Source of the DNA: Desulfobacterium sp.
Lineage (GTDB): Bacteria > Desulfobacterota > Desulfobacteria > Desulfobacterales > Desulfobacteraceae
Direction of reading: 5' to 3'
Length of the DNA stretch: 64,000 nt
Assembly (NCBI GenBank): GCA_016342325.1
Contig: JAEINR010000010.1
Location: 1-64,000 of the forward strand
Position numbers and translations under genes: made by a program. Shown one piece after another: positions 1 through 64,000 of this stretch (the stretch's first letter is position 1; the number at the start of each line of letters is the position of its first letter). Under the pieces are notes generated by a model. The model saw only the letters and a list, made by a program, of their open reading frames with translations, was not told the DNA's origin and ran no database searches.

Positions 1-957
1 GCATGATTGGGATCACTTTGGGGAACATTTTATCAGTCGTTTTCAACGCCTTTTTAGGCCATTTGCATCACCCCACAATAGGCCTATCTGTTGTCTGTAA
101 TATTATCCAAAAGAAGGGAGAATCAAAGCACGCTTAATCAATATTTTTCGCCAATGTTTTATGTCGAAATTAAAAGAAGGGCGAGCAACTCCCAGGGCAC
201 TCCGGGTATCACTCAGGCCCTGTGCCTTTTCGCCTTTTTATCGCTCAGGGTATGGTTTTAACATGTGAATCTTGAATACCACATCTGTGCATATAATAAT
301 TCGCTCGTCAATAAAAAAATCAAACGGAACCCTTTCTCTATTGGAGACAAACAATTAAAAGGCTTATGGGTGGAGGTAGAATCGCCCCCCCTGCCTGAAG
401 AAAGGGGAGGACTTATTTGTTGAACATGCTTCCCAAATTTAACATGATGACGTCGTTGGCGGAAAATTCCCTGGTCAATCATGACTTAACGTTTGAGTTT
501 CCGGTTATATCGAGCTATTATACTCTTTAAGAGGTTCATTTCTTGATTTATTCGTTGGAGACAAACAATCCACATCGCAGACAGAAAGCCTCGCTAATCG
601 TCAGACATTTCAATATTTAAATCGTAAATGGTGATAAAAACCGCCTACTAAAGCTGAGCCTTTAATAGAAAAGCATTGTCAATCCAAGGGGTATTCAAAA
701 CGTTAAACCTAAGCTGGACAAGCCAGACCAAAGCGTTTTTCTGATTTTCTTGTCAAAATAACACGAAAATCAGAACTAAGAAGCTAAAACCCTTCAATGA
801 TCAATGCTTCATTCATTTCCCTGTTCTTCACCATTGACTTTGCTTTTTTTTTCGGCGTTGATCCTAGGGAAAATCACCCGAACAGGAGAAGCTTCCCTGG
901 GATCGGCAATAAGTATCTTTGGATACCATTTAACAACGGTTCTAAAAGGGGGTCACC
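1..957. other. Left-edge non-coding stretch
   Basis: No convincing gene is seen here. Short open frames on either strand (for example 258-482 minus, 804-989 plus) have no recognisable product and unnatural composition. The stretch holds an exact 15-bp direct repeat TTGGAGACAAACAAT at 341-355 and 555-569, and one copy of the dispersed repeat at 714-790. The last part (about 790-957) is the leader of the cytochrome gene, ending in a G-rich ribosome-binding site just before 958. Confidence 0.5.
714..790 (+). repeat. Dispersed intergenic repeat, copy A
   Basis: This is one of four related intergenic elements in the window (the others are at 7404, 16061 and 63041). It begins with a small hairpin CTGG-ACAAG-CCAG (714-726), continues with ACCAAAGCG, and holds a 9-bp perfect stem CTGATTTTC (741-749) / GAAAATCAG (765-773) around TTGTCAAAATAACAC. 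It ends with AACTAAGAAGCTAAAA. It lies about 170 bp upstream of the cytochrome gene. Whether it is a mobile repeat, a structured RNA or a regulatory site cannot be told from sequence alone. Confidence 0.8.
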
Positions 958-1989
958 ATGAACGTTTTGCATCGAAGGAGTTTCCTTAAAGGTCTTGCTG
1001 CTTTCCCAGGAGCCGCACTATGCGGTATCCTAGGCGCAAAAAATGCGAGTGCGAGTATTGCGACACCTGAAACGGTTGAAGCACCGGCATTGCCCTGGGG
1101 ATACAAAGAACTGGATCCGGAGTATTTAAGAAAACTCGGCCATCTGGGCTACTATGCTTTTGAATGTGGCGGCGGCGCGTTCTGGGCCATGATGACGGCA
1201 TTAAAAGAAGCGATGGGCTACCCCTATACCGTGATACCGTTACCGACCAGAAAAGCGGTTATCAATCACCTTAAAAACAAAAAATCGGGAATGCATCTTC
1301 AGGTTATGATGCAATTTGGTGTTGGCGGCGTCGCAAACTTTGGTTCCTTGTGCGGCGCACCTAACGGCGCCTCCTCTGCCATTAATATCGCATTGCCCAT
1401 GGGCGATGTAAAGGAGGTGGTGCCAAGGCTCATGAGATATTACGAAACGACCCCCTTCCCCAGCGACAAAGCAAACGAAACGGCCCTTAAAAAGGCGTTT
1501 TATCCACCAAAGTACAAAAGCGACAAATCCTTGCCCCAATCCGCAAGCCACTCGGTTCTATGCCATGTAAGTGTCGGCGGTTGGTGTGAGAAGGCCGGGT
1601 ATGCCAGCGGTTCCAAAGAAAGATCCGAGAGATGTGCAAGACTGACAGGGGACATATCAGCAATGGGCGGTATTCTCTTAAACGCCCACATGAAAGGGGA
1701 ACTCCATACGGTTTTCCCCATGAAAGTTTCCCAGGAAACGGCCGGTTGCCGAACCTGTCATTCCAAAGGTAAGAAGTATGAGTCAGGTCAATTTACACGG
1801 GGCATGATGGAATGCGGCAACTGCCATGACGACATGCGGCCCCATTTGGGAGAAAACAAACTAAAAACCGTATACGGCGCAGATATTGGCAAATGGTCAG
1901 GCGCTGCTGCCATGGGTACGGCGGCGGGCCTAGGCGCCCATGCGGTCAGCAAACGCTTTGGCAAGGGGGAAACCGACAATGACGAATGA
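958..1989 (+). CDS. Split-Soret-type diheme cytochrome c (C_GCAxxG_C_C family), Tat-exported
   Basis: The 343-residue protein has a twin-arginine signal at the N-terminus (RRSFLKG, residues 6-12) followed by a short hydrophobic stretch and an Ala-rich cleavage region near residue 33. Two CxxCH c-heme motifs lie close together near the C-terminus: CRTCH at 264-268 and CGNCH at 286-290. Scattered conserved-looking cysteines (70, 132, 202, 210, 226) fit the split-Soret cytochrome c family known from sulfate reducers, in which two hemes stack at a dimer interface. It should act in the periplasm or on the outer face of the membrane as an electron carrier. The next gene encodes a membrane cytochrome b and overlaps it by 11 bp, so the pair probably forms a quinone-linked redox module. 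The start at 958 follows AAAGGGGGTCACC. The electron donor and acceptor are unknown. Confidence 0.85.
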   Translation: MNVLHRRSFLKGLAAFPGAALCGILGAKNASASIATPETVEAPALPWGYKELDPEYLRKLGHLGYYAFECGGGAFWAMMTALKEAMGYPYTVIPLPTRKAVINHLKNKKSGMHLQVMMQFGVGGVANFGSLCGAPNGASSAINIALPMGDVKEVVPRLMRYYETTPFPSDKANETALKKAFYPPKYKSDKSLPQSASHSVLCHVSVGGWCEKAGYASGSKERSERCARLTGDISAMGGILLNAHMKGELHTVFPMKVSQETAGCRTCHSKGKKYESGQFTRGMMECGNCHDDMRPHLGENKLKTVYGADIGKWSGAAAMGTAAGLGAHAVSKRFGKGETDNDE

Positions 1990-2641
1990 CACAATCACGG
2001 TCAAAAGACACCGTTTCCTCTACAGAAGTCTTCATTGGCTCATGGTAACGGAAATTCTAATCCTCCTGTTGTCCGGGTTAAACGTCAGCGCCAACATCAA
2101 TGTTGCTTTTATAAGCAGAGGCGTTTCAAGGAATTTACATATTATTGCGGGGCTGGCCTGGATAAGTACGACCACGTTCTACCTGTATTACTTTATAATG
2201 AGCGGGGAATCCAGGTGGTTTGGTCTTTCAAAAATAGGCCATGCATTCGATTTTTTCGTTCATGATGCTAAACGTTATATTGAGGGAAAAAAAGTGAAAA
2301 GCCCGATTGGATACGGTACGAAAAAAAAACGATATGTTGAAAAAGTCAGACCGTCTGCCATTCTGGCATGGTGGGGGTGGTTTGGACTGTGGATCGTCAT
2401 GGTTTTTACGGGTCTTGCCATCCTCTTTCCGGAAAGTTTTTATGGGATAAACAGAGTATGCCATGCAATACTCCCGGCCTTTGGGAAAGCGGCCGGAGCA
2501 ACGAGACGCATACATATGGTGGCATCCATGGTAATTGTTACCTACATTTTTATCCATGCCTATGCGGTCTGGACCTTCGGACTGATGGGTTCAATGATTT
2601 CCGGAACCCAAATAGAGTCTGTTGTTGACCCGGAAAAATGA
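1979..2641 (+). CDS. Membrane cytochrome b561 / formate-dehydrogenase-gamma-like subunit
   Basis: The protein of about 220 residues has four predicted membrane spans and several histidines in or next to them (for example in SLHWLM near the N-terminus and IHMVAS and FIHAYAV near the C-terminus). This is the layout of di-heme cytochrome b subunits that pass electrons between the quinone pool and a periplasmic partner. A longer frame opens at 1940, but the ATG at 1979 has AAGGGGGAAACC just upstream and overlaps the stop of the cytochrome c gene, as expected for translational coupling. It is probably the membrane anchor and quinone module for the preceding split-Soret cytochrome. The exact subfamily was not resolved. 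Confidence 0.75.
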   Translation: MTNDTITVKRHRFLYRSLHWLMVTEILILLLSGLNVSANINVAFISRGVSRNLHIIAGLAWISTTTFYLYYFIMSGESRWFGLSKIGHAFDFFVHDAKRYIEGKKVKSPIGYGTKKKRYVEKVRPSAILAWWGWFGLWIVMVFTGLAILFPESFYGINRVCHAILPAFGKAAGATRRIHMVASMVIVTYIFIHAYAVWTFGLMGSMISGTQIESVVDPEK

Positions 2642-2645
2642 GGAT

Positions 2646-3536
2646 TTAATCAATTTGCCCAAGGGTGCGGGCCGAGGTGAAAACCCGCTCCTCCCCTGAG
2701 AGCGGATCGAGGAACGCCACCTGTCTGGAAAGAAGCTGGAGCGGTCGGTCCCAGTCATCTTTCTGTTTGGGAAGGAGCGCAGGATAGCATCGGTCGTTGA
2801 GGATTGGGCACCCCATGGCACTCAGGTGGAGGCGGAGCTGGTGTTTTTTACCGGTTTCGGGAAATAGGCGAAAACGGGCCCTGTTGCCCCGGGTTTCCAG
2901 GAGTTTCACCCGGGTGACGGCATTGGGCTTGCCCGGTACGATCCGGTTCCGGAACCAGGGCTCGCCCCTGACAATACGGTTTTCCATACGCCCGGGAACG
3001 GTTCCACCGGTTTCGGGCCAGAGAGTCACGGCTTCATAGGTCTTTTTTACCTTCCTGTCCATGAAGAGGCTCTGGAAGCGCCCCCGGGTCTCCGGCTGAA
3101 CGGAAAAGAGAACAAGGCCTGCGGTTTCCCGGTCGATACGGTTGATCGGAACAAGGTCGGGGTTGTTGGTTTGCTGTTTCAAGCGGTTCAGGAGGGTCTC
3201 GTTGACATAGGGGCCGGAGGGAACCACCGGCAGGAAATGGGGCTTGCACGCCACAAGAAGGTGGTCGTCCAGGAAAAGGATCGTCTCCTGGAACGGAACC
3301 ACCAACTCAATCTCAACCTCTCGATAATAATGAATCCTTGCCCCGGCAAGGTAAGGGGTCTCCGGGGTGACCGGACTGCCATCCTCGGTGAGGACATGTT
3401 TGTTGCGAATCCTGCTTGCCCAGATGTCCCTGCCGATACGGGGGAATCTATGGTCAAGGAAGTCCAGGATTGCTACAAACCCTTGGGGATTCTCCCTGGG
3501 AAGTGTTACCGTGGATGCAGAGGCTGAGATTGCCAT
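2646..3536 (-). CDS. RluA-family RNA pseudouridine synthase
   Basis: The 296-residue protein carries the RluA signature RIDRETAGL, whose Asp is the catalytic nucleophile that converts uridine to pseudouridine in rRNA or tRNA. The region before it resembles a small S4-like RNA-binding module, and the sequence after it (GRFQSLFMDRKVKKTYEA, GKKHQLRLHL) matches the family core. The target base cannot be assigned. Its stop lies 4 bp from the stop of the convergent cytochrome b gene. The start is an ATG at 3536, 15 bp downstream of the stop of the upstream 153-residue gene, so the two may be co-transcribed. Confidence 0.9.
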   Translation of the reverse strand: MAISASASTVTLPRENPQGFVAILDFLDHRFPRIGRDIWASRIRNKHVLTEDGSPVTPETPYLAGARIHYYREVEIELVVPFQETILFLDDHLLVACKPHFLPVVPSGPYVNETLLNRLKQQTNNPDLVPINRIDRETAGLVLFSVQPETRGRFQSLFMDRKVKKTYEAVTLWPETGGTVPGRMENRIVRGEPWFRNRIVPGKPNAVTRVKLLETRGNRARFRLFPETGKKHQLRLHLSAMGCPILNDRCYPALLPKQKDDWDRPLQLLSRQVAFLDPLSGEERVFTSARTLGQID

Positions 3537-3550
3537 TTATAGCCCCTACC

Positions 3551-4012
3551 CTACTGGATGGTGGGCCATTTGGGGGTCTCGTCATCTTCCCAGAAGTAGC
3601 TCCACTGGACCCCGTCGAGGATGTCATCGGTGAACATGAAGCAGCACTCCAGGGCGCCCACGTTGATGAGCCGCATGGATGGAGAGATCTCATCCTCCTC
3701 TTCCAGGTAGAAGTAGGCATTTTTCTTGAGATATTTTTTAATGTCTTCAAGGCTCTTTCCAATGATATTCTCATTGTCCAGGAGGGCTTCTCCCCGGGAA
3801 ATGATGATGGTTCCAAGGCGATTATCCTCGGACCCCTCAAAGCACAGGGCGATGTCGCCCCCCCCGTAATACCAGGAGGTATACTCATCCCCTTCAAACT
3901 CCTCTTTCAACTCCTCTTCGGGTTTGCCAAAATATTCCCTGCACGCTTCCATGGTGGCGCCAAAGCAAATATTGCCAAGGCCTATGCCGGGTTTTATCGT
4001 ATAATCAACCAT
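3551..4012 (-). CDS. Hypothetical 153-aa acidic protein
   Basis: I do not recognise the family. The protein is 153 residues, acidic, with no signal peptide, membrane span or cysteine cluster, so it is probably cytoplasmic. It begins MVDYTIKPGIGLGNICFG and contains several aromatic and acidic patches. Composition and length resemble small immunity-type or housekeeping beta-rich proteins, but this is only an impression. An AGGAG sequence sits six bases before the ATG, which supports expression. It follows a strong terminator of the upstream hrpB operon, so it probably has its own promoter in the short gap at 4013-4077. Confidence 0.7.
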   Translation of the reverse strand: MVDYTIKPGIGLGNICFGATMEACREYFGKPEEELKEEFEGDEYTSWYYGGGDIALCFEGSEDNRLGTIIISRGEALLDNENIIGKSLEDIKKYLKKNAYFYLEEEDEISPSMRLINVGALECCFMFTDDILDGVQWSYFWEDDETPKWPTIQ

Positions 4013-4069
4013 CTTATCTCCTAGGTGCCCTCGTTAAAAAAATCCCCATCTCGGGATATTTGTTTTAAA

Positions 4070-4100
4070 AAAAATAAGACCACGGGAAGCTCCCGTGGTC
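4070..4100 (-). terminator. Rho-independent terminator of the yqeY-hrpB unit
   Basis: A 10-bp perfect stem GACCACGGGA / TCCCGTGGTC with a three-base loop spans 4078-4100. On the minus strand it is followed by TTATTTTTTTT, the usual U-rich tail. It lies about 55 bp past the hrpB stop. Confidence 0.85.
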
Positions 4101-4154
4101 TTTCGAGGGACTCATTTACCATGTTTCGCCTCAGATGCCAACGATTTTCAGCGG

Positions 4155-6692
4155 TTACCCTCTTTTTTGGGGGCTCTTTTTCGCCCGTATTCTCCGGGTG
4201 GCCACAGCAGACCGTGGATCTTCGGGCCAGAAGTGTTTGGGATATCTTCCCTTGAGATCCTTTTTCACCTCCTGGTAGGTGTTGGTCCAGAAACTTTCAA
4301 GGTCCTGGGTCACCTGGACGGGCCTGGATGCGGGGGAGAGCAGGTGAAGGGTAACGGCCACCTTTCCGTTGGCAACCCTGGGGGTTGCGTCACATCCGAA
4401 CATCTCCTGGAGGCGGACGGCCAGCACCGGGAAATCGAAGATCGCCCTGTCAAAGGACCCGTAGTCAAGGCAGATCCTTGACCCGCTGGGAACCGGGATA
4501 TGGGAGGGAGCCTGGCGCTCCAGCAGCTGCTGCTCCTTATAGGTCAACTGGGACAGGATCGCTGCCTTGAGATCGATCTTTCTGAGCCGGGACAGGGAGG
4601 ATACGGTGTCGAGAAAGGGGGCCAGCCAGGTCTCCAGGGTCTCGGCCAGGGCAGCATCGGAAAGATCAGGGAATTGGTCCTCCCCAAGGGCCCTTCCCAG
4701 GAACACGGCCCTTGCCTGGAACTGGCGAAGGGACCGGGTCCAGGGAAGAACGGTGAGCCCCTCCTCCCGTATGCCCCGGACCATGGCAGCGAGCACCAGG
4801 GAAGAATCAGGGCTCAAGAGCGTCTCCTCATCAAGGACAAGGGCGTGGTAGCAGCGCGTGCGCCTTGCCATCACGCTTTTGGAACGCCGGTCCCAGGCCA
4901 CCTGGTCCCGGGTTGTGATCTGCCGGCCAAAATCCCTTTCCAGGGCTTCCCTTGAATAGGGAGCCGCCAGAAAAATTTTGGCATTGGAATGTTTGCCGTC
5001 AACATGGGCTGCCACCACCAACGCCTCCCAGGCCAGGGGATCGGTTTCCGGGAGAAAGCCCCCCCGCCCTGAAGCGAGAAGAAAGCGGCCGTTCCGGGTG
5101 CCCCGGTTCACGGCGATCCGTTCCGGATAGGCAAGGGCGAGCAGGGTGCCTGCCTGTTGGGGATTGCTTTTTTCATCCTTGATGCCCAGCTGTTTGCGGA
5201 ACCGTTGGGCAAGCCTTCGGATCCGTGACATGATTCCTTTTTTGACCGTGGTGCCCCGGCAGCTGTTGGAAGAGATAAGTTCCAGGCGAAGCCTCAGGTC
5301 CGCATCCCTTGTCCTGTTTCTGAAGATCATAAAATCGGGCTCCTGGAGCAGGGCTGCAAGGGTGCAGGCAAGGGCACCAAGTCCCATGGCCTTGCCCGTG
5401 ACCACCATATGGGCAAGCCTCGGGTGGAGGCCGAGGTTGGCCAGGGATTTTCCGTGGGCCGTGATCCTGCCCTGGCTGTCCAGGGCGTTGATCCGGGTCA
5501 ACAATTCCCGGGCCTGGTCCATGGATCCCTTTGGGGGTGGATCGAGCCACTTGAGGGTTTCCGGGTCACCAACGCCCCAAAGGGCCAGTTCCAGGGCAAA
5601 CCCGGACAGATCGGTGTTGAACATCTCGGGACGGATCTGCTCCCGGCGCTGGTTGTGGCTCTCACCGGACCATAGTCGGTAACAGATGCCCGGACCTGTC
5701 CGTCCGGCCCTGCCCCGCCTCTGGTCCACGGAGGACTTGGGCGCAGCAACGGTCTCAAGGCTGCCCATGCCCGTGCTGGGAGAAAAGCGGGGTTCCCGCA
5801 TGAGACCCGAATCCACCACAATGGTCACCCCGTCAATGGTGATGGAGGTCTCGGCAATGGAGGTGGCCAGAACCACCTTGCGACGCCCGGGAACCGAGGG
5901 GCGAATGGCAAGATCCTGCTCTGCCCGGGTCAGGTTACCGTAAAGGGGCAGGACAAACACCTCCGGGGACAGGCGCCCGTCCGCGAGGAGGGCCGCGACC
6001 CGTTGGATCTCCCCTGCCCCTGGAAGAAACACCAGGATGTCCCCTCCATCCCGGGCAATGGCCCGGGTCACGGAATCGGCACAGAGACCCTCCACCGACT
6101 CCTTTCTGTTCCGCAAAGGGCGGTCGTCAAGGTAACGGGTTTCAACGGCATAGCTTTTGCCGGTTGATTCCACCACCGGGGCGTGGTCCAGGAGTTGTGC
6201 CAGGGGCGCCACATCCAGGGTGGCCGACATCACGATGATCTTGAGATCTTCACACAGGACCTCCATGGCCTCCAGACAGAGGGCAAGGCCAAGATCCGAG
6301 TTGAGATTGCGTTCGTGGAACTCATCAAAAATAACAAGGCCGGTGCCGGAAAGCCCGGGATCGTTCTGGATTCTCCGGGTCAGGATCCCCTCGGTGACCA
6401 CCTCGATACGGGTCTCTTTCGACACGACCCGCTCCATGCTGATGTGATAGCCCACGGTTTTCCCCAGGGGCTCTCCCAGCATCTGGGCCATGCGGCAGGC
6501 CGCAGCTCTGGCCGCAATGCGCCGGGGTTCCAGCAACAAAATCTTGTTTTGTCCCAACCAGGATTGATCAAGGAGGGCCAGGGGAACCCGGGTGGTCTTT
6601 CCCGCTCCCGGGGGTGCCTTGACCACGAGCCGATGCCCATGTTCAAGGGCTTTTTTGATCTCCGGCATGACCCGGTCGATGGGGAGGGTCAC
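4155..6692 (-). CDS. hrpB: ATP-dependent helicase HrpB (DEAH/RHA family)
   Basis: The 845-residue protein has the superfamily 2 helicase core. The P-loop is at 27-34 (PPGAGKTT), motif II is DEFH at 123-126, a motif III MSATL follows, and motif VI appears in the segment with QRRGRAGRTGPG. The HA2 domain and the long HrpB-specific C-terminal domain are present, and the length matches HrpB (about 800-850). HrpB is thought to act on RNA, but its cellular role is not settled. The start is a GTG at 6692, kept because the family N-terminus normally begins LPID at this point. The upstream yqeY stop is only 2 bp away, so the genes are coupled. Confidence 0.93.
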   Translation of the reverse strand: MTLPIDRVMPEIKKALEHGHRLVVKAPPGAGKTTRVPLALLDQSWLGQNKILLLEPRRIAARAAACRMAQMLGEPLGKTVGYHISMERVVSKETRIEVVTEGILTRRIQNDPGLSGTGLVIFDEFHERNLNSDLGLALCLEAMEVLCEDLKIIVMSATLDVAPLAQLLDHAPVVESTGKSYAVETRYLDDRPLRNRKESVEGLCADSVTRAIARDGGDILVFLPGAGEIQRVAALLADGRLSPEVFVLPLYGNLTRAEQDLAIRPSVPGRRKVVLATSIAETSITIDGVTIVVDSGLMREPRFSPSTGMGSLETVAAPKSSVDQRRGRAGRTGPGICYRLWSGESHNQRREQIRPEMFNTDLSGFALELALWGVGDPETLKWLDPPPKGSMDQARELLTRINALDSQGRITAHGKSLANLGLHPRLAHMVVTGKAMGLGALACTLAALLQEPDFMIFRNRTRDADLRLRLELISSNSCRGTTVKKGIMSRIRRLAQRFRKQLGIKDEKSNPQQAGTLLALAYPERIAVNRGTRNGRFLLASGRGGFLPETDPLAWEALVVAAHVDGKHSNAKIFLAAPYSREALERDFGRQITTRDQVAWDRRSKSVMARRTRCYHALVLDEETLLSPDSSLVLAAMVRGIREEGLTVLPWTRSLRQFQARAVFLGRALGEDQFPDLSDAALAETLETWLAPFLDTVSSLSRLRKIDLKAAILSQLTYKEQQLLERQAPSHIPVPSGSRICLDYGSFDRAIFDFPVLAVRLQEMFGCDATPRVANGKVAVTLHLLSPASRPVQVTQDLESFWTNTYQEVKKDLKGRYPKHFWPEDPRSAVATRRIRAKKSPQKRG

Positions 6693-6694
6693 AA

Positions 6695-7192
6695 TCAGGC
6701 AGGCCCCATGTTCTTGAGCACCTCTTTGACCTGGTTGCCGTCGGCCAGCTTTCCAAAATGCTTCATCACGCTTCCCATGGCCTGCATGGGCGCTTTGAAC
6801 TGGGAAAGATCAACGTTGTCCCGGACCCATTGTTCGATTTCCTCAAGGGTGGCCATACTGGGAAGATAGCGGTTCAACAGCTCCATATACGCCGAGGAGG
6901 TCTCGTTCTTCAGCTCTAAAATTGTTTTTTCCGATTTGACAAATTTCCGAATAATGTCAAGGAGGTCGTCATCGGTGATCTCCGCCGGCGTCTTGACCCG
7001 GGTGGTCTTTTTCCCGCTCTCCAGGGTCATGGAGACGGTGAGGCTGGGAAACTCGCCCATGATAAGCCGCATGGTATCCCTGACGTCCGTATCCTTGTTG
7101 AGCATGGCACCCTTCATATCCTGGCGAATTTTATCGTAGAGGGAGATCCCCATTGAGGCGTTCCATCCGTACTCTTTTTTGTTATCTGACAT
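6695..7192 (-). CDS. yqeY: GatB/YqeY domain protein
   Basis: The protein of about 165 residues matches the YqeY family. It has an N-terminal helical segment of the type LYDKIRQDMKGAMLNKD, a region rich in charged helices, and a C-terminal piece (PMQAMGSVMKHFG, VKEVLKNM) like the tail domain of GatB. YqeY proteins resemble the tRNA-binding tail of the GatB amidotransferase subunit, and their own function is unclear. Most family members are about 150 residues, and this one has a short N-terminal extension. A TTG at 7198 is also in frame, but the ATG at 7192 has AAGGAGAG at better spacing. It forms a two-gene unit with hrpB. Confidence 0.85.
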   Translation of the reverse strand: MSDNKKEYGWNASMGISLYDKIRQDMKGAMLNKDTDVRDTMRLIMGEFPSLTVSMTLESGKKTTRVKTPAEITDDDLLDIIRKFVKSEKTILELKNETSSAYMELLNRYLPSMATLEEIEQWVRDNVDLSQFKAPMQAMGSVMKHFGKLADGNQVKEVLKNMGPA

Positions 7193-7340
7193 TGACAATG
7201 TCTCTCCTTATTATGGGTATTCGATTTCAATCTTATAATATCGGGGCACCATACCATATTGCCGGGGAAGCCGCCACAGGGTTGTTGTCAGCGAATTTTA
7301 AAAAGAAATATGATTGACTTTGGAATATATCTGGACGATG

Positions 7341-7376
7341 ATTAAATATTGAATGGAGTTCAGCTCCATATTTAAT
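7341..7376 (+). repeat. Inverted repeat upstream of the binding-protein gene
   Basis: ATTAAAT...ATGGAG is mirrored by CTCCAT...ATTTAAT around a TTCAG loop, giving an AT-rich hairpin with a small bulge. It sits between the start of yqeY and dispersed repeat copy B in the divergent intergenic region (7193-7489). It could be a regulator site or a transcript hairpin. The second copy of the local duplication does not carry it. Confidence 0.5.
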
Positions 7377-7403
7377 ATAATCCTGACCCAGCTAAAACGT
7401 AAC

Positions 7404-7477
7404 CTGGACAAGCCAGACCAAAGAGGCCCTCAGATTTTTTTTTGCCAAAATTAAACGAAAATTAAAACTAAGAACCT
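7404..7477 (+). repeat. Dispersed intergenic repeat, copy B
   Basis: This has the same element order as copy A: CTGGACAAGCCAG hairpin, ACCAAAG, TTTGCCAAAAT, ACGAAAAT, then ACTAAGAACCTA. The second stem is eroded here. The element ends directly against the AGGAGG ribosome-binding site of the binding-protein gene at 7490, so it is probably transcribed in that gene's leader. It is missing from the matching position of the downstream duplicate (8278-8385), which suggests it was inserted after the duplication or was lost. Confidence 0.8.
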
Positions 7478-7489
7478 AGGAGGCAATCC

Positions 7490-8194
7490 ATGACTTTCAA
7501 ACATTTTTTTTCTTTACTTTTAACAGTCACCGTTGCTGCAACCCTGTTCATTTCGCCCATGGCCGTTGCCGAGACCTGGAGAATCACCTCCCTGGACTGG
7601 CAACCCTATTCCGGGTCCGACATGGAGGACCAGGGAAAATCAATCGCATTACTCAGGGACATCCTTGCCCGGAACGGCATTGAGTTGATCGTAGAGTTCT
7701 ACCCGTGGAAGCGGGCCCAGAATCTTGCGAAAACCCGCAAATATGTGGGATATTTTCCGGCCTGGCCCGAGGAGGTGGCAAAGGGGTTTACAGCATCTCC
7801 CCCGGTGGACTGGTCCACCATCGGAATCATGACATACAAGGGATCGAGCCTTGTGTGGGAGAGCATGGAAAAGCTCTACGAGAACCACAAGGTGATCACC
7901 ATTGCAACCTATATCTATCCCCAAAATATAGAAGATGCCATGAAACAATTTCCCGGGAACGTCATACGCTCTCCCGATGAGACCCTATGCTCAAAGATGC
8001 TGGGAAAAAAGCGGGCAAAGGCGGCCATCACCGACCCCAACGTGATGCTCTACAGCGCAAAAAAGGCCGGCATCACCAATATCGAGATTCTCAAAAACGA
8101 TCTCCAGAAAAAGGCACTTGTCATCGCGTTGAGAAATGACGACGCCAGCAAGGAGAGAATCGAATTTTTGAACAAAATTCTCTCCCAAGACTAA
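7490..8194 (+). CDS. Periplasmic solute-binding protein, family 3 type (PAAT-like)
   Basis: The 234-residue protein has a clear Sec signal peptide (hydrophobic stretch at about residues 5-25, cleavage after VAEA/AVAE) and the two-lobe pattern of family 3 amino-acid binding proteins. It starts with WRITSLDWQPYSG, then has a GIELIVEFYPWKRA segment and a TDPNVMLYSAKKAG segment. No permease or ATPase is adjacent. A sensor kinase with an extracytoplasmic domain follows instead, so the protein may serve as a ligand-presenting sensor component and not as a transporter subunit. AGGAGG lies 7 bp before the ATG. A decayed copy lies downstream. Confidence 0.8.
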   Translation: MTFKHFFSLLLTVTVAATLFISPMAVAETWRITSLDWQPYSGSDMEDQGKSIALLRDILARNGIELIVEFYPWKRAQNLAKTRKYVGYFPAWPEEVAKGFTASPPVDWSTIGIMTYKGSSLVWESMEKLYENHKVITIATYIYPQNIEDAMKQFPGNVIRSPDETLCSKMLGKKRAKAAITDPNVMLYSAKKAGITNIEILKNDLQKKALVIALRNDDASKERIEFLNKILSQD

Positions 8195-8385
8195 TTTTAA
8201 CCACGGACATCTTCCAAGAAAGGTGCGGCCACAGGGTCTGTTATCAGCGGGTTTGGAAAAGAATTATGGTTGACTTTGAAATGAAGTTAAACCATACTAT
8301 TTTTCAAATAAGATTCAAGAGAACTGCATGAACAAAGGCCTGAACAAAGGCCTGAACCCATGGGATAACCGTAAGGAGATGCGCC

Positions 8386-8798
8386 ATGGTTTTCAAACAA
8401 TTTGGCTCGCTATTATTGGATGTCACCATTGTTGCGACCCTGTTGGCTCCAACCTTGCTTGGGAGAGCATCGACAAGCTCTATGAAAACCACACGGTGGC
8501 CACCATTGTAACCTATGCCTATCCAAAGGAGATCGAAAATGCCATGAAACGTTTTCCCGGGAACGTAATCGCTTCCCTCGACGAAACCCTTTGCGCAAAA
8601 ATGCTAGTGGGAAAACGGGCAGAGGCAGCCATCACCGACCCCAACGTGATGCTCTACAGCGCAAAAAAGCTGGGGATAACCAACATCAAAATCCTTAAAA
8701 AGGATCTCCCAAAAAAGGCGCTTGTCATCGCGTTGAGAAATGACGGCGCCAACAAGCAGAGAATCGAGTTCCTGAACAAGATTCTCATGGAGAATTAG
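8386..8798 (+). pseudogene. Truncated, frameshifted tandem copy of the binding-protein gene
   Basis: The start MVFKQFGSLLLDVTIVATLL at 8386 parallels the intact gene's N-terminus, and the C-terminal half (from 8445) closely parallels its residues from about 118 onward. Between the matching points the intact gene has 351 bp and this copy 59 bp. A deletion of about 292 bp, not a multiple of three, has therefore removed the first lobe and shifted the frame. The remaining frame can be read from 8328 without a signal peptide. Upstream sequence at 8227-8277 also matches 7273-7321, so the duplication included the leader. A 12-bp tandem repeat GAACAAAGGCCT lies at about 8330-8354. It is probably not functional. 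Confidence 0.8.
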
Positions 8799-8855
8799 TT
8801 TTTGCCTAACCTGGAGTTCGCTGGTTGCAGAGGAAACCCCAAGGAGAGACGCTAG

Positions 8856-11800
8856 ATGTTCGACCTTATCCAAAAAAAGATCGTAGTGAAACTGGCCTGC
8901 ATCATCGTGCTGATCGTCACCCTTGTGAGCACCGTCTCCGTCGTCTATTTCAACAGGACCAACAGCGCCCTGGCAATGGAAGATCTTGAGAATGAGATCG
9001 CCAACGCCGTCAAACTCTCCGAAATGGTCTATTCCCAGTCCCTGTGGAATTTCGACGACAAGGAAGTGAGCCGATTAAACCATGCCTTGCTCAAGAACGA
9101 GATCATCGTGGCAATCAATGTTTACAACATGACAGGCCTTGTCAGGGCCCACAAGAAACAAGGCCTGGCTTCCCAGGCGGAGAACAGCGGTCAGATCACC
9201 CCCTTGACCACCCCCTTTGAACTCTCCCCGGAGAATCGCCTGCACCGAATGGTCACAAGCAAAATAAAACGGAACGATGAACTTCTCGGACATTTTGAAC
9301 TGTTCTATACGGAAGCGTTCATTTCTGCGGCCAACAAAAAGGCAAGCATCCGGATGATCGTCTCGTTTACCATCATCGCAGCCCTGATCATTGTAGTGGT
9401 CTTTGTCGGGTTGGACCGGCTCACCATCCAACCGGTGCTGGTCCTGGCAAACCACTCCCGGAGCATCGCCGAAACCAATGACTACTCGGTGAGAATCGAC
9501 AAGCTGGATAGAACGGATGAGATCGGCACCCTGGTCAACGGATTCATCAACATGCTCAAACAGATCAACGCCAAGGACCGGGAACGACAGGAGCTCTACG
9601 CCACCCTTAAGGAAAGTGAAAAACGATTTCGCTCGATCTTCGCAAACCTGCAGAATGCCATCGACAAGGAGGACTACTCCCTGCGGATCTCCCCTGAATC
9701 CAGGGACGACGACCTATCCAACTCCCTGAACAAGATGATCCGGACCCTGGAGATTGCGGACATTGAAACCACCCGGCAGAACTGGCTCAAAACCGGACAG
9801 AACGAGCTGAACAGCATCATCGCCGGAGAACAGAACATCGAACGCCTCTGCCTCAAGGCGATCACCTATATTGCCGACTATCTGGGCGCCCAGGTGGGAA
9901 CCTTTTTTGTGGAGGAGAAAAAAGACCTCTACAAGCTGGTGGCAAGCTATGCTTTTACCCAGAGAAAGGGGCTTGCCAACAAAGTGGCCATTGGAGAAGG
10001 GCTGGTGGGCCAGGCAGCCCTGGAGAAAAAGAGAATTATCTTCACCCAGGTGCCGGAATCCTACATCAAGATCACCTCCTCCCTCGGTAATGCCCTGCCC
10101 ACCAACCTCCTTGTCCTTCCCCTGGTTTATGAAGAAAACGTCAAGGGGCTCATGGAGCTTGGCTCAGTCTCGGAATTCACGGAGGATCAACTCGAGTTTG
10201 TCGAAATGGCAGGCCGCACCCTTGGGGTGGCCATCAATTCGGCCCTGTTCAACGAACAGCTTGCAGCGCTCCTTGAAAGAACCCAGGAACAGGCAGAGGA
10301 GTTGAAGGTCCAGCAGGAGGAGCTCAAGACAGCGAACCTGGAGCTGGAAGAGCAGACAGAGAGCCTGAAAAAATCGGAAGCACAGCTTCAGCTCCAGCAG
10401 GAGGAACTCCAGGCAAGCAATGAGGAGCTGGAGGAGAAGACCGAGCTCCTCGAAAGCCAGAAAGGGGAGATCGAGAAAAAAAACCGCATCCTCAAGACCA
10501 AACAAAAGGAGGTGGAAGAGAAGGCCAGACAGCTTGAGATCGCCACCCGTTACAAATCGGAATTTCTGGCCAACATGTCCCATGAACTCAGGACCCCCCT
10601 GAACAGCCTTCTGATCCTTGCCAACATGCTGGCTGAAAACCAGGAGAACAACCTCACCCAAGACCAGGTGGAATCGGCGTCATCCATCCACAGAAGCGGC
10701 CAGAATCTTCTCCACCTGATCAACGACATCCTCGACCTCTCCAAGATCGAGGCCAGGAAGATTGAATTGAGCCTTTCAAATATTTCCATGGAGAGCCTCT
10801 TATCCAACGTCAGAAGCGAGTTCGTGCACGTGGCAAAGAAAAAGGACCTGGACTTCAACACCCAGGTGACGGACAACTTACCCAGGGAGATCACCACGGA
10901 TGTTCACAGGCTCGAACAGATCCTGAGGAACCTGGTGGGCAATGCAGTGAAATTTACGCAACAGGGGGCTGTATCCCTCTCCATTTCAAGGCCTTCTCCC
11001 GGAACGTCCCTGACCCGGAAGGAACTCGATCCTGCCAGGACCATCGCCATTGCCATCGAGGATACAGGGCTGGGCATCTCCAAGGAAAAGCTTGGGATCA
11101 TATTTGAAGCCTTTAAGCAGGTGGACGGCTCCATCAGCAGGCGCCACGGCGGCACCGGCCTTGGGCTCTCCATTTCCCGGGAACTTGCCGTGATCCTGGG
11201 CGGAGAAATCCAGGTGGAAAGCCGGCCCGACAAGGGAACGGTCTTCACCCTCTACATCCCCGAGGTGATCTCCCTTCCCGGCCCGGAAGAAAAGGCGCTT
11301 TCAGAACCCGCCCCCAAATTCGATCTTGCGCCACGCCAGGAGGCGGTTCCAACGGAAGAACCGGCCGCCAAAGAAGCGCCAGGGACCACCGTTTCCCCGG
11401 GGGGAAGAACCATGCTCATCATCGAGGATGACACGGAATTTGCCGGGATCCTCGCCAAGTTCTTCCAGAAAAACGGGTACGCCCCCATTGTGGCAAAAAA
11501 CGGGGAGACCGGGATCAAGTACGCCATCGAACAGCGACCAACGGCAATCACCCTGGACATCGGTCTGCCCGGCATCGACGGCTGGACTGTCTTGAACGAA
11601 CTGAAACACAACCCGGCAACCCGGCACATCCCCGTTCACATCATGTCCGCCTTTGACAATACCCGCCAGGGCCTGGAAAAGGGTGCCGTGGGCTACCTGA
11701 CAAAACCCATCAGCCAGAACGACCTGAGACAGGCCCTGGGCCGAATCGAGGGTATCCTGGCAAGCGATGTCAAGGAACTTCTGGTGGTGGAGGACAACAC

Positions 11801-12572
11801 GGAGCTCCGCAAGAGCATTCTCAAGCTGCTGACCACCCACGACATCAACGCCGTTGCCGTGGGCACCGGCAAAAAGGCGATCCAGTTATTAAAAAAGAAG
11901 CGGTTCGACTGCATGATCCTGGACCTTGGGCTTCCCGACATCTCGGGATTTGAACTCCTGGACAGGATCAACAGTGACGACACCATGGAAACCATGCCGG
12001 TCATCATATACACGGGAAGGCAACTGAGCCGGGAGGAGAACGAAAAGCTCGAACGCTATGCGTCAAGCATTGTCCTGAAGAGCGCCGTCTCCATGGAGCG
12101 ACTCCTTGACGAAACCGCGTTATTCATGCACCGGGTGGAAAGCGACATGCCGGAACAGCACCAGAAGATGATACAGAAGATTCGGGACAAGGGAGAGATC
12201 CTTCCCGGGAAACGCGTGCTTCTGGTGGATGACGACATGCGCAACGCCTTTGCCCTGAACAAATTTCTCAAATCAAGGGGCATGGAGGTCACCATTGCCA
12301 ACAACGGTAAAAAGGCCTTGGAAATCCTGGACAAGGGGGATAAGGTGGATATAGTTCTCATGGACATCATGATGCCGGTGATGGACGGCTATGAGACCAT
12401 GCAGCGGATCCGGAAGCAAAAGAAGTTCAAGTCCCTCCCCATCCTCGCCTTGACGGCAAAGGCCATGGAGACCGACCGGGAGGAGTGCATACGGTGCGGG
12501 GCCAACGATTACCTGTCCAAGCCGGTGGACACAAACAAATTGGTAACCATGCTAAGGGTTTGGTTATACTGA
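8856..12572 (+). CDS. Membrane hybrid histidine kinase with HAMP, GAF and three receiver domains
   Basis: The protein has 1238 residues. Two membrane spans (about 9-32 and 168-186) frame an extracytoplasmic domain of about 135 residues. HAMP follows (about 187-240), then a second HAMP-like or linker segment, GAF (about 325-465) and a long Gln/Glu-rich coiled coil (465-565). The kinase core comes next: H-box with phospho-acceptor His576 in MSHELRTP, an N-box near LVGNAVKFTQ, and G-boxes DTGLGIS and GGTGLGLS. Three receivers follow with phospho-acceptor Asp901, Asp1023 and Asp1170. It starts at 8856 after AAGGAGAG. The periplasmic domain could read the state of the binding protein encoded upstream. 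Output probably flows to the CheR/CheB and second-kinase genes downstream, which follow with gaps or overlaps under 20 bp. Confidence 0.92.
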   Translation: MFDLIQKKIVVKLACIIVLIVTLVSTVSVVYFNRTNSALAMEDLENEIANAVKLSEMVYSQSLWNFDDKEVSRLNHALLKNEIIVAINVYNMTGLVRAHKKQGLASQAENSGQITPLTTPFELSPENRLHRMVTSKIKRNDELLGHFELFYTEAFISAANKKASIRMIVSFTIIAALIIVVVFVGLDRLTIQPVLVLANHSRSIAETNDYSVRIDKLDRTDEIGTLVNGFINMLKQINAKDRERQELYATLKESEKRFRSIFANLQNAIDKEDYSLRISPESRDDDLSNSLNKMIRTLEIADIETTRQNWLKTGQNELNSIIAGEQNIERLCLKAITYIADYLGAQVGTFFVEEKKDLYKLVASYAFTQRKGLANKVAIGEGLVGQAALEKKRIIFTQVPESYIKITSSLGNALPTNLLVLPLVYEENVKGLMELGSVSEFTEDQLEFVEMAGRTLGVAINSALFNEQLAALLERTQEQAEELKVQQEELKTANLELEEQTESLKKSEAQLQLQQEELQASNEELEEKTELLESQKGEIEKKNRILKTKQKEVEEKARQLEIATRYKSEFLANMSHELRTPLNSLLILANMLAENQENNLTQDQVESASSIHRSGQNLLHLINDILDLSKIEARKIELSLSNISMESLLSNVRSEFVHVAKKKDLDFNTQVTDNLPREITTDVHRLEQILRNLVGNAVKFTQQGAVSLSISRPSPGTSLTRKELDPARTIAIAIEDTGLGISKEKLGIIFEAFKQVDGSISRRHGGTGLGLSISRELAVILGGEIQVESRPDKGTVFTLYIPEVISLPGPEEKALSEPAPKFDLAPRQEAVPTEEPAAKEAPGTTVSPGGRTMLIIEDDTEFAGILAKFFQKNGYAPIVAKNGETGIKYAIEQRPTAITLDIGLPGIDGWTVLNELKHNPATRHIPVHIMSAFDNTRQGLEKGAVGYLTKPISQNDLRQALGRIEGILASDVKELLVVEDNTELRKSILKLLTTHDINAVAVGTGKKAIQLLKKKRFDCMILDLGLPDISGFELLDRINSDDTMETMPVIIYTGRQLSREENEKLERYASSIVLKSAVSMERLLDETALFMHRVESDMPEQHQKMIQKIRDKGEILPGKRVLLVDDDMRNAFALNKFLKSRGMEVTIANNGKKALEILDKGDKVDIVLMDIMMPVMDGYETMQRIRKQKKFKSLPILALTAKAMETDREECIRCGANDYLSKPVDTNKLVTMLRVWLY

Positions 12573-12591
12573 AAATAACGGGTCAAACATT

Positions 12592-13437
12592 ATGAACAAC
12601 GAAGAGATAGAGATCAACATTCTCCTGAATGCGATCCAGCTGAAATATGGGTATGACTTTACCCAATATGCAGATGCCTCCCTGACCCGGCGCATCCACA
12701 AAAGCCTTGCCGATAGCGGTTACAACAGGATATCAGAGATGATTACCCCCCTCATCCACGACAAGGAATTTTTCAACGTGTTTCTCAACAACCTTACGGT
12801 CAATGTCACCGAAATGTTCCGGGACCCCCCTTTTTTCCACAACCTGCGGGAAAAGGTGATCCCCTACCTCAAGACCTTTCCGTTTATAAAAGTGTGGTCC
12901 GTGGGGGTTGCCACCGGTGAAGAGGTCTATTCCCTTGCCATCCTGCTCAAGGAGGAGGGGCTCTATGACAAGGCCTTGATCTATGCCACGGACTTCAACG
13001 ACACCGTCCTGGAAGCCGCCCAAAAGGGGATCTATCCGGCCCAATCCATCAAAACAAGCACCCGGAACTACCAGAAATCCGGCGGAAAGCACTCCTTTGC
13101 AACCTACTACCACGCCGACTACGATTCGGTAATCTTTGACAGGGCGCTCAAGAAGAACATCGTGTTTGCAAACCACAATCTGGCAACCGACGGCGTGTTT
13201 GGTGAGATGAACCTGATTCTGTGCCGAAATGTGCTCATCTACTTTAACAGGGAGCTCCAGGACCGCGTCCTTAAGCTCTTCCATGACAGCCTGCGAACCA
13301 ACGGTTTTTTGTGCTTAGGCACCAGGGAAACCATTGATTTTTCCACGGTTGTCGACGCCTTTGTCCCCATCAAAAAAAGGCTCCGGATCTTCCAGAAAAA
13401 GAGGGACCAGACCCAGGAGATAAGCGATGAAGGTTGA
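12592..13437 (+). CDS. cheR: CheR-type protein-glutamate methyltransferase
   Basis: The 281-residue protein has the CheR N-terminal helical domain followed by an S-adenosylmethionine-binding fold. The SAM motif SVGVATGEEVYSLA is close to the usual S-G-C-S-T-G-E-E-P-Y-S pattern, and LILCRNVLIYF near residue 205 is the classic CheR motif. CheR methylates glutamates of chemoreceptors. Here there is no receptor, CheA or CheW nearby, so the substrate may be one of the neighbouring kinases or a distant receptor. It lies 19 bp after the hybrid kinase gene and overlaps cheB by 11 bp. No strong ribosome-binding site is seen, which fits translational coupling. Confidence 0.93.
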   Translation: MNNEEIEINILLNAIQLKYGYDFTQYADASLTRRIHKSLADSGYNRISEMITPLIHDKEFFNVFLNNLTVNVTEMFRDPPFFHNLREKVIPYLKTFPFIKVWSVGVATGEEVYSLAILLKEEGLYDKALIYATDFNDTVLEAAQKGIYPAQSIKTSTRNYQKSGGKHSFATYYHADYDSVIFDRALKKNIVFANHNLATDGVFGEMNLILCRNVLIYFNRELQDRVLKLFHDSLRTNGFLCLGTRETIDFSTVVDAFVPIKKRLRIFQKKRDQTQEISDEG

Positions 13438-14014
13438 TTTTAGCGCCGTTGTCATTGGGGTTTCCGCAGGCGGATTCCAGGCCCTTCACACCCTCCTGCC
13501 CCTGTTTCCCAAGGCCTTTCCCTCCCCTGTGATCGTTGTTCAACACAGGATGGCCGGGGAGGACGATTTTTTTATCGATTCCCTGAACAACAAATCCCGA
13601 CTCACGGTCAAGGAGGCCGAGGAGAAGGAGGAGATCCGTCCGGGCACTGCGTACATCGCCCCCGGCGGGTACCATCTGCTTGTTGAAAAGGACCACACCT
13701 TCAGCCTCTCCGTGGACGAACCGGTCTGTTATGCAAGGCCCTCCATCGATGTCCTGTTTGAAACCGCGGCCCGGGTCTATGGCTCGCACCTGGTGGGCAT
13801 CATCCTCACCGGAGCCAACAGCGACGGCAGCAACGGCATTAAAACCATCAAGCAAGGAAGCGGGCTCACCATTGCCCAGGATCCGGAAACAGCCGAGGTG
13901 AATCTCATGCCCCTGTCTGCCATCGCAACCCATTGTATTGATTTCATTTTACCCCTTGAGGAGATTCCCTCGTTCTTGACAAACCTTGTGGAGGATACCC
14001 ATGACAACTCCTGA
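13427..14014 (+). CDS. CheB-type methylesterase domain protein without receiver
   Basis: The 195-residue protein consists only of the CheB catalytic domain. The expected triad is visible: Ser13 in GVSAGG, His40 in VVQHRM, and Asp133 in TGANSDG. Canonical chemotaxis CheB carries an N-terminal receiver domain that controls the esterase. It is absent here, as in stand-alone CheB domains found in signalling clusters. The enzyme should remove methyl groups added by the adjacent CheR (or deamidate glutamines). It overlaps cheR by 11 bp and the next kinase gene by 14 bp, so these genes are translated as one unit. Confidence 0.9.
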   Translation: MKVDFSAVVIGVSAGGFQALHTLLPLFPKAFPSPVIVVQHRMAGEDDFFIDSLNNKSRLTVKEAEEKEEIRPGTAYIAPGGYHLLVEKDHTFSLSVDEPVCYARPSIDVLFETAARVYGSHLVGIILTGANSDGSNGIKTIKQGSGLTIAQDPETAEVNLMPLSAIATHCIDFILPLEEIPSFLTNLVEDTHDNS

Positions 14015-16064
14015 TAATAAACCGACAATACTCATGGTGGATGACACCCCGGAAAACCTTTTTGCCCTGGAACAGTTGACCAAAACACTGGATGTCAACA
14101 TCGTCACCGCCACCTCGGGCAGTGACGCCCTGAACCTGACCCTCCACCACGATTTTTCCCTGATTCTCCTGGATGTGCTGATGCCCGAAATGAACGGGTA
14201 CGAAGTGGCTGAACTCCTCCAGAAAAATGAGCGGACCGCCTCCATCCCTATCATCTTCATCTCGGCCATGGACAAGAGCGATATCATGGAGATCAAGGGA
14301 TACAGCATGGGCGCCGTGGATTTCATATTTAAGCCCATCAACGAAACCGTCTTGACCAGCAAGATCAAGGTGCACCTGGAGCTGTACCAGATGCGGCGCT
14401 ATGTCGAGACCATGATGCTCAAACATAAAACAGAAAAGCCCAAGATCCTCACCGTGGATGACCACCCGGAAAATCTTTTTGTCCTGGACAAGCTCTTGCA
14501 AAAGCTTGATGCCGAGATCATCCAGGCAACCAGCGGAAACGAGGCCCTCGCCAAGGTGCTGGACCATGACTTTGCCCTGATTATCCTGGATGTCCAGATG
14601 CCGGATATGGATGGTTATGAAGTGGCCGAAATCCTGAAGTACGAAGACAGGACGGAAAAAATTCCCATCATCTTTGTCACGGCCATTGACCGGGATGACG
14701 CAAAGGAGATCAAGGGATACCACAAGGGAGCGGTGGACTTCATCTTCAAGCCCCTGAACGAATTCATTCTTCTGAGCAAGGTCAAGGTCTTTCTTGAGCT
14801 CTACAAGATAAAGCACGGCCTTGAACGTCTTGTGGCCGAACGCACCCAGGAGCTGAAGAAGAACAACGAACAGCTCAAGGCCGAGAGCATCAAAAACGTC
14901 CTCGCAACAGAGGAGCTTGCAGAGTCCAGGACCTATCTCCTGGATGTCATCAACGCCATCTCCGCAGCCCTGATCAGCGTGGATGCCAAGGGAAACGTCC
15001 TTGACATGAACAGAGCTGCGGAAACCCTGGCAAGGCACCTTACGGAAGAGGCCAGGGGAAAACCCATCGGCGAGCTCCTTCCACGGTTCAACGGGCTGAC
15101 CCAGGAGGCTGTTGAAGCCATTGCAACAGGAACGCCCCTTGAGAAGAACCGGGTCGCCGTCACCCTGGGCGACAAACTCCAGGTAAACGACCTGGGCATC
15201 TACCCCTTGAGCTCCACCAAGAACCAGGGAGCAGTGGTCAGGATCGACGATGTCACGGACAGGGCAAGGATGGACGAGATCATGATCCAGTCAGAAAAAA
15301 TGCTCTCCCTGGGGGGGCTTGCCGGGGGAATGGCCCATGAGATCAACAATCCCCTGGCCGGCATCATCCAGAACATCCAGGTGATGGCCAACAGGGTGAA
15401 GGGGGATCTGCCCAAAAACCTTGCGGTGGCAAAAGAGTGCGGCACCACCCTTGAAACCCTCCGGTCCTACATGGAAAAAAGGGAAATCTTCCAGATGATC
15501 GATACGATCATGGAGGCGGGAAGGCGGGCAGCCCAGATCGTGGACAACATGCTCAGCTTCAGCAGAAAGAGCGAAGGACGGCCAAAGCCTGAAAATATCA
15601 AAAAGCTCTTGGACCGGACAATTAAACTTGCGGAAAACGACTATGACCTGAAGAAAAACTTTGATTTCAGGCAGATCAAAATCATCCGAGACTATCAGCC
15701 GGACATGCCGGCCGTGGTGTGCCAGGCAAGCAAGATTCAGCAGGTGATGCTGAACCTTCTGAAAAACGGTGCCCACGCAATGGGCGACAAAGCGGGGGCA
15801 AGCCAATTCAGTTTAGGGATTGCCATGGAGAACGGCATGGCCTGCCTGAGGGTGAAGGACAACGGAACCGGCATGGACAAGGCGGTGTGCAAACGAATTT
15901 TCGAACCCTTTTTCACCACAAAAAAGAGCGGAACCGGCCTTGGCCTCTCCATCGCCTATTTTATCATTGCAGAGGACCACGACGGCACCATCGAGGTGGA
16001 ATCCGTCCAGGGCAAAGGCACAACCTTTATCATACGGCTGCCCATGGTTGCCTCTCCAGCCTAG
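14001..16064 (+). CDS. Cytoplasmic histidine kinase with two N-terminal receivers and a PAS domain
   Basis: The 687-residue protein has two tandem receiver domains (phospho-acceptors Asp58 and Asp197), a coiled-coil linker (about 280-315), a PAS domain (about 315-425) and a kinase core with His446 in GGMAHEINNPLAG. The ATPase domain has G-boxes KDNGTGMD and SGTGLGLS. There is no membrane span. Receivers ahead of a kinase suggest that phosphate arriving from the upstream hybrid kinase tunes this kinase's activity, but no output regulator lies next to it. The ATG at 14001 has GGAGG seven bases upstream and overlaps the cheB end; an upstream in-frame start at 13986 is less likely. Its stop codon lies inside the start of dispersed repeat copy C. 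Confidence 0.92.
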   Translation: MTTPDNKPTILMVDDTPENLFALEQLTKTLDVNIVTATSGSDALNLTLHHDFSLILLDVLMPEMNGYEVAELLQKNERTASIPIIFISAMDKSDIMEIKGYSMGAVDFIFKPINETVLTSKIKVHLELYQMRRYVETMMLKHKTEKPKILTVDDHPENLFVLDKLLQKLDAEIIQATSGNEALAKVLDHDFALIILDVQMPDMDGYEVAEILKYEDRTEKIPIIFVTAIDRDDAKEIKGYHKGAVDFIFKPLNEFILLSKVKVFLELYKIKHGLERLVAERTQELKKNNEQLKAESIKNVLATEELAESRTYLLDVINAISAALISVDAKGNVLDMNRAAETLARHLTEEARGKPIGELLPRFNGLTQEAVEAIATGTPLEKNRVAVTLGDKLQVNDLGIYPLSSTKNQGAVVRIDDVTDRARMDEIMIQSEKMLSLGGLAGGMAHEINNPLAGIIQNIQVMANRVKGDLPKNLAVAKECGTTLETLRSYMEKREIFQMIDTIMEAGRRAAQIVDNMLSFSRKSEGRPKPENIKKLLDRTIKLAENDYDLKKNFDFRQIKIIRDYQPDMPAVVCQASKIQQVMLNLLKNGAHAMGDKAGASQFSLGIAMENGMACLRVKDNGTGMDKAVCKRIFEPFFTTKKSGTGLGLSIAYFIIAEDHDGTIEVESVQGKGTTFIIRLPMVASPA

Positions 16065-16145
16065 ACAAGCCAGAACCAAAGCGGTTATCTGATTCTCGAT
16101 TCTCTTGCCAAAATAACACGAAAATCAGAGCGAAGAAGCTAAAAC
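16061..16145 (+). repeat. Dispersed intergenic repeat, copy C
   Basis: This copy begins CTAGACAAGCCAG at the stop codon of the upstream kinase gene and continues ACCAAAGCG, then CTGATTCTC (16089-16097) paired with GAAAATCAG (16120-16128) with one mismatch. It carries a 7-bp internal duplication GATTCTCGATTCTC compared with copy A and ends CGAAGAAGCTAAAA. It fills the gap between the convergent kinase and beta-helix genes, so it may be transcribed from either side. Confidence 0.8.
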
Positions 16146-17314
16146 AGGCGATTTTCGATGACCGGGGGCTTAGAGAACCGAACATCATCCCCTAATATCC
16201 AAAGATTATAAAACGGATCTCCATTGGTATGGATCTCCTGGAGCCCGGCACCGTTGAGGATAACGGTGCCGTAGTTGTGAACAAAACCGCCCTCATTATC
16301 CATGTGGCCCGAAATCTTGATGCCGGCCCCTTCCTGGGGAAACAACACCCCTTTGGTATCGATAAAAACGTGGTAAAACCGTGAATTTGTAGCCGGGATA
16401 AAGAGACCGGAGTAGATAGACAGGGATTGGACAGCGATGGAGTCGGCCTGAACCTGGGAGACGTTATCGATTTCCAGGCAATTAAAATGGGTGAAACCAA
16501 CGATTCTCTGGGGCGCATCTCCGCTGAAGACAACGGTTCCCTGGTTTGCCAACACAAGCCCATGGTTGATCCAGTTGCCCGAGACGATTACCCGGGTGTC
16601 ATTTCCAAGGATTAGCGTCGAGCCCTCTGAGATGTCGACATCCTTGGCCGTCACATGGGTCCCAGGGTCCAGGACCAGGGTCCCCTGGAGAATATTGATG
16701 GTTCCGTTAATGCGCAAGCTTGTATTACAAACCACCGTGGCACCGTTGGTGATGGTAACGGATTCATACGCCGTGTCCGAATTCAAGGCGTAAACAGCAG
16801 GTTTGTCAAACACGTGTACGGGTGCAATGTCAGGCAATGGGGTATGTATCCCGATCCACCCATACCGGTAATGAAGTCCGTAGTCATCCATGCGAAGAAA
16901 CTCAATGACGCCAAACATCCCGTGGTGCCGGATCAGGAGAGTGGGCCGGTGGTTTGAATCCAACGCGTCATCTTCAAACGTATCAAAAACAATAAGCGCC
17001 TTGCTGGAAAACGAAACGCCATGGGGATTAAATGTTCGGGAGTCTGGCGTAACGCCGGCATAGGAGTAATATCCCATGGACTCCCAGGAGGGAGGGCCGG
17101 GGATGACGTTGGCAAAAGTGACGCCCTCCACGGGGTAGACATACCCAAACCGTTTGTTTGCAGCGCTCCAGGGCATCTTGATTATTCCCAGATCCATGGG
17201 GGCCCCGATCCGACTGTAACCCTGGTGCTTTATGGCCCCGCAATCCCCTGCCTGCCCCCACAGGCAAAGGACACAAACAACCATCACCATAAACAACAAA
17301 TGTCGCCACGCCAT
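16139..17314 (-). CDS. Secreted protein with beta-helix-like repeats, unknown function
   Basis: The protein of about 391 residues starts with a signal peptide (MAWRHLLFMVMVVCVLCLWG, cleavage expected near residue 25). The C-terminal half is made of short strands rich in Gly, Asn, Thr and Val, with units of the type GTLVLDPGTHVTAKDVDISEGS and GNWINHGLV. These resemble beta-helical stacks in bacterial surface proteins. The N-terminal half has no recognised domain. A GTG at 17380 would add 22 residues in front of the signal peptide. The ATG at 17314 is preferred because it places the hydrophobic core correctly. The gene stands alone, and its function is unknown. Confidence 0.65.
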   Translation of the reverse strand: MAWRHLLFMVMVVCVLCLWGQAGDCGAIKHQGYSRIGAPMDLGIIKMPWSAANKRFGYVYPVEGVTFANVIPGPPSWESMGYYSYAGVTPDSRTFNPHGVSFSSKALIVFDTFEDDALDSNHRPTLLIRHHGMFGVIEFLRMDDYGLHYRYGWIGIHTPLPDIAPVHVFDKPAVYALNSDTAYESVTITNGATVVCNTSLRINGTINILQGTLVLDPGTHVTAKDVDISEGSTLILGNDTRVIVSGNWINHGLVLANQGTVVFSGDAPQRIVGFTHFNCLEIDNVSQVQADSIAVQSLSIYSGLFIPATNSRFYHVFIDTKGVLFPQEGAGIKISGHMDNEGGFVHNYGTVILNGAGLQEIHTNGDPFYNLWILGDDVRFSKPPVIENRLF

Positions 17315-17736
17315 AGGAACCGACCCTTTTGTCCAATAACAAGACTTTATTAAAACAACGTTTTTTTTTAGCTTAATCACGATACCACACCAACAAAAAT
17401 TGTTCCTGGCTCTCTACCGATAGCAAAATCCTTGCCATTCCGAAATAAAACACAGAACCATCTGTTTTATTGAAATATTTCACACATAGGCGTTAAAATC
17501 ACCCATCCCTATCCCTGTATGGAATCCCAGACACCCACCCCCAGCGGACAGGCCCACGCCACCGTAACGGACTGGTGTTTCAGGTCTTTTCCAACATTGA
17601 ATGGTTTTTCCTACACTCTGAAAGACAAGATTTTCCCGGACCGGGGGGGGGCTTGGCGAAAAACCGCGAAAAAAGGGGATGGAGCACCCAGGTTACCCGG
17701 GGCATTTTTACCCCGGGCAGGGTTGTATGAATTTAA
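17315..17736. other. Intergenic region with a hairpin after glrR
   Basis: No gene is supported here. A hairpin CCCGGGG (17696-17702) / CCCCGGG (17711-17717) lies just beyond the stop of the minus-strand response-regulator gene. It could act as a weak terminator, although no U-tract follows. The rest should hold the promoter of the secreted beta-helix gene, but no clear -35/-10 pair was identified. Confidence 0.4.
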
Positions 17737-19125
17737 CTACACGTCACCTCTGAATTGATCGGCCGTCAATCCGCACCGTTTCATCAGATCGTAAAAATCG
17801 GCCCGGTAGCGTCCGGCAAGTTTCGCCGATTTGCTGACATTTCCCTTGGTCAGCCTGAGAAGCTGAACCAGATAGTCCCGTTCAAAATCGAGCCTAGCCT
17901 CTTTCAAAGGCTTCAACTCCATTGTTCTCCCCTGGATGTCGGGCATGATGAGGTCATCTGAAATCACCCGGTTTTCCGAGGTGGCCACGCAGAACTCCAC
18001 CACATTCTTGAGTTCACGTATATTTCCCGGCCAGGGGTGGTAAACAAGCTTTTCCATGGCCTTTTGGCTGAAACTTCGAACATCCCTGTCCATACTCTCC
18101 CTGAACGCGCTTAAAAAATGGTTGGCGAGCAGGGGAATGCTCTCCCGCCGTTCCCGCAGGGGAGGCAGGGTGATGGGAATCACATGGATCCGATAGTAAA
18201 GATCTTCCCTGAAACTGCCCGAAGCCACCTCATCGGAAAGGATCCGGTTTGAGGCGGCAATAATTCTTGCATCCAGATTCTTTTTTTCGCCGCTTCCCAG
18301 GGGATAGAATTCGTTTTCCTGGAGCACCCGCAGGAGCTTGACCTGGATCGACAGGGGGATCTCTGAAATTTCATCAAAAAAGAAAGTGCCCCCCCGGGCC
18401 TGATCCAGCAGCCCTTTTTTACTCTTGGACGCCCCGGTAAATGCCCCCTGGCTGTAACCAAACAGCTCGCTTTCAAACAGGGTTTCCGGAATAGCGCCGC
18501 AGTTGATGGCAATAAAGGGGCCATCCCGCCTGGCACTGGCCACATGGAGGGTCTTTGCGATGAGCTCCTTGCCCGTGCCGCTCTCCCCTTGAACAACCAC
18601 GGTGGAATCGGTCAGTGCGGCCTGGGAAACAAGCTTGAGGACCTCTACCATCTTCTCATCCCTTCCGATGATGTTATTAAAGGCAAATCGATCGGACACC
18701 ATGCCCCTGAGCTCCTTCACCTCCCGGGCAAGCTTGTTCTTTTCAAGACAATGGTTGACCTGCTGAATCAGAGCGGCATCATTATACGGTTTTTCAAGAA
18801 AGCTGTAGGCACCTTTTTTAATGGCTTCAACCGCCTTGGCTATGGTTCCATGGGCGGTGAGGATGATCACCGCCATTTCAGGATCGTTCTGTTGAAGCTG
18901 TTCCATCACCTCAACCCCTGTTTCACCCACAAGCTGGTAGTCGATAACGGCCAGGTCAAACAGCCCTGTCCCCTGTTTTTCCAGGGCATCCGCCCCCCCC
19001 AGAACCGCGGTCACCCGAAACCCCTCGGATTGAAGCCGCATGCGGATGAGCTTGAGTAAATTTTCGTCATCATCCACCACAAGGATGTTGCCGCGCTTTT
19101 TTTGAAACACTTTTTTTACAGCCAT
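17737..19125 (-). CDS. glrR: Sigma-54-dependent response regulator, GlrR/QseF-like
   Basis: The 462-residue protein has a receiver domain (phospho-acceptor Asp62, conserved Lys112), a sigma-54 activator AAA+ domain (Walker A GESGTGKE at 180-187, GAFTGA loop at 227-232, Walker B FFFDE at 248-252) and a C-terminal Fis-type helix-turn-helix region. The intact GAFTGA loop implies real contact with sigma-54 RNA polymerase. It follows a lipoprotein and a HAMP kinase in the same order as enterobacterial glrK-qseG-glrR, which is the basis for the gene name. In enterobacteria this regulator activates small-RNA genes that control GlmS; whether that holds here is unknown. The start has AAGGACAG before the ATG. 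Confidence 0.85.
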   Translation of the reverse strand: MAVKKVFQKKRGNILVVDDDENLLKLIRMRLQSEGFRVTAVLGGADALEKQGTGLFDLAVIDYQLVGETGVEVMEQLQQNDPEMAVIILTAHGTIAKAVEAIKKGAYSFLEKPYNDAALIQQVNHCLEKNKLAREVKELRGMVSDRFAFNNIIGRDEKMVEVLKLVSQAALTDSTVVVQGESGTGKELIAKTLHVASARRDGPFIAINCGAIPETLFESELFGYSQGAFTGASKSKKGLLDQARGGTFFFDEISEIPLSIQVKLLRVLQENEFYPLGSGEKKNLDARIIAASNRILSDEVASGSFREDLYYRIHVIPITLPPLRERRESIPLLANHFLSAFRESMDRDVRSFSQKAMEKLVYHPWPGNIRELKNVVEFCVATSENRVISDDLIMPDIQGRTMELKPLKEARLDFERDYLVQLLRLTKGNVSKSAKLAGRYRADFYDLMKRCGLTADQFRGDV

Positions 19126-19154
19126 GCCCTGTCCTTTATATTCCGGTTAAGAGA

Positions 19155-19703
19155 TCAGCCCTTGCTTCCATTGTTATCACCCAGCTTTGGGTTTATCTTG
19201 TCAAGCCCAAGATCAATGGCCTTGTAGCTTTTAATCTGCTGTTTCAACCTTGCGTTTTCCTTTGCAACCCCGCGAAGCCGGACCATGGTCTTTTCCTGGT
19301 CCTTGATCCTCTTTTGAAGTTTTTTCGCGGTTTTCTCCATGGAATCCATGGTTTTCAAAAGCGCCCGGTTTCGCTTATCCCGGGCCATTAACCCATTAAG
19401 GAGCGTTGTGTAGATGTCCATATCCTGTTTCAGCACGGCTGTGGACACCGACTTTCTTTCAGAAAGATGGTCCAGGCACGCTTTCACCCTGTTGTTCTCT
19501 TTTTGGGCCTGCTGAAACTCACCCTTGTCTACCAGCTCCTTGAACACCTCCATGCGACGGCACGCCTCACACTCAAGCCCCGTCACCGGGGGCGCCTGTT
19601 GGGGCACCCGGTGGTAACACCCTGTCACCAAAAAGATCAGACCTAAACAGCAGGCAAGGTAAAGATCATGGTTGTTCCCTGTGACAAATCGCTTAAAGCC
19701 CAT
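19155..19703 (-). CDS. QseG-like coiled-coil lipoprotein
   Basis: The 182-residue protein has a lipoprotein signal ending in the lipobox LVTGC (Cys near residue 29) and then a mostly helical, charged body with a coiled-coil segment in its C-terminal half (KTAKKLQKRIKDQEKTMVRLRG). A CEACRR motif follows the mature N-terminus. It lies between the sensor kinase and the sigma-54 regulator, exactly where QseG (YfhG), an outer-membrane lipoprotein that modulates the QseE kinase, lies in enterobacteria. Similarity is by position and architecture; sequence homology was not tested. Its start lies within the end of the kinase gene (61-bp overlap), which is unusually long. Confidence 0.7.
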   Translation of the reverse strand: MGFKRFVTGNNHDLYLACCLGLIFLVTGCYHRVPQQAPPVTGLECEACRRMEVFKELVDKGEFQQAQKENNRVKACLDHLSERKSVSTAVLKQDMDIYTTLLNGLMARDKRNRALLKTMDSMEKTAKKLQKRIKDQEKTMVRLRGVAKENARLKQQIKSYKAIDLGLDKINPKLGDNNGSKG

Positions 19704-21121
19704 AAATTTCCCCTGTGCGCCTTGATGATATGTTTTGAGATGGAGAGCCCCAGCCCCGACCCCATCCGTGTTCCCACGCCATTATCGATCTGCTTGAATT
19801 TTTCAAACACCTCGGTGAGGTGCTTGGGCGCGATGCCGCACCCGGTATCGACCACCGATACCTTGACCTGATTCTCCACTTCCTCCCGGGCAATGGTGAC
19901 GAATATCCGCCCATGCTCAGGGGTATACTTTATTGCATTGCCGATCAAGTTGTTCATCACTTCCAGTATCCTGTCCTGGTCGATGAGCACCAAGGGAAGA
20001 TCCTGGGGCGGCGGAACAAACTCCAGATCGATATCCCGGGTGACACAGAGGGGGGCAAGCTTTAGGATGGACATCTGAATCACCTGGGGAAGCGAGAACG
20101 AGTCAATGGTATACTCCATCTCCCGGGCCTCCATCTTGGAGTAGTCCAGGATCCGTACCACGGAGTTCAAGAGGCGGTCACACTCGTCCCGGATCAGGTG
20201 GTGCAGCTCATCCTGCTCTTTATTGTCCCCGGCAAAGAGCCCGTTGGACAGCATGGCCGAGGCCTCCTTGATGGCCGCAAGGGGGGTCCTGAGCTCATGG
20301 GAGACGTGGCTTACAAAATCGGCCTTCAGGGCGTCGAGCTCCCCCAGGCGCTGGCACATGATATCAAAATGAACGGCAAGGTCCTGTATTTCCCTGGGGC
20401 CCGGGAGGGAATCGATCCTGTCGAACCGCCCCTCGGCAATCTCCTTGGTTTTTTCCTTGAGAAGTGAAACCGAACGGGTGATGGAACGGGTGGTAATGGT
20501 TAAGATGGAGGTGCCGACCACAAGGACCAACAGGGCGACCACCAGGGTGATCAACAGAACCCGGTTGATCCGCCTGTTGGAGAGGGTGGTCTTTTCCGTG
20601 ATGGCCGCCTCGTTCAACGCGGTGATCTGCTGAAGCGCTGAAACCGTACCCATCAAACAGCCTTCCTTTTCCTCCAGCACCGGGGCAGGCAGGTCATCTA
20701 TTGCTTTTTTACGATGGATTGACTGCTCTTCAAGGGCGGCAAGATAAAGGTTGCATTGACTTCTGGCACGGACGAGCAATTGCCGGTCTTCCGTGGTGTT
20801 GAGGAGATGGGCCAGTTCGTCCATATCCGAGTAGAGGGTCTGTTTAAGCATTTGAAACCGCTCATAATAATCCACATCCCCGGAGACGACATATTTTTCT
20901 CCGGCTTTCACAAGGCCGGGAAACGCGTTCAAGAGGCGCTCGACGATGATGATACCGTTCTTGTTGACGTCGACGATCTCCCGGTTCACCTCTCGCAAAC
21001 TGTTGAGATTGACCATGACCACACCGGAAAGGAGCATGATGAGCATCAGAATAACCAGGCTGACCAGCAGCAAGCGCCCGGCAATGGTCAACGGTACGAT
21101 CTGTTTTGGAACGAATTTCAA
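19643..21121 (-). CDS. glrK: Membrane sensor histidine kinase, GlrK/QseE-like
   Basis: The 492-residue protein has two membrane spans (about 17-38 and 187-209) around a helical periplasmic sensor of about 150 residues, HAMP (about 210-262), and a kinase core with His275 in SHVSHELRTP. The ATPase domain has DTGCGIAP and GSGLGLSISKH. It should phosphorylate the sigma-54 regulator encoded two genes downstream. The start appears to be a TTG at 21121 with GGGGA six bases upstream, and no better ATG precedes the first membrane span. The 3' end overlaps the lipoprotein gene by 61 bp. Confidence 0.85.
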   Translation of the reverse strand: MKFVPKQIVPLTIAGRLLLVSLVILMLIMLLSGVVMVNLNSLREVNREIVDVNKNGIIIVERLLNAFPGLVKAGEKYVVSGDVDYYERFQMLKQTLYSDMDELAHLLNTTEDRQLLVRARSQCNLYLAALEEQSIHRKKAIDDLPAPVLEEKEGCLMGTVSALQQITALNEAAITEKTTLSNRRINRVLLITLVVALLVLVVGTSILTITTRSITRSVSLLKEKTKEIAEGRFDRIDSLPGPREIQDLAVHFDIMCQRLGELDALKADFVSHVSHELRTPLAAIKEASAMLSNGLFAGDNKEQDELHHLIRDECDRLLNSVVRILDYSKMEAREMEYTIDSFSLPQVIQMSILKLAPLCVTRDIDLEFVPPPQDLPLVLIDQDRILEVMNNLIGNAIKYTPEHGRIFVTIAREEVENQVKVSVVDTGCGIAPKHLTEVFEKFKQIDNGVGTRMGSGLGLSISKHIIKAHRGNLWALSDLSQGTTMIFTLPAV

Positions 21122-21308
21122 TACAAATCCCCTGTTGGCTGTTTTTTTTTAGGTATGGTGTTTATAGCAGAAGGCAATCAAAAATTGCAAGCAGGTGTTC
21201 TTCCTTTTTTAGCGCTTTGCCGAGGAATCAATTCAAGTGCAAACATCTATAGGAACACCACCTGTCCACTTTTTTATCAATTTACGACCCAAGGTGTCAG
21301 ATATTTTA

Positions 21309-21932
21309 TCAGGGGGTGGTAATTTCAAACACGGACATGGGCGTCTTTGTCACCTCAAACACCCTGTTGGAAAACCCGGTGGCCTGGCCTAGGCTGTGGC
21401 TTGCAAGGACAAGGGTGATATGGGGATGAAGAATTCGGATATGGTCAACGATGGATCGGGCGGACGCCTGGTCCATGGCGCTGAAGGGCTCGTCCATGAA
21501 GACGAGATCCGGATTGCACAAAAACGTTCTGATGATGGCGCTCTTCTGCTTCATGCCCCTGGAAATCTGGTGGGGATAGTGGTCCTCGAACCCGGCAAGT
21601 CCGGCTGCAGCTATCCATTCACGGTAGCGCGCCTCCATTTTTGAGCACCAGGCAATCTTCTTGAGCCCAAGGGGATATACAATGTTCTCCTTAACCGTCT
21701 TGTACCAGAAGAGCCCGGGGTCCTGGAACACCACCCCGGGGCGGTGGCCGGTGATGGTCACGGCTCCTGAGAATTCACGGTCAATGCCTGCCAGAATGGA
21801 GATCAATGTGGTCTTGCCGGACCCGGACGGTGCCATCAAGGTGACGGTCTCCCCCGTTTCCACACTGAAACTCAAATTATCGATAATGGTTTGCCGGTTA
21901 AAAATCTTCGTTATACGGGTTGCCTTGAGCAC
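21309..21932 (-). CDS. ABC transporter ATP-binding protein (nitrate/sulfonate/taurine class)
   Basis: The protein of about 207 residues has Walker A APSGSGKTT and Walker B LVFMDEPFSAMD, but its signature loop reads ISRGMKQKS in place of the usual LSGGQ-type sequence. It is also shorter than the usual 240-260 residues. The preferred start is a GTG at 21932, because CAGGAGG lies five bases upstream. A GTG at 21998 would begin inside the permease gene. It is the last gene of the hydrogenase operon, 19 bp after the permease stop, and with the two preceding genes it forms a complete import system. The substrate is unknown. Confidence 0.82.
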   Translation of the reverse strand: MLKATRITKIFNRQTIIDNLSFSVETGETVTLMAPSGSGKTTLISILAGIDREFSGAVTITGHRPGVVFQDPGLFWYKTVKENIVYPLGLKKIAWCSKMEARYREWIAAAGLAGFEDHYPHQISRGMKQKSAIIRTFLCNPDLVFMDEPFSAMDQASARSIVDHIRILHPHITLVLASHSLGQATGFSNRVFEVTKTPMSVFEITTP

Positions 21933-21951
21933 CAACGCCTCCTGAACCGGT

Positions 21952-22701
21952 CTATCCCGGATAAAAATATTTTTTAAAGCACCCCATGAAAACAGCACTG
22001 ATCACAAGCTGAACCACCAGGACAAAGAGCAGGATCACCACCACATAAAAGAGCACCTCCTGCATGTTAAAATAGATCCTTGCGACATTTATCAAAAATC
22101 CAAGGCCGTTTTCAGCTGCAATGAACTCCCCGAGAAGCGCCACCTTCATTGCCATGGTGGTGCCCATGCCGGCGTTGGCCCGCATGGCCGGAACAAGCAG
22201 GGGAATGTAAAGGTCCTTGATCACATCCATCCGGGTGCCGTTAAATGAGCGGATCACCCCCTCCATCAACGGATCGGCCTTGGCCAGGGCGGCTGCCGTG
22301 TTTATGGCGATGAGGGGCGTTGTCATGGTAACGACCAGCAGCACCGGAGCCACGCTTCCCACCCCCACCATCAAAAGGAAAATAACCCCCACAATGAGTC
22401 CGGGCAGCACCTGAAGCATCATCATCAGGGCCTCCACCCAGGCCGTAATTTTCAACACATGGGCGATGATACCCACCAGGGTTCCAAGGGCAAAGGAGAG
22501 GACAAATCCAGTCATCACCCGTCCCAAAGTGAATGACAGGTGCTCAAAAAATTCCGGGGTGCACAACAGGTTCGCCCGGCCCAGGGTTTCCAGGGGAGAG
22601 GGCAGGACAAAGGGATCAAAAAAGAGGGAGCCCACCCCCCAAAGAAGCATGACGATGCCAAGGGAAACAAGGGGGCTGACCAGGGGCTTAAAAAAAGTCA
22701 T
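21952..22701 (-). CDS. ABC transporter permease (NMT1/SsuC-like)
   Basis: The protein of about 249 residues has six predicted membrane spans and an EAA-like cytoplasmic loop around MEGVIRSFNGTRMDVIKDLYIPLL. This matches permeases of the nitrate/sulfonate/taurine family. A TTG at 22746 would extend it by 15 polar residues. The ATG at 22701 is preferred; it overlaps the end of the binding-protein gene by 14 bp. The permease works with the ATPase encoded downstream and the binding protein encoded upstream. Neighbouring hydrogenase genes hint at a link to redox metabolism but do not identify the substrate. Confidence 0.85.
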   Translation of the reverse strand: MTFFKPLVSPLVSLGIVMLLWGVGSLFFDPFVLPSPLETLGRANLLCTPEFFEHLSFTLGRVMTGFVLSFALGTLVGIIAHVLKITAWVEALMMMLQVLPGLIVGVIFLLMVGVGSVAPVLLVVTMTTPLIAINTAAALAKADPLMEGVIRSFNGTRMDVIKDLYIPLLVPAMRANAGMGTTMAMKVALLGEFIAAENGLGFLINVARIYFNMQEVLFYVVVILLFVLVVQLVISAVFMGCFKKYFYPG

Positions 22702-23710
22702 CAAAGGTCTCGTCCAGGGGTGATCCGATGGTCTGGTAATAGGCAAAAACGCTCTGTTTCAGTTCCCGGTCCGTCAGCAACTTGAACCGGGTGCGCCCCA
22801 GGGACGTTGCTAAAACAGTTCCGGGAAATCTGAACCGTTTTTTTGCCCGCTCAAGCCCAGGACCGGGATCCTTTGCACACTGTTCAATGGCCTGTTCAAG
22901 GGCCTGGTTGAACCGGGTGATGAGTGCCGGGTGCGCCTTTGCCCACTGGGCGTTGACAAAGGTTCCCACCTGGGGACAGGTGGTGCCGGTTCCGGTATAC
23001 CGTTCCCAAAGGGTTGCATAGTCAAGGCTCGCAACCAGGCCGGGATGGATTTCGGCCAGGGAAACAAAGGGTTCGGGCAATGCCGCAAACGCGATCCTCC
23101 CCTGTTGAAGCATTTTCACCGAGGTGTCGAACATGGCGTATCCCACACGGATGTCCCGCTGCCACACAAGGCCTTCACTTCGGGCAAAGAACCGGGTGAC
23201 CTCCTCCAGGGGGGAACCGGGAAAGGGAAGCCAGATTTTCTCGCCCTTAAGCTCACCAAATCCGTTGACAGGCCTTGTGGAGACAAGGGAACTGAGTCCT
23301 GCCACATGGGAATTGATGATCTTCAGCGGCACCCCCTGGCGAAAAAACCGAACACCGACGCTGATGCCGGTTGTCAGAAATTGTGCCTTGTTTCTTAAAA
23401 AAAGGGAATGGGCCTGGGAGTGGTTGTGAAATATTTTCAGCCCCACCCCGGGCAGATTATCCACGGCCAGGATCAACGGGATGGAAGCCGGGGTGGCCGG
23501 GGCCAGGACAACAATTTCCTGCCCCCCTGCTAGGCCCGGCTTCACCGGTGCCAGCGGTTCCCCCGCTGCCCTGCCCGGCATGACCAGGGCAAGACAGCAG
23601 AAGACAACAATGGCCATGGACGTAACGAACTTGCTTTGGGTGATTGGCAATACCGGCCAGCCCCCCCGCCAGCGGCAAGCTGCAATCATGGGCTTAGCAG
23701 ACATCATCAT
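22688..23710 (-). CDS. NMT1/ThiY-like ABC transporter substrate-binding protein
   Basis: The protein of about 340 residues starts with a long N-terminal region and a signal-type hydrophobic segment (MAIVVFCCLALVMPGRAAG), then a body of the NMT1-like binding-protein fold. It opens with IVVLAPATPASIPLILAVDN and has the segment LPFPGSPLEEVTRFFA in the middle. Such proteins bind sulfonates, thiamine precursors, nitrate or bicarbonate in the periplasm. Several in-frame starts exist. The ATG at 23710 overlaps the hydrogenase stop by one base (TGATG), and the ATG at 23737 lies inside the hydrogenase gene. Coupling with the hydrogenase gene is therefore direct. Confidence 0.78.
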   Translation of the reverse strand: MMMSAKPMIAACRWRGGWPVLPITQSKFVTSMAIVVFCCLALVMPGRAAGEPLAPVKPGLAGGQEIVVLAPATPASIPLILAVDNLPGVGLKIFHNHSQAHSLFLRNKAQFLTTGISVGVRFFRQGVPLKIINSHVAGLSSLVSTRPVNGFGELKGEKIWLPFPGSPLEEVTRFFARSEGLVWQRDIRVGYAMFDTSVKMLQQGRIAFAALPEPFVSLAEIHPGLVASLDYATLWERYTGTGTTCPQVGTFVNAQWAKAHPALITRFNQALEQAIEQCAKDPGPGLERAKKRFRFPGTVLATSLGRTRFKLLTDRELKQSVFAYYQTIGSPLDETFDDFF

Positions 23711-25509
23711 CAGGAGCGATCTTCGATCTCCCTCCATATTTCATCCATGGTGTGGCTGACCGTTTGTTTCCTGTCCCGGTAGGTGGTATGGAGCAGGTGA
23801 TGGCTCTTCTCCCCCAGGGGCTTTCCCAGAAAATCCCCGTAGATTTTTGCAATCATGGGGTTGTTGTGGGACTGGCGGACGGAACGGTTTTGATCGATGG
23901 TGTACATCCCCTGCTTCCGCTCCCGGCTTGTGCCCTGGTAGGAATGCTTGCTCCTTGGCTGGCCACCGCCCCCGGCGCATCCCCCCGGACATGCCATTAC
24001 TTCCACAAACCCATAGGGACTCTCCCCTGCTTTTATCTCTTCCATGAGCCGGCGGGCCTCCTTAAGGGTGTGCACAACCGCAAGCTTGACCGGTCCGATA
24101 TCCGGGCCAAGATCAACGGTGGCCTCCCTTCGGAAGGCTTCCCCCCGAAGATCGGTATACGCAACCGTTTCAAGCTCATTGCCGGTAACCACCTTGTGAA
24201 CGGTTCTCACGGCAGCCTCCATGACACCGCCCGTATTTCCAAAAATCACGGCCGCCCCGGAATAGTCAGCCATCCAAGGGTTATCAAACGTGGAGTCGTC
24301 AAGGCCAGCCAGATCAATGCCCTCCCGTTTCATGATCCGTGCAAATCCCCGGGTGGAGAGCACCACATCCACGTCCCGTCGTCCCTGGTTCTCAAATTCG
24401 GGGCGTTTGGCCTCTTCCTTCTTGGCTGTGCAGGGCATGATGGAGATCACCCGGATTTTATCGGGATTAAGGTCCATCTTTTCGGCAAGATAGGTCTTGG
24501 CCATGGAACCCAGGCACTGCTGGGGGGAGCGGGTGGTGGAAAGGTGGGGAATCATCCCAGGATAGTTCTTCTCCACAAAGGTCACCCAGCCGGGACAGCA
24601 GGAGGTGAACATGGGTAGCGTTCCCTTTTTTTGGATACGGTCCAGAAGCTCCGCCCCCTCCTCCATGATCACAAGATCTGCTGCAAAATTGGTATCCAGG
24701 ACCACGTCGGCCCCCAGCTGTTTCAGGGCCGTGATCACCTTGCCCTCGACATTTTCCCCCTTGGCCATGTTAAACTCCTCACCAATGGCCGTTCTCACGG
24801 CCGGGGCAAACTGCACCACGGTGACAAGCCCAGGGTCGTACAGCATATCCAGGGCCTCTTCGGTATTGTTTTTACCGGCCAGGGCCCCCACAGGACAAAC
24901 CAGAATACACTGGCCGCAGGACACACAGCCCGACTGGTTCAAGGGCAGGTTGTCCCGGACGCTGATCTCGGTCTCAAGCCCCTTTTCCGTGATCACCAGG
25001 GCGTCGATGCCCTGGATATCCCGGCACACCTTGACACAGCGGAAACAGCGGATGCACTTGCTCATGTCCCTGAAAATGGCGGGGGAGGAGTCATCCCGGC
25101 TACGGCGCTGGTAAAACTCGGGATAGGTATAACGGGTCTGCTGAAGTCCCACAAACTGGGCCACATCCTGGAGTTCGCAGTTTCCGTGGCGAACACAGGA
25201 GGCGCAGTCCTGGTTGTGGTCGGCAAGGAGGAGTTCCACCTGGAGCCGCTGCATCTTTCTCACCTTGGGGGTCCGTGTGAGGACGGCCATGCCCTCCTCC
25301 ATGGGGGTGGTACAGGAGGTGACAATGTGGTGTTCTGAATCCCCTTTTCGCTGTATATCCACCAGGCAGACCCGGCAGGTGCCCGGGGCATGGTCAAGGT
25401 CTGCCATCTCGCACAGGGTGGGAATGAAGTGGCCGTTTGCCTTGGCAACATCGAGCACGGTCTGGTTGTCACAAAAATCTATATCTTTACCATTAATGGT
25501 TGCTATCAT
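23710..25509 (-). CDS. [FeFe] hydrogenase catalytic subunit, HndD/HydA type
   Basis: The 599-residue protein has an N-terminal [2Fe-2S] domain (Cys33, 45, 48, 66), the His-Cys3 cluster (His98, Cys102, 105, 111), two [4Fe-4S] ferredoxin motifs (152-162 and 195-205) and the H-cluster domain. All three H-cluster signatures are present: FTSCCPGW (301-308), MPCTAKKEEA, and VMACPGGCAGGGGQP. The C-terminus carries the small-subunit segment. It should be a cytoplasmic enzyme that interconverts protons and H2. No membrane span or Tat signal is seen. GGAGG precedes the ATG. The upstream gene encodes a flavoprotein likely to exchange electrons with NAD(P)H. Maturases HydE, HydF and HydG are not in this window. 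Confidence 0.95.
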   Translation of the reverse strand: MIATINGKDIDFCDNQTVLDVAKANGHFIPTLCEMADLDHAPGTCRVCLVDIQRKGDSEHHIVTSCTTPMEEGMAVLTRTPKVRKMQRLQVELLLADHNQDCASCVRHGNCELQDVAQFVGLQQTRYTYPEFYQRRSRDDSSPAIFRDMSKCIRCFRCVKVCRDIQGIDALVITEKGLETEISVRDNLPLNQSGCVSCGQCILVCPVGALAGKNNTEEALDMLYDPGLVTVVQFAPAVRTAIGEEFNMAKGENVEGKVITALKQLGADVVLDTNFAADLVIMEEGAELLDRIQKKGTLPMFTSCCPGWVTFVEKNYPGMIPHLSTTRSPQQCLGSMAKTYLAEKMDLNPDKIRVISIMPCTAKKEEAKRPEFENQGRRDVDVVLSTRGFARIMKREGIDLAGLDDSTFDNPWMADYSGAAVIFGNTGGVMEAAVRTVHKVVTGNELETVAYTDLRGEAFRREATVDLGPDIGPVKLAVVHTLKEARRLMEEIKAGESPYGFVEVMACPGGCAGGGGQPRSKHSYQGTSRERKQGMYTIDQNRSVRQSHNNPMIAKIYGDFLGKPLGEKSHHLLHTTYRDRKQTVSHTMDEIWREIEDRS

Positions 25510-25522
25510 TTTTAAGGCCTCC

Positions 25523-27502
25523 CTATTGCTCGGTGATTACGGAATAAACACGGTAACAGCGCATGCATCGCTGGGCTTCGGCGTATGCTTCGTCAACGGA
25601 AATGGGCTTTTCAACCTCTTCAAAGAGCTTTTTTCGAATCATTGGATCAAGCTCCTTTATCTTTACCCTGTATTCATGTTTTACCGGAATAGAGATACCC
25701 GTGGAGATCATGGGTTGGACATCGGCAACAAGCTGGGACATCCTTTCCCTTGGCTGAAACCGCACCCGTCCCAGGGTCAGGTAGTCGTCAATGCTTTGGG
25801 CCGCCTTCTCCCCCTGGGCCATGGCCTGAACCAGGGTGGCCGGGCCTGTCACGCAGTCGCCACCGGCAAACACGCCGTTCCGTGTGGTCATCAGGGAAGA
25901 AACATTGACTTTTATCGTGCCCCAGGACTCGAGTTCCACCCCTTCCTCAGGATTGACAAACCCAAGCTCCACCTGCTGGCCGATGGCGGGGATCACGTGG
26001 TCGGCCCCAAGGACAAATTCACTGTCCGCAATGGGGGTGACGCTACACCTTCCACCCTGGTCCGGCTCGCCCAGGGCCATCTTGTTGAGCTCAACCCCAC
26101 GCACCTTCCCGTCCGCAACCAGGATCCGGGTGGGATTGGTCAGGAAATGAAAGATCACCCCCTCCTCCATGGCCGCCTCAATCTCTTCGTGGTCGGCGGG
26201 CATCTCCTTCTGGCTTCTCCTGTATACAAGATGAACCTCTTTAACGTTCATCCGGAGGGCAGACCTGGCACAATCCATGGCCACGTTGCCGCCGCCCACC
26301 ACCACCATTTTTTCCCCAAGTTCCATGGGCATGCCCCGGTCGATGTAGTCGTGGTTGATGCGAAGCAAGAAATCCACCCCAAAGTCGTACCCCTCGATCT
26401 CCGGATTTTCCTCAGCCACCCGCATCATCTTGCCCTTGTGGGCTCCGATCCCCAGGAACACGGCATTGTATCCCCTCTCCACAAGATTGTTCAGGGTCAG
26501 GTCCCTGCCAAGCTTCTGGTTGTATAAGATCCGGCCCCCCAGGGTCTCGATGATGGCAATCTCCTTGCCCAGCACCGCCTTGGGAAGCCTGTACTCGGGA
26601 ATGCCCGTGGCTGCCATGCCGCCGGGAACGGGCTTGGACTCAAAGATATCCACGTTATACCCCTTGAGCAGCAGGTGGTAGGCAGCGGCAATACCGGCTG
26701 GACCCGTGCCCACCACGGCGATCTTGAGATTTTTGTCCTTGGGTTCAGCGGGTTTGTAGGCCGAAAACCACTCGTTGATCACCCCTTGTTCGTGGTCGGC
26801 AACAAAGCGCTTGAGCACCTTGATTCCAACGGCTTCGTCCACCTGGGTTCTCCGGCAGGCCATCTCGCAGAACCGGACACAGACCCGGCCGCAGGTGGCG
26901 GCCATGGGATATTTCTGGAGGATCACCCCCAGGGAATGGGTGAACTTGCCGTCCTTGATGTAGTCGATATATTTGGGCACATCCACCTTTGAGGGGCAGG
27001 CCTCAATACAGGGGGCAGACACATAGGTTTCACAATGCTGCCCAAGGGGGGCGGGGGTAGCGAGCTCCGCCACAAGCGCCTCCCGGAAAGATCCCAGCAT
27101 CTCCAGAAGCGCCACGGTGGCCGTCTGGCCAAGGCCGCACAGGGAGGTGTCTTTCACGTGTTCTGCAATGGCTTCGATCTCATCCAGGTCTTCCGGGCCG
27201 CCCTTACGGTCCACCAGGGCCCTAAGCTTTCGCTTGATGATCTGGGTGCCGACCCGGCAGGGGGTACATTTACCGCAGGACTCCTTGACAATCCGCTCCA
27301 TGTACTGAAGAAGGGCATCCAAAAGGTTGACATTTTTTTCAAATATGAAAAAACCGTGTCCTCCGAAAAAAGCCTTGATGGGATTTCCAGCGTTAAACTC
27401 ATCAAAGTCGCTGAACTCCGGGCGTTCCTCTATTTCAAAGATCTGCCGGTTTCGATTGTCGATGACCTTGCCATCCCATGATCCGAAAATTACTTTAGCC
27501 AT
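25523..27502 (-). CDS. NuoF C-terminal / GltD-like fusion flavoprotein, hydrogenase partner
   Basis: The protein of about 659 residues joins two modules. The N-terminal part has the NuoF-type [4Fe-4S] site (SCGKCTPCRVGT plus a later Cys in TSLCGLGQ) but lacks the FMN/NADH-binding Rossmann domain of full NuoF. The rest is GltD-like: Cys-rich segments for two [4Fe-4S] clusters (CIEACPSKVDVPKY, CGRVCVRFCEMACRR), a FAD site GTGPAGIAAAYH, an NAD(P)H site VVGGGNVAMDCA, and a final FAD motif VFAGGDCVTGPATL. It probably passes electrons between NAD(P)H and the hydrogenase encoded 13 bp downstream. The ATG at 27502 has GGGAA upstream; an ATG at 27520 lacks a ribosome-binding site. It is the first gene of the operon. 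Confidence 0.88.
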   Translation of the reverse strand: MAKVIFGSWDGKVIDNRNRQIFEIEERPEFSDFDEFNAGNPIKAFFGGHGFFIFEKNVNLLDALLQYMERIVKESCGKCTPCRVGTQIIKRKLRALVDRKGGPEDLDEIEAIAEHVKDTSLCGLGQTATVALLEMLGSFREALVAELATPAPLGQHCETYVSAPCIEACPSKVDVPKYIDYIKDGKFTHSLGVILQKYPMAATCGRVCVRFCEMACRRTQVDEAVGIKVLKRFVADHEQGVINEWFSAYKPAEPKDKNLKIAVVGTGPAGIAAAYHLLLKGYNVDIFESKPVPGGMAATGIPEYRLPKAVLGKEIAIIETLGGRILYNQKLGRDLTLNNLVERGYNAVFLGIGAHKGKMMRVAEENPEIEGYDFGVDFLLRINHDYIDRGMPMELGEKMVVVGGGNVAMDCARSALRMNVKEVHLVYRRSQKEMPADHEEIEAAMEEGVIFHFLTNPTRILVADGKVRGVELNKMALGEPDQGGRCSVTPIADSEFVLGADHVIPAIGQQVELGFVNPEEGVELESWGTIKVNVSSLMTTRNGVFAGGDCVTGPATLVQAMAQGEKAAQSIDDYLTLGRVRFQPRERMSQLVADVQPMISTGISIPVKHEYRVKIKELDPMIRKKLFEEVEKPISVDEAYAEAQRCMRCYRVYSVITEQ

Positions 27503-27719
27503 ATGTAGATTCCCATTCATTTCAATTGAGTCATGTTAACGGTTGCTTTCATCCAGGGACTTGTCTCCCTTTCAGCTTCCCCCTGCCCACAGGATTGACA
27601 CTTGCAAAACAAATACCAATCCATTGGGGTCAGACCTAGCTTATTACACTTTTGATTTTTGTCAGGGGGGATTATGTCTTGATTATTTCTTTATTTTTCC
27701 TTGCACATAAATCTTTTCG

Positions 27720-27752
27720 AAGGGGGCAGACATAGGATTCGTCTGCCCCCGT
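27720..27752 (-). terminator. Strong hairpin after the spermidine-synthase-like gene
   Basis: A perfect 10-bp stem GGGGGCAGAC (27722-27731) / GTCTGCCCCC (27741-27750) lies immediately past the stop of the minus-strand gene at 27756. The minus-strand tail is TTCGAAAAGATTT, a weak U-tract, so it may be a terminator of moderate strength. The gap from 27503 to 27719 shows no gene and should hold the hydrogenase operon promoter. Confidence 0.6.
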
Positions 27753-27755
27753 TGC

Positions 27756-28430
27756 TTACCTCCTGGTGGCGATCCACAGGGTGTGGCGGGCGCCCTTGCC
27801 GGTTTCCCTTGCCCGGACCCGGTGGACCTCAGGATGAAACCCACACTCCTTGAGACGCCGGGTAAAGGAGGGACTGTCTATGGCCGACCACACACCAAGG
27901 ACGCCTTTCGGTGCAAGGCCCTTGCGAATGGCCCGAAGCCCCTGGGTGGTGTAAAGCCAGGCATTGCCCTCCTGGGTCAGGGCGCCGGGCCCGTTGTCCA
28001 CATCCAGGATAACGGCATCATATCGCCTGGCAGGCCGGTCAAGCCGTTTAACCACATCCCCGACCTCAACCGCCACCCGGCTATCGTCCAGGGGAGAGCC
28101 GGCCAGGTGGGAGAGATGGTCCCGGTTCCAGAGGACCAGCTCGGGCAGAAGTTCCGCAACCACCACCTCGGCACCCGGAGGAAGCCCTTCAAGGGCTGCG
28201 GCAAGGGTAAAGCCCATGCCAAGACCGCCAATGAGCACCCGGGGTTTAAGGTGGGGGCCCAGGGCGTCGCAGGCAAGCCTGGCAAGCTGTTTTTCAGACC
28301 CTGACATGCGGCTGTTCATGAGCTCCTGGCCGCTGACGCGGATGGAATATTCACTGCCCCGGCAAAATAGCCCCACCGGGTTTCCGTCCTCCGGGGTAAG
28401 CGCAGTCCCGAGCTGTTTCCATGGAATCAT
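27756..28430 (-). CDS. Spermidine-synthase-like methyltransferase-fold protein
   Basis: The 224-residue protein has a Rossmann methyltransferase core with VLIGGLGMGFTLAAAL as the nucleotide-binding motif, VVVAELLPELVLWNRD as the acidic motif, and YDAVILDVDNGPGAL at the position of the catalytic loop. These are features of the spermidine synthase / SpeE-like group. It is shorter than true spermidine synthases (about 280 residues) and lacks their N-terminal beta domain, so polyamine synthesis should not be assumed. GGAGGAAACT precedes the ATG. It follows the rRNA methyltransferase gene at 29851 by about 32 bp and is probably co-transcribed with it. Confidence 0.75.
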   Translation of the reverse strand: MIPWKQLGTALTPEDGNPVGLFCRGSEYSIRVSGQELMNSRMSGSEKQLARLACDALGPHLKPRVLIGGLGMGFTLAAALEGLPPGAEVVVAELLPELVLWNRDHLSHLAGSPLDDSRVAVEVGDVVKRLDRPARRYDAVILDVDNGPGALTQEGNAWLYTTQGLRAIRKGLAPKGVLGVWSAIDSPSFTRRLKECGFHPEVHRVRARETGKGARHTLWIATRR

Positions 28431-28462
28431 AGTTTCCTCCGGCCTGGCTGTATTACAGGCAT

Positions 28463-29851
28463 TTAACGCGCCTCAAGAAGCGCTACGGATTCGATGTGAA
28501 AGGTGTGGGGGAACATGTCGACGGGCTGTACCTCCAGCGCTTTATAACTTCCGTTGAGCATGCCGAGATCCCGTGCCAGGGTGGCGGGATTGCAGGAGAC
28601 ATAAACAATCTTCTTGGGAGCCAGGGCAATGACCTGCTCCACCACGTCCTTGTGCATCCCGGCCCTTGGCGGATCAATGATCATGACATCACAGGCGGCG
28701 TCTATCTTGGGAAGCACATCCTTGATGTCCCCGACAAAGAAGTCGCAGTTGTCAATGCCGTTCAGGGCCGCGTTTCGCTTGGCATCTTTGACGGCACTCT
28801 CGACGATCTCGATGCCCACAACCCGTTTTGCCGAGCCCGAAAGCCAGATGGGAATGGTTCCCGTGCCCGAATAGAGATCAACCACGGTCTCGTTTCCGGT
28901 GAGACCTGCGTATTGGGATACCAGGGTATAGAGCTGTTCAGCACCGGTGGTGTTGGTCTGGAAAAAGCTGTTGGCCGAGATCTCAAAGGTGAACCTGCCC
29001 AGGCGCTCCTTGAGGTAGCGCTCCCCGGCAAGAAGCTTTTCATAGTCACCCGTTGCAATGCCCGCCTTTTTGGCCGTGACATTGTTCACCACAGAAACGA
29101 TTTCCGGGAAGGTTTTTTGCAGGTGCTCGGCCAGGGGGATGAGCAGGTCATCGTTCGCCTCTTTGGTGACGATGTTGACCATCCAGGTGTTGAAGGCAGT
29201 GGAGCTCCGAAGCATGAGAAACCGCCAGAACCCCTCGTGGGAGCGAAGGCCGTAGGCCGGCACCCCGGATTCTTTGATGTAGTTACGCACCTCGTTAAGA
29301 ATCCCGTTGCCGATGTCCGGCTGTATCAGGCACTGGTCAAGATCAATGACCCGGTCAAAGGTTCCGGGCACGTGGAGGCCCAGGCCAAAATCCTTTTTAA
29401 TATCGGGATTGCTCAGTTCTTCGGGCAGCAACCAGCGGCTGTCACTGCAGGAGAACTCCATCTTATTTCTGAACCCGAAGGTCTTCTGGGAAGGAATAAC
29501 CGGGTGAACCGTGACACCTTTCAAGAGCCCGATGTGTTCCAGGGAGTCCTGGACATGCCGGGTCTTATATTCAAGCTGGGTCTCATAGGGAAGGGCCTGC
29601 CACCGGCATCCGCCGCAATACGCGGCATACCGGCACGGGGTCTCCTGCCTCAGGGGAGAGGGTTCGATAAAGGAGATTAACTTTCCTTCGGCAAAGCTCT
29701 TCTTCTTTTTCGTAATCTTAACAAGGACCTTATCTCCGGGAAGTGTCCGGTCCACAAACACGGGGTAGCCGTCCGGCTTGGCAAGTCCCTTGCCGCCAAA
29801 GGCAAGATCGATGATCTCAAGTTCCACAGCCTTTCTCTTTTGTATATTCAT
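28463..29851 (-). CDS. rlmD: 23S rRNA (uracil-5-)-methyltransferase, RumA/RlmD family
   Basis: The protein of about 462 residues has an N-terminal TRAM domain (about 5-60), an iron-sulfur cluster site CRYAAYCGGCRW, a SAM-binding motif VVDLYSGTGTIPIWL, and the catalytic Cys in VSCNPATLARD near the C-terminus after DPPRAGMHKDV. This is the RumA/TrmA class that methylates C5 of uridine in 23S rRNA. The exact target (U1939 or U747) cannot be told. The ATG at 29851 has AAGG upstream; a GTG at 29857 is the alternative. It is divergent from the hydrolase gene at 29981. Confidence 0.9.
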   Translation of the reverse strand: MNIQKRKAVELEIIDLAFGGKGLAKPDGYPVFVDRTLPGDKVLVKITKKKKSFAEGKLISFIEPSPLRQETPCRYAAYCGGCRWQALPYETQLEYKTRHVQDSLEHIGLLKGVTVHPVIPSQKTFGFRNKMEFSCSDSRWLLPEELSNPDIKKDFGLGLHVPGTFDRVIDLDQCLIQPDIGNGILNEVRNYIKESGVPAYGLRSHEGFWRFLMLRSSTAFNTWMVNIVTKEANDDLLIPLAEHLQKTFPEIVSVVNNVTAKKAGIATGDYEKLLAGERYLKERLGRFTFEISANSFFQTNTTGAEQLYTLVSQYAGLTGNETVVDLYSGTGTIPIWLSGSAKRVVGIEIVESAVKDAKRNAALNGIDNCDFFVGDIKDVLPKIDAACDVMIIDPPRAGMHKDVVEQVIALAPKKIVYVSCNPATLARDLGMLNGSYKALEVQPVDMFPHTFHIESVALLEAR

Positions 29852-29980
29852 AAACACCTTGGCCCATGGGGGCTCTTTTTATCGTTCCTAGGGAGGGATT
29901 TACCCCCACTGTTTGGTTCTATTTGCGTATGCCAAAAAATGAACTTGAGATTATACAGTTCCTATGGCATAAGCACAAGT

Positions 29981-30724
29981 ATGAATACACTATCAAAAAA
30001 AATAGCATTTGTCTGTGATGCCCTGACCATCCGCGGCATCCTCCACCTTCCCGCCACCCCCAACCCACCGCTGGTGATCGGTTCCCATGGCCTCGAAGGC
30101 ACCAAAGAATCGGCCAAGCAGACCCTGCTCGCCGACCTTCTGCCCGGCATGGGCATCGCTTTTTTCCGGTTTGATCACCGGGGCTGCGGAGAGAGCGACG
30201 GAATTTTTCAACAGGACACCTCCCTTGACAAGCGGACAGCGGACATGGTCGCAGCGGTAAACCATGTGCTTGGCCTCGGCCTGACCAGCAGAAAAATCGC
30301 TTTGTTCGGAAGCAGTCTCGGAGGGGCAACCTGCATCGAGACGTGGACACGGCTTGAAGCCCAGGGCCTGACGCCCCAAGCGGGGGTGCTCTGCGCAACC
30401 CCTATAAAAAGCCAGACCATCAAAAACATCCCCCTTGGGGGCAACACCAACCGTCCGACCCTGCCCATGAGTTTTTTTGAAGAAAACCTGCTCTTTGACC
30501 TTACCCGGGCAGCAGGCAAACTGGACAACCTCCTGATCTTCCACGGTTCAAAGGACGAAGTGGTGCCCTGGGAAAACGGCCAGGAACTCTATGACCTTGC
30601 CCAGCATCCCAAGGAGCTGATTATCCACGAAAACGGAGACCACAGGATGTCCAACAAAGCACAACAGCAGGATTTTACCGAGCGGACAGCCCTTTGGCTC
30701 AAAGGATGCCTTCTTCTGGAGTAA
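29981..30724 (+). CDS. Alpha/beta-hydrolase (esterase/lipase-like)
   Basis: The protein of about 247 residues has an alpha/beta-hydrolase core with oxyanion region GSHGLEGTKES, nucleophile elbow GSSLGGAT, a catalytic Asp in HGSKDEVVP and a catalytic His in ENGDHRMSN. It resembles small serine hydrolases of the YtmA/FrsA-like group, and its substrate is unknown. There is no signal peptide, so it is likely cytoplasmic. A longer frame opens at 29840 but overlaps the divergent rlmD gene and starts with an unlikely sequence, so the ATG at 29981 is preferred. Its 3' end overlaps the convergent cinA gene by 26 bp. Confidence 0.82.
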   Translation: MNTLSKKIAFVCDALTIRGILHLPATPNPPLVIGSHGLEGTKESAKQTLLADLLPGMGIAFFRFDHRGCGESDGIFQQDTSLDKRTADMVAAVNHVLGLGLTSRKIALFGSSLGGATCIETWTRLEAQGLTPQAGVLCATPIKSQTIKNIPLGGNTNRPTLPMSFFEENLLFDLTRAAGKLDNLLIFHGSKDEVVPWENGQELYDLAQHPKELIIHENGDHRMSNKAQQQDFTERTALWLKGCLLLE

Positions 30725-31955
30725 GCCGTCGCCTCAGCATCTCCAGGGCAGTTGCGGCAAACATCTTCTTGTTCATTCCCCGGTCGTCAAAGGGAAACAC
30801 ATACCGCTTTGCCCAGGAGAAGCCAGGCCCTGCAACCCCGATACACACCGTACCCACAGGTTTGTCATCGTTTCCACCGCCCGGGCCTGCAATGCCAGAG
30901 GTGGACACCCCGTAGGTGGCCCCGGTCAGGTTTCTCACCCCCTGGGCCATCTCCCTGGCAGTCTCTTCGGACACAGCCCCGAAGGATACAAGGGTCGACG
31001 CCTTAACCCCGATCACCCTGACCTTGGCGTCATTGGAATAAGTAACCCCGGAAAAAAGAAAATAATCCGAACTTCCGGCAACATCTGTGAGCATGCTTGC
31101 CACAAGCCCGCCGGTACAGCTTTCGGCCACGGCAACGGTGGCGCCTGTTTCAAGCAGAAGCCTGCCCACCTCCTGTTCCATGGCAAGCCCATGGGTGGAG
31201 ACCACCCGTCGACCAAGGGTCGACGCAACAAACTGCCCTGCCTTGGCAAGGGCCGTTTCAGCCCCCTTCCCCTTGGAATGCCCCCAGGAGAGCTTGACCT
31301 CGATCAAGGGAAAATCGACCCTGAATCCAAGTCGTACACCTGGAAAAAGACGGTTAAATTCGTTAAGCCGGACCCCCACCTCGGCCTCGGGTAGACCAAA
31401 CACGGTGATACTCCTGGATGGTAGAGGTCCGGATAGGCCGACTAACTTTTGAATCCGGGGAAAAACGTTTTCCCGGGCCATAACCTTCATCTCAGACGGC
31501 ACCCCGGGCATGAAGAAACAGTGACATCCGGAAAGAATCAGATAAAAGCCGGGAGCCGTACCAACACCGTTTTCGATGACTTCAGCCCCCTTGGGAAGCC
31601 TTGCCTGCTTCTGGTTCACCGGGGCCATATCCCAGCCCCGCTTTGCAAAAAAGCGCTCCATGGAACCGAGGGCTTCGGGATTCACCACCGATTCCACCCC
31701 CCCAGCCATTGCAGCCGCCTCGGAGGTGAGGTCATCGGATGTCGGACCAAGCCCTCCGGTAACCAGGAGAAGATCAACCCTGGATGCCGCCTCAACAATG
31801 GCCCGACCAATACCGACCAGGTCATCCCCCACAGCAACACAGCGTTCGGTGGCAACCCCCATAGTCAGAAGGGTTGCGGCAAGCCAGGTCGAGTTGGTGT
31901 CGTTGACACCACCCGAAACGATCTCATCTCCGGTCGATAAAATTTCCGCCTTCAT
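30699..31955 (-). CDS. cinA: CinA-like protein (nicotinamide-nucleotide amidase / MoaB-like fusion)
   Basis: The protein of about 418 residues has an N-terminal MoCF/MoaB-like domain with EILSTGDEIVSG and LVTGGLGPTSDDLT, and a C-terminal CinA domain with VAVAESCTGGLVASMLTDV and GIAGPGGG. The C-terminal domain of this family hydrolyses nicotinamide mononucleotide, and the N-terminal domain can have ADP-ribose pyrophosphatase activity, so it probably functions in pyridine-nucleotide recycling. The ATG at 31955 has AGGGA seven bases upstream and gives the conserved start MKAEILSTGDE. An ATG at 31973 is also in frame. Confidence 0.93.
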   Translation of the reverse strand: MKAEILSTGDEIVSGGVNDTNSTWLAATLLTMGVATERCVAVGDDLVGIGRAIVEAASRVDLLLVTGGLGPTSDDLTSEAAAMAGGVESVVNPEALGSMERFFAKRGWDMAPVNQKQARLPKGAEVIENGVGTAPGFYLILSGCHCFFMPGVPSEMKVMARENVFPRIQKLVGLSGPLPSRSITVFGLPEAEVGVRLNEFNRLFPGVRLGFRVDFPLIEVKLSWGHSKGKGAETALAKAGQFVASTLGRRVVSTHGLAMEQEVGRLLLETGATVAVAESCTGGLVASMLTDVAGSSDYFLFSGVTYSNDAKVRVIGVKASTLVSFGAVSEETAREMAQGVRNLTGATYGVSTSGIAGPGGGNDDKPVGTVCIGVAGPGFSWAKRYVFPFDDRGMNKKMFAATALEMLRRRLTPEEGIL

Positions 31956-32310
31956 AATCAAATCCCTGTTCATGTTTTTAATCGGCGATCAACATCGATC
32001 GTCCGCCTGGTGAAGATATAAGCCATGCAAACCGCTTTGAATAGTTATTTTTAAATTTCTCTATAAATTGACGCCCGACCCGGGCAATACCCCATACACC
32101 ATAGCCCGGCACAAAAGTTGCTTAACAATTATTAAACCCCGATTAAGGAAATGGCCACCATTGATTGAGAAGAACAATGGGTATAAAAATCGCCCTCAAC
32201 ACACAACAGGTCGTCCAGACGCGCAATTCTTAACTTGAAAAGAAGAGTACTGTCTGTTAAAGTCTTCTTCAATCTTTACTATAACCCGTCAGCACAGATG
32301 AGAGAGAACA
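31956..32310. other. Divergent intergenic region cinA / argC
   Basis: No gene is seen. A possible argC promoter pairs TTGATT (32161-32166) with TATAAA (32182-32187), but the 15-bp spacer is short and the call is weak. No ARG-box-like palindrome was recognised by eye. Confidence 0.3.
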
Positions 32311-33348
32311 ATGATTAGAGTCGGTATTGCAGGAGCAACAGGGTATACAGGTGCGGAGCTTATTAAGTTGGTGACAGGCCATCCCGGGGCTGAACTTACG
32401 GCCGTAACCTCTCAATCTTACAGGGGAAGAGCCGTCCAGGATATTTTTCCTTCAATGAGAAATGTCGTGGATCTGACGTGTGAAGCGCTGGATGTTGACG
32501 CCCTGAGTCAAAAGATCGACTGTGTCTTCCTTGCCCTCCCCCACAAGGTCTCCATGAACTATGCTCCCGGTTTTTTAAAAAATAACGTAAAGGTCATCGA
32601 TCTCTCGGCCGACTTCAGGTTTCACGATGCCACGGCCTATGAATCGGCCTACCAGGAGCACGTTGCAAAAGACCTGCTGGAACAGGCCGTATACGGGTTG
32701 AGCGAACTCTACAGGGACGAGATCGCCGCTACAAACCTTGTTGGAAACCCGGGGTGCTACCCCACTAGCCTCCTTCTCCCCCTGCTCCCCCTGGTCAGGC
32801 AGAAACTTGTCCAGACCCACGGCATCATATCGGACTCCAAATCAGGTGTCAGCGGGGCTGGACGAGCCCCCGCCCTCGCCAGCCACTTCTGTGAGGTCAA
32901 CGAGTCGTTCAAACCTTACAAGGTGGGCAATCATCGGCATGTTCCCGAGATGGAGGAGGTGTTGAGCCTTGGGGCCAGGGAGCCCGTCACCATCACCTTT
33001 GTTCCCCACCTGCTGCCCCTTACCCGGGGCATGCTCTCCACCATCTATGCAACGGTAACCGAGAACACGACCGGGTCGATGATCCGGAAATCCCTCTTGG
33101 ACCAATACGGCCCGGACACGTTTGTGAGGGTACTCCCCCAGGGAGAGTTTCCCGACATAAGAAATGTCCGGGGCACCAATTTCTGTGACATTGGGTTCCA
33201 TTTAGACAAGAAATCAGGGCGTATCATCCTTGTATCGGCCATTGACAATCTCCTGAAGGGTGCAGCCGGCCAGGCTATTCAAAACATGAACATCATGTTT
33301 GGCATGGCCGAGGGCATGGGCCTCAAATTAATCCAGGGAGCCCTGTAA
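32311..33348 (+). CDS. argC: N-acetyl-gamma-glutamyl-phosphate reductase
   Basis: The 345-residue protein performs the third step of arginine synthesis, NADPH reduction of N-acetylglutamyl phosphate to the semialdehyde. The NADP-binding motif GATGYTG (8-14) and the active-site Cys149 in GNPGCYPT are clear, and the length is standard for the long ArgC form. It has its own upstream region and no other arginine gene beside it. The start ATG is preceded by GAGAG. It is followed 57 bp later by a peptidase gene. Confidence 0.97.
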   Translation: MIRVGIAGATGYTGAELIKLVTGHPGAELTAVTSQSYRGRAVQDIFPSMRNVVDLTCEALDVDALSQKIDCVFLALPHKVSMNYAPGFLKNNVKVIDLSADFRFHDATAYESAYQEHVAKDLLEQAVYGLSELYRDEIAATNLVGNPGCYPTSLLLPLLPLVRQKLVQTHGIISDSKSGVSGAGRAPALASHFCEVNESFKPYKVGNHRHVPEMEEVLSLGAREPVTITFVPHLLPLTRGMLSTIYATVTENTTGSMIRKSLLDQYGPDTFVRVLPQGEFPDIRNVRGTNFCDIGFHLDKKSGRIILVSAIDNLLKGAAGQAIQNMNIMFGMAEGMGLKLIQGAL

Positions 33349-33405
33349 CAATAATGGCCGCTGTCCTTGACAGAGGTCTTTATTTCATTTAAGAAAAAGG
33401 CACTC

Positions 33406-34332
33406 ATGAAAAAACGAATAAAAATCTGGTTTCACACGGGATCAGCCTCCGATATACGAGAATTCAGCCTTTCCAGACCCCTGATAAGCGCCCTTGTGAT
33501 CCTTTCCCTTATGGTAACTGCAGGCCTCACCTACACAGGGTACGACTACTACAGACTGAAGAAGGCCTCCTTTGAGAATGCGCTTCTTTCCGAGAAGATC
33601 AAAAGCCATAAAAACGAGATATCGGTCCAGCGGTCCCAGCTCCAGACCCTGGCCGGCGAGATCAACCAGCTAAAAGATAACGTTGCCACCCTTTCGAGTT
33701 TTGAAGAGAAGGTGAGAATCATTGCCGACATCAAAAAAAACAGCGACTCCATCGGTTTTTTCGGTATCGGCGGCATTTCCCGGGACGATATCGATCCTGA
33801 CATCCCCCTCTCCCAAAGACATAACAGCCTCATCCGAGAGATGCACCAGCAGACAAGCCAAATCAATGTTGCCACCCAAAAGCAGAAATCGGATTTTGAA
33901 GAACTGCTGAAATATCTCAACAAAAAACGTAATCTCCTTGCATCAACCCCCTCCATCCGTCCAGTCAAGGGGTGGGTCACCTCAAAATTCGGCTATCGCT
34001 CATCCCCGTTTACAGGACGAAAGGAGTTCCACTCGGGCCTTGACATTGCAAACAGGAAAGGGAAAAAAATTATTGCCACGGCAAACGGGCTGATCTCCTA
34101 TGCCGGAGAAAAGATGCTGATCGGTAAAATGGTGAAGATTGATCACGGCCATGGAACAGTTACAAAATTTGGACACCTGGACAAGATCCTTGTAAAGAAA
34201 GGCGCAAGCATCAAGCGGGGTGATGTCATCGGTCTCATGGGGAACACGGGCAGGAGCACAGGCCCCCATGTTCACTATGAAGTAAGGATAAACGGAACCC
34301 CGGTCAATCCTGAAAAATACATTCTTAACTGA
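33406..34332 (+). CDS. M23 family zinc metallopeptidase with N-terminal membrane anchor
   Basis: The protein of about 308 residues has one membrane span (about 24-45), a coiled-coil region (about 55-115) and a C-terminal LytM/M23 domain. Zinc-ligand motifs are complete: HSGLDIA (His and Asp) and GPHVHYEV (HxH), with the active-site His in DHGHGTVT. Enzymes of this kind cut or regulate cutting of peptidoglycan cross-bridges in the periplasm. Because all ligands are present it should be an active enzyme and not an EnvC-like activator. A TTG at 33367 is in frame, but the ATG at 33406 with AAGG upstream is preferred. secA follows after about 200 bp. Confidence 0.88.
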   Translation: MKKRIKIWFHTGSASDIREFSLSRPLISALVILSLMVTAGLTYTGYDYYRLKKASFENALLSEKIKSHKNEISVQRSQLQTLAGEINQLKDNVATLSSFEEKVRIIADIKKNSDSIGFFGIGGISRDDIDPDIPLSQRHNSLIREMHQQTSQINVATQKQKSDFEELLKYLNKKRNLLASTPSIRPVKGWVTSKFGYRSSPFTGRKEFHSGLDIANRKGKKIIATANGLISYAGEKMLIGKMVKIDHGHGTVTKFGHLDKILVKKGASIKRGDVIGLMGNTGRSTGPHVHYEVRINGTPVNPEKYILN

Positions 34333-34363
34333 GACCCGGGGTCTTTTGACCTCGACATTATCG

Positions 34364-34388
34364 AAACCCGCCTGGAGCGGGTTTAATC
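34364..34388 (+). terminator. Hairpin after the M23 peptidase gene
   Basis: An 8-bp stem AAACCCGC / GCGGGTTT with loop CTGGA follows the peptidase stop by about 30 bp. The T-run is part of the stem arm and only AAT follows, so the terminator is plausible but not strong. The remaining gap up to 34532 holds the AT-rich secA leader. Confidence 0.55.
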
Positions 34389-34532
34389 CCCCTGCCCTTG
34401 GGATGTGCCATCCATATCCGGCACACCCTCCGCTGAACACCTTTCCTAAAAAAAATTTTATTTTTTTCAAATAGTGCTTATATGTTTATTGGACATAACC
34501 TACTAACTCTATATTGAAGGCAAATCACCCAT

Positions 34533-37058
34533 ATGGTACTCAATTTACTTACAAAAATATTCGGCTCAAGTAACGACAGGGCCGTCAAGCGAATCCAGCC
34601 CCTGGTAGACGCGATCAACGCTTTTGAACCGCAATTTCAAAAATACACGGATCAGGAGCTAACGGAGACCACCCAGAGTTTCAAACAAAGGCTTGCCAAA
34701 GACGAAACCCTGGACGATCTTCTTCCCGAAGCCTATGCCCTGGTAAGGGAAGCATCCTGGCGCACATTAAAGATGCGCCATTTTGACGCCCAGCTCATCG
34801 GCGGCATTGCCCTGCACCAAGGCATCATCGCAGAGATGAAAACCGGCGAGGGAAAAACCCTGGCCGCGACCCTTCCCGCCTATTTGAACGCCCTGTCGGG
34901 AAAAGGCGTCCACATCGTCACCGTCAACGACTATCTTGCAAAACGTGACGCTGAATGGATGAGCACCATCTACAATTTCCTTGGCCTCACCGTCGGCATC
35001 ATCGTCCACGACATGAACGACCAGGAAAGAAAAGAGGCCTACCGTGCCGACATCACCTACGGAACCAACAACGAGTACGGGTTCGACTACCTCCGTGACA
35101 ACATGAAGTTCGACAGCGACTCCCTTGCCCAGGCAGCGCTCAACTTTGCCATCGTGGACGAGGTGGACAGTATCCTCATCGACGAGGCAAGAACGCCGCT
35201 GATCATCTCCGGGCCAACGGACAAATCCACGGTCCTCTATACCCAGATAGACACCATCATCCCGGCCTTTAAAAATGAGATCCACTACAAGGTGGATGAA
35301 AAGGCAAAAAGCTCCACCCTCACCGAAGAGGGTGTGGCCCTGGGAGAAGAGCTGCTCAATGTGGAGAACCTCTACGATCCTTCCAACATCGAGAGCCTCC
35401 ACCACCTCAACCAGGCCCTCAAGGCCCACACCCTGTTCAAGCGGGACGTGGATTACATTGTCAAGGACGACGAGGTGGTGATCGTGGACGAATTCACTGG
35501 CCGCCTCATGGCGGGAAGGCGCTACAGTGAGGGGCTCCACCAGGCCCTGGAGGCCAAGGAAGGGGTCAAGATTGCCAACGAAAACCAGACCCTTGCCGCC
35601 ATCACCTTTCAGAATTTTTTCAGGATGTACGACAAGCTCTCTGGAATGACCGGTACGGCCGAAACAGAGGCTGCGGAGTTCCAGAAGATATACGACCTGA
35701 ACGTCCTGGTGATCCCGACCCACAGGGCCATGGTCCGAAAAGACTTTGCCGACCTGATCTACAAGACCCAGAAGGAGAAGTACCAGGCCGCCATCAAGGA
35801 GATCATCGCCCTCCACAAAAAAGGGCAGCCGGTGCTTGTGGGCACCATCTCCATCGATGTTTCCGAGGATCTGAGCCGCCAGCTCAAGAAACGGGGCATC
35901 AAGCACACCGTACTCAATGCAAAGCACCATGAAACGGAAGCGGAAATTGTTGCCAACGCAGGACAGCATGGAGCCGTTACCATCTCCACCAACATGGCGG
36001 GCCGTGGCACCGACATTGTTCTGGGCGAAGGGGTCAAGGAGCTCGGGGGACTTCACATCCTCGGGACCAGTCGCCACGAATCCAGACGAATCGACAACCA
36101 GCTCAGGGGCCGTTCCGGCCGCCAGGGGGATCCCGGCTCTTCCCGGTTCTACCTCTCCCTGGAGGATGACCTGCTGAGAATTTTCGGCGGAGATCGAATC
36201 ACGGCCATCATGAACAAACTCGGTATCGACGAAGGCGAACCCATCGAGCACGCACTGATCAGCCGGGCCATTGAAAATGCCCAGTCCAAGGTGGAAGGTC
36301 ACAACTTTGAAATCCGAAAACAGCTCATCGAGTATGACGATGTCATGAACCAGCAGCGGGAGGTGATCTACCGCCAGAGACGCCAGATTCTCACGGACAA
36401 GGATCTTTCCGACCTCTTCCAGGAAATGGTTGAGGAGCGGGCATGGCAGATTCATGCTGAGTTTAAGCAGGAGAAACTCCACGTCATGGAGTGGGATCTT
36501 CCAGGCCTCTCGGAAGCGGTCAAGAAACAGTTCAACATCGACATGGATTTCACCGCCATGGATGACAGTGACGACCTGACCTCCGATTCACTGGGCCAGC
36601 GCATCGAAGACGCGGCAAAACAGGCCTATCATAAAAAGGAAGCCCTTCTCGGCCCCGAAGACACCCGCCGGCTTGAGAGCTATATCATGCTCCAGACCGT
36701 GGATTCCCTGTGGAAGGATCACCTGCTCAACATGGATCACCTCAAGGAGGGCATCGGCCTCCGGGGATATGCCCAGCAAAACCCCCTCATTATCTATAAG
36801 AAAGAGGGCTATGAGATGTTTGAGGGACTTGTGGAACGCATCAAGGAAGAGACCCTTGGCATCTTTTTCAGGATCCAGATCGCAATCAACAACGAGGTTG
36901 AGCCTGTCCAGCAACCCAAAGAGGAGAACCTGGTCTTTTCCCATTCCGGTGATTCAGCCCAAAAACAACCCCAAAAGCGGCCCCAGGCAAAGGTTGGCAG
37001 AAACGACCCCTGCCCCTGCGGCAGCGGCAGGAAACACAAAAAATGTTGCGGAGCTTAG
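34533..37058 (+). CDS. secA: Preprotein translocase ATPase SecA
   Basis: The 841-residue protein is a full-length SecA. The Walker A region is MKTGEGKT (near residue 105), motif II is within [13 protein letters not shown], and the preprotein cross-linking and second nucleotide-binding domains are present ([23 protein letters not shown]). The C-terminus ends in a SEC-C zinc motif, [13 protein letters not shown], which binds SecB and phospholipid. It drives Sec-dependent export at the membrane. The start ATG at 34533 has GAAGG about 12 bases upstream. clpS begins only 6 bp after its stop, so secA and the N-degron genes may share a transcript. Confidence 0.98.
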
Positions 37059-37064
37059 GATAGC

Positions 37065-37379
37065 ATGGCCACCAAGGGACCTGCAATCAAGGAAGAGATC
37101 GCGTCGGGGATTGACCGAAAAGAAGGACATCCCCCCATGTACCGGGTGATTCTCCACAATGACGACTACACCTCCATGGAATTTGTGGTGGAGATCCTCG
37201 TTAAGGTTTTTGGAAAATCACTTGAAAAAGCATCCATAATAATGCTTAATGTACATAGGCAGGGTAAGGGTATTTGCGGTTCATACACCCGGGAGATCGC
37301 CGAAACAAAGGTAAATACCGTGCATAACCTGGCAAGAGAGCAGGGATTCCCGCTAAAAAGCACTATGGAGAAGGAGTAG
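37065..37379 (+). CDS. clpS: ClpS, ClpA adaptor for N-degron substrates
   Basis: The 104-residue protein matches ClpS in length and core: YRVILHNDDYTSMEFVVEIL is the conserved binding-pocket segment (Asn-Asp-Asp motif), followed by a helix with ILKxVF-type pattern and a hydrophobic-pocket segment around MLNVHRQGKG. ClpS binds N-terminal Phe, Leu, Trp and Tyr residues and hands such proteins to ClpAP. It lies directly ahead of clpA (2 bp gap) and aat, so the entire recognition and degradation route is encoded in one unit. TAGGA precedes the ATG. Confidence 0.97.
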   Translation: MATKGPAIKEEIASGIDRKEGHPPMYRVILHNDDYTSMEFVVEILVKVFGKSLEKASIIMLNVHRQGKGICGSYTREIAETKVNTVHNLAREQGFPLKSTMEKE

Positions 37380-37381
37380 TC

Positions 37382-39634
37382 ATGATAAGCAAGGAACTGA
37401 GTGCAACTCTGGGAGCTGCAGTAAGGGAGGCCAAAAAAAGACGGCACGAATACGTCTGTGTCGAACACGTTCTCTATGCAATTCTAAACCATGAAACAGG
37501 CTCCGAGACAGTCCAAAAATGCGGCGGAGACCCTGAAGCCATAAAGAAAAACCTGAACACTTTTTTCAAGGACAAGATGACCGTCATGGACGAGGGGGAA
37601 GAGTATGTCCTCCAGCAGACCATCGGATTCCAGAGAATGATCCAGAGGGCCATCAACCAGGCCCGGTCCGCTGAAAAGAGCGAGGTCAACCTCGGGGACA
37701 TCATTGCCTCGATCTTCCAGGAAAAGGACTCCCATGCGGCCTACTACCTTGAAGCTGAAGGCATCACCCGCCTGGACGTTTTAAACTACATATCCCACGG
37801 CACCGAGACATCCGGCCCCCCCGCTGGAAAACCGGAACAGGGATTTCCAAAACCGAGCAAGCAGCAGCCGAAGAAATCCGGTAAGCCAGACCCCCTCGCC
37901 CTCTTTACCACCGATCTGCTGGGCAAGGCCGGACTGAATAAAATAGACCCCCTCATCGGCAGAAAAAACGAAACCGATAGAGCCATGCAGGTGCTGTGCC
38001 GACGCCGGAAAAACAACCCCGTATTTGTGGGAGACCCAGGGGTTGGCAAGACCGCCATTGCCGAAGGCATCGCCCTCAAGGCCTTTAACAAGGAAGTTCC
38101 CGAGTTCCTCGAAGATTGTGAGATGTATTCCCTGGACATGGGTGCCTTGCTGGCAGGAACAAAATACCGGGGCGACTTTGAGCAGCGGCTCAAGGATGTG
38201 ATCGCAGCCCTGGAGGAAAAGGAGAACGCCCTGTTGGTCATCGACGAGATCCACACGGTGGTCGGGGCCGGCGCTACCAGCAGCGGGTCCATGGACGCCT
38301 CCAACATCCTGAAACCCGCCCTCTCCTCCGGCGCCTTGCGGTGCATCGGATCCACCACCTATGAGGAGTATAAAAACTTCTTTGAAAAGGACCGTGCCCT
38401 CTCCCGCAGGTTTGAAAAGATCCAGGTACCCGAGCCCACGGTGGAAGAAACCGTGGAGATCCTCAAAGGGCTCAAGGGCTGCTACGAAGAGCACCACGGC
38501 TTGGTTTACACGGACGAAGCACTGGAGGCCTGCGCCAGGCTCTCTGCAAAGCACATCAACGACCGGTTCCTTCCGGACAAGGCCATTGATGTCATGGATG
38601 AAACAGGATCGGTCATTCGGCTTTCCGGATCAGCAAGAAGAAAGTACATCCACCCCCTGGACATCGAAAAAACCGTTGCAAAGATGGCAAAGATTCCAGC
38701 CCAGAACGTAACGGCTTCGGACAAGTCCAACCTTGAAACCCTCCAGTCAAAGCTTGAGCATGTCATCTTTGGCCAGGACCATGCCATCACCACCCTGGCA
38801 ACTTCCATCAAGCGTTCCAGGGCCGGCCTTTCCTCACCCGGAAGACCCATCGGTTCCTTTCTCTTCACCGGTCCCACTGGCGTTGGAAAAACCGAAGTGG
38901 CAAAACAGCTGGCAGCCAACATGGGCATTGAGTTTCTGCGGTTTGACATGAGCGAGTACATGGAGAAGCATGCCGTATCAAGGCTCATTGGTGCTCCTCC
39001 CGGCTATGTCGGCTTTGACCAGGGCGGCATTCTCACCGACAACATCAGAAAGCATCCCCACAGCGTACTACTGCTGGATGAGATCGAAAAGGCCCATCCG
39101 GATCTGTTCAACATACTGCTCCAGGTGATGGATTACGCCACATTGACGGACAACAACGGAAAATCGGCTGATTTCAGGAACGTCATCATCATCATGACCT
39201 CCAATGCCGGCGCAAGGGATATGAACGCCAACAAGATCGGTTTCGGAGACCAGCTCGAGGATGTTGAATCCAAGGGTTCCAAGGCCGTAAAAAAGACTTT
39301 CAGCCCTGAGTTCAGAAACCGCCTCGATGCGGTGGTTCAGTTCCACTCCCTCTCCCATGGAGTCATGGAGCTCATCGTGGACAAGAACATGAAGGAACTT
39401 CGGGAGCTCTTGAAACCGAGGAACATCACCGTCCAATACTCACCCAAGGTGAGGGCATGGCTTGCCCAAAAGGGATATGATCCCAAGTTCGGTGCCCGTC
39501 CCTTGGACCGGGTTATCCAGACTGAAATCAAGGACAAACTCACCGACCAGATCCTGTTCGGTGAACTTGAAAAGGGTGGCAAAGCGGTTCTTGGCCTTAA
39601 AAAGGATGCCATAACCTTTAGTTTTAAGCAGTGA
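37382..39634 (+). CDS. clpA: ATP-dependent protease ATPase subunit ClpA
   Basis: The 750-residue protein has the Clp N-domain (about 1-145), a Pro/Lys-rich linker and two AAA+ modules, with Walker A motifs GDPGVGKT and GPTGVGKT and Walker B motifs LLVIDEIHT and VLLLDEIEKA. The C-terminal D2-small domain is complete. ClpA unfolds substrates for ClpP and works with ClpS from the gene just upstream. clpP is not in this window. AAGGAG overlaps the clpS stop, so the genes are translationally linked. The aat gene starts directly after the stop codon. Confidence 0.97.
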   Translation: MISKELSATLGAAVREAKKRRHEYVCVEHVLYAILNHETGSETVQKCGGDPEAIKKNLNTFFKDKMTVMDEGEEYVLQQTIGFQRMIQRAINQARSAEKSEVNLGDIIASIFQEKDSHAAYYLEAEGITRLDVLNYISHGTETSGPPAGKPEQGFPKPSKQQPKKSGKPDPLALFTTDLLGKAGLNKIDPLIGRKNETDRAMQVLCRRRKNNPVFVGDPGVGKTAIAEGIALKAFNKEVPEFLEDCEMYSLDMGALLAGTKYRGDFEQRLKDVIAALEEKENALLVIDEIHTVVGAGATSSGSMDASNILKPALSSGALRCIGSTTYEEYKNFFEKDRALSRRFEKIQVPEPTVEETVEILKGLKGCYEEHHGLVYTDEALEACARLSAKHINDRFLPDKAIDVMDETGSVIRLSGSARRKYIHPLDIEKTVAKMAKIPAQNVTASDKSNLETLQSKLEHVIFGQDHAITTLATSIKRSRAGLSSPGRPIGSFLFTGPTGVGKTEVAKQLAANMGIEFLRFDMSEYMEKHAVSRLIGAPPGYVGFDQGGILTDNIRKHPHSVLLLDEIEKAHPDLFNILLQVMDYATLTDNNGKSADFRNVIIIMTSNAGARDMNANKIGFGDQLEDVESKGSKAVKKTFSPEFRNRLDAVVQFHSLSHGVMELIVDKNMKELRELLKPRNITVQYSPKVRAWLAQKGYDPKFGARPLDRVIQTEIKDKLTDQILFGELEKGGKAVLGLKKDAITFSFKQ

Positions 39635-40330
39635 ATGCCAGTTTTCAGGCTCTCTGAACGACTGGAATTCCCCCGCCCCGGATTCGCACGATTTGACGGT
39701 CTCCTCTGTATCGGAGGAGACCTATCAATGGATCGCCTGCTCCTTGCCTACCGAAACGGTATCTTTCCCTGGTACTCGAAAAACGAACCCTTGCTGTGGT
39801 GGTCTCCGGACCCGAGGCTAGTCATCTATCCCGGCACGCTTAATGTTTCCAGGAGCCTTCGAAAAAAGATCCGAAACAATGCATTTACCGTCACCATGGA
39901 CCAGGCCTTTGACCAGGTGATTCACAACTGTGCTGGCTTACGCACCGACCAGGGAGAAGACACCTGGCTGCTGGAGGAGATGATCCACGCCTATATTGAA
40001 CTACATAAAAACGGGTATGCCCACTCGGTGGAGGTGTGGAAGGACGGAGAACTTGCCGGCGGGCTCTACGGACTGTCCCTTGGCGGTTGTTTTTTCGGCG
40101 AATCCATGTTTACAAAAATCAGCGATGCCTCCAAGACCGCCCTGGCTGCCCTGCACCACCACCTGGTTGCGCTCGACTTCGACCTCATCGACTGCCAGGT
40201 GACAAGTGACCACCTCCTCTCCATGGGAGCCGTGGAGATCCCACGGGATCATTTCCTGACCATCATTCACCGTTCCCTTGAACGGGACGATATAAAGGGA
40301 CCGTGGTGCTTCAAAGGATTCACCCCCTAA
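39635..40330 (+). CDS. aat: Leucyl/phenylalanyl-tRNA--protein transferase
   Basis: The 231-residue protein transfers Leu or Phe from aminoacyl-tRNA to proteins with N-terminal Lys or Arg, creating N-degrons that ClpS recognises. Family motifs are present: FPWYSKNEPLLWWSPDPR near residue 46, and GGLYGLSLGGCFFGESMF in the active-site region. The start codon follows the clpA stop without a gap (TGAATG). Together with clpS and clpA it makes a three-gene N-degron pathway. The 3' end overlaps the convergent usp gene by 4 bp. Confidence 0.97.
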   Translation: MPVFRLSERLEFPRPGFARFDGLLCIGGDLSMDRLLLAYRNGIFPWYSKNEPLLWWSPDPRLVIYPGTLNVSRSLRKKIRNNAFTVTMDQAFDQVIHNCAGLRTDQGEDTWLLEEMIHAYIELHKNGYAHSVEVWKDGELAGGLYGLSLGGCFFGESMFTKISDASKTALAALHHHLVALDFDLIDCQVTSDHLLSMGAVEIPRDHFLTIIHRSLERDDIKGPWCFKGFTP

Positions 40331-40860
40331 CCGGTTCCGGGCAAGCGCACCACAAGGACCGGTTTATCCGCCTTCCTCAGGACGCGCCGGGTAATACTTC
40401 CCATCATCACATCGGCAAGGGAGGTCTCCCCATGGCTGCCCATGACGATCATATCGCACGCCCGAAGTTCCGCCTGCTTTAGAATCTGCTTCACAGGGTT
40501 TCCCCGGTCAATAACGATCTCATCGCTGAAATCGGTTTCCCCGGAAGAGTCCCTTTTCACATCCTTGGTAAACTGGGTCAGCACCTCCCGGATCAAAATA
40601 TTGTCCCGCCTCTTTCCGATCAGGGACGTCCGGGTCTCCTGGATATTCCTGGCCTTGATATCTTCCCACGTATCCTTGGAAACATAGCCCAAGACGTTTC
40701 TCTCCAGCAGATCCGGCATCTCCCGGATCACATGGAGGATGGTGATTCTCGCCCCATATTGTTCAGCAAGGCTTACGGCATAGGCAAAGGCGTATCTTGC
40801 ATTTTCCGATAAATCAGTGGCATACAAGATATTGGTTATGGTGACCTCCGGTAATTTCAT
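40327..40860 (-). CDS. Universal stress protein (UspA family)
   Basis: The 177-residue protein has the Usp fold pattern: N-terminal ILYATDLSENARYAFAYA, a middle helix-rich insertion and the C-terminal ATP-binding motif MGSHGETSLADVMMGSITRRVLRKADKPVLVV, which follows the G-2x-G-9x-G-S/T layout of ATP-binding members. It is longer than the typical 140-150 residues because of an insertion around 60-105. It lies 18 bp downstream of the TRAP permease, and Usp proteins are often encoded beside TRAP transporters, so it is probably part of that operon. Confidence 0.93.
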   Translation of the reverse strand: MKLPEVTITNILYATDLSENARYAFAYAVSLAEQYGARITILHVIREMPDLLERNVLGYVSKDTWEDIKARNIQETRTSLIGKRRDNILIREVLTQFTKDVKRDSSGETDFSDEIVIDRGNPVKQILKQAELRACDMIVMGSHGETSLADVMMGSITRRVLRKADKPVLVVRLPGTG

Positions 40861-40878
40861 GACTCCCCCTTTTCGATT

Positions 40879-42615
40879 CTATTTTCCATTGCCGGTCCTG
40901 GCGAATACCCGTTTTAACGACCCCACCCAGATGCCGCTCATGAACCAGGAGTAGGCCCAGGTGCCGAACAGAATGTAAACAAAGGCCTTGGTAATGTCCA
41001 TGGTAGATCCGTCCAAGGAGAACCCTGGCACATAGGCAAACAGCAGCGGCCCAAGATACAGGAATTTGGCGAACTTGAACGCGGTAAAGGCTGTTTTCCA
41101 CATGTTGGCCTTTGCAATGGTGGCACCGGCAAAGGCGGCGATGCAGACCGGGGGCGTGATGTTGGAATCCTGGGACAGCCAGTAGACGATCATGTGGGCG
41201 GCAAGTTCGTTCACTCCCAGATGGGTCAGTGCAGGTACCGCCACCACGGCAGTGATCAGATAGGCCGCCGTGACCGGAACCCCCATGCCCAGCACCAGGG
41301 AGGCAACGGCGATAAGCGCAATGGTCAGGAGCAGCGACCCGCCGGCAAGTTCGATCATGATGTCGGCAAAGGTCAGCACCAGCCCGGAAAAGGTCAGAAC
41401 CCCGATGATGATGCCGATGATGCCCACGGTGGCACCGATCTTGAGGCTGTTTTGGGTCCCCTCCCGGGCCGCTTCGATAAACTTCCTGGGCCCGATCCGG
41501 GTGTCCTTTCGAAACCATGAGATCACAATGCAACTGACAAGGCCGAGGATGGCCGAGTAAGCCGGCGAGTACCCGGTGAGCATGAAGATGGTGATAACAA
41601 TAAGCGGGATGGTGTAGTACCACTCCTTCTTCAGGATCTCCATGGCCGAGTGTTCCGATCTTTCACCCACAATGTTGTACTTCTTGGCTTCATAATGAAC
41701 CATGACAAACACGCTGAAAAAATACATAAGGGCCGGAAAAATTGCCACCAGCATGATCCGCGAATAGGGCAACCCTGTGAGTTCGGCCATGATGAAACCG
41801 CCCGCTCCCATGATGGGGGGCATGAACATCCCGCCGATGGAGGCAGCAGGCTCGATGCCCCCTGCCACATGGGGCTTGAATCCCGCCTTTTTCATCATGG
41901 GAATGGTGAACATTCCCGTTGAAACGGTATTGGCAATTGCGCTGCCTGAGATGGAACCCATGAGCCCGGATGCGATGACGGATACCTTGGCAGGCCCGCC
42001 GATCTTATGGCCCACCGCAGCCAGGGGAAAATCGATGAAGAACTTCTGGGCCCCGCATTTTTCAAGGAAGGCGCCAAAGAGAACAAAGAGGATCACGTAG
42101 GTGGCAAGCACGTTGGCCATGATGCCGAACACCCCGTCGCTCTTGTAGAAGATGCTGATGCACAGTTCGGAAAACGGTGCCCCGGCATGGGAAACGAGAT
42201 CCGGGGCCATGTAACCGAACACCCCGTAAGTAAGCATGACCACCCCGATGACGACAAAGATGTTTCCCACCACCCTTCTCGCAAGCTCGATGCCCAGGAG
42301 AACGCCGACAATGGCGATCACCATGTCAAGTTGCGTCTCGGCACCGGTACGGTAGTTGATGGTCTCAAAATTAAAGATCCAGTAGCCGATGGAGCCCACC
42401 GAGAGCACCATGAGACAATAGTCCACCCCCCGCATGAACCGGGATTTGGAACGATAGAGCAGAAACACGAGCAAATAGGTGATGATGACGTAGACCCCCC
42501 GGTGGTACTGGGTTGCCATGGGCTGAATCACTGCAGCATAGGAGTAAAAAAGAACAAGAATCACCGAACATGCATCAAAGAGTATCTGTTCGAACCTGTT
42601 TAATTTTTCATACAC
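40879..42615 (-). CDS. TRAP transporter fused permease (DctQ-DctM), TAXI type
   Basis: The protein of about 578 residues has many membrane spans: an N-terminal four-helix DctQ-like segment followed by a large DctM-like domain with GSISGSAIANTVSTGMFTIP and ASIGGMFMPPIMGAGGF. These motifs mark the fused permeases of TAXI-TRAP systems, which import organic acids or amino acids with a sodium or proton gradient. The GTG at 42615 has GGCAGGTC upstream and is preferred over the more distal in-frame starts at 42666 and 42702. The binding-protein gene lies 284 bp upstream in the same direction, separated by two hairpins. Confidence 0.9.
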   Translation of the reverse strand: MYEKLNRFEQILFDACSVILVLFYSYAAVIQPMATQYHRGVYVIITYLLVFLLYRSKSRFMRGVDYCLMVLSVGSIGYWIFNFETINYRTGAETQLDMVIAIVGVLLGIELARRVVGNIFVVIGVVMLTYGVFGYMAPDLVSHAGAPFSELCISIFYKSDGVFGIMANVLATYVILFVLFGAFLEKCGAQKFFIDFPLAAVGHKIGGPAKVSVIASGLMGSISGSAIANTVSTGMFTIPMMKKAGFKPHVAGGIEPAASIGGMFMPPIMGAGGFIMAELTGLPYSRIMLVAIFPALMYFFSVFVMVHYEAKKYNIVGERSEHSAMEILKKEWYYTIPLIVITIFMLTGYSPAYSAILGLVSCIVISWFRKDTRIGPRKFIEAAREGTQNSLKIGATVGIIGIIIGVLTFSGLVLTFADIMIELAGGSLLLTIALIAVASLVLGMGVPVTAAYLITAVVAVPALTHLGVNELAAHMIVYWLSQDSNITPPVCIAAFAGATIAKANMWKTAFTAFKFAKFLYLGPLLFAYVPGFSLDGSTMDITKAFVYILFGTWAYSWFMSGIWVGSLKRVFARTGNGK

Positions 42616-42787
42616 GGTTGACCTGCCTATATTGGTTTGAGACTGTTGATACCAAATAACCGGCATGGCCGGGGCATGGTATGGTATTTGCGCTTCGGCC
42701 ACAACAAAAAATGGGTCGAAGACGCGGAACCAACTTCACTGAATAGATCGCTTTGACCGGCGTTTCATATAAATTCTTCAGCCCAGT

Positions 42788-42891
42788 GCAGGGTGGAATC
42801 CGTCCACCCCACCCTGCATGGTTCGTCAGCAACAATTGTTAAAACCCGGGTGGGTTGAAAACCACCCGGAATGGTTCGTCAGAGACAATTG
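42788..42891 (-). repeat. Two tandem hairpin-plus-box units between TAXI binding protein and permease
   Basis: On the plus strand a stem GCAGGGTGG (42788-42796) / CCACCCTGC (42809-42817) is followed by ATGGTTCGTCAGCAACAATTGT. A second stem CCGGGTGG (42846-42853) / CCACCCGG (42862-42869) is then followed by ATGGTTCGTCAGAGACAATTGC. The 21-base box is nearly identical in both units. The minus-strand transcript passes the second unit first. The pair could be a processing or attenuation element that lets the binding protein be made in excess of the permease. No other gene is seen in 42616-42899. Confidence 0.7.
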
Positions 42892-42899
42892 CAAAAAGC

Positions 42900-43874
42900 C
42901 TATTTCAGCACGCCCTTCTCCTTCCAGAACCGTTCTGCGCCGGGATGGAAAGGGGTCACGATGCCATTGGCGCCGGTTGAAACAGCCATCTCCTTAAAGG
43001 TCTTTTTCTGTCCGCGCATGTGGGCAAGCCCCTCGTCGGAGTAAATAAGGGAGAGCATTTTATAGACAACGTCGGCGGAAACCTTTGCATTGGCAACCCA
43101 GAGAGCGGAGTCCTGGAACGAGGGCGTCTTCTGGGTGACCCCCTTGTAGGTGTTTGCGGGAATGGCAAGTTTCGTAAAGTAGGGATATTGTTTGTAAAAC
43201 CCACCATCCACAGCGTCTTGATCCAGGTTCACAAGTTCAATGTCGTTGGTCTGGGCGGCCATGATGACAGCGCCGCTGGGAAAGGCGGTAAAAAGCCAGA
43301 AGGCGTCCAGCTGATTGTTACCAAAGGCCTGGGCCGCATCATTGTAACCCATGGCATTTCTCTCGATCTTGTCCCACACTCCCATGTGGCTGAAAAAAAG
43401 CTCACAATTGGCAAAGGCGCCGGACCCGGCATTGCCCACGCCTACTTTCTTGCCCGCAAGGTCGCCAACGCTCTTGATGCCGGACCCCTTCCGGGTTACC
43501 AACTGGGCAGGCGCACCATATAAGTAAGACACGGCCAGAACGTCCGTATAATTCCGCTCATCATTCTTCATCTTTCCGTTACGCCCCAGCCACACATGGC
43601 CTGAGTAGACCACACTCATCTGCTGCCGGCCTGCGTTGGTTTTCCGAAGATTTTCCACAGAACCTGCAGATGACTGGGCCTGGACTTTAAACTCGGGAAT
43701 CTGTTTCAGGGGTTTAAAGACCTGGATCCCGTTGGCAACGACCTGAAAGGTACCTCCGGCAGGGCCGCCGCCGAAGACGATGCGTTCTTTGGCAAAAGCC
43801 GAAGGAGAAACCAGCAGAGTGACACCTACGAACAGACCAATGGCAAGACCTAACGCATACTGTTTACTTCCCAT
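42900..43874 (-). CDS. TAXI-family TRAP transporter solute-binding protein
   Basis: The 324-residue protein has a signal peptide (hydrophobic to about residue 28) and the TAXI-family N-terminal motif, here VFGGGPAGGTFQVVANGI. Later segments GKKVGVGNAGSGAFANCELFF and MLSLIYSDEGL also fit. It captures the ligand in the periplasm for the fused permease encoded downstream. The exact ligand is unknown; TAXI proteins are usually associated with glutamate, alpha-ketoglutarate or related acids. The start ATG has AGGAGG at ideal spacing. The gene heads the transporter-usp unit. Confidence 0.92.
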   Translation of the reverse strand: MGSKQYALGLAIGLFVGVTLLVSPSAFAKERIVFGGGPAGGTFQVVANGIQVFKPLKQIPEFKVQAQSSAGSVENLRKTNAGRQQMSVVYSGHVWLGRNGKMKNDERNYTDVLAVSYLYGAPAQLVTRKGSGIKSVGDLAGKKVGVGNAGSGAFANCELFFSHMGVWDKIERNAMGYNDAAQAFGNNQLDAFWLFTAFPSGAVIMAAQTNDIELVNLDQDAVDGGFYKQYPYFTKLAIPANTYKGVTQKTPSFQDSALWVANAKVSADVVYKMLSLIYSDEGLAHMRGQKKTFKEMAVSTGANGIVTPFHPGAERFWKEKGVLK

Positions 43875-44094
43875 GAAAACCTCCTGTTTGTTGTCTTTGT
43901 TAAGATGAACGTGGACGGAGCCAGGGGTGTTTTATGACAAAGAATGCGCCAAAGAACACCTGCCCCAATAAAGAACAGTAGCAGCAAAAGATAATCGGGT
44001 CAATTGGGGGATTTCTGATTATGGTGTAGGGATTTTTCTTACAGGGCCGAAAGGGGAAAAGCGGTGTACAGGAAGGAGGGTGGATCAAAGGCGC

Positions 44095-44144
44095 ATCAAA
44101 GCCCCTGGAAAAGCCCTTTGCCGGCGTCTTCCAGGGGCTTTGAA
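44095..44144 (-). terminator. Long hairpin after the ferredoxin gene
   Basis: A perfect 14-bp stem CAAAGCCCCTGGAA (44097-44110) / TTCCAGGGGCTTTG (44129-44142) with an 18-base loop lies about 25 bp past the ferredoxin stop. No U-tract follows on the minus strand, so it may act as a 3'-end stabiliser or a bidirectional terminator. The remaining gap, 43875-44094, shows no gene and should hold the TAXI operon promoter. Confidence 0.6.
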
Positions 44145-44168
44145 TAAAGCCTTGCTATAAAAAAGGAT

Positions 44169-44357
44169 TTAGTCCTCTTCTACGACGATTGCTCCTTCTT
44201 CACAAACTTCAACACAGCTTTCACAGCCCATGCACTCCTCGCCGTTGGCGACGATGGATTTCTCGTTCTCCATCTCAAATACCTCTACAGGGCATACATC
44301 AACACACTCTTCACAACCAACGCACTTTGCTTCATCAACAATCGGATTAAAAGCCAT
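44169..44357 (-). CDS. 2[4Fe-4S] ferredoxin
   Basis: The 62-residue protein has two cluster motifs, CVGCEECVDVCP (12-23) and CMGCESCVEVCE (42-53), in the bacterial 8Fe ferredoxin pattern. It is highly acidic, as expected for a soluble low-potential electron carrier in the cytoplasm. The second motif ends in CE and not CP, a minor variation. GGAGG lies upstream at a slightly long spacing of about 12 bases. It is the last gene in the direction of transcription after tmk, the CysK-CysRS fusion and the unknown 335-residue gene, with about 100 bp in front of it. Confidence 0.95.
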   Translation of the reverse strand: MAFNPIVDEAKCVGCEECVDVCPVEVFEMENEKSIVANGEECMGCESCVEVCEEGAIVVEED

Positions 44358-44461
44358 TTTTTTTTAAAGCCTCCATAAAAATTTAACGTAAAAAATTTAA
44401 CGTAAAGTCCATTATAAATAACACTAATAAGAGCGCCTATTATAACAGGTAACCCATCAAA

Positions 44462-45469
44462 TCAAGTATTTTTATTTCTAACACTCACCAAGCATACGGG
44501 AATTTCCCTGTTTGAGCCCCGGATCAGTGCGTTTTTTCTGGCCTCCCCATGGGTCGGACAGAATATATTGCTCACATGATCACCCGAAAAAAGATAGAGC
44601 TGAATATCAGCCAGCAGCCCACAGCCATCATCGGCTTCCATCAAGTCATTCTTTTCCGGAGTGTTGCCGGAGATGGCGTTTTCCATGAGTTTTATCAACC
44701 GTCCCTGCCACCCGGCGCTGCGATCACAACACCCTTCATGCACTTTAAAATTCTCAATGTCAAGAACCTTTATCGACTTTTTTGCCTTTGAGTGAAAATA
44801 GTCCATTACGGCCTGACTGGTGGTAACAGGTACAAGAGGTTCCCATTCCCTGAGAACATCATTTTTTGAATGAAAAAACCGAGCCCAGGCAAGGATTCGC
44901 TGTTCAGTCATGACCCTGCCCTGATCCTGATCCTGGATGGCGGAATCACCCCCCTGTTCCAGCAACGACGCCCCCTCCTTCAGAACGGAGAAGAGAGCCG
45001 CTTCATCCCTGGCAATGGCGCCAAGCCTTATGTTGACATCCTCCGTGTCCGCATCAGACTCCTGGGCGGTCCGCAGAAAAACAAGGGCGTTGAGAAACGC
45101 CTCCCCAGAATCCCCAGGGTCTACGGTTGCCCGGGCTTCGGAACGATCCACCCCGGCCCCTTTTTCAATCCTCGATTTCAGTGTTGCCACCCCGGTGTCA
45201 CTGGTAAAATAAGGGGTCTCCCGAACCCGGGCTTTCAATTGGCCGGGCCGGCCCTGGTTCACCCCGGCCCACTGCTTGTAATCCGCCACCGTTGCAAGGG
45301 TCGGCATGAGCTCATCCGGTGTTGGCAAAACAACGTCAATATCCGGGTTGCGGGCCTCAACTTCCTTTGGCGAACTCACGCTCAAGTGGCAAAAACGGTT
45401 AAAACAGGTGAGCAGCGCCCTGGCATCCTGTTGTCGTACATGGGTAAACGGAAAAAACAGAGGTTTCAT
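44462..45469 (-). CDS. Hypothetical 335-aa protein downstream of the CysK-CysRS fusion
   Basis: I do not recognise this family. The protein is about 335 residues, without signal peptide or membrane span. It has an N-terminal segment LFFPFTHVRQQDARALLTCF, a long helical middle and a C-terminal part with a few cysteines (HEGCCDRS, DDGCGLLAD, NIFCPTHGEA). The repeated mention of Cys and His pairs could mean metal binding, but the spacing does not match a known motif. It follows the fusion gene by direct overlap of the possible GTG start with that stop; the ATG at 45469 is preferred. Co-transcription with the fusion and tmk is likely. Confidence 0.7.
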   Translation of the reverse strand: MKPLFFPFTHVRQQDARALLTCFNRFCHLSVSSPKEVEARNPDIDVVLPTPDELMPTLATVADYKQWAGVNQGRPGQLKARVRETPYFTSDTGVATLKSRIEKGAGVDRSEARATVDPGDSGEAFLNALVFLRTAQESDADTEDVNIRLGAIARDEAALFSVLKEGASLLEQGGDSAIQDQDQGRVMTEQRILAWARFFHSKNDVLREWEPLVPVTTSQAVMDYFHSKAKKSIKVLDIENFKVHEGCCDRSAGWQGRLIKLMENAISGNTPEKNDLMEADDGCGLLADIQLYLFSGDHVSNIFCPTHGEARKNALIRGSNREIPVCLVSVRNKNT

Positions 45470-45474
45470 TTGTC

Positions 45475-47754
45475 TCACACCTTTTTATCGTTAATCTCAA
45501 CACCCATGGCCACAAGCTCCTCCCTGAGCCGGTCGGAAAGCGCCCACTCCCTGTTCAGCCGGGCGATTTCCCGCTGTTCCAGGAGTTTTGCGGCCTTGGC
45601 AGAAAGAACCTTACCGGGATAAAAGTCGAATATTTTAAGTACGCTGTCCATCTCCTTAAAAAGATCGATAACCGCCCGGGCGCCAGCAGGATCGATCCCC
45701 TGGGTATCCATGAGCCGGTTCAACTCCTTCACCCCTTTGAACAACACCGCCATCACCCCCGGAATTTTCAGATCATCATCCATGGAAGTTAAAAAGCCTT
45801 GCTTGATGTCATAGAGCAGTTGGTCAAGCTCCTCGTACCGCTCTCCTGACACCACACCGGCAAGGGCCCCAAGACACCGGTCTAGTTTAAACAGGGAGCG
45901 CCTTGCGTCGGCAAGGGACTGGCTTGAGAGGGTTAGGGGCTTGCGGTAATGACAGGAGAGAAGCCAAAATCGGACCAGCCGGGGCTCCCATCCAAGGTTT
46001 TCCAGGAGGTCAAGATCAATATCCGAAAGCGCATCCGCCCCAAGGCTGCCGTCGTAGTTCACTGTGTCACAGTGCATCCACACCCTGGCAAGGGGCTCTC
46101 CCGCGATTGCCCGGCACATGGCGTTCTCGTTCTCATGGTGGGGAAACAACAACTCCCTTGAGCCGGTGTGGATGTCAAATCCCTCGCCATGGAAATTCAT
46201 GGCCATGGCCGCACACTGGAGATGGAGGGAGGGGCGGACGTTTCCCCACTTGGTTTTCACACACACACCCCGTTTAAGCTCGGAGAGGCCCACCCGTTTC
46301 AACAGGGTGAAATCCTTGGGGTTCTCCTTTTCATAGTCGTCCAGATCCACGGTGGCACCCACCCGGATCTTGTCCAGGTCCACCCCGGAAAGGGATCCAT
46401 ACCCAGGAAGGCTCGAGATGTCAAAATAGAGGGACCTGAGTTTCTCATAGGCATATCCGTTCTCACTGAGCTTTTCGGCAAGGGCCACCATCTCGTCCAC
46501 ATGGTCCGAAACAAGGGGATAGGACTGGGCGGTCCTGACACCAAGGGAATCAAGATCCCGTTTGAACGCTTCCACAAAGGGCCGGGTAAATTCGGCAACG
46601 GAAATCCCCTCCTGCTCAGACCCCTGGATGGTTTTGTCATCAAGATCCGTGATGTTGACCACATGGTTGACCGAAAGCCGTCGATACTCAAGGTAGCGCA
46701 CAAGAAGGTCGGTGGCGACAAAGCGCCTGAACCGTGAAGGGTCCATGCGCTTGTGAACCGTGGGTCCACAGGTGTAGACGGAGACCTTGCCCTGGGTTTT
46801 GGGTTCAAACCGCTCCTGGCTTCGGGTCAGGGTGTTGTAGAGATCCAGGCTGATATTATCCTTGATCGTGAACAGGGAGGTGGAAAGATACCGCTCACCG
46901 CTGTCAGGGAAGATGGCCACCACCGTACCGGTCTTGATCTTCTTTGCCTCTTCAATGGCAACGGCCATGGCAGCGCCGCTGCTCATCCCCACAAAGAGAC
47001 CCTCACTTCTGGCAAGGTTCCTGGCCGCTTCAAAGGCGGTTTCATCGTCGATGTTCACCTTTTCATCCAGCCGCTTCTTATCAAAGAGGTCCGGGATATA
47101 GGATTCCTTCATGTTCTTGAGTCCCTGGATACCATGGCCCAGATAGGGTTCGGCACAAATGATCCGGATATCGGGATTGAGTTCCTTGAGTTTCCGGGAT
47201 AGCCCCATGAGGGTACCGCTGGTGCCAAGGGTTGCCACCACGCTGGTCACCTTGCCCTGGGTCTGCTCCCAGATCTCCGGGGCTGTGGTCCTGTAGTGGG
47301 CCATCCAGTTGGCATCGTTGTTGTACTGATCTGTCATAAAGTAGCGGTCGGGATTTTCCCGGGCCAGGCGATAGACCTCTTCGATGGCGCCGTCTGATCC
47401 CAGGTGACCCGGGGTGAGCCGGATCTCGGCCCCCCGGGCGCTGAGGATGCTCTTTCTCTCTTCGCTGGCCGATTCGGACATGGCGAGAAGGAGGCTGTAT
47501 CCTTTTTCCGAACAGATCATGGCAAGGCCAATGCCCGTGTTTCCGCTGGTGGCTTCAATCACGGTCTTGCCCGGCACAAGCTCCCCGCTTTTCTCCCCCT
47601 GCTCGATCATGGAGAGGGCCGCCCTGTCCTTAATCGACCCCCCGGGATTCATATACTCAAGCTTGGCAAAGATCCTGACCCCGGGCACCGGATTCATCCG
47701 TTTTATCTCTACCAGGGGGGTGTTTCCGATGAAGTCGAGAATTGAATGGCTCAT
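45475..47754 (-). CDS. Cysteine synthase fused to a cysteinyl-tRNA-synthetase-like domain lacking HIGH and KMSKS
   Basis: The 759-residue protein is a single frame. Residues 1-300 form a full PLP-dependent O-acetylserine sulfhydrylase, with Lys42 in NPGGSIKDR and the TSGNTG loop (69-74). Residues 302-759 align along their length with cysteinyl-tRNA synthetase, including YTCGPTV (327-333), NITDLDDK (367-374) and FDIHTGSRELLFPHHENE (526-543). The HIGH motif is replaced by DPSR (338-341), and the KMSKS loop is replaced by a YDGSLGADAL-like stretch (567-576). The zinc ligands are retained: Cys329, Cys514, His539, Glu543. The tail NREWALSDRLREELVAMG also matches. So the cysteine-binding pocket seems kept while ATP chemistry seems lost. 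It overlaps tmk by 4 bp. A separate true cysS should exist elsewhere. Confidence 0.9.
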   Translation of the reverse strand: MSHSILDFIGNTPLVEIKRMNPVPGVRIFAKLEYMNPGGSIKDRAALSMIEQGEKSGELVPGKTVIEATSGNTGIGLAMICSEKGYSLLLAMSESASEERKSILSARGAEIRLTPGHLGSDGAIEEVYRLARENPDRYFMTDQYNNDANWMAHYRTTAPEIWEQTQGKVTSVVATLGTSGTLMGLSRKLKELNPDIRIICAEPYLGHGIQGLKNMKESYIPDLFDKKRLDEKVNIDDETAFEAARNLARSEGLFVGMSSGAAMAVAIEEAKKIKTGTVVAIFPDSGERYLSTSLFTIKDNISLDLYNTLTRSQERFEPKTQGKVSVYTCGPTVHKRMDPSRFRRFVATDLLVRYLEYRRLSVNHVVNITDLDDKTIQGSEQEGISVAEFTRPFVEAFKRDLDSLGVRTAQSYPLVSDHVDEMVALAEKLSENGYAYEKLRSLYFDISSLPGYGSLSGVDLDKIRVGATVDLDDYEKENPKDFTLLKRVGLSELKRGVCVKTKWGNVRPSLHLQCAAMAMNFHGEGFDIHTGSRELLFPHHENENAMCRAIAGEPLARVWMHCDTVNYDGSLGADALSDIDLDLLENLGWEPRLVRFWLLSCHYRKPLTLSSQSLADARRSLFKLDRCLGALAGVVSGERYEELDQLLYDIKQGFLTSMDDDLKIPGVMAVLFKGVKELNRLMDTQGIDPAGARAVIDLFKEMDSVLKIFDFYPGKVLSAKAAKLLEQREIARLNREWALSDRLREELVAMGVEINDKKV

Positions 47755-48416
47755 GATGCCCTCGTTCCTTTGCCCCGGAGTTCTATCCCAAGGCGGTTGT
47801 TAATTCCGGACACAATCTCTTCAAAAACCTGCTCCTGGGTTCCTGCGGCATCAACCACCAGAAAACGCTCCTTTTCCGCCCTGGCAAGGGCAAGATACCC
47901 TTTCCTCACCCGTTGATGGAATTCAAGGGCCTCCTGCTCGAACCGGGTCTCATCAGCGGTTCTTGCACCTTTTTCCAATGCGCTGAAGGCCCGTTGGAGC
48001 CCGATTTCCGGGTCCAGGTCGAAGAGGACGGTGAGATCAGGCCGAAGATCCTTGACAACCACCGAGTGGATGGTTTCGATCAACCCTTTGGCAATCCCCC
48101 GGGCAGCACCCTGGTAGACAGTGGTGGCGTCGGTAAACCGGTCGCAAAGTACGGTTTTGCCTGCGTTCAACGACGGAAGGACGACTTCAAACAGGTGCTG
48201 GGCCCGATCCGCTCCGTAGAGAAAAAGTTCGCACAAGTCCGACATTCCGCTGTTATCCGGATCAAGAAGGATGGCCCTGATTTTTTTTCCGATAGGGGTA
48301 TCGCCAGGTTCCCTTGTGACAACCGTGTCATACCCGTTTTCACCAAAACAGGCTGACAATCTCCCGATCTGTGTTGTCTTGCCGGAACCTTCTATCCCTT
48401 CAAAGGTGATAAACAT
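47751..48416 (-). CDS. tmk: Thymidylate kinase
   Basis: The 221-residue protein has the P-loop EGIEGSGKTTQ at residues 5-15, the DR motif in CDRFTDATTVYQG, and the lid-region arginines of the bacterial enzyme. It phosphorylates dTMP to dTDP using ATP. GGGAG lies before the ATG. It is the first gene of a minus-strand unit with the CysK-CysRS fusion (4-bp overlap). In related genomes tmk often sits next to holB, ricT and metG. Here these genes lie just beyond lptD on the opposite strand, so the usual cluster seems rearranged. Confidence 0.97.
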   Translation of the reverse strand: MFITFEGIEGSGKTTQIGRLSACFGENGYDTVVTREPGDTPIGKKIRAILLDPDNSGMSDLCELFLYGADRAQHLFEVVLPSLNAGKTVLCDRFTDATTVYQGAARGIAKGLIETIHSVVVKDLRPDLTVLFDLDPEIGLQRAFSALEKGARTADETRFEQEALEFHQRVRKGYLALARAEKERFLVVDAAGTQEQVFEEIVSGINNRLGIELRGKGTRAS

Positions 48417-48435
48417 AAGTTGCTCCCAACATTCC

Positions 48436-48467
48436 TTGACTTTTAAGCATTAAAATGGCTTTATACA
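48436..48467 (+). promoter_or_regulatory. Possible promoter of lptD
   Basis: A TTGACT (48436-48441) and a TTTATA/TATACA region (48460-48467) lie in the AT-rich gap between the divergent tmk and lptD genes. The spacing depends on which -10 is chosen (18-20 bp), so the call is tentative. Confidence 0.3.
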
Positions 48468-48534
48468 GTAAATTTTTATTAAAATGAAACATTAAAATCT
48501 GAAACACCTGTTTCCCCAGACTGGACAACCGACC

Positions 48535-50868
48535 ATGGAGCCATCTTTACCCGTAAAATCAAAGCGCCGCAACCTGTCAACACCCTTGGTCATCCTGCTT
48601 TTATCCGCGACCATAGCCCTTTGTCCCCTATCGGCAGCAGCACTTTTAGAGAGACCCACCACGGACACCCCTTGGCACATTTCAGCACTAAAGGGGACCC
48701 ACGACCAGGAGAGAAATCTCTATATTGCCGAAGGCGAGGTGGTTATCAAAGGCGGCAACACCCGGTTGGAAGCGGACTATGTGGAATTTAGCAACGCCAC
48801 CAAAGATGCCTTGGCCAGGGGACATGTACTCTTGATCTCAGGAGAAGACACGGTGACCTGCGAATCCATGCGCCTCAACCTTGCCACCGAGACCGGGACC
48901 ATCTACGACGGCACCGTGTTTATCCAGAAGAACAACTTCTATATCAGGGGAGACAAAATCACAAAAACCGGCAAGGATACCTACCAGGCCGGGAAAGCCT
49001 CCCTCACCTCCTGTTCCGGTGACGACCCGGACTGGAAAATTTCGGCCAGGGATGTGAAGGTCACCATGGAAGGATATGGATTTGCCAAGCACGCAACCGT
49101 CTGGGCAAAAAATGTGCCTGCACTGTACACGCCCTTTCTGGCATTTCCGGCAAAGACAAAGCGGCAGACCGGCTTACTTGCACCCCAATACGCCATTTCA
49201 GATCGAAAGGGATTTCAATTCACCCAGCCCCTGTTCCTTGCCCTCTCCAGAAGCTCGGATGCGACCCTCTACGCCGACTACATGGACAAGCGGGGCATAA
49301 AGCTGGGAGCCGAGTACCGCTATCTACTTGACAACGGTTCCAAGGGAACCGCGTTCCTGGATTTCATGGACGACCGCAAGATCGATGACGGCACCGACGC
49401 CACCAAGGATTACCGCTACGACAGCACCCCCAACAGGACCAACACGGACCGGTACTGGTTCAGGATGAAGCATGACCAGAACCTTCCGGGTCAGTGGACG
49501 GCAAAACTGGACCTGGATCTTGTGAGTGATGCCGATTATCTCCATGAATTCAAGGACGGCTACACCGGGTTCACCGAAACCCAGGACTATTTTGGAGACA
49601 CCTTCGGCAGAACCATGGACGACTACGACGACACGGTCCGGGCCAACCAGTTCAACCTGAACAAAACCTGGTCCGCCTACAGCCTGAACATGAACGTTGA
49701 CTGGTATGACAATGTCATTGCAAGAAGGGACAACAGTGATGACACGACCCTGCAGACCCTTCCGGCCCTGGAATTCAACTCTGTCCGGCAGCAGATCAAG
49801 CAAACCGCCCTGTACATGGATATCGATTCCGAGTTCAAAAGCTTTTACCGGCAGGACACCACAGCCGCCAAGATAAACGGCCAGCGCACAGACATCCACC
49901 CCACCCTCTATCTGCCGCTGCGGGCCGGACAATACTTCAGCCTGGAGCCGTCCCTGGGTGTGCGCCAGACGTTCTGGTATTCGGACGCGTACGACCACGC
50001 CGCCGGAAACGACGAGGGATTCAACCACCGGGAACTCTATGACCTCAACCTGAAACTGTCCACCGAGGTCTCCCGGGTGTTCAACCCGGCCAACGGGTTT
50101 GCCGAAAAGATCAAACACGAAGTCACCCCTGCCCTTGAGTACCACTACATCCCGGATGAGGACCAGGACGACCTGCCCTTCTTCGACGGCATGGACAGAA
50201 TCGCCAGGAGAAATGACCTGACCTGGTCGGTGACCAACCGGTTCATCACAAAAAAGAGAACGCCCGCCAACGCAACGCCGGATATGAACGATCCCGGGGA
50301 ACAGCTGAAATCCAAAGGCACGGAATCCACAAAGGAAGAGTATGTCTACCACGAGTTTGCCTGGATAAAACTCTTCCAGACCGGCTACTTTGAAGATCAA
50401 ACCCATTACGACGATGACGTGAGATTCGACTCTTCCCAGTCTTTTTCCGACATCTCCCTGGAGAGTGAGTTTTCACCCTGTTCCTGGCTTTCCCTGGATC
50501 TGGATGCCGACTGGTCTCCCTATGACAACCACTTCATGGCGCACAACGCAGGCCTTACTTTGCGGGACAACCGGGGGGACGCCATCCAGGGTCGATACAG
50601 ATACAAACGACAACGGACCGAACCGGTAAAGCAGGATCCTTCGGAGACGTTTTACACGAGGCTTGACACAACCATAACGTCGAGACTCAGCGCCTTTTTC
50701 AGCTATGAAGAGGATCTGTTCAAAAAAGAGCGGGTCGAAGCCTTGACCGGCATTGAGTATCGCAAAGAATGCTGGTCCCTGCTTGTGGCTTATAAAGACG
50801 AACCCGGCGACAGATCCTTTGGTTTTATTGTAACCCTGTACGGCATTGGAGCATTTGGACAAAAATGA
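48535..50868 (+). CDS. lptD: LPS-assembly protein LptD
   Basis: The 777-residue protein has an N-terminal signal segment (hydrophobic about 17-36), an OstA/LptA-like jellyroll domain (about 50-165; IAEGEVVIKGGNTRLEADYVEF and RGDKITKTG) and a long C-terminal beta-barrel with alternating aromatic and polar residues ending in a strand. LptD inserts lipopolysaccharide into the outer leaflet of the outer membrane. Only one cysteine pair region is visible near the N-terminal domain, so the disulfide pattern of the E. coli protein may differ. Its presence shows a Gram-negative outer membrane. It overlaps the NusG-like gene by 4 bp (ATGA). Confidence 0.9.
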   Translation: MEPSLPVKSKRRNLSTPLVILLLSATIALCPLSAAALLERPTTDTPWHISALKGTHDQERNLYIAEGEVVIKGGNTRLEADYVEFSNATKDALARGHVLLISGEDTVTCESMRLNLATETGTIYDGTVFIQKNNFYIRGDKITKTGKDTYQAGKASLTSCSGDDPDWKISARDVKVTMEGYGFAKHATVWAKNVPALYTPFLAFPAKTKRQTGLLAPQYAISDRKGFQFTQPLFLALSRSSDATLYADYMDKRGIKLGAEYRYLLDNGSKGTAFLDFMDDRKIDDGTDATKDYRYDSTPNRTNTDRYWFRMKHDQNLPGQWTAKLDLDLVSDADYLHEFKDGYTGFTETQDYFGDTFGRTMDDYDDTVRANQFNLNKTWSAYSLNMNVDWYDNVIARRDNSDDTTLQTLPALEFNSVRQQIKQTALYMDIDSEFKSFYRQDTTAAKINGQRTDIHPTLYLPLRAGQYFSLEPSLGVRQTFWYSDAYDHAAGNDEGFNHRELYDLNLKLSTEVSRVFNPANGFAEKIKHEVTPALEYHYIPDEDQDDLPFFDGMDRIARRNDLTWSVTNRFITKKRTPANATPDMNDPGEQLKSKGTESTKEEYVYHEFAWIKLFQTGYFEDQTHYDDDVRFDSSQSFSDISLESEFSPCSWLSLDLDADWSPYDNHFMAHNAGLTLRDNRGDAIQGRYRYKRQRTEPVKQDPSETFYTRLDTTITSRLSAFFSYEEDLFKKERVEALTGIEYRKECWSLLVAYKDEPGDRSFGFIVTLYGIGAFGQK

Positions 50869-51389
50869 TTCAAGACAAGCATTGGTACGCCCTTCTCACA
50901 CGGAGCCGCTTTGAAAACGTTGTTTTCAAAGACATCCAGAAAAAATCCATTGAGGCGTTTCTTCCCAAGATCAAGGTAAAGAGTCGGCGCAAGGACAGAA
51001 AGCTGATGCTCGATGTCCCCCTGTTTCCGGGCTTCCTATTTGTCAACATCAGCCTCGACCCCCTGGAACACCTGAACGTACTTAAAACAATGGGGGCTGT
51101 CCGCCTGCTGGGGTTTTCCGGCGGCCCGGTTCCCGTTCCAGCCAGCCACATAGAATCCCTTAGAATCATCACAAGCACCGGCCATGACATCATCAGCGGC
51201 AACACAGGCACGCTCAAGAAAGGTGAGATGGTGATGGTGGTGAGCAGGCCCTTTTCAGGCGTGAAAGGAGAGTTTTTGCGTTACAAGGGCAAAGAGCGGG
51301 TGATCGTAAAGATTGAAACCCTGGGCCAGTTCGCAGGGGTTGAAATTGACAGGGATGACGTGGAACTTTTGCCGGACATCCTTTCCTAA
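50865..51389 (+). CDS. NusG-family paralog (RfaH/UpxY/LoaP-like)
   Basis: The 174-residue protein has the NGN fold: WYALLTRSRFENVVFKDIQKK near the N-terminus, LFPGFLFVNI (about 57-66), and a C-terminal KOW domain with KGEMVMVVSRPFSGVKGEFLRYKGKERVIVKI. Housekeeping NusG is encoded beside secE and rplK, which are absent here, and the sequence is divergent, so this is a specialised paralog. Such proteins bind RNA polymerase and prevent early termination in long operons, often those for surface polysaccharides. Translational coupling to lptD (ATGA overlap) suggests a link to cell-envelope assembly. The next genes encode HU and DNA polymerase subunits, so the target may lie elsewhere. Confidence 0.85.
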   Translation: MIQDKHWYALLTRSRFENVVFKDIQKKSIEAFLPKIKVKSRRKDRKLMLDVPLFPGFLFVNISLDPLEHLNVLKTMGAVRLLGFSGGPVPVPASHIESLRIITSTGHDIISGNTGTLKKGEMVMVVSRPFSGVKGEFLRYKGKERVIVKIETLGQFAGVEIDRDDVELLPDILS

Positions 51390-51393
51390 CCCC

Positions 51394-51422
51394 TTGACAT
51401 AGTATTAAAATTTGTTTAGATA
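51394..51422 (+). promoter_or_regulatory. Possible promoter of the HU gene
   Basis: A perfect -35 TTGACA (51394-51399) is followed after 17 bp by TAGATA (51417-51422), a weak -10. A short GC stem CCCAC/GTGGG (51433-51445) followed by TTAATTTTTTTT lies just downstream, which could be a leaky terminator of the preceding genes or an attenuator of this transcript. Confidence 0.45.
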
Positions 51423-51432
51423 GTGAGTTGCG

Positions 51433-51458
51433 CCCACCTGGTGGGTTAATTTTTTTTA
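51433..51458 (+). terminator. Short hairpin with U-tract between nusG-like gene and HU gene
   Basis: A 5-bp stem CCCAC / GTGGG with loop CTG is followed by TTAATTTTTTTTACGG. The stem is short but the U-tract is long. It lies 45 bp after the nusG-like stop and 11 bp after the putative -10 of the next gene. Confidence 0.4.
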
Positions 51459-51523
51459 CGGAAAAATGGTCTCGCACACTGGTTTGCTGAAGAACCTGTT
51501 CCAGACAACACAAAAGAGGATTT

Positions 51524-51799
51524 ATGAATAAACTTGAACTTATCTCCGTCCTGAAACAGAGGGCAGATCTTACAAAAACTGAAGCCGCTGAAGTTGTTCA
51601 AATATTTTTTGATTCATTGACCGATGCCCTTTCAAAAGACGAGCGGGTCGAGATACGCGGTCTATGCAGTTTTTTTATCAAAGACTACAAAAGTTATACC
51701 GGTCGAAACCCAAAGACCGGGGACAAGGTAACGATTCCGTCAAAGAAACTGCCGTTTTTCAAATGCGGTAAAGAGTTAAAAGAACGGGTCGATTATTAG
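51524..51799 (+). CDS. HU/IHF family DNA-binding protein
   Basis: The 91-residue protein has the HU/IHF pattern: N-terminal helices MNKLELISVLKQRADLTKTEAAEVV, the beta-saddle region VEIRGLCSFFIKDY and the DNA-contacting arm YTGRNPKTGDKVTIPSKKLPFFKCGKELKERV. It bends or wraps DNA. The RNPxTGxxV arm is present, so DNA binding should be intact. It belongs to the HU/IHF superfamily, but the HU or IHF subunit cannot be assigned. AGGA precedes the start. It is followed by holB at 4 bp. Confidence 0.95.
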   Translation: MNKLELISVLKQRADLTKTEAAEVVQIFFDSLTDALSKDERVEIRGLCSFFIKDYKSYTGRNPKTGDKVTIPSKKLPFFKCGKELKERVDY

Positions 51800-51802
51800 C
51801 AC

Positions 51803-52861
51803 ATGCCTGTTTATGACACAGCAGGGGAGCATTGCCAATGCAAGGAGTCAGGCCTGCCCAAGGCGTTGACAACCATCCTTGAAACCCGGAAAATACCCAA
51901 TGCTCTTCTGCTCCTGGGCAACCCGGGCATCGGCAAGCAAGACGCCGCATTGCAGTTTGCCCGGACTGCCAACTGCCAGGGGGAGGGGCCATCCAAGATC
52001 CTTGCCTGCAACCGGTGCAAATCATGCAAAAAGATGATCGCCGGAATGCACCCCGACATCATCCGGGTTGCGCCGGTAAAGGGTTCCATTCGAATTGCAC
52101 AAATTCGGGAGCTTTACGGGGCCATCACGGTAAAACCCCATGAGGCCCAATTCCGCATGATTCTCATCCAGGACGCGGATACCATGAACCCGGAAGGCTC
52201 AAACGCCCTGTTGAAGATCCTTGAAGAGCCGCCGGAACGTACCTTTTTCGTTCTGACCGCAGCAACAACCGACACCCTTCTTCAGACCATCCTCTCCCGG
52301 TGCCGGCAGGTGCGGTTCAAACCGGCAAGCCTTGAAAGCATCCGGAAAACCCTGGTGGACGCCCACCACATCGACCCTGCCATGGCAAGGGTTGCGGCAT
52401 CATGGTCCGACGGGAGCCTCAACAAAGCCTTACGCTTACTCAACCTGTCCGCGGACAGCAACGGCACGGACTGGATAAAAAGACGGCTATGGCTCATCAC
52501 CGAGACAGCCGCCTTGATCAAAGGTGGTAACCAGAGCGACAGGACCGCCCTCCTCCTTTTGGCGGAAAAGATCGGCCGGGAACCCGAGCTCTTAAAGGAT
52601 TCCCTGGCCATCATCAGGACCTTTTTCAGGGACATTGCCGTGTTCGGGCACAACCCCGACACCATTGTTAACATTGACTTTTCACCCCTTTTACAGGATA
52701 TTGTAAGAATTGAGCCGGTACAACAGGCCCTGGCTCAGAACGCCCTGGAATGGCTCACGGAGCTCCACAGGGTTGAAAAAAAAATCAAAGCCAATGCAGG
52801 TGTCAGATTAACCTTGGAAGCATTTTTCCTTAAACTCATACCTGCCAGGCAAACGGCCTGA
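51803..52861 (+). CDS. holB: DNA polymerase III subunit delta'
   Basis: The 352-residue protein has an AAA+ clamp-loader core: Walker A-like GNPGIGKQ (39-46), a zinc-binding group (Cys58, 69, 72, 75), the LLKILEEPPERTFF segment and the sensor SRCRQVRF. The Walker A Lys is present, but the following residue is Gln instead of Ser/Thr, as is common for delta', which does not hydrolyse ATP. It works in the clamp loader with gamma/tau and delta. The start is 3 bp after the HU stop. ricT follows 28 bp after its end, matching the common holB-ricT-metG order. Confidence 0.92.
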   Translation: MPVYDTAGEHCQCKESGLPKALTTILETRKIPNALLLLGNPGIGKQDAALQFARTANCQGEGPSKILACNRCKSCKKMIAGMHPDIIRVAPVKGSIRIAQIRELYGAITVKPHEAQFRMILIQDADTMNPEGSNALLKILEEPPERTFFVLTAATTDTLLQTILSRCRQVRFKPASLESIRKTLVDAHHIDPAMARVAASWSDGSLNKALRLLNLSADSNGTDWIKRRLWLITETAALIKGGNQSDRTALLLLAEKIGREPELLKDSLAIIRTFFRDIAVFGHNPDTIVNIDFSPLLQDIVRIEPVQQALAQNALEWLTELHRVEKKIKANAGVRLTLEAFFLKLIPARQTA

Positions 52862-52889
52862 CGCCATAACCGTCCAACAGGAGAGTATC

Positions 52890-53687
52890 ATGACAAAAAT
52901 TGCAGGTATACGGTTCAAACCTGCCGGTAAAATATACGATTTTGACTGCGGCGCCTTTGTCCTCAACATAGGGGACAAGGTGATTGTCGAAACAGAGCAG
53001 GGGCTTGGGTTCGGTGTTGTCACCGTGCCGCCGGCACCCCTTGAATCTGAGAAAAAAAAGAAGCAGCTCAAAAAGGTATTCCGCATTGCCACGGAAGCGG
53101 ATTTCAAAAAAAGGGAACAGAACAAAGCGCTTGAGCAGCAAGCCTTTGACTTCTGCCAGGGCTGCATCTCAAAGCTTGGGCTGAAGATGAACCTCTTTTC
53201 CGTGGAGAGCACCTTTGATGCGGCCAAGCTCACCTTTTTCTACACGGCCGACGGCCGGGTCGACTTCCGGGAACTTGTCAAGATCCTTGTCAAGGAGTAC
53301 CGCATTCGCATCGAGATGCGCCAGGTGGGTATTCGGAACCAGTCAAAGCAGTGCGGCGGACTCGGCAGGTGCGGCCGGGAGATCTGCTGCTCATTGTTCA
53401 TGAAGAACTTTGATCCTGTGTCCATAAAGATGGCCAAGGAACAGGGTCTCTCCCTGAACCCGACAAAAATTTCAGGCCTGTGCGGCAGGCTCATGTGCTG
53501 CCTCACCTTTGAAAACAAGACCTACAAGCTGTTGAAAAAAGAGCTTCCAAAACCTGGCAAGGTCCTTGACACCGCTAAAGGCCGAGGCAAAGTGATTCGC
53601 CAGAACGTGCTCAAGGGAACGGTGACACTCCGCCTTGAAGATGGTTCTGAAATCGAAGCCGACCTAAAAGATCTAAGCAAAGGATAA
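52890..53687 (+). CDS. ricT: PSP1-domain protein RicT (YaaT)
   Basis: The 265-residue protein has the PSP1 domain. Its N-terminal half starts IAGIRFKPAGKIYDFDC. The conserved cysteine region GGLGRCGREICCSLFMKNF and LCGRLMCCLTFEN follows in the C-terminal half. In Bacillus this protein forms part of the RicAFT complex, which binds iron-sulfur clusters through its cysteines and acts in RNA maturation. In Gram-negative bacteria its role is less clear. AGGAGAG precedes the ATG. It sits between holB and metG, a common arrangement. Confidence 0.92.
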   Translation: MTKIAGIRFKPAGKIYDFDCGAFVLNIGDKVIVETEQGLGFGVVTVPPAPLESEKKKKQLKKVFRIATEADFKKREQNKALEQQAFDFCQGCISKLGLKMNLFSVESTFDAAKLTFFYTADGRVDFRELVKILVKEYRIRIEMRQVGIRNQSKQCGGLGRCGREICCSLFMKNFDPVSIKMAKEQGLSLNPTKISGLCGRLMCCLTFENKTYKLLKKELPKPGKVLDTAKGRGKVIRQNVLKGTVTLRLEDGSEIEADLKDLSKG

Positions 53688-53697
53688 CATTCGATAA

Positions 53698-55650
53698 ATG
53701 AAAACAAGCGATCCCAATTTTTTCACCACCCCCATCTACTATGTCAATGCCAAGCCCCACCTTGGACACGCTTATACCACCATTGCAGTGGACGTTGCCG
53801 CCCGCTACAGCCGAATGTGTTCAAAGGAGACCTATTTTCTCACCGGAACCGATGAACACGGTGACAAGATTGCCGAGGCCGCAGACCGGGAAAATACGAC
53901 GCCAAAGGCCTATGCCGACAAGATCAGCCAGGGGTTCCAGGACCTGTGGCCAAAGCTGAACATCAGCAACGACCACTTCATCCGGACCACGGATCCCGAC
54001 CACATCAAGGTGGTGGAGGGGCTGCTATCCAAGATCTACGAGGCAGGGGACATCTACTTCAGCGATTACGAGGGGATCTACTGCCTCGGGTGTGAACGCT
54101 TCTACCAGGAGCGGGAGCTTGTGGACGGAAAATGTCCGGACCACGGCACGGTGCCGGAAACCATCAAAGAATCCAACTATTTTTTCCGCATGAGCAAATA
54201 CCAGGAGTGGCTCATTGATCACATCAATAGCCATCCTGGCTTTATCCGACCCGAACGCTACAAAAATGAAATCCTCTCCTTTCTCAAGGAGCCCCTGGAG
54301 GACCTTTGCATCTCAAGGCCTAAATCAAGGCTCACCTGGGGCATCACCCTCCCCTTTGACCCGGATTATGTCACCTATGTGTGGTTCGATGCCCTGACCA
54401 ACTACCTCTCGGCCCTGGGGTACCCTGACGGAGAGCTGTTCAACCGCTTCTGGCCCAACACCCGCCACTTTGTTGCCAAGGACATCATCAAACCCCACGG
54501 CATCTACTGGCCCTGCATGCTCAAGGCGGCTGGCATCGAGCCCTACCACAGCCTCAATGTCCACGGTTTCTGGAACGTGGGCGGATCCAAGATGTCAAAG
54601 AGCATCGGCAACGTCACCGATCCTGTGGAGGTGACCGACACCTACGGCACGGACAGTTTCAGGTACTTTCTCATGCGGGAGATGGTGTTCGGCCTGGACT
54701 CCAACTTTACCGAGGATACCATTGTCCAGCGGATCAACTCAGACCTTGCCAACGACCTTGGCAACCTCTTTTCCAGGGTGGTCTCCATGGTCCACCGCTA
54801 CTTTGAGGGAAGCACCCCCGGGTTTGACGCTGAACTTGACAAAGAACTCACCCTCAAACCCCAGGCGGATAAATGCATTGAGAACTATAGCCGGTTCATG
54901 GAGAACACGGAGTTCCACAAGGCCGTCATTGCCGTGTGGGAGTTCATCAGCACCATGAACAAGTACATCGACACCCAGGCGCCCTGGTCCCTTGCAAAGG
55001 ACGAGGAAAAAGCGTCGGCATTGGAAACGGTCATGTACAACCTTGTGGAAGGGTTGAGAACCGTTGCCGACCTGATCTATCCCATCATGCCCGAAACGTC
55101 GATCAAGATGCGAACCCTCCTCAACATCAAAATGCCTGCCGACCGGGAGTTCCACACCATGGAGGAGATTATACCCTGGCACCAAACCGCCGCCGGCACC
55201 GTTATTGAAAAGGCACCGGTCCTGTTTCCGAGGATCGATACCACGGCTGCGAAAAAAACAGCCTCCCAAACAGCCCCTGGCAAAGCGAAAGCCAAAGCCA
55301 AAGCCAAAGCTAAACCCCTGAAACCTGAAATCACCATCGACGATTTTGCAAAGATCGACCTGCGAAGCGGCACCGTTGTTTCGGCTGAAAAGATCAAAAA
55401 ATCCAACAAGCTGCTCAAGCTCAAGGTGGACCTGGGTGAGGAAGAGCCCCGCCAGGTCATCGCAGGTATAGCAAAAGACTACGATCCCGACCAGATTATC
55501 GGGAAAACTGTTGTCGTGGTTGCCAACCTGGCGCCTGCCAAACTCATGGGAGAGATCTCCCAGGGCATGGTGCTTGCGGCAAACGACGGTAAGAGCCTTG
55601 CCCTGACCGGATTCGACAAAGCGGTCAACCCAGGAAACCAGATAAAATAG
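53698..55650 (+). CDS. metG: Methionyl-tRNA synthetase with C-terminal tRNA-binding domain
   Basis: The 650-residue protein has the class I motifs HLGH (21-24) and KMSKSIGN (near residue 298), a CxxC zinc knuckle (CLGCERFYQ and KCPDHG), an anticodon-binding helical domain, and a C-terminal EMAP/Trbp111-like domain (about 545-650) that aids dimerisation and tRNA binding. Between the last two lies a linker of alternating Lys and Ala, encoded by a near-perfect hexanucleotide repeat AAAGCC (55282-55314). Copy number there could vary between strains. It starts 10 bp after ricT and is followed at 2 bp by the transpeptidase gene. Confidence 0.97.
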   Translation: MKTSDPNFFTTPIYYVNAKPHLGHAYTTIAVDVAARYSRMCSKETYFLTGTDEHGDKIAEAADRENTTPKAYADKISQGFQDLWPKLNISNDHFIRTTDPDHIKVVEGLLSKIYEAGDIYFSDYEGIYCLGCERFYQERELVDGKCPDHGTVPETIKESNYFFRMSKYQEWLIDHINSHPGFIRPERYKNEILSFLKEPLEDLCISRPKSRLTWGITLPFDPDYVTYVWFDALTNYLSALGYPDGELFNRFWPNTRHFVAKDIIKPHGIYWPCMLKAAGIEPYHSLNVHGFWNVGGSKMSKSIGNVTDPVEVTDTYGTDSFRYFLMREMVFGLDSNFTEDTIVQRINSDLANDLGNLFSRVVSMVHRYFEGSTPGFDAELDKELTLKPQADKCIENYSRFMENTEFHKAVIAVWEFISTMNKYIDTQAPWSLAKDEEKASALETVMYNLVEGLRTVADLIYPIMPETSIKMRTLLNIKMPADREFHTMEEIIPWHQTAAGTVIEKAPVLFPRIDTTAAKKTASQTAPGKAKAKAKAKAKPLKPEITIDDFAKIDLRSGTVVSAEKIKKSNKLLKLKVDLGEEEPRQVIAGIAKDYDPDQIIGKTVVVVANLAPAKLMGEISQGMVLAANDGKSLALTGFDKAVNPGNQIK

Positions 55651-55652
55651 CA

Positions 55653-57071
55653 ATGGGAGAGCGGTTGCATAATCACACAAAAAACACCAACTGGCGGGCC
55701 TTCCAGTCAGATATTCAGTTCGAGTCAAAAAGGAAAAAATTCCTTTCCCGGCTCTTCAAGCTGGTTCTCCTGGTCCTGCTCTGTGTCGGCGCCATGTTCG
55801 GCATCACCACGGCAAACATCCCCGGCCTGCCGGATATCATGGCCATGGTGCAGCAATCGCTCCCCCTTGACACCCTGCTGAAAATGGGGGAACAGGAAGT
55901 TGAGGCGGCGGTACCGCGCCCTGGTTTGACACGGCAGGATCTGAAAGCACTGCTGGATCCGTCCCTGTTGTTCAATGCCGAGACATCCACCATTGTGGTG
56001 GACCATGACCTGGATCGCTATACCATCGAAACCACCCTTGACCCGTCCTTTCAACGGTTTCTCACATCCAAGCTTGAAGGGCTCAAAACCCTTACCCGGG
56101 GAAAGCCCCAGCGCATCGGCATGGTTGCCATGGAACCTGCCACAGGCAAGATTGTTGCCATGGCAGGGTTTGACCTTGCCAACCCCAAGGCCAACCCCTG
56201 CACCATGGGAAACTATCCGGCCGCAAGCGTGTTTAAAATCGTGACGGCATCGGCAGCCATAGAGGGAATGGGGTACACCCCCCAAACCCCCATGTACTTC
56301 AACGGCGGGAAATACACCCTTTACAAGCGGCAGCTCAAGGACAACAAAAACCGCTACACCACCAAGGTCTCCCTTGGCAAGGCCTTTGCGGAATCGATCA
56401 ACCCGGTATTCGGCAAAATCGCATCCACCCGGCTGAACACGGAACAACTTCGCTACTACGCCGGTACATTCGGATTCAACCAAGAGGTGGATTCGGATTT
56501 CCCCTTTGATTCCGGAAAAATTATCATCAAAGACAACGCCTACCAGCAGGCAGAGGTGGGATGCGGGTTCAACAAAACGACCACCATCTCCCCCATGTTC
56601 GGCGCCCTGATGTCGGCCACCATCGTCAACCAGGGAAAGCCCCCCCTGCCGTCAATGGTTAAATCGGTTACCGACGCCAACGGCTTGGTGCTATACACCA
56701 ATACACCATCCGTCTCCGGAAAAGCCATTGATCCAAAAACAGCCCGGGCCGTCATGTCCATGATGGAAAAGACCATCACCTCGGGTACGGCCAGTAAATC
56801 CTTCCGGCGGTTCAAGCGGGATTCAACCCTTTCACGGCTTGATATCGGCGGCAAGACAGGATCGCTTTATAACAAGGACAACACCGTCAAGTACGACTGG
56901 TTCACTGGATTTGCCAAGGAAAAAAACGGGGACAAAGTTCTGGCCCTGGCCGTGGTCGTGGGCCACAGAAAGTACATCGGAACCCGGGCAGCAAGCTACG
57001 GCAAGATGATGTTCAAACACTATTTCAAATCCTATTTTGCATCAAACAAAACAACGATCAACAACGGTTAA
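55653..57071 (+). CDS. Penicillin-binding transpeptidase-domain protein
   Basis: The 472-residue protein has one N-terminal membrane span (about 33-52) and a transpeptidase domain with the three catalytic motifs: SxxK as Ser192-Val-Phe-Lys195, SxN as Ser248-Ile-Asn250, and KTG as Lys401-Thr-Gly403. The extracytoplasmic domain lacks a transglycosylase and a recognisable dimerisation domain, so it is not a bifunctional class A enzyme. It should be a periplasmic D,D-transpeptidase or related acyl-enzyme that crosslinks peptidoglycan. It lies between metG and the GlmS-like gene, with gaps of 2 and 21 bp, which suggests a shared transcript and a cell-wall role. Confidence 0.88.
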   Translation: MGERLHNHTKNTNWRAFQSDIQFESKRKKFLSRLFKLVLLVLLCVGAMFGITTANIPGLPDIMAMVQQSLPLDTLLKMGEQEVEAAVPRPGLTRQDLKALLDPSLLFNAETSTIVVDHDLDRYTIETTLDPSFQRFLTSKLEGLKTLTRGKPQRIGMVAMEPATGKIVAMAGFDLANPKANPCTMGNYPAASVFKIVTASAAIEGMGYTPQTPMYFNGGKYTLYKRQLKDNKNRYTTKVSLGKAFAESINPVFGKIASTRLNTEQLRYYAGTFGFNQEVDSDFPFDSGKIIIKDNAYQQAEVGCGFNKTTTISPMFGALMSATIVNQGKPPLPSMVKSVTDANGLVLYTNTPSVSGKAIDPKTARAVMSMMEKTITSGTASKSFRRFKRDSTLSRLDIGGKTGSLYNKDNTVKYDWFTGFAKEKNGDKVLALAVVVGHRKYIGTRAASYGKMMFKHYFKSYFASNKTTINNG

Positions 57072-57092
57072 AATCCTGGAACGGAGGACATC

Positions 57093-60000
57093 ATGCCATT
57101 TCCCATACCACGCCTTTTCACGCTGAAGAAAATTTTCCCACGACTCTTTTCCATGTCCATCCAATTCGGGAAATCCCCGGCCCGAGCCGGGGAAAACAGC
57201 CTGGTTTTCTTCCCGGTTCGACCCAACACGTTCTGCTGCGGTCTGTCCTCCCTTGTGAGCTACACGGGTGCCGGCGACCCCGGTGAAGCGGCCGATCTTC
57301 CGTCCATGGAACAGGATATGGACATTCTCCGGGAGCGTTCGCTGACCGTCTGCCTTTCCAAGGGGCTCGACCTTGGGGAAAACTATCTGGGGGGAGATGA
57401 GCGCCTCTCCCTCTTTCTTGCACAGGCCCATACCCTTCGAAAAAAAGTGCCGTTTTACGAACTCTATTCCAATGGATCCAGGGAGGAAGCCCTGGTCACC
57501 CTTATAGAAGCGCTGTACGCCCTCCTCATCCAGGAAAAAGACGAGCTCAAACAGCGGATGGCCGACCTTGCCGCCAGGGAGGTCGACACCGTGGCCCCAC
57601 GAATCGACAAGCTCCAGGACATCATCTGGTGCCTTAAAAAAGAGGTGCTGGAAAACCTTGAACGGATCCGTGACCTTTCCCTTTACTGCTCCAATCCCGG
57701 AACAATGGAACAGATCACGAGTTTCAAGAAGATCAATGCCGTGCTCAACAGCATCGACCGCCTGGAGGTGAGGGGCCGGGATTCTGCCGGAATCTCCCTT
57801 CTTTTTGTCTTTACCAAGGCGGAATTTGAAGATTTCCGGGAACTGCTGATCAAGACAGGCCTTGGGGACCAGCTGAAGCAGCGAACCAACCGATTGGTTC
57901 TCACCAACAACAGCATCACGGTCCATGATACCCATGACGACGAAGGCAAGCACCTTGTCAGCATCGCCATGGTCTATAAATTTGCCGCTGAGATCGGTGC
58001 CCTGGGGGACAATGTCTCGTTTCTTCGCAGCCAGATCCGAAACGACCAGATTCTCCAGATCCTGACCCGGGCAAACGCTTTGTTCAGCACGGTTTCGGCC
58101 CACACCCGATGGGCATCGGTGGGGGACATCACCGAGGCGAACTGTCATCCCGTGGACAACGTACCCACGGACAAAGAGATCGAAAAGAGCGGCATCATCC
58201 ATGTCAGTCTCAACGGTGATATCGACAACTACCGGGAACTCAAGGCCGACTATGAAAACAGGTACGACGCCATTGCCCCGGATATCACCACGGACACCAA
58301 GATCATCCCCCTTGAGATCGAGCACTTTCTGAGGCAGGGGGAGACCGTGGAAGAGGCCTTCAGGCTGGCCGTCAATGAATTCAAAGGCTCCCATGCCATC
58401 AGCATGCACACGGACCTTGCTCCGGGCAAGCTATTTCTGGCCCAGAAGGGCAGCGGACAGGCGCTCTTCATCGGCCTTGCCCCGGACCACTACATTGCGG
58501 TATCGGAACTCTACGGTCTTGTTGAAGAGACCCAGACCTTTCTCAAGCTCAATGGCGAAAAAGCCGGCCAGATCATGGTCCTGGACCAAAACTCTTCCGG
58601 CGGGCTCTCCGGCCTCAGCTCCCTTGCCTATGACGGCACCCCCATCGAGATCAGCCAGGAGGACATCCAGACCAGTGAGATCACCGGAAGGGACATCGAC
58701 CGCCAGAACTATCCCCACTACTTTTTAAAGGAGATCTCCGAGGCCCCGACCTCCGTGGAAATGACCCTGCAAAACAAGTGGAAGACCTGCCCCGAGACCG
58801 CCCTCTATACCACGATTCTGGACCGGTCGGTCATTCCGGAGTTCCTTGAATCCGAACTGAAACAGGGAAAAATCAAGCGGATCTACTTCATCGGCCAGGG
58901 AACGGCAGGGGTCGCAGCCCAGGGTTGCGCCGACATCCTCGCCTCCTATCTTGTTGATACCGGCATCCAGATCCGGGCCCTGAAATCCTCGGAACTTTCC
59001 GGCTTCGCCATCCGGGGAAAGGACGGGGACACCGACTCCATGGCGGAAGACCTGGTGGTCGCCATCAGCCAATCCGGCACCACCACCGATACCAACCGCA
59101 CCGTGGACATGGTAAAATCCAGGGGCGCCCGCACCCTTGCCATTGTCAACCGCAGGGATTCAGACCTCACGTTTAAGACAGACGGGGTTCTCTACACAAG
59201 CAGCGGCAGGGACATTGAGATGTCCGTTGCCTCCACCAAGGCGTTCTACTCCCAGATCACTGCCGGCGCCATGCTCGGGCTTCACATGGCCGCCATTGTG
59301 GGGGCGATAACAAAGGAACGGATCACCGAGGAGATCAACGCGCTTGCCGCCCTGCCGGACAAGATGAGAAAAGTCCTCGCCATGAAGGAGGAGATCGGCC
59401 GTTCAGCCAAGCGCCTGTCCGTTCAGAAAAGCTACTGGGCCACCGTTGGCAGCGGGTCCAACAAGACCTCGGCCGACGAGATCCGCATCAAACTGTCCGA
59501 GCTCTGCTACAAGACCATCTCGTCGGACTTTGTCGAGGACAAAAAGCACATTGATCTGTCGTCCGAGCCCCTGATCATCATCTGTGCCGCAGGCACCCGG
59601 GAAAGTGTGCTCGGTGACATCATCAAAGACACCGCCATCTTCCACGCCCACAAGGCAGCCCCTGTTGTGATCACCAACGAGGGGGAAAACCGGTTTGATC
59701 CATACAGCAGCGACGTGTTCAAGGTGCCCCGTACCGCAGAACACCTGGCCCCGATCCTCAACACCCTGGTGGGCCACATCTGGGGTTACTATGCTGCCCT
59801 CGCCATCAACGAAGGCTCGGAGTTCATGTACACCGCCCGAAACGAAATCAAGGACCTCCTGGATGAATTCACCAGCATGGGCCGGGACATCTATGAGGTG
59901 ATTCTTGAGAAGCGGTTCAGGGAGAGCATTGCCCGGTTCTACGCCGATTTTTCAAAACGGCGCAGGGAGAAACGCTTTCCCTCGGCCCTGGGCCTTGACA

Positions 60001-60812
60001 ACGCCACCAACATCACCCTGCTGATGAAATATCTCTCAGGCCGCCTCCCCGTGTCGGACTTTGAGATGGATTTTGCAAAAATGGGCACCCCTGCCAACAT
60101 GCTCAATGCGTTCTTCGAAAACATGGGGGAATCCATCAACACCATGGCAAGGCCGGTGGACGCCATCAAGCACCAGGCAAAGACCGTCACCGTCGGCACC
60201 AGCAGAATCAGCGAAACCTTTGAAGGCATCGTGTTTGACGAACTTGAGGCCCACGGTATCGCGGTTGCCCAGCTCACCAACAGGAACGTCATGGTGCTGA
60301 AAAACCTCCAGCAGGTGCTTTCCGAAATCAAGGGCGGCCTCTGCTACAGGATTTCCGGCCTCACCCTCCTTGGCGAGCCGTCATCTGAAACCCGCATCGA
60401 AGTGGTCAAGAAAACCGGCATCCTTGCCGGCGAAGTCTCCCGGGTGGAGAACGACCACCAGCTCAAGGGCACCAAGAACATCATCGTCAGAGAGGGCAAC
60501 GTCTATATCGGCAAGGGCCGCAAAGACAATAAGAGCATCCTTGTGATACCCGTGCTCTCATCCTCGGGCCACACCTCATCGGTCATCAAACACATCCTCT
60601 CCCTGAACGTGGGGTTCAAGGCGGCAGACCAGGTGTCCCTCATGAAAAAGACCAAGGCCCTTGGGGGTAAATACACCCGGATCAAGGATACCATCCTCGA
60701 GTCCGCAAGCATCCCCAAATGGGACGACAAACTCCTTGACCTTGTGAGCATCGATACCCTGTTCGGCGATTCAGCCGAGAAGATTGCAGAAAAAATCGAA
60801 GCAAGGGCGTAA
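57093..60812 (+). CDS. Giant GlmS-like protein: glutamine amidotransferase plus SIS domains, extended
   Basis: The 1239-residue protein is about twice the size of GlmS (about 610). The N-terminal amidotransferase signature is CGLSSLV with candidate catalytic Cys49, not position 1 or 2, so maturation would need removal of 48 residues. An insertion of about 150 residues separates this from RLEVRGRDSAG (222-232). AHTRWA (335-340) and NGDIDNY (373-379) are conserved. SIS domain 1 (about 590-725) keeps ISQSGTT and VASTKAF. SIS domain 2 (about 775-915) has Lys799, Glu802 and His818 aligning with the isomerase residues. The C-terminal extension (920-1239) has no recognised match, and the GlmS C-tail is missing. 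The start has GGAGG seven bases upstream. It probably makes or senses amino sugars, but activity is unproven. Confidence 0.85.
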   Translation: MPFPIPRLFTLKKIFPRLFSMSIQFGKSPARAGENSLVFFPVRPNTFCCGLSSLVSYTGAGDPGEAADLPSMEQDMDILRERSLTVCLSKGLDLGENYLGGDERLSLFLAQAHTLRKKVPFYELYSNGSREEALVTLIEALYALLIQEKDELKQRMADLAAREVDTVAPRIDKLQDIIWCLKKEVLENLERIRDLSLYCSNPGTMEQITSFKKINAVLNSIDRLEVRGRDSAGISLLFVFTKAEFEDFRELLIKTGLGDQLKQRTNRLVLTNNSITVHDTHDDEGKHLVSIAMVYKFAAEIGALGDNVSFLRSQIRNDQILQILTRANALFSTVSAHTRWASVGDITEANCHPVDNVPTDKEIEKSGIIHVSLNGDIDNYRELKADYENRYDAIAPDITTDTKIIPLEIEHFLRQGETVEEAFRLAVNEFKGSHAISMHTDLAPGKLFLAQKGSGQALFIGLAPDHYIAVSELYGLVEETQTFLKLNGEKAGQIMVLDQNSSGGLSGLSSLAYDGTPIEISQEDIQTSEITGRDIDRQNYPHYFLKEISEAPTSVEMTLQNKWKTCPETALYTTILDRSVIPEFLESELKQGKIKRIYFIGQGTAGVAAQGCADILASYLVDTGIQIRALKSSELSGFAIRGKDGDTDSMAEDLVVAISQSGTTTDTNRTVDMVKSRGARTLAIVNRRDSDLTFKTDGVLYTSSGRDIEMSVASTKAFYSQITAGAMLGLHMAAIVGAITKERITEEINALAALPDKMRKVLAMKEEIGRSAKRLSVQKSYWATVGSGSNKTSADEIRIKLSELCYKTISSDFVEDKKHIDLSSEPLIIICAAGTRESVLGDIIKDTAIFHAHKAAPVVITNEGENRFDPYSSDVFKVPRTAEHLAPILNTLVGHIWGYYAALAINEGSEFMYTARNEIKDLLDEFTSMGRDIYEVILEKRFRESIARFYADFSKRRREKRFPSALGLDNATNITLLMKYLSGRLPVSDFEMDFAKMGTPANMLNAFFENMGESINTMARPVDAIKHQAKTVTVGTSRISETFEGIVFDELEAHGIAVAQLTNRNVMVLKNLQQVLSEIKGGLCYRISGLTLLGEPSSETRIEVVKKTGILAGEVSRVENDHQLKGTKNIIVREGNVYIGKGRKDNKSILVIPVLSSSGHTSSVIKHILSLNVGFKAADQVSLMKKTKALGGKYTRIKDTILESASIPKWDDKLLDLVSIDTLFGDSAEKIAEKIEARA

Positions 60813-60818
60813 CGCAAC

Positions 60819-60842
60819 GGGGCAGGTTTCCGAACCTGCCCC
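60819..60842. terminator. Hairpin between convergent genes
   Basis: A 10-bp perfect stem GGGGCAGGTT / AACCTGCCCC with loop TCCG lies between the convergent GlmS-like and thiamine-binding-type genes. There is no U-tract on either strand, so it may act as a 3'-end hairpin for both transcripts. Confidence 0.55.
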
Positions 60843-60867
60843 CCTGATCCATACCCGGCCGTTGTGT

Positions 60868-61164
60868 CTATACCTTTTCGATGACGCTGGCCACCTTGTC
60901 GGCCATGGTTTGATCCCGGTCGGTCCGGGTGCCGGCCTTGATTGTGGTGGTAATCCTTGGCGCCCCCATTTCATGTATTCGCTCGTGGCATTCCTTTACC
61001 ACAGCAAACACATGGTCCCAATCCCCTTCGATATTGGTGCCATAGGCATGGAGTTCTGATTTGAGCCCAGCCCCCGTGATGATTTTATGGCAGGCGGCAA
61101 CATATTCGGAAACTGACACCCCCACACCCAGGGGCACCACACACAAATCAATGATAACCTTCAT
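60868..61164 (-). CDS. MTH1187-type thiamine-binding protein
   Basis: The 98-residue protein fits the MTH1187/YkoF-like family: start MKVIIDLCVVPLGVGVSVSEYVA, middle segment LHAYGTNIEGDWDHVFAVV and C-terminal ITTTIKAGTRTD. Members fold as ferredoxin-like dimers and bind thiamine or related compounds, though the biological role is often unclear. AGGAGTG lies before the ATG. It is a single gene between a hairpin and the chemoreceptor gene. Confidence 0.85.
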   Translation of the reverse strand: MKVIIDLCVVPLGVGVSVSEYVAACHKIITGAGLKSELHAYGTNIEGDWDHVFAVVKECHERIHEMGAPRITTTIKAGTRTDRDQTMADKVASVIEKV

Positions 61165-61223
61165 TTTTCACTCCTTTTTTTATCCCAATTATAAAACACC
61201 CTGGCTAAAAAGTATAACCGTCG

Positions 61224-62741
61224 CTATTTATGATCGTTTGAAAGTGTATGAACAAGGTCATTCATCTTATGGGCCAAATTTCGGAGATCATCAGAACTGT
61301 TTTTCACATCAGCACTTCTTTGGGTAATGGTTTCAGCAACACTGCTGACAATTGCGATATCTGTTGCTATGTCAGATGTAACGGCAGTGCTTTTTGAGAT
61401 ATTCCTGCTGATTTCAGAAACCCCCAGATTCATTTGTTCCATGTTATTCGATATTTCGTTAACTGTTGCGGACTGTTCTTCAACAGCAGATGCAAGTGTT
61501 GTAACAATATCGTTCAGCCTGTTAATAACGCCGGTTACTTCAGATATGTCTTGTACCCTGTCTCCGATGGATGTTTGAATCTCTTCAACCTGATCTTTAA
61601 TTTTCGAAGTTGCATCCGCAGTTTGTTTTGCAAGTTCCTTGATTTCGTTTGCAACAACAGCAAACCCTTTTCCGGCTTCGCCTGCTCTTGCAGCTTCAAT
61701 GGTGGCATTAAGTGCAAGGAGATTTGTCTGCTCAGAGATATCAGTGATTATTTCCGTTACGCTGCCGATTTCCTCGGCTGTTTTACTTAACTCATCAATA
61801 TTCCTGGAGGCATAACCCGTTTTACTTACTGCGTTAGACATCTCACCCAGTGTGTCGCCGGCCCTGCTTGCGATTTCATCAATCGTTGTTACAAGCTGTT
61901 CCATAGCGGTTGAAATTGTGCTCATATTAACAGCGGTCTCTTCTGTTGCAACAGCAATTGAACCGATATTTGAGTTCATCGTTCCTGCTGCGGTTGCGAC
62001 ACCGTCTGACTTCGATGACATCTCTACAGAATCAGAATGCATATTTGTCGAAATACTGCTTAATGATTCTGAGGATTCATTCAGGGCAGCAGAACTGGTT
62101 GACAGTTCTGCAATGGTAATTTCCATCTGTTTTTTTTGTTTCTGAATCAAAAGGTTGTTTCTGAGTGCGGCTTTGTATGATGCACTTGAGTCTTTGGCGA
62201 TGGCAAGAATCACAGTCATATACAGAGCGGTTATTCCTGCATAAGTGTATATCCCGTCGATCAGTGCACCAACGAAGGTGGGAAGTAACATTAATACAAT
62301 AAAGGTAGTCATCATCGAAATTTCAGGCTCAAGGGTTTTAACGGCCCCGGATATCAGGCCGCATGTCACGATGAAAACATAAACGGAGATAAGGGAATCA
62401 GGCCCGTAAAAGCGAACGGACATTGCGCAGAAAATGCCCCATATTAACGCCGATATAGTCGTAAGGGTAAAAAAAACCTTATTCCACCGGTCAGGATTGT
62501 CCATGTACTTTTTCTTTACAGTTAAAGCAGCCACAATTCTGAGGATTGAAAACAGCACAATAATCAGAGCCACGGTGGATGTAAAAAGCGTATGGTCTTT
62601 AAAATAAGTGGTTCCGAAAATCAAAACCAGGAATAGAACAACGTAGGTCATAACGGATTTAAGGGAATTTTTGTACATAAATTGATAAGAGATATGTTTA
62701 ATCTCATCAGCTTCAGTATATGTTACTTCATGTTGCTCCAT
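61224..62741 (-). CDS. Methyl-accepting chemotaxis protein with integral-membrane sensor
   Basis: The 505-residue protein has about six membrane spans in residues 25-195 with almost no periplasmic loop, and then a cytoplasmic signalling domain of about 300 residues. The receptor hairpin signature is complete: [46 protein letters not shown]. It should report to CheA/CheW, which are not in this window. The lack of a periplasmic ligand domain suggests it senses something within the membrane, such as redox state or a lipid-soluble ligand. The gene is visibly more AT-rich than its neighbours, which hints at different ancestry. AAGGAGG precedes the ATG. Confidence 0.93.
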
Positions 62742-63170
62742 TTTGCCTCCTTAAAAAGGTTATCGCCATGCATCCATATAGTCGTATAGGGTTAAAATTG
62801 CAACAACTTAAGTCCATATTACTTATTTTTGTTCTGAACCATATTTTTTTTAAGCTTTCGCATTCACAATTATCTGGGTTCCGCTGTATCAGGTATTATT
62901 TCATGAAAATTGTTTTATCTCTATCCATTGTTCCCTATTTGCAAACAGAATACCGATCAGCCGACACGATTTTTAAATAAACGCCTAAATCACATTCGAA
63001 TCTTGAGCATCCTGACCAATAATAGTAGTATAGGTTCTTACCAATGATTTTGGCAAAAGAATCAGAAATACGCTTTGGTTCCGGCTTGTCCGGTTGAGTT
63101 CTTTAATTTAAACAGTTTTCAGGCATCTGCCGCCACAGGCGGGGCGTGCCGGAGTCGATAAAAACAAAAA
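62742..63170. other. Intergenic region upstream of the chemoreceptor and J-domain genes
   Basis: No gene is supported. An 86-codon frame at 62720-62980 is AT-rich, overlaps the start of the chemoreceptor gene and has no known product. It contains dispersed repeat copy D (63041-63093). The J-domain gene start lies at the right end, with no strong ribosome-binding site; a GGAG at about 63152 is 16 bases before the ATG. Confidence 0.5.
63041..63093 (-). repeat. Dispersed intergenic repeat, copy D (inverted)
   Basis: Read on the minus strand this is CCGGACAAGCCGG, then AACCAAAGCGTATTTCTGATTCTTTTGCCAAAATCATTGG, followed by TAAGAACCTA. The first hairpin differs from copy A by a paired change: CTGG/CCAG has become CCGG/CCGG, so base pairing is preserved. 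The second stem's right arm is missing. It is in the opposite orientation to copies A-C. Confidence 0.75.
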
Positions 63171-63968
63171 ATGAATCAGGACGATTATTATCAGATATTG
63201 GGCGTATCGCCCGGGACAGGGGCAAAGGAGATCAAACTAGCTTACCGGAATCTGGCATTGGAATACCATCCGGACCGCAACGAGAATAATCCCGAAGCCG
63301 CCGAAAAGATGCAACAGGTCAACGAAGCCTATGCAGTCCTTTCCGATGCAGGAAAACGAAGGGAATATGACGGGATGCGGCAGCAGTTCGGCTCTTCGGC
63401 CGCCGGGAAATTCCGCCAGGGCTACTCGGATCAGGATATTTTCAAGGGATCGGATATCGAACAGATTTTCGAGGAGATCTCCAGGAACTTCGGACTGCGT
63501 GGATTCGAGGATATTTTCAAGGATGTCGGCGGTTCCGGATTTAAATCCTTTGATGTGAAAAATTCCGGATTTTCTTTCCGTGGTTTCTTTTTTTTCGGAG
63601 GGTCCATGGGACCGGACACGTTCCGGCAGCCCTTACCCCCGGGCGGTATTTTCAGCAAGCTCCCCGGCATGATGGCAAAACTGCTTCTCGGTGCACAGGC
63701 GCCGGGAATGGGGGGAATGCGCCTCGAAATTCTTACCCTTTCCGAAACCCTTGCAAGGGACGGCGGACCCTATGCATATTATCATAAGGAACTGTCCAAG
63801 AAACTGGTCGTCCAGATACCGCCTGGAACCCGCGAAGGCCAGCGAATCCGGCTGGCGGGCATGGGGACTGCCCCAGGCGACGGTCCAGGCCGGGGTGATT
63901 TATACCTTCAGGTCAAAATCAAAAACACCCTGGGCGAGAAACTGAAGCACCTCATCGGCGGCAAGTAA
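63171..63968 (+). CDS. J-domain protein (CbpA-like co-chaperone)
   Basis: The 265-residue protein has an N-terminal J-domain with the HPD motif (33-35), a Gly/Phe-rich middle (about 95-160, [12 protein letters not shown]) and a C-terminal DnaJ-C substrate-binding segment ([20 protein letters not shown]). The cysteine-rich zinc domain of DnaJ is absent, as in CbpA-type proteins. It should stimulate a DnaK-type Hsp70. It is the last gene before the window edge; its stop is at 63966-63968, so it appears complete. It is shorter than CbpA (about 306 residues). Confidence 0.85.
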
Positions 63969-64000
63969 CTGCTCCCCTCCCTGGAGGAAGGGGTCTTGCA

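Follow-up and report, generated by a model that had tools for sequence, protein, structure and literature searches.

Regulatory relatives of aminoacyl-tRNA synthetases are already known, with HisZ as the example, and those described lack the anticodon domain save for one exception. HisZ is a non-adenylating paralog of HisRS that mediates histidine feedback on HisG, and HisZ-like proteins of Geobacteraceae are said to retain the anticodon domain, giving a partial precedent, according to the sections on these paralogs in PMC9437257. A table in the same review names two CysRS paralogs, MshC (mycothiol) and CysRS* (Desulfobacterales), the latter described there as lacking an anticodon domain and charging SelC* (PMC9437257). 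In the CysRS-tRNA-Cys complex, G34 is contacted by Arg427, Trp432, and Asp436, and by Arg423 via water, in the part of PMC12684709 dealing with recognition, and the T-box is presented in the opening parts of PMC5951919 as a sensor of tRNA charging. Here, we describe a cysteine synthase joined to a CysRS-like domain, a fusion for which searches of open-access literature aimed at it gave no published account, either in titles and abstract starts or within the relevant portions of PMC2922099 and PMC5424206.

The window, meaning the whole stretch of 64,000 nucleotides analyzed, carries this gene at 45475-47754 on the minus strand, where the frame runs from an ATG at 47754 down to 45475 and encodes 759 aa with no internal stop, while the plus strand of the same interval has many stops. 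The earlier note had proposed a single uninterrupted frame holding an OASS domain and a full-length CysRS-like domain, and the open frame, the Pfam profiles, and the alignment of 107 homologous fusions (window copy included) confirm it, with the strand now assigned. A short linker (residues 286-299; 46858-46899, minus strand), modeled at low confidence with pLDDT under 50, separates the two domains. The fusion overlaps each of its neighbors by 4 bases. The upstream gene (47751-48416, minus strand), which we take from its sequence to be tmk, has its cluster at position -1 in 17 of 103 loci. The downstream gene (44462-45478, minus strand; 338 aa) is a recurrent neighbor, its cluster lying no more than two genes from the fusion and on the same strand in at least 36 of 103 loci, a lower bound since many loci have only 1.5 kb of flank. 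Both counts cover 103 of the 107 fusion loci, with 4 left out. The downstream product had no match in Pfam, NCBIfam, or PDB, and its AlphaFold model (pLDDT 33) is useless.

By profiles and residue conservation, residues 4-295 (46870-47745, minus strand) form a CysM-like, PLP-type cysteine synthase domain. Pfam PALP covers residues 6-284 with 248 bits, and the fusion protein passes the NCBIfam cysKM cutoff (358.8 versus 344.15 bits) but misses that of the cysM equivalog (347.2 versus 394.2). The window copy has the PLP-binding Lys42 (47629-47631, minus strand) and TSGNTG at 69-74, both recognized in the earlier note, together with the phosphate loop GTSGT. K42 and S70-G-N-T-G74 are kept in 106 of 106 fusions, the remaining one being cut off by a contig edge ahead of residue 85; G177-T, G180-T, S258, and D284 are found in all 107. 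Judged by sequence, the catalytic residues of this domain are intact. Lys213 (47116-47118, minus strand), a lysine in 107 of 107 fusions, falls where CysM/OASS-B has an arginine that is linked to the use of O-phosphoserine, and it aligns with the Arg of LRNM in Mycobacterium tuberculosis CysM. Gly takes this place in the four synthases next to cysE that were examined (L206, L208, L209, and L210).

The CysRS-like domain (residues 303-759; 45478-46848, minus strand) was delimited by profiles and by the structural match of the model. Pfam tRNA-synt_1e covers residues 316-618 (232.9 bits; cutoff, 27) and DALR_2 covers the helical bundle at residues 654-709 (45628-45795, minus strand; 33.6; cutoff, 22), and CysS_C at residues 717-758 falls slightly short (22.2; cutoff, 23). 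Because its CysRS domain exceeds the Pfam cutoff, the fusion is easily misannotated as a second CysRS; it reaches neither the NCBIfam cysS equivalog cutoff (TIGR00435; 315.3 versus 340 bits) nor that of mycothiol_MshC (141.9 versus 485.1 bits). Residues 302-759 of the model match CysRS 1u0b_B (Z 46.1, 435 aligned, rmsd 4.5), and the CysRS fold is retained in the model through the C-terminal domain. The structures listed for the model are CysRS, MshC, and cysteine-synthase-type chains, and the absence of other families there is uninformative. Given a pTM of 0.58, we make no claim on domain packing, the interface, or the passage of a signal between domains.

Residue numbering was confirmed by alignment to the host genome's own cysS and to E. 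coli CysRS, and the same alignments uphold the earlier reading that HIGH has become D338-P-S-R341 (46732-46743, minus strand) and that KMSKS has disappeared from its loop (residues 567-577; 46024-46056, minus strand), where L571-G-A-D now stands. An H.G[HN] motif of the HIGH type survives in 5 of 107 fusions, against 71 of 71 stand-alone CysRS, and KMSKS in none, against 65 of 71; the looser [KR]MS[KR]S occurs in 15 of 107. In addition, KIIK reads KTIQ in the fusion, and across the fusions K269 is kept in 2% and W184, G201, and Q241 in 0%. KMSKS is likewise absent from all 29 same-order fusions (window copy included), in which Cys329, Cys514, His539, and Glu543 are kept in 28, 29, 29, and 26, and since the pattern recurs in this way, the motif state of the window copy is not due to chance. 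HLGN, KMSRS, and CCHE are all kept in three fusions (L123, L130, and L131), which, by these motifs, might still charge tRNA.

All four zinc ligands named in the earlier note are present in the window copy: Cys329 (E. coli Cys28; 46768-46770), Cys514 (Cys209; 46213-46215), and His539 with Glu543 (His234 and Glu238; 46126-46140), all on the minus strand. They are kept in 95%, 97%, 100%, and 90% of 40 class-like fusions, and over the whole set in 87, 92, 107, and 65 of 107. The full CCHE set is found in 64 of 107 fusions, the window copy among them, and both cysteines are gone in 15. We rejected zinc-site retention as a defining trait of the family, the full set being incomplete in 43 of 107. The CP region carries a basic insert peculiar to this family, at residues 486-497 (K486 R487 ... 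K494 R495 G496; 46264-46299, minus strand), with R487 in 106, K494 in 102, and G496 in 107 of 107 fusions; every one of the 71 stand-alone CysRS in the alignment has a gap at columns 494 and 496.

The anticodon-binding domain (residues 717-758; 45481-45606, minus strand), assigned by the CysS_C profile and alignments, carries R728, R732, W737, D741, R744, and D756, which correspond to E. coli R423, R427, W432, D436, R439, and D451. This set is complete in 107 of 107 fusions, counting R or K at 427 and W, F, or Y at 432, and is thus retained in all 15 that have lost both zinc cysteines. The same residues are also conserved in stand-alone CysRS, and part of their conservation may be owed to folding. 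In a regional comparison of the 40 class-like fusions, which takes in only five positions of the anticodon domain, mean retention there is 0.81, as against 0.87 for the first Rossmann half and 0.85 for the DALR bundle. The lower value comes from G455, a residue of the tail that follows Asp451, which only 5% of these fusions keep. As far as residue conservation across the 107 fusions can tell, selection keeps the anticodon set and not the zinc site.

The fusion is widespread, with matches in 258 of the 291 genomes that represent the class. The 107 collected fusions form one clade (support 0.875) with none of the 71 stand-alone CysRS inside and native cysS apart, and on this tree they have a single origin. 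Duplication of native cysS is unsupported: the fusions and a 20-sequence set of HIGN-type CysRS (e.g., L047, L050, L054, and L057) form a clade with support of 1.0 and native cysS outside, and the HIGN-type set stands as a separate clade with support of just 0.124. Relatives with near-intact motifs exist among the fusions, which suggests an ancestor with a more complete CysRS. We rejected plasmid carriage, since none of the 72,556 plasmid records searched matched the fusion at E 1e-100. The phylum fusions analyzed are a subset, made up of 27 new loci and 40 hand-picked ones, the most divergent included; the query alignment used 24 of 29 domains, and L035, which is truncated, was excluded from counts. 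A pattern scan with FPHHENE and YEKxNP[RK]DF gave at least 592 hits, and the 80 best of these supplied 69 stand-alone CysRS loci, in which the conservation of His234 and Glu238 is largely by construction because these patterns chose them.

On contig C46 the host genome carries a separate cysS in which both HIGH and KMSKS are present, which supports the reading in the earlier note. A separate high-scoring CysRS match is found in 58 of 60 phylum genomes. Within the same order, 36 of 36 genomes have a separate CysRS match, counted as matches without reading their motifs one by one. Among 83 fusion-bearing genomes, a CysE-like match (thresholds 1e-20 and 1e-15) is present in 44 and absent from 39, and in 38 of these 39 the fusion is the sole cysteine synthase found. 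A second synthase thus accompanies the fusion in 43 of 44 genomes with a CysE-like match, versus 1 of 39 without (Fisher p 2e-21, ignoring the kinship of these related genomes). Nearly all CysE-like matches lie below the NCBIfam cutoff, which is exceeded in none of 25 genomes and in one of 58, and a diverged CysE could have been missed by the search. Lys213 and the absence of CysE together hint at O-phosphoserine as a putative acceptor substrate. Ordinary tRNA-Cys(GCA) genes are present; the 20 stretches scanned for tRNA genes, which take in part of the 62 RF00005 hits, yielded no special second tRNA-Cys, a tRNA-Cys pattern search gave no match, and no tRNA-Cys adjoined the fusion in the neighborhood scan, whose flanks vary in length.

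We propose, at about even confidence, that the fusion is a CysE-independent cysteine synthase with a pseudo-CysRS predicted to bind tRNA-Cys and most likely setting the activity of the synthase in cis. The CysRS-like domain should have lost cysteinyl-adenylate formation but should still recognize tRNA-Cys through its GCA anticodon, and a surviving zinc site, as in the window copy, could hold the cysteinyl group. Sensing tRNA-Cys or its charging state, the pseudo-CysRS would then set the activity of the attached synthase, so that the fusion would supply feedback where CysE, the usual control point, is missing. Binding of tRNA-Cys is the leading candidate for the retained activity of this domain, on the strength of the conserved residues; it did not figure among the readings offered in the earlier note. 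We infer both the allosteric control of the synthase and its sign. More tentatively, and with less than even confidence, the fusion may be a protein-level T-box, its pseudo-CysRS reading tRNA-Cys charging and setting the synthase rate directly in cis in place of the missing CysE feedback, across a large bacterial class and relatives in its phylum.

The earlier note had suggested a cysteine sensor or regulator; as weighed here, free cysteine bound at the zinc site would inhibit the synthase, with no role for tRNA. The ATP-binding signatures are indeed lost and regulation of the synthase is a natural reading. HIGH and KMSKS would be dispensable for such a sensor, and HisZ acting on HisG, in the sections of PMC9437257 cited above, speaks for it. 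The zinc ligands of the window copy and class-like fusions would also suit it, but cysteine binding at that site is not supported as the retained function, with a complete zinc set in only 64 of 107 against an anticodon set in all 107, including the 15 without both cysteines, and we regard this reading as unlikely. A tether or channel is unlikely to a similar degree: here the domain would only keep the synthase bound to tRNA-Cys, close to translation or to CysRS, so that cysteine is made at the point of use without allostery. The anticodon conservation and the fuller CysRS suggested for the ancestor accord with it, whereas the fusion and native CysRS would vie for one anticodon. A tether without regulation would give an identical conservation pattern.

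Readings that give the fusion a catalytic step beyond cysteine synthesis fare worse. The TSGNTG loop of the cysteine synthase family binds a free carboxylate, which argues against chemistry on the tRNA, where the carboxylate is esterified; in such a scheme the PLP domain would act on the amino acid attached to tRNA-Cys, giving Cys-tRNA-Cys by another route, one not homologous to SepRS/SepCysS. Joining a sulfhydrylase to a tRNA-reading module and lacking a CysE-like match in 39 of 83 genomes would fit, and diverse RNA-dependent routes are considered possible by the authors of PMC5424206, but 94 of 96 genomes searched have a separate CysRS match and therefore no evident need, making this very improbable. 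That the fusion is a plain bifunctional enzyme with a working CysRS is just as improbable: the full-length domain, the zinc site, and the HLGN/KMSRS/CCHE motifs of the three relatives speak for it, but K269, W184, G201, and Q241 are nearly or wholly lost, a separate CysRS match is almost always present, and for the window copy we reject it on its motifs, HIGH being DPSR and KMSKS absent. CARS persulfide activity is said to need the lysines of KIIK and KMSKS. A PLP domain with a zinc/thiol site is compatible with sulfur chemistry, but the loss of those lysines (KIIK to KTIQ, KMSKS gone) weakens the earlier suggestion of a persulfide reaction, and some lineages have lost the zinc site yet keep the anticodon set; a CARS-like enzyme making cysteine persulfide, or some other novel reaction on a small molecule, is the least credible of these.

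Returning to the pseudo-CysRS as a tRNA-Cys-reading regulator, its tRNA-reading part appears to be kept by selection while its chemistry has decayed, and its partner in the fusion is the synthase for that very amino acid. Control of the synthase by tRNA, if real, would be a direct posttranslational link from translation demand to amino acid supply. The fusion also suggests how CysE-less organisms make and control cysteine. On the synthase side, the closest known proteins are CysM/OASS-B, including M. tuberculosis CysM, an O-phosphoserine sulfhydrylase: the fusion is 39-44% identical to the CysM structures listed and has a basic Lys213 where CysM has Arg, but it adds a C-terminal pseudo-CysRS and scores below the cysM equivalog cutoff. 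With stand-alone bacterial CysRS, a class I aminoacyl-tRNA synthetase (1u0b and 8qhp), it shares the full-length fold, including the DALR bundle and anticodon domain, the zinc ligands in the window copy, and the anticodon set in all 107 fusions, but it lacks HIGH and KMSKS, lies under the NCBIfam cysS cutoff, sits behind a cysteine synthase, and coexists with a separate cysS. MshC retains ligase chemistry, whereas the HIGH and KMSKS signatures are lost from the fusion; the MshC sequence match to the window domain ends at residue 323 of 460, and the structural match ends at model residue 710, short of the anticodon domain that also sets the fusion apart from CysRS*. The fusion is thus the converse of MshC and CysRS*, its chemistry lost and its anticodon module kept. 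HisZ is a class II protein. Like pseudo-synthetases of the HisZ type, the fusion lacks the adenylation motifs of its class, and the likeness is one of working only, namely a non-adenylating synthetase relative controlling the biosynthesis of its cognate amino acid, with control in the fusion being our proposal; HisZ as described is a separate subunit without an anticodon domain, whereas the fusion would act in cis, is class I, and keeps that domain. The proposed logic, in which tRNA is read to adjust amino acid supply, is that of the T-box riboswitch and of GCN2, itself a sensor of tRNA charging, but the fusion has no homology to T-box RNA, and its target would be the biosynthetic enzyme directly, not transcription or translation.

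The fusion gene lies at the coordinates given in the earlier note (45475-47754) but on the minus strand of the window, with an open frame of 759 aa running from an ATG at 47754 to a stop at 45475-45477. It is flanked by a gene at 47751-48416, which from its sequence we take to be tmk, and by a 338-aa minus-strand gene at 44462-45478 with an F-P-F-T start motif; each overlaps the fusion by 4 bases, an overlap of the kind seen in tightly coupled operons. The 338-aa gene has no match in Pfam, NCBIfam, or PDB, and in 36 of 103 loci a member of its cluster is found no more than two genes from the fusion, same strand every time, and directly upstream in 4 loci. Residues 4 to 295 are a PLP-dependent cysteine synthase exceeding the NCBIfam cysKM cut-off, and residues 303 to 759 align to CysRS over the entire length, above the Pfam catalytic-domain cut-off and below that of NCBIfam cysS. 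In an AlphaFold model (12 sequences, mean pLDDT 83.7, pTM 0.58), residues 3 to 296 match OASS-B 2bhs (Z 37.0, 288 aligned, rmsd 2.0) and residues 302 to 759 match CysRS 1u0b_B (Z 46.1, 435 aligned, rmsd 4.5).

In its CysRS-like domain, DPSR replaces HIGH, KMSKS is absent, and the zinc ligands Cys329, Cys514, His539, and Glu543 are all present, as the earlier note described; the separate cysS that its reading presupposed is found on contig C46 of the same genome, with HIGH and KMSKS. Aligning 107 fusions with 71 stand-alone CysRS, we found H.G[HN] in 5/107 versus 71/71, KMSKS in 0/107 versus 65/71, and the relaxed [KR]MS[KR]S in 15/107 versus 65/71. The complete CCHE zinc set is kept in 64/107 fusions versus 71/71 stand-alone CysRS; the stand-alone set was retrieved partly by the motif FPHHENE, which largely presets conservation of the His and Glu ligands in it. 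The anticodon set (E. coli R423, R/K427, aromatic 432, D436, R439, and D451) is present in every fusion (107/107) and every stand-alone CysRS (71/71), including all 15 fusions that have lost both zinc cysteines; none of these 15 has a KMSKS-type motif, and one (locus L046) still has HLGH. The core observation of the earlier note holds, and its interpretation should move from cysteine binding at the zinc site to tRNA-Cys reading. Decay has gone less far in three fusions (loci L123, L130, and L131), which retain HLGN, KMSRS, and every zinc ligand and, judging from these motifs, might still charge tRNA.

Across 82 positions whose conservation among stand-alone CysRS reaches at least 95%, retention in the 107 fusions is best in the anticodon domain (0.93, five positions only) and worst in the KMSKS region (0.53). 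Among 40 class-like fusions, the anticodon domain mean (0.81) falls below those of the DALR bundle (0.85) and first Rossmann half (0.87), the cause being the loss in these fusions of G455 (5% kept), a residue of the short tail that follows D451. In the E. coli complex, as reported, Arg427, Asp436, and Trp432 lie at G34, with Arg423 there through water (PMC12684709). Further gains of the fusion family are conserved basic residues (R344 in 104/107, R487 in 106/107, and K494 in 102/107) and a CP-region insert in which Gly496 is invariant; speculatively, these basic residues and the insert might contact either the synthase or the acceptor arm of the tRNA.

The fusion is real, old, and widespread. 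The search among relatives covered 38 genomes, counting that of the window; 33 of them carry the fusion, in a few cases in pieces, and the other five (G005, G006, G013, G016, and G035) lack it. In the class, the fusion query matches 258/291 genomes at E 1e-110, some matches being contig-cut fragments, and 182 of the 200 with completeness of at least 90% and contamination of no more than 5%. In the phylum, 169/297 genomes match at E 1e-90, the weaker matches being stand-alone synthases. Since there are records of Desulfobacula, Desulforapulum autotrophicum, Desulfocapsa, and Candidatus Desulfobulbus rimicarensis among the named relatives, we take the carriers to be Desulfobacterales and kin. 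A tree of the CysRS part places all fusions in a single clade that contains no stand-alone CysRS (support 0.875), joined to a HIGN-type CysRS set (support 1.0) apart from native cysS; together with the wide spread, this argues for one old fusion, widely kept. A genome of the same genus (G002) has, besides an intact fusion, a second copy (contig C1:2259156-2262964), which is 55% identical and disrupted about 60 residues in.

The fusion is accompanied by a separate high-scoring CysRS match in 58/60 fusion-bearing phylum genomes (in this set the G298 draft is incomplete, G385 has a second match, and the G332 match is partial), and a separate CysRS match, of whatever score, is present in 36/36 order genomes (26 with a detected fusion, 10 without). 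Thus, the fusion is not required for charging. In five order genomes (G024, G030, G032, G036, and G040) the stand-alone match reaches only 312-322 bits versus about 449-480 in the other 31. Extra short CysRS-like frames of 421-476 aa occur in addition to cysS and the fusion in four genomes (G557:C6, G559:C34, G041:C61, and G578:C32); those of 421-424 aa are perhaps CysRS*, the Desulfobacterales CysRS paralog, without an anticodon domain. The window's own genome carries (locus L197, contig C23:105200-105900) an alternating array of three tRNA-Gly(GCC) and two tRNA-Cys(GCA), about 217 bases per unit.

Catalytic residues of the synthase domain are intact in the fusions: K42 and SGNTG are kept in 106/106 fusions, one further fusion being cut at a contig end, and GT.GT, S258, and D284 in 107/107. 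We sought CysE (TIGR01172) and cysteine synthases (TIGR01136) in 83 fusion-bearing genomes at least 90% complete. A CysE-like match occurs in 44, with a further synthase match in 43 of these, and in 16/16 of a first batch the CysE-like gene has a stand-alone synthase no more than about 510 bases away. The other 39 have no CysE-like match, and in 38 the fusion is the sole synthase match. Two genomes depart from this pattern, G009 with a weak partial CysE match and no second synthase, and G418 with one synthase more; the association has a Fisher p of 2e-21 among related, hence non-independent, genomes. Nearly all CysE-like matches fall below the curated cut-off (exceeded in 0/25 and 1/58 genomes), and the TIGR01172 search was positive in 10/14 control genomes; therefore, we term them CysE-like, by similarity and position.

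Lys213 is found in 107/107 fusions, four cysE-adjacent synthases examined read HKIQGIGAGF, and phylum genomes showing no fusion in the E 1e-90 search supplied six stand-alone QGLKN synthases. In M. tuberculosis CysM, which PDB lists as cysteine synthase B/O-phosphoserine sulfhydrylase, the residue aligned with Lys213 is the Arg of the LRNM motif, and the OASS-B arginine at this site is described as contributing, in some microbes, to the selection of O-phosphoserine (PMC3805590). O-Phosphoserine is thereby hinted at as the substrate, and only hinted at, because C. jejuni CysM, compared by substrate only, is reported to accept O-acetylserine alone (PMC9855970).

From these sequence facts we infer tRNA binding, control of the synthase, the sign of that control, and the substrate of the synthase. 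We propose that the retained anticodon module binds tRNA-Cys and positions its 3' end near the former active site, where zinc, if kept, could recognize a cysteinyl group with no need of ATP. The attached synthase would then be tuned by whether the bound tRNA is charged or uncharged. The cysteine pathway is normally governed by CysE feedback inhibition, which is absent in genomes without CysE, so placing such control on the synthase would be sensible there. The conservation is accounted for equally well by a simple tether, and the conserved anticodon-domain residues could partly serve folding.

The open-access literature searched, a scope outside which most subscription papers lie, yielded no account of the fusion, and the CysRS entries in a review of aaRS paralogs are MshC and CysRS* (PMC9437257). 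The fusion is neither of these, the former being the mycothiol paralog, and motif tests exclude its domain from CysRS itself. It may act similarly to HisZ, the HisRS paralog that regulates HisG, with the difference that it would act in cis and still has its anticodon domain; for this last feature Geobacteraceae HisZ-like proteins, reported to keep that domain, offer a partial precedent (PMC2923632).
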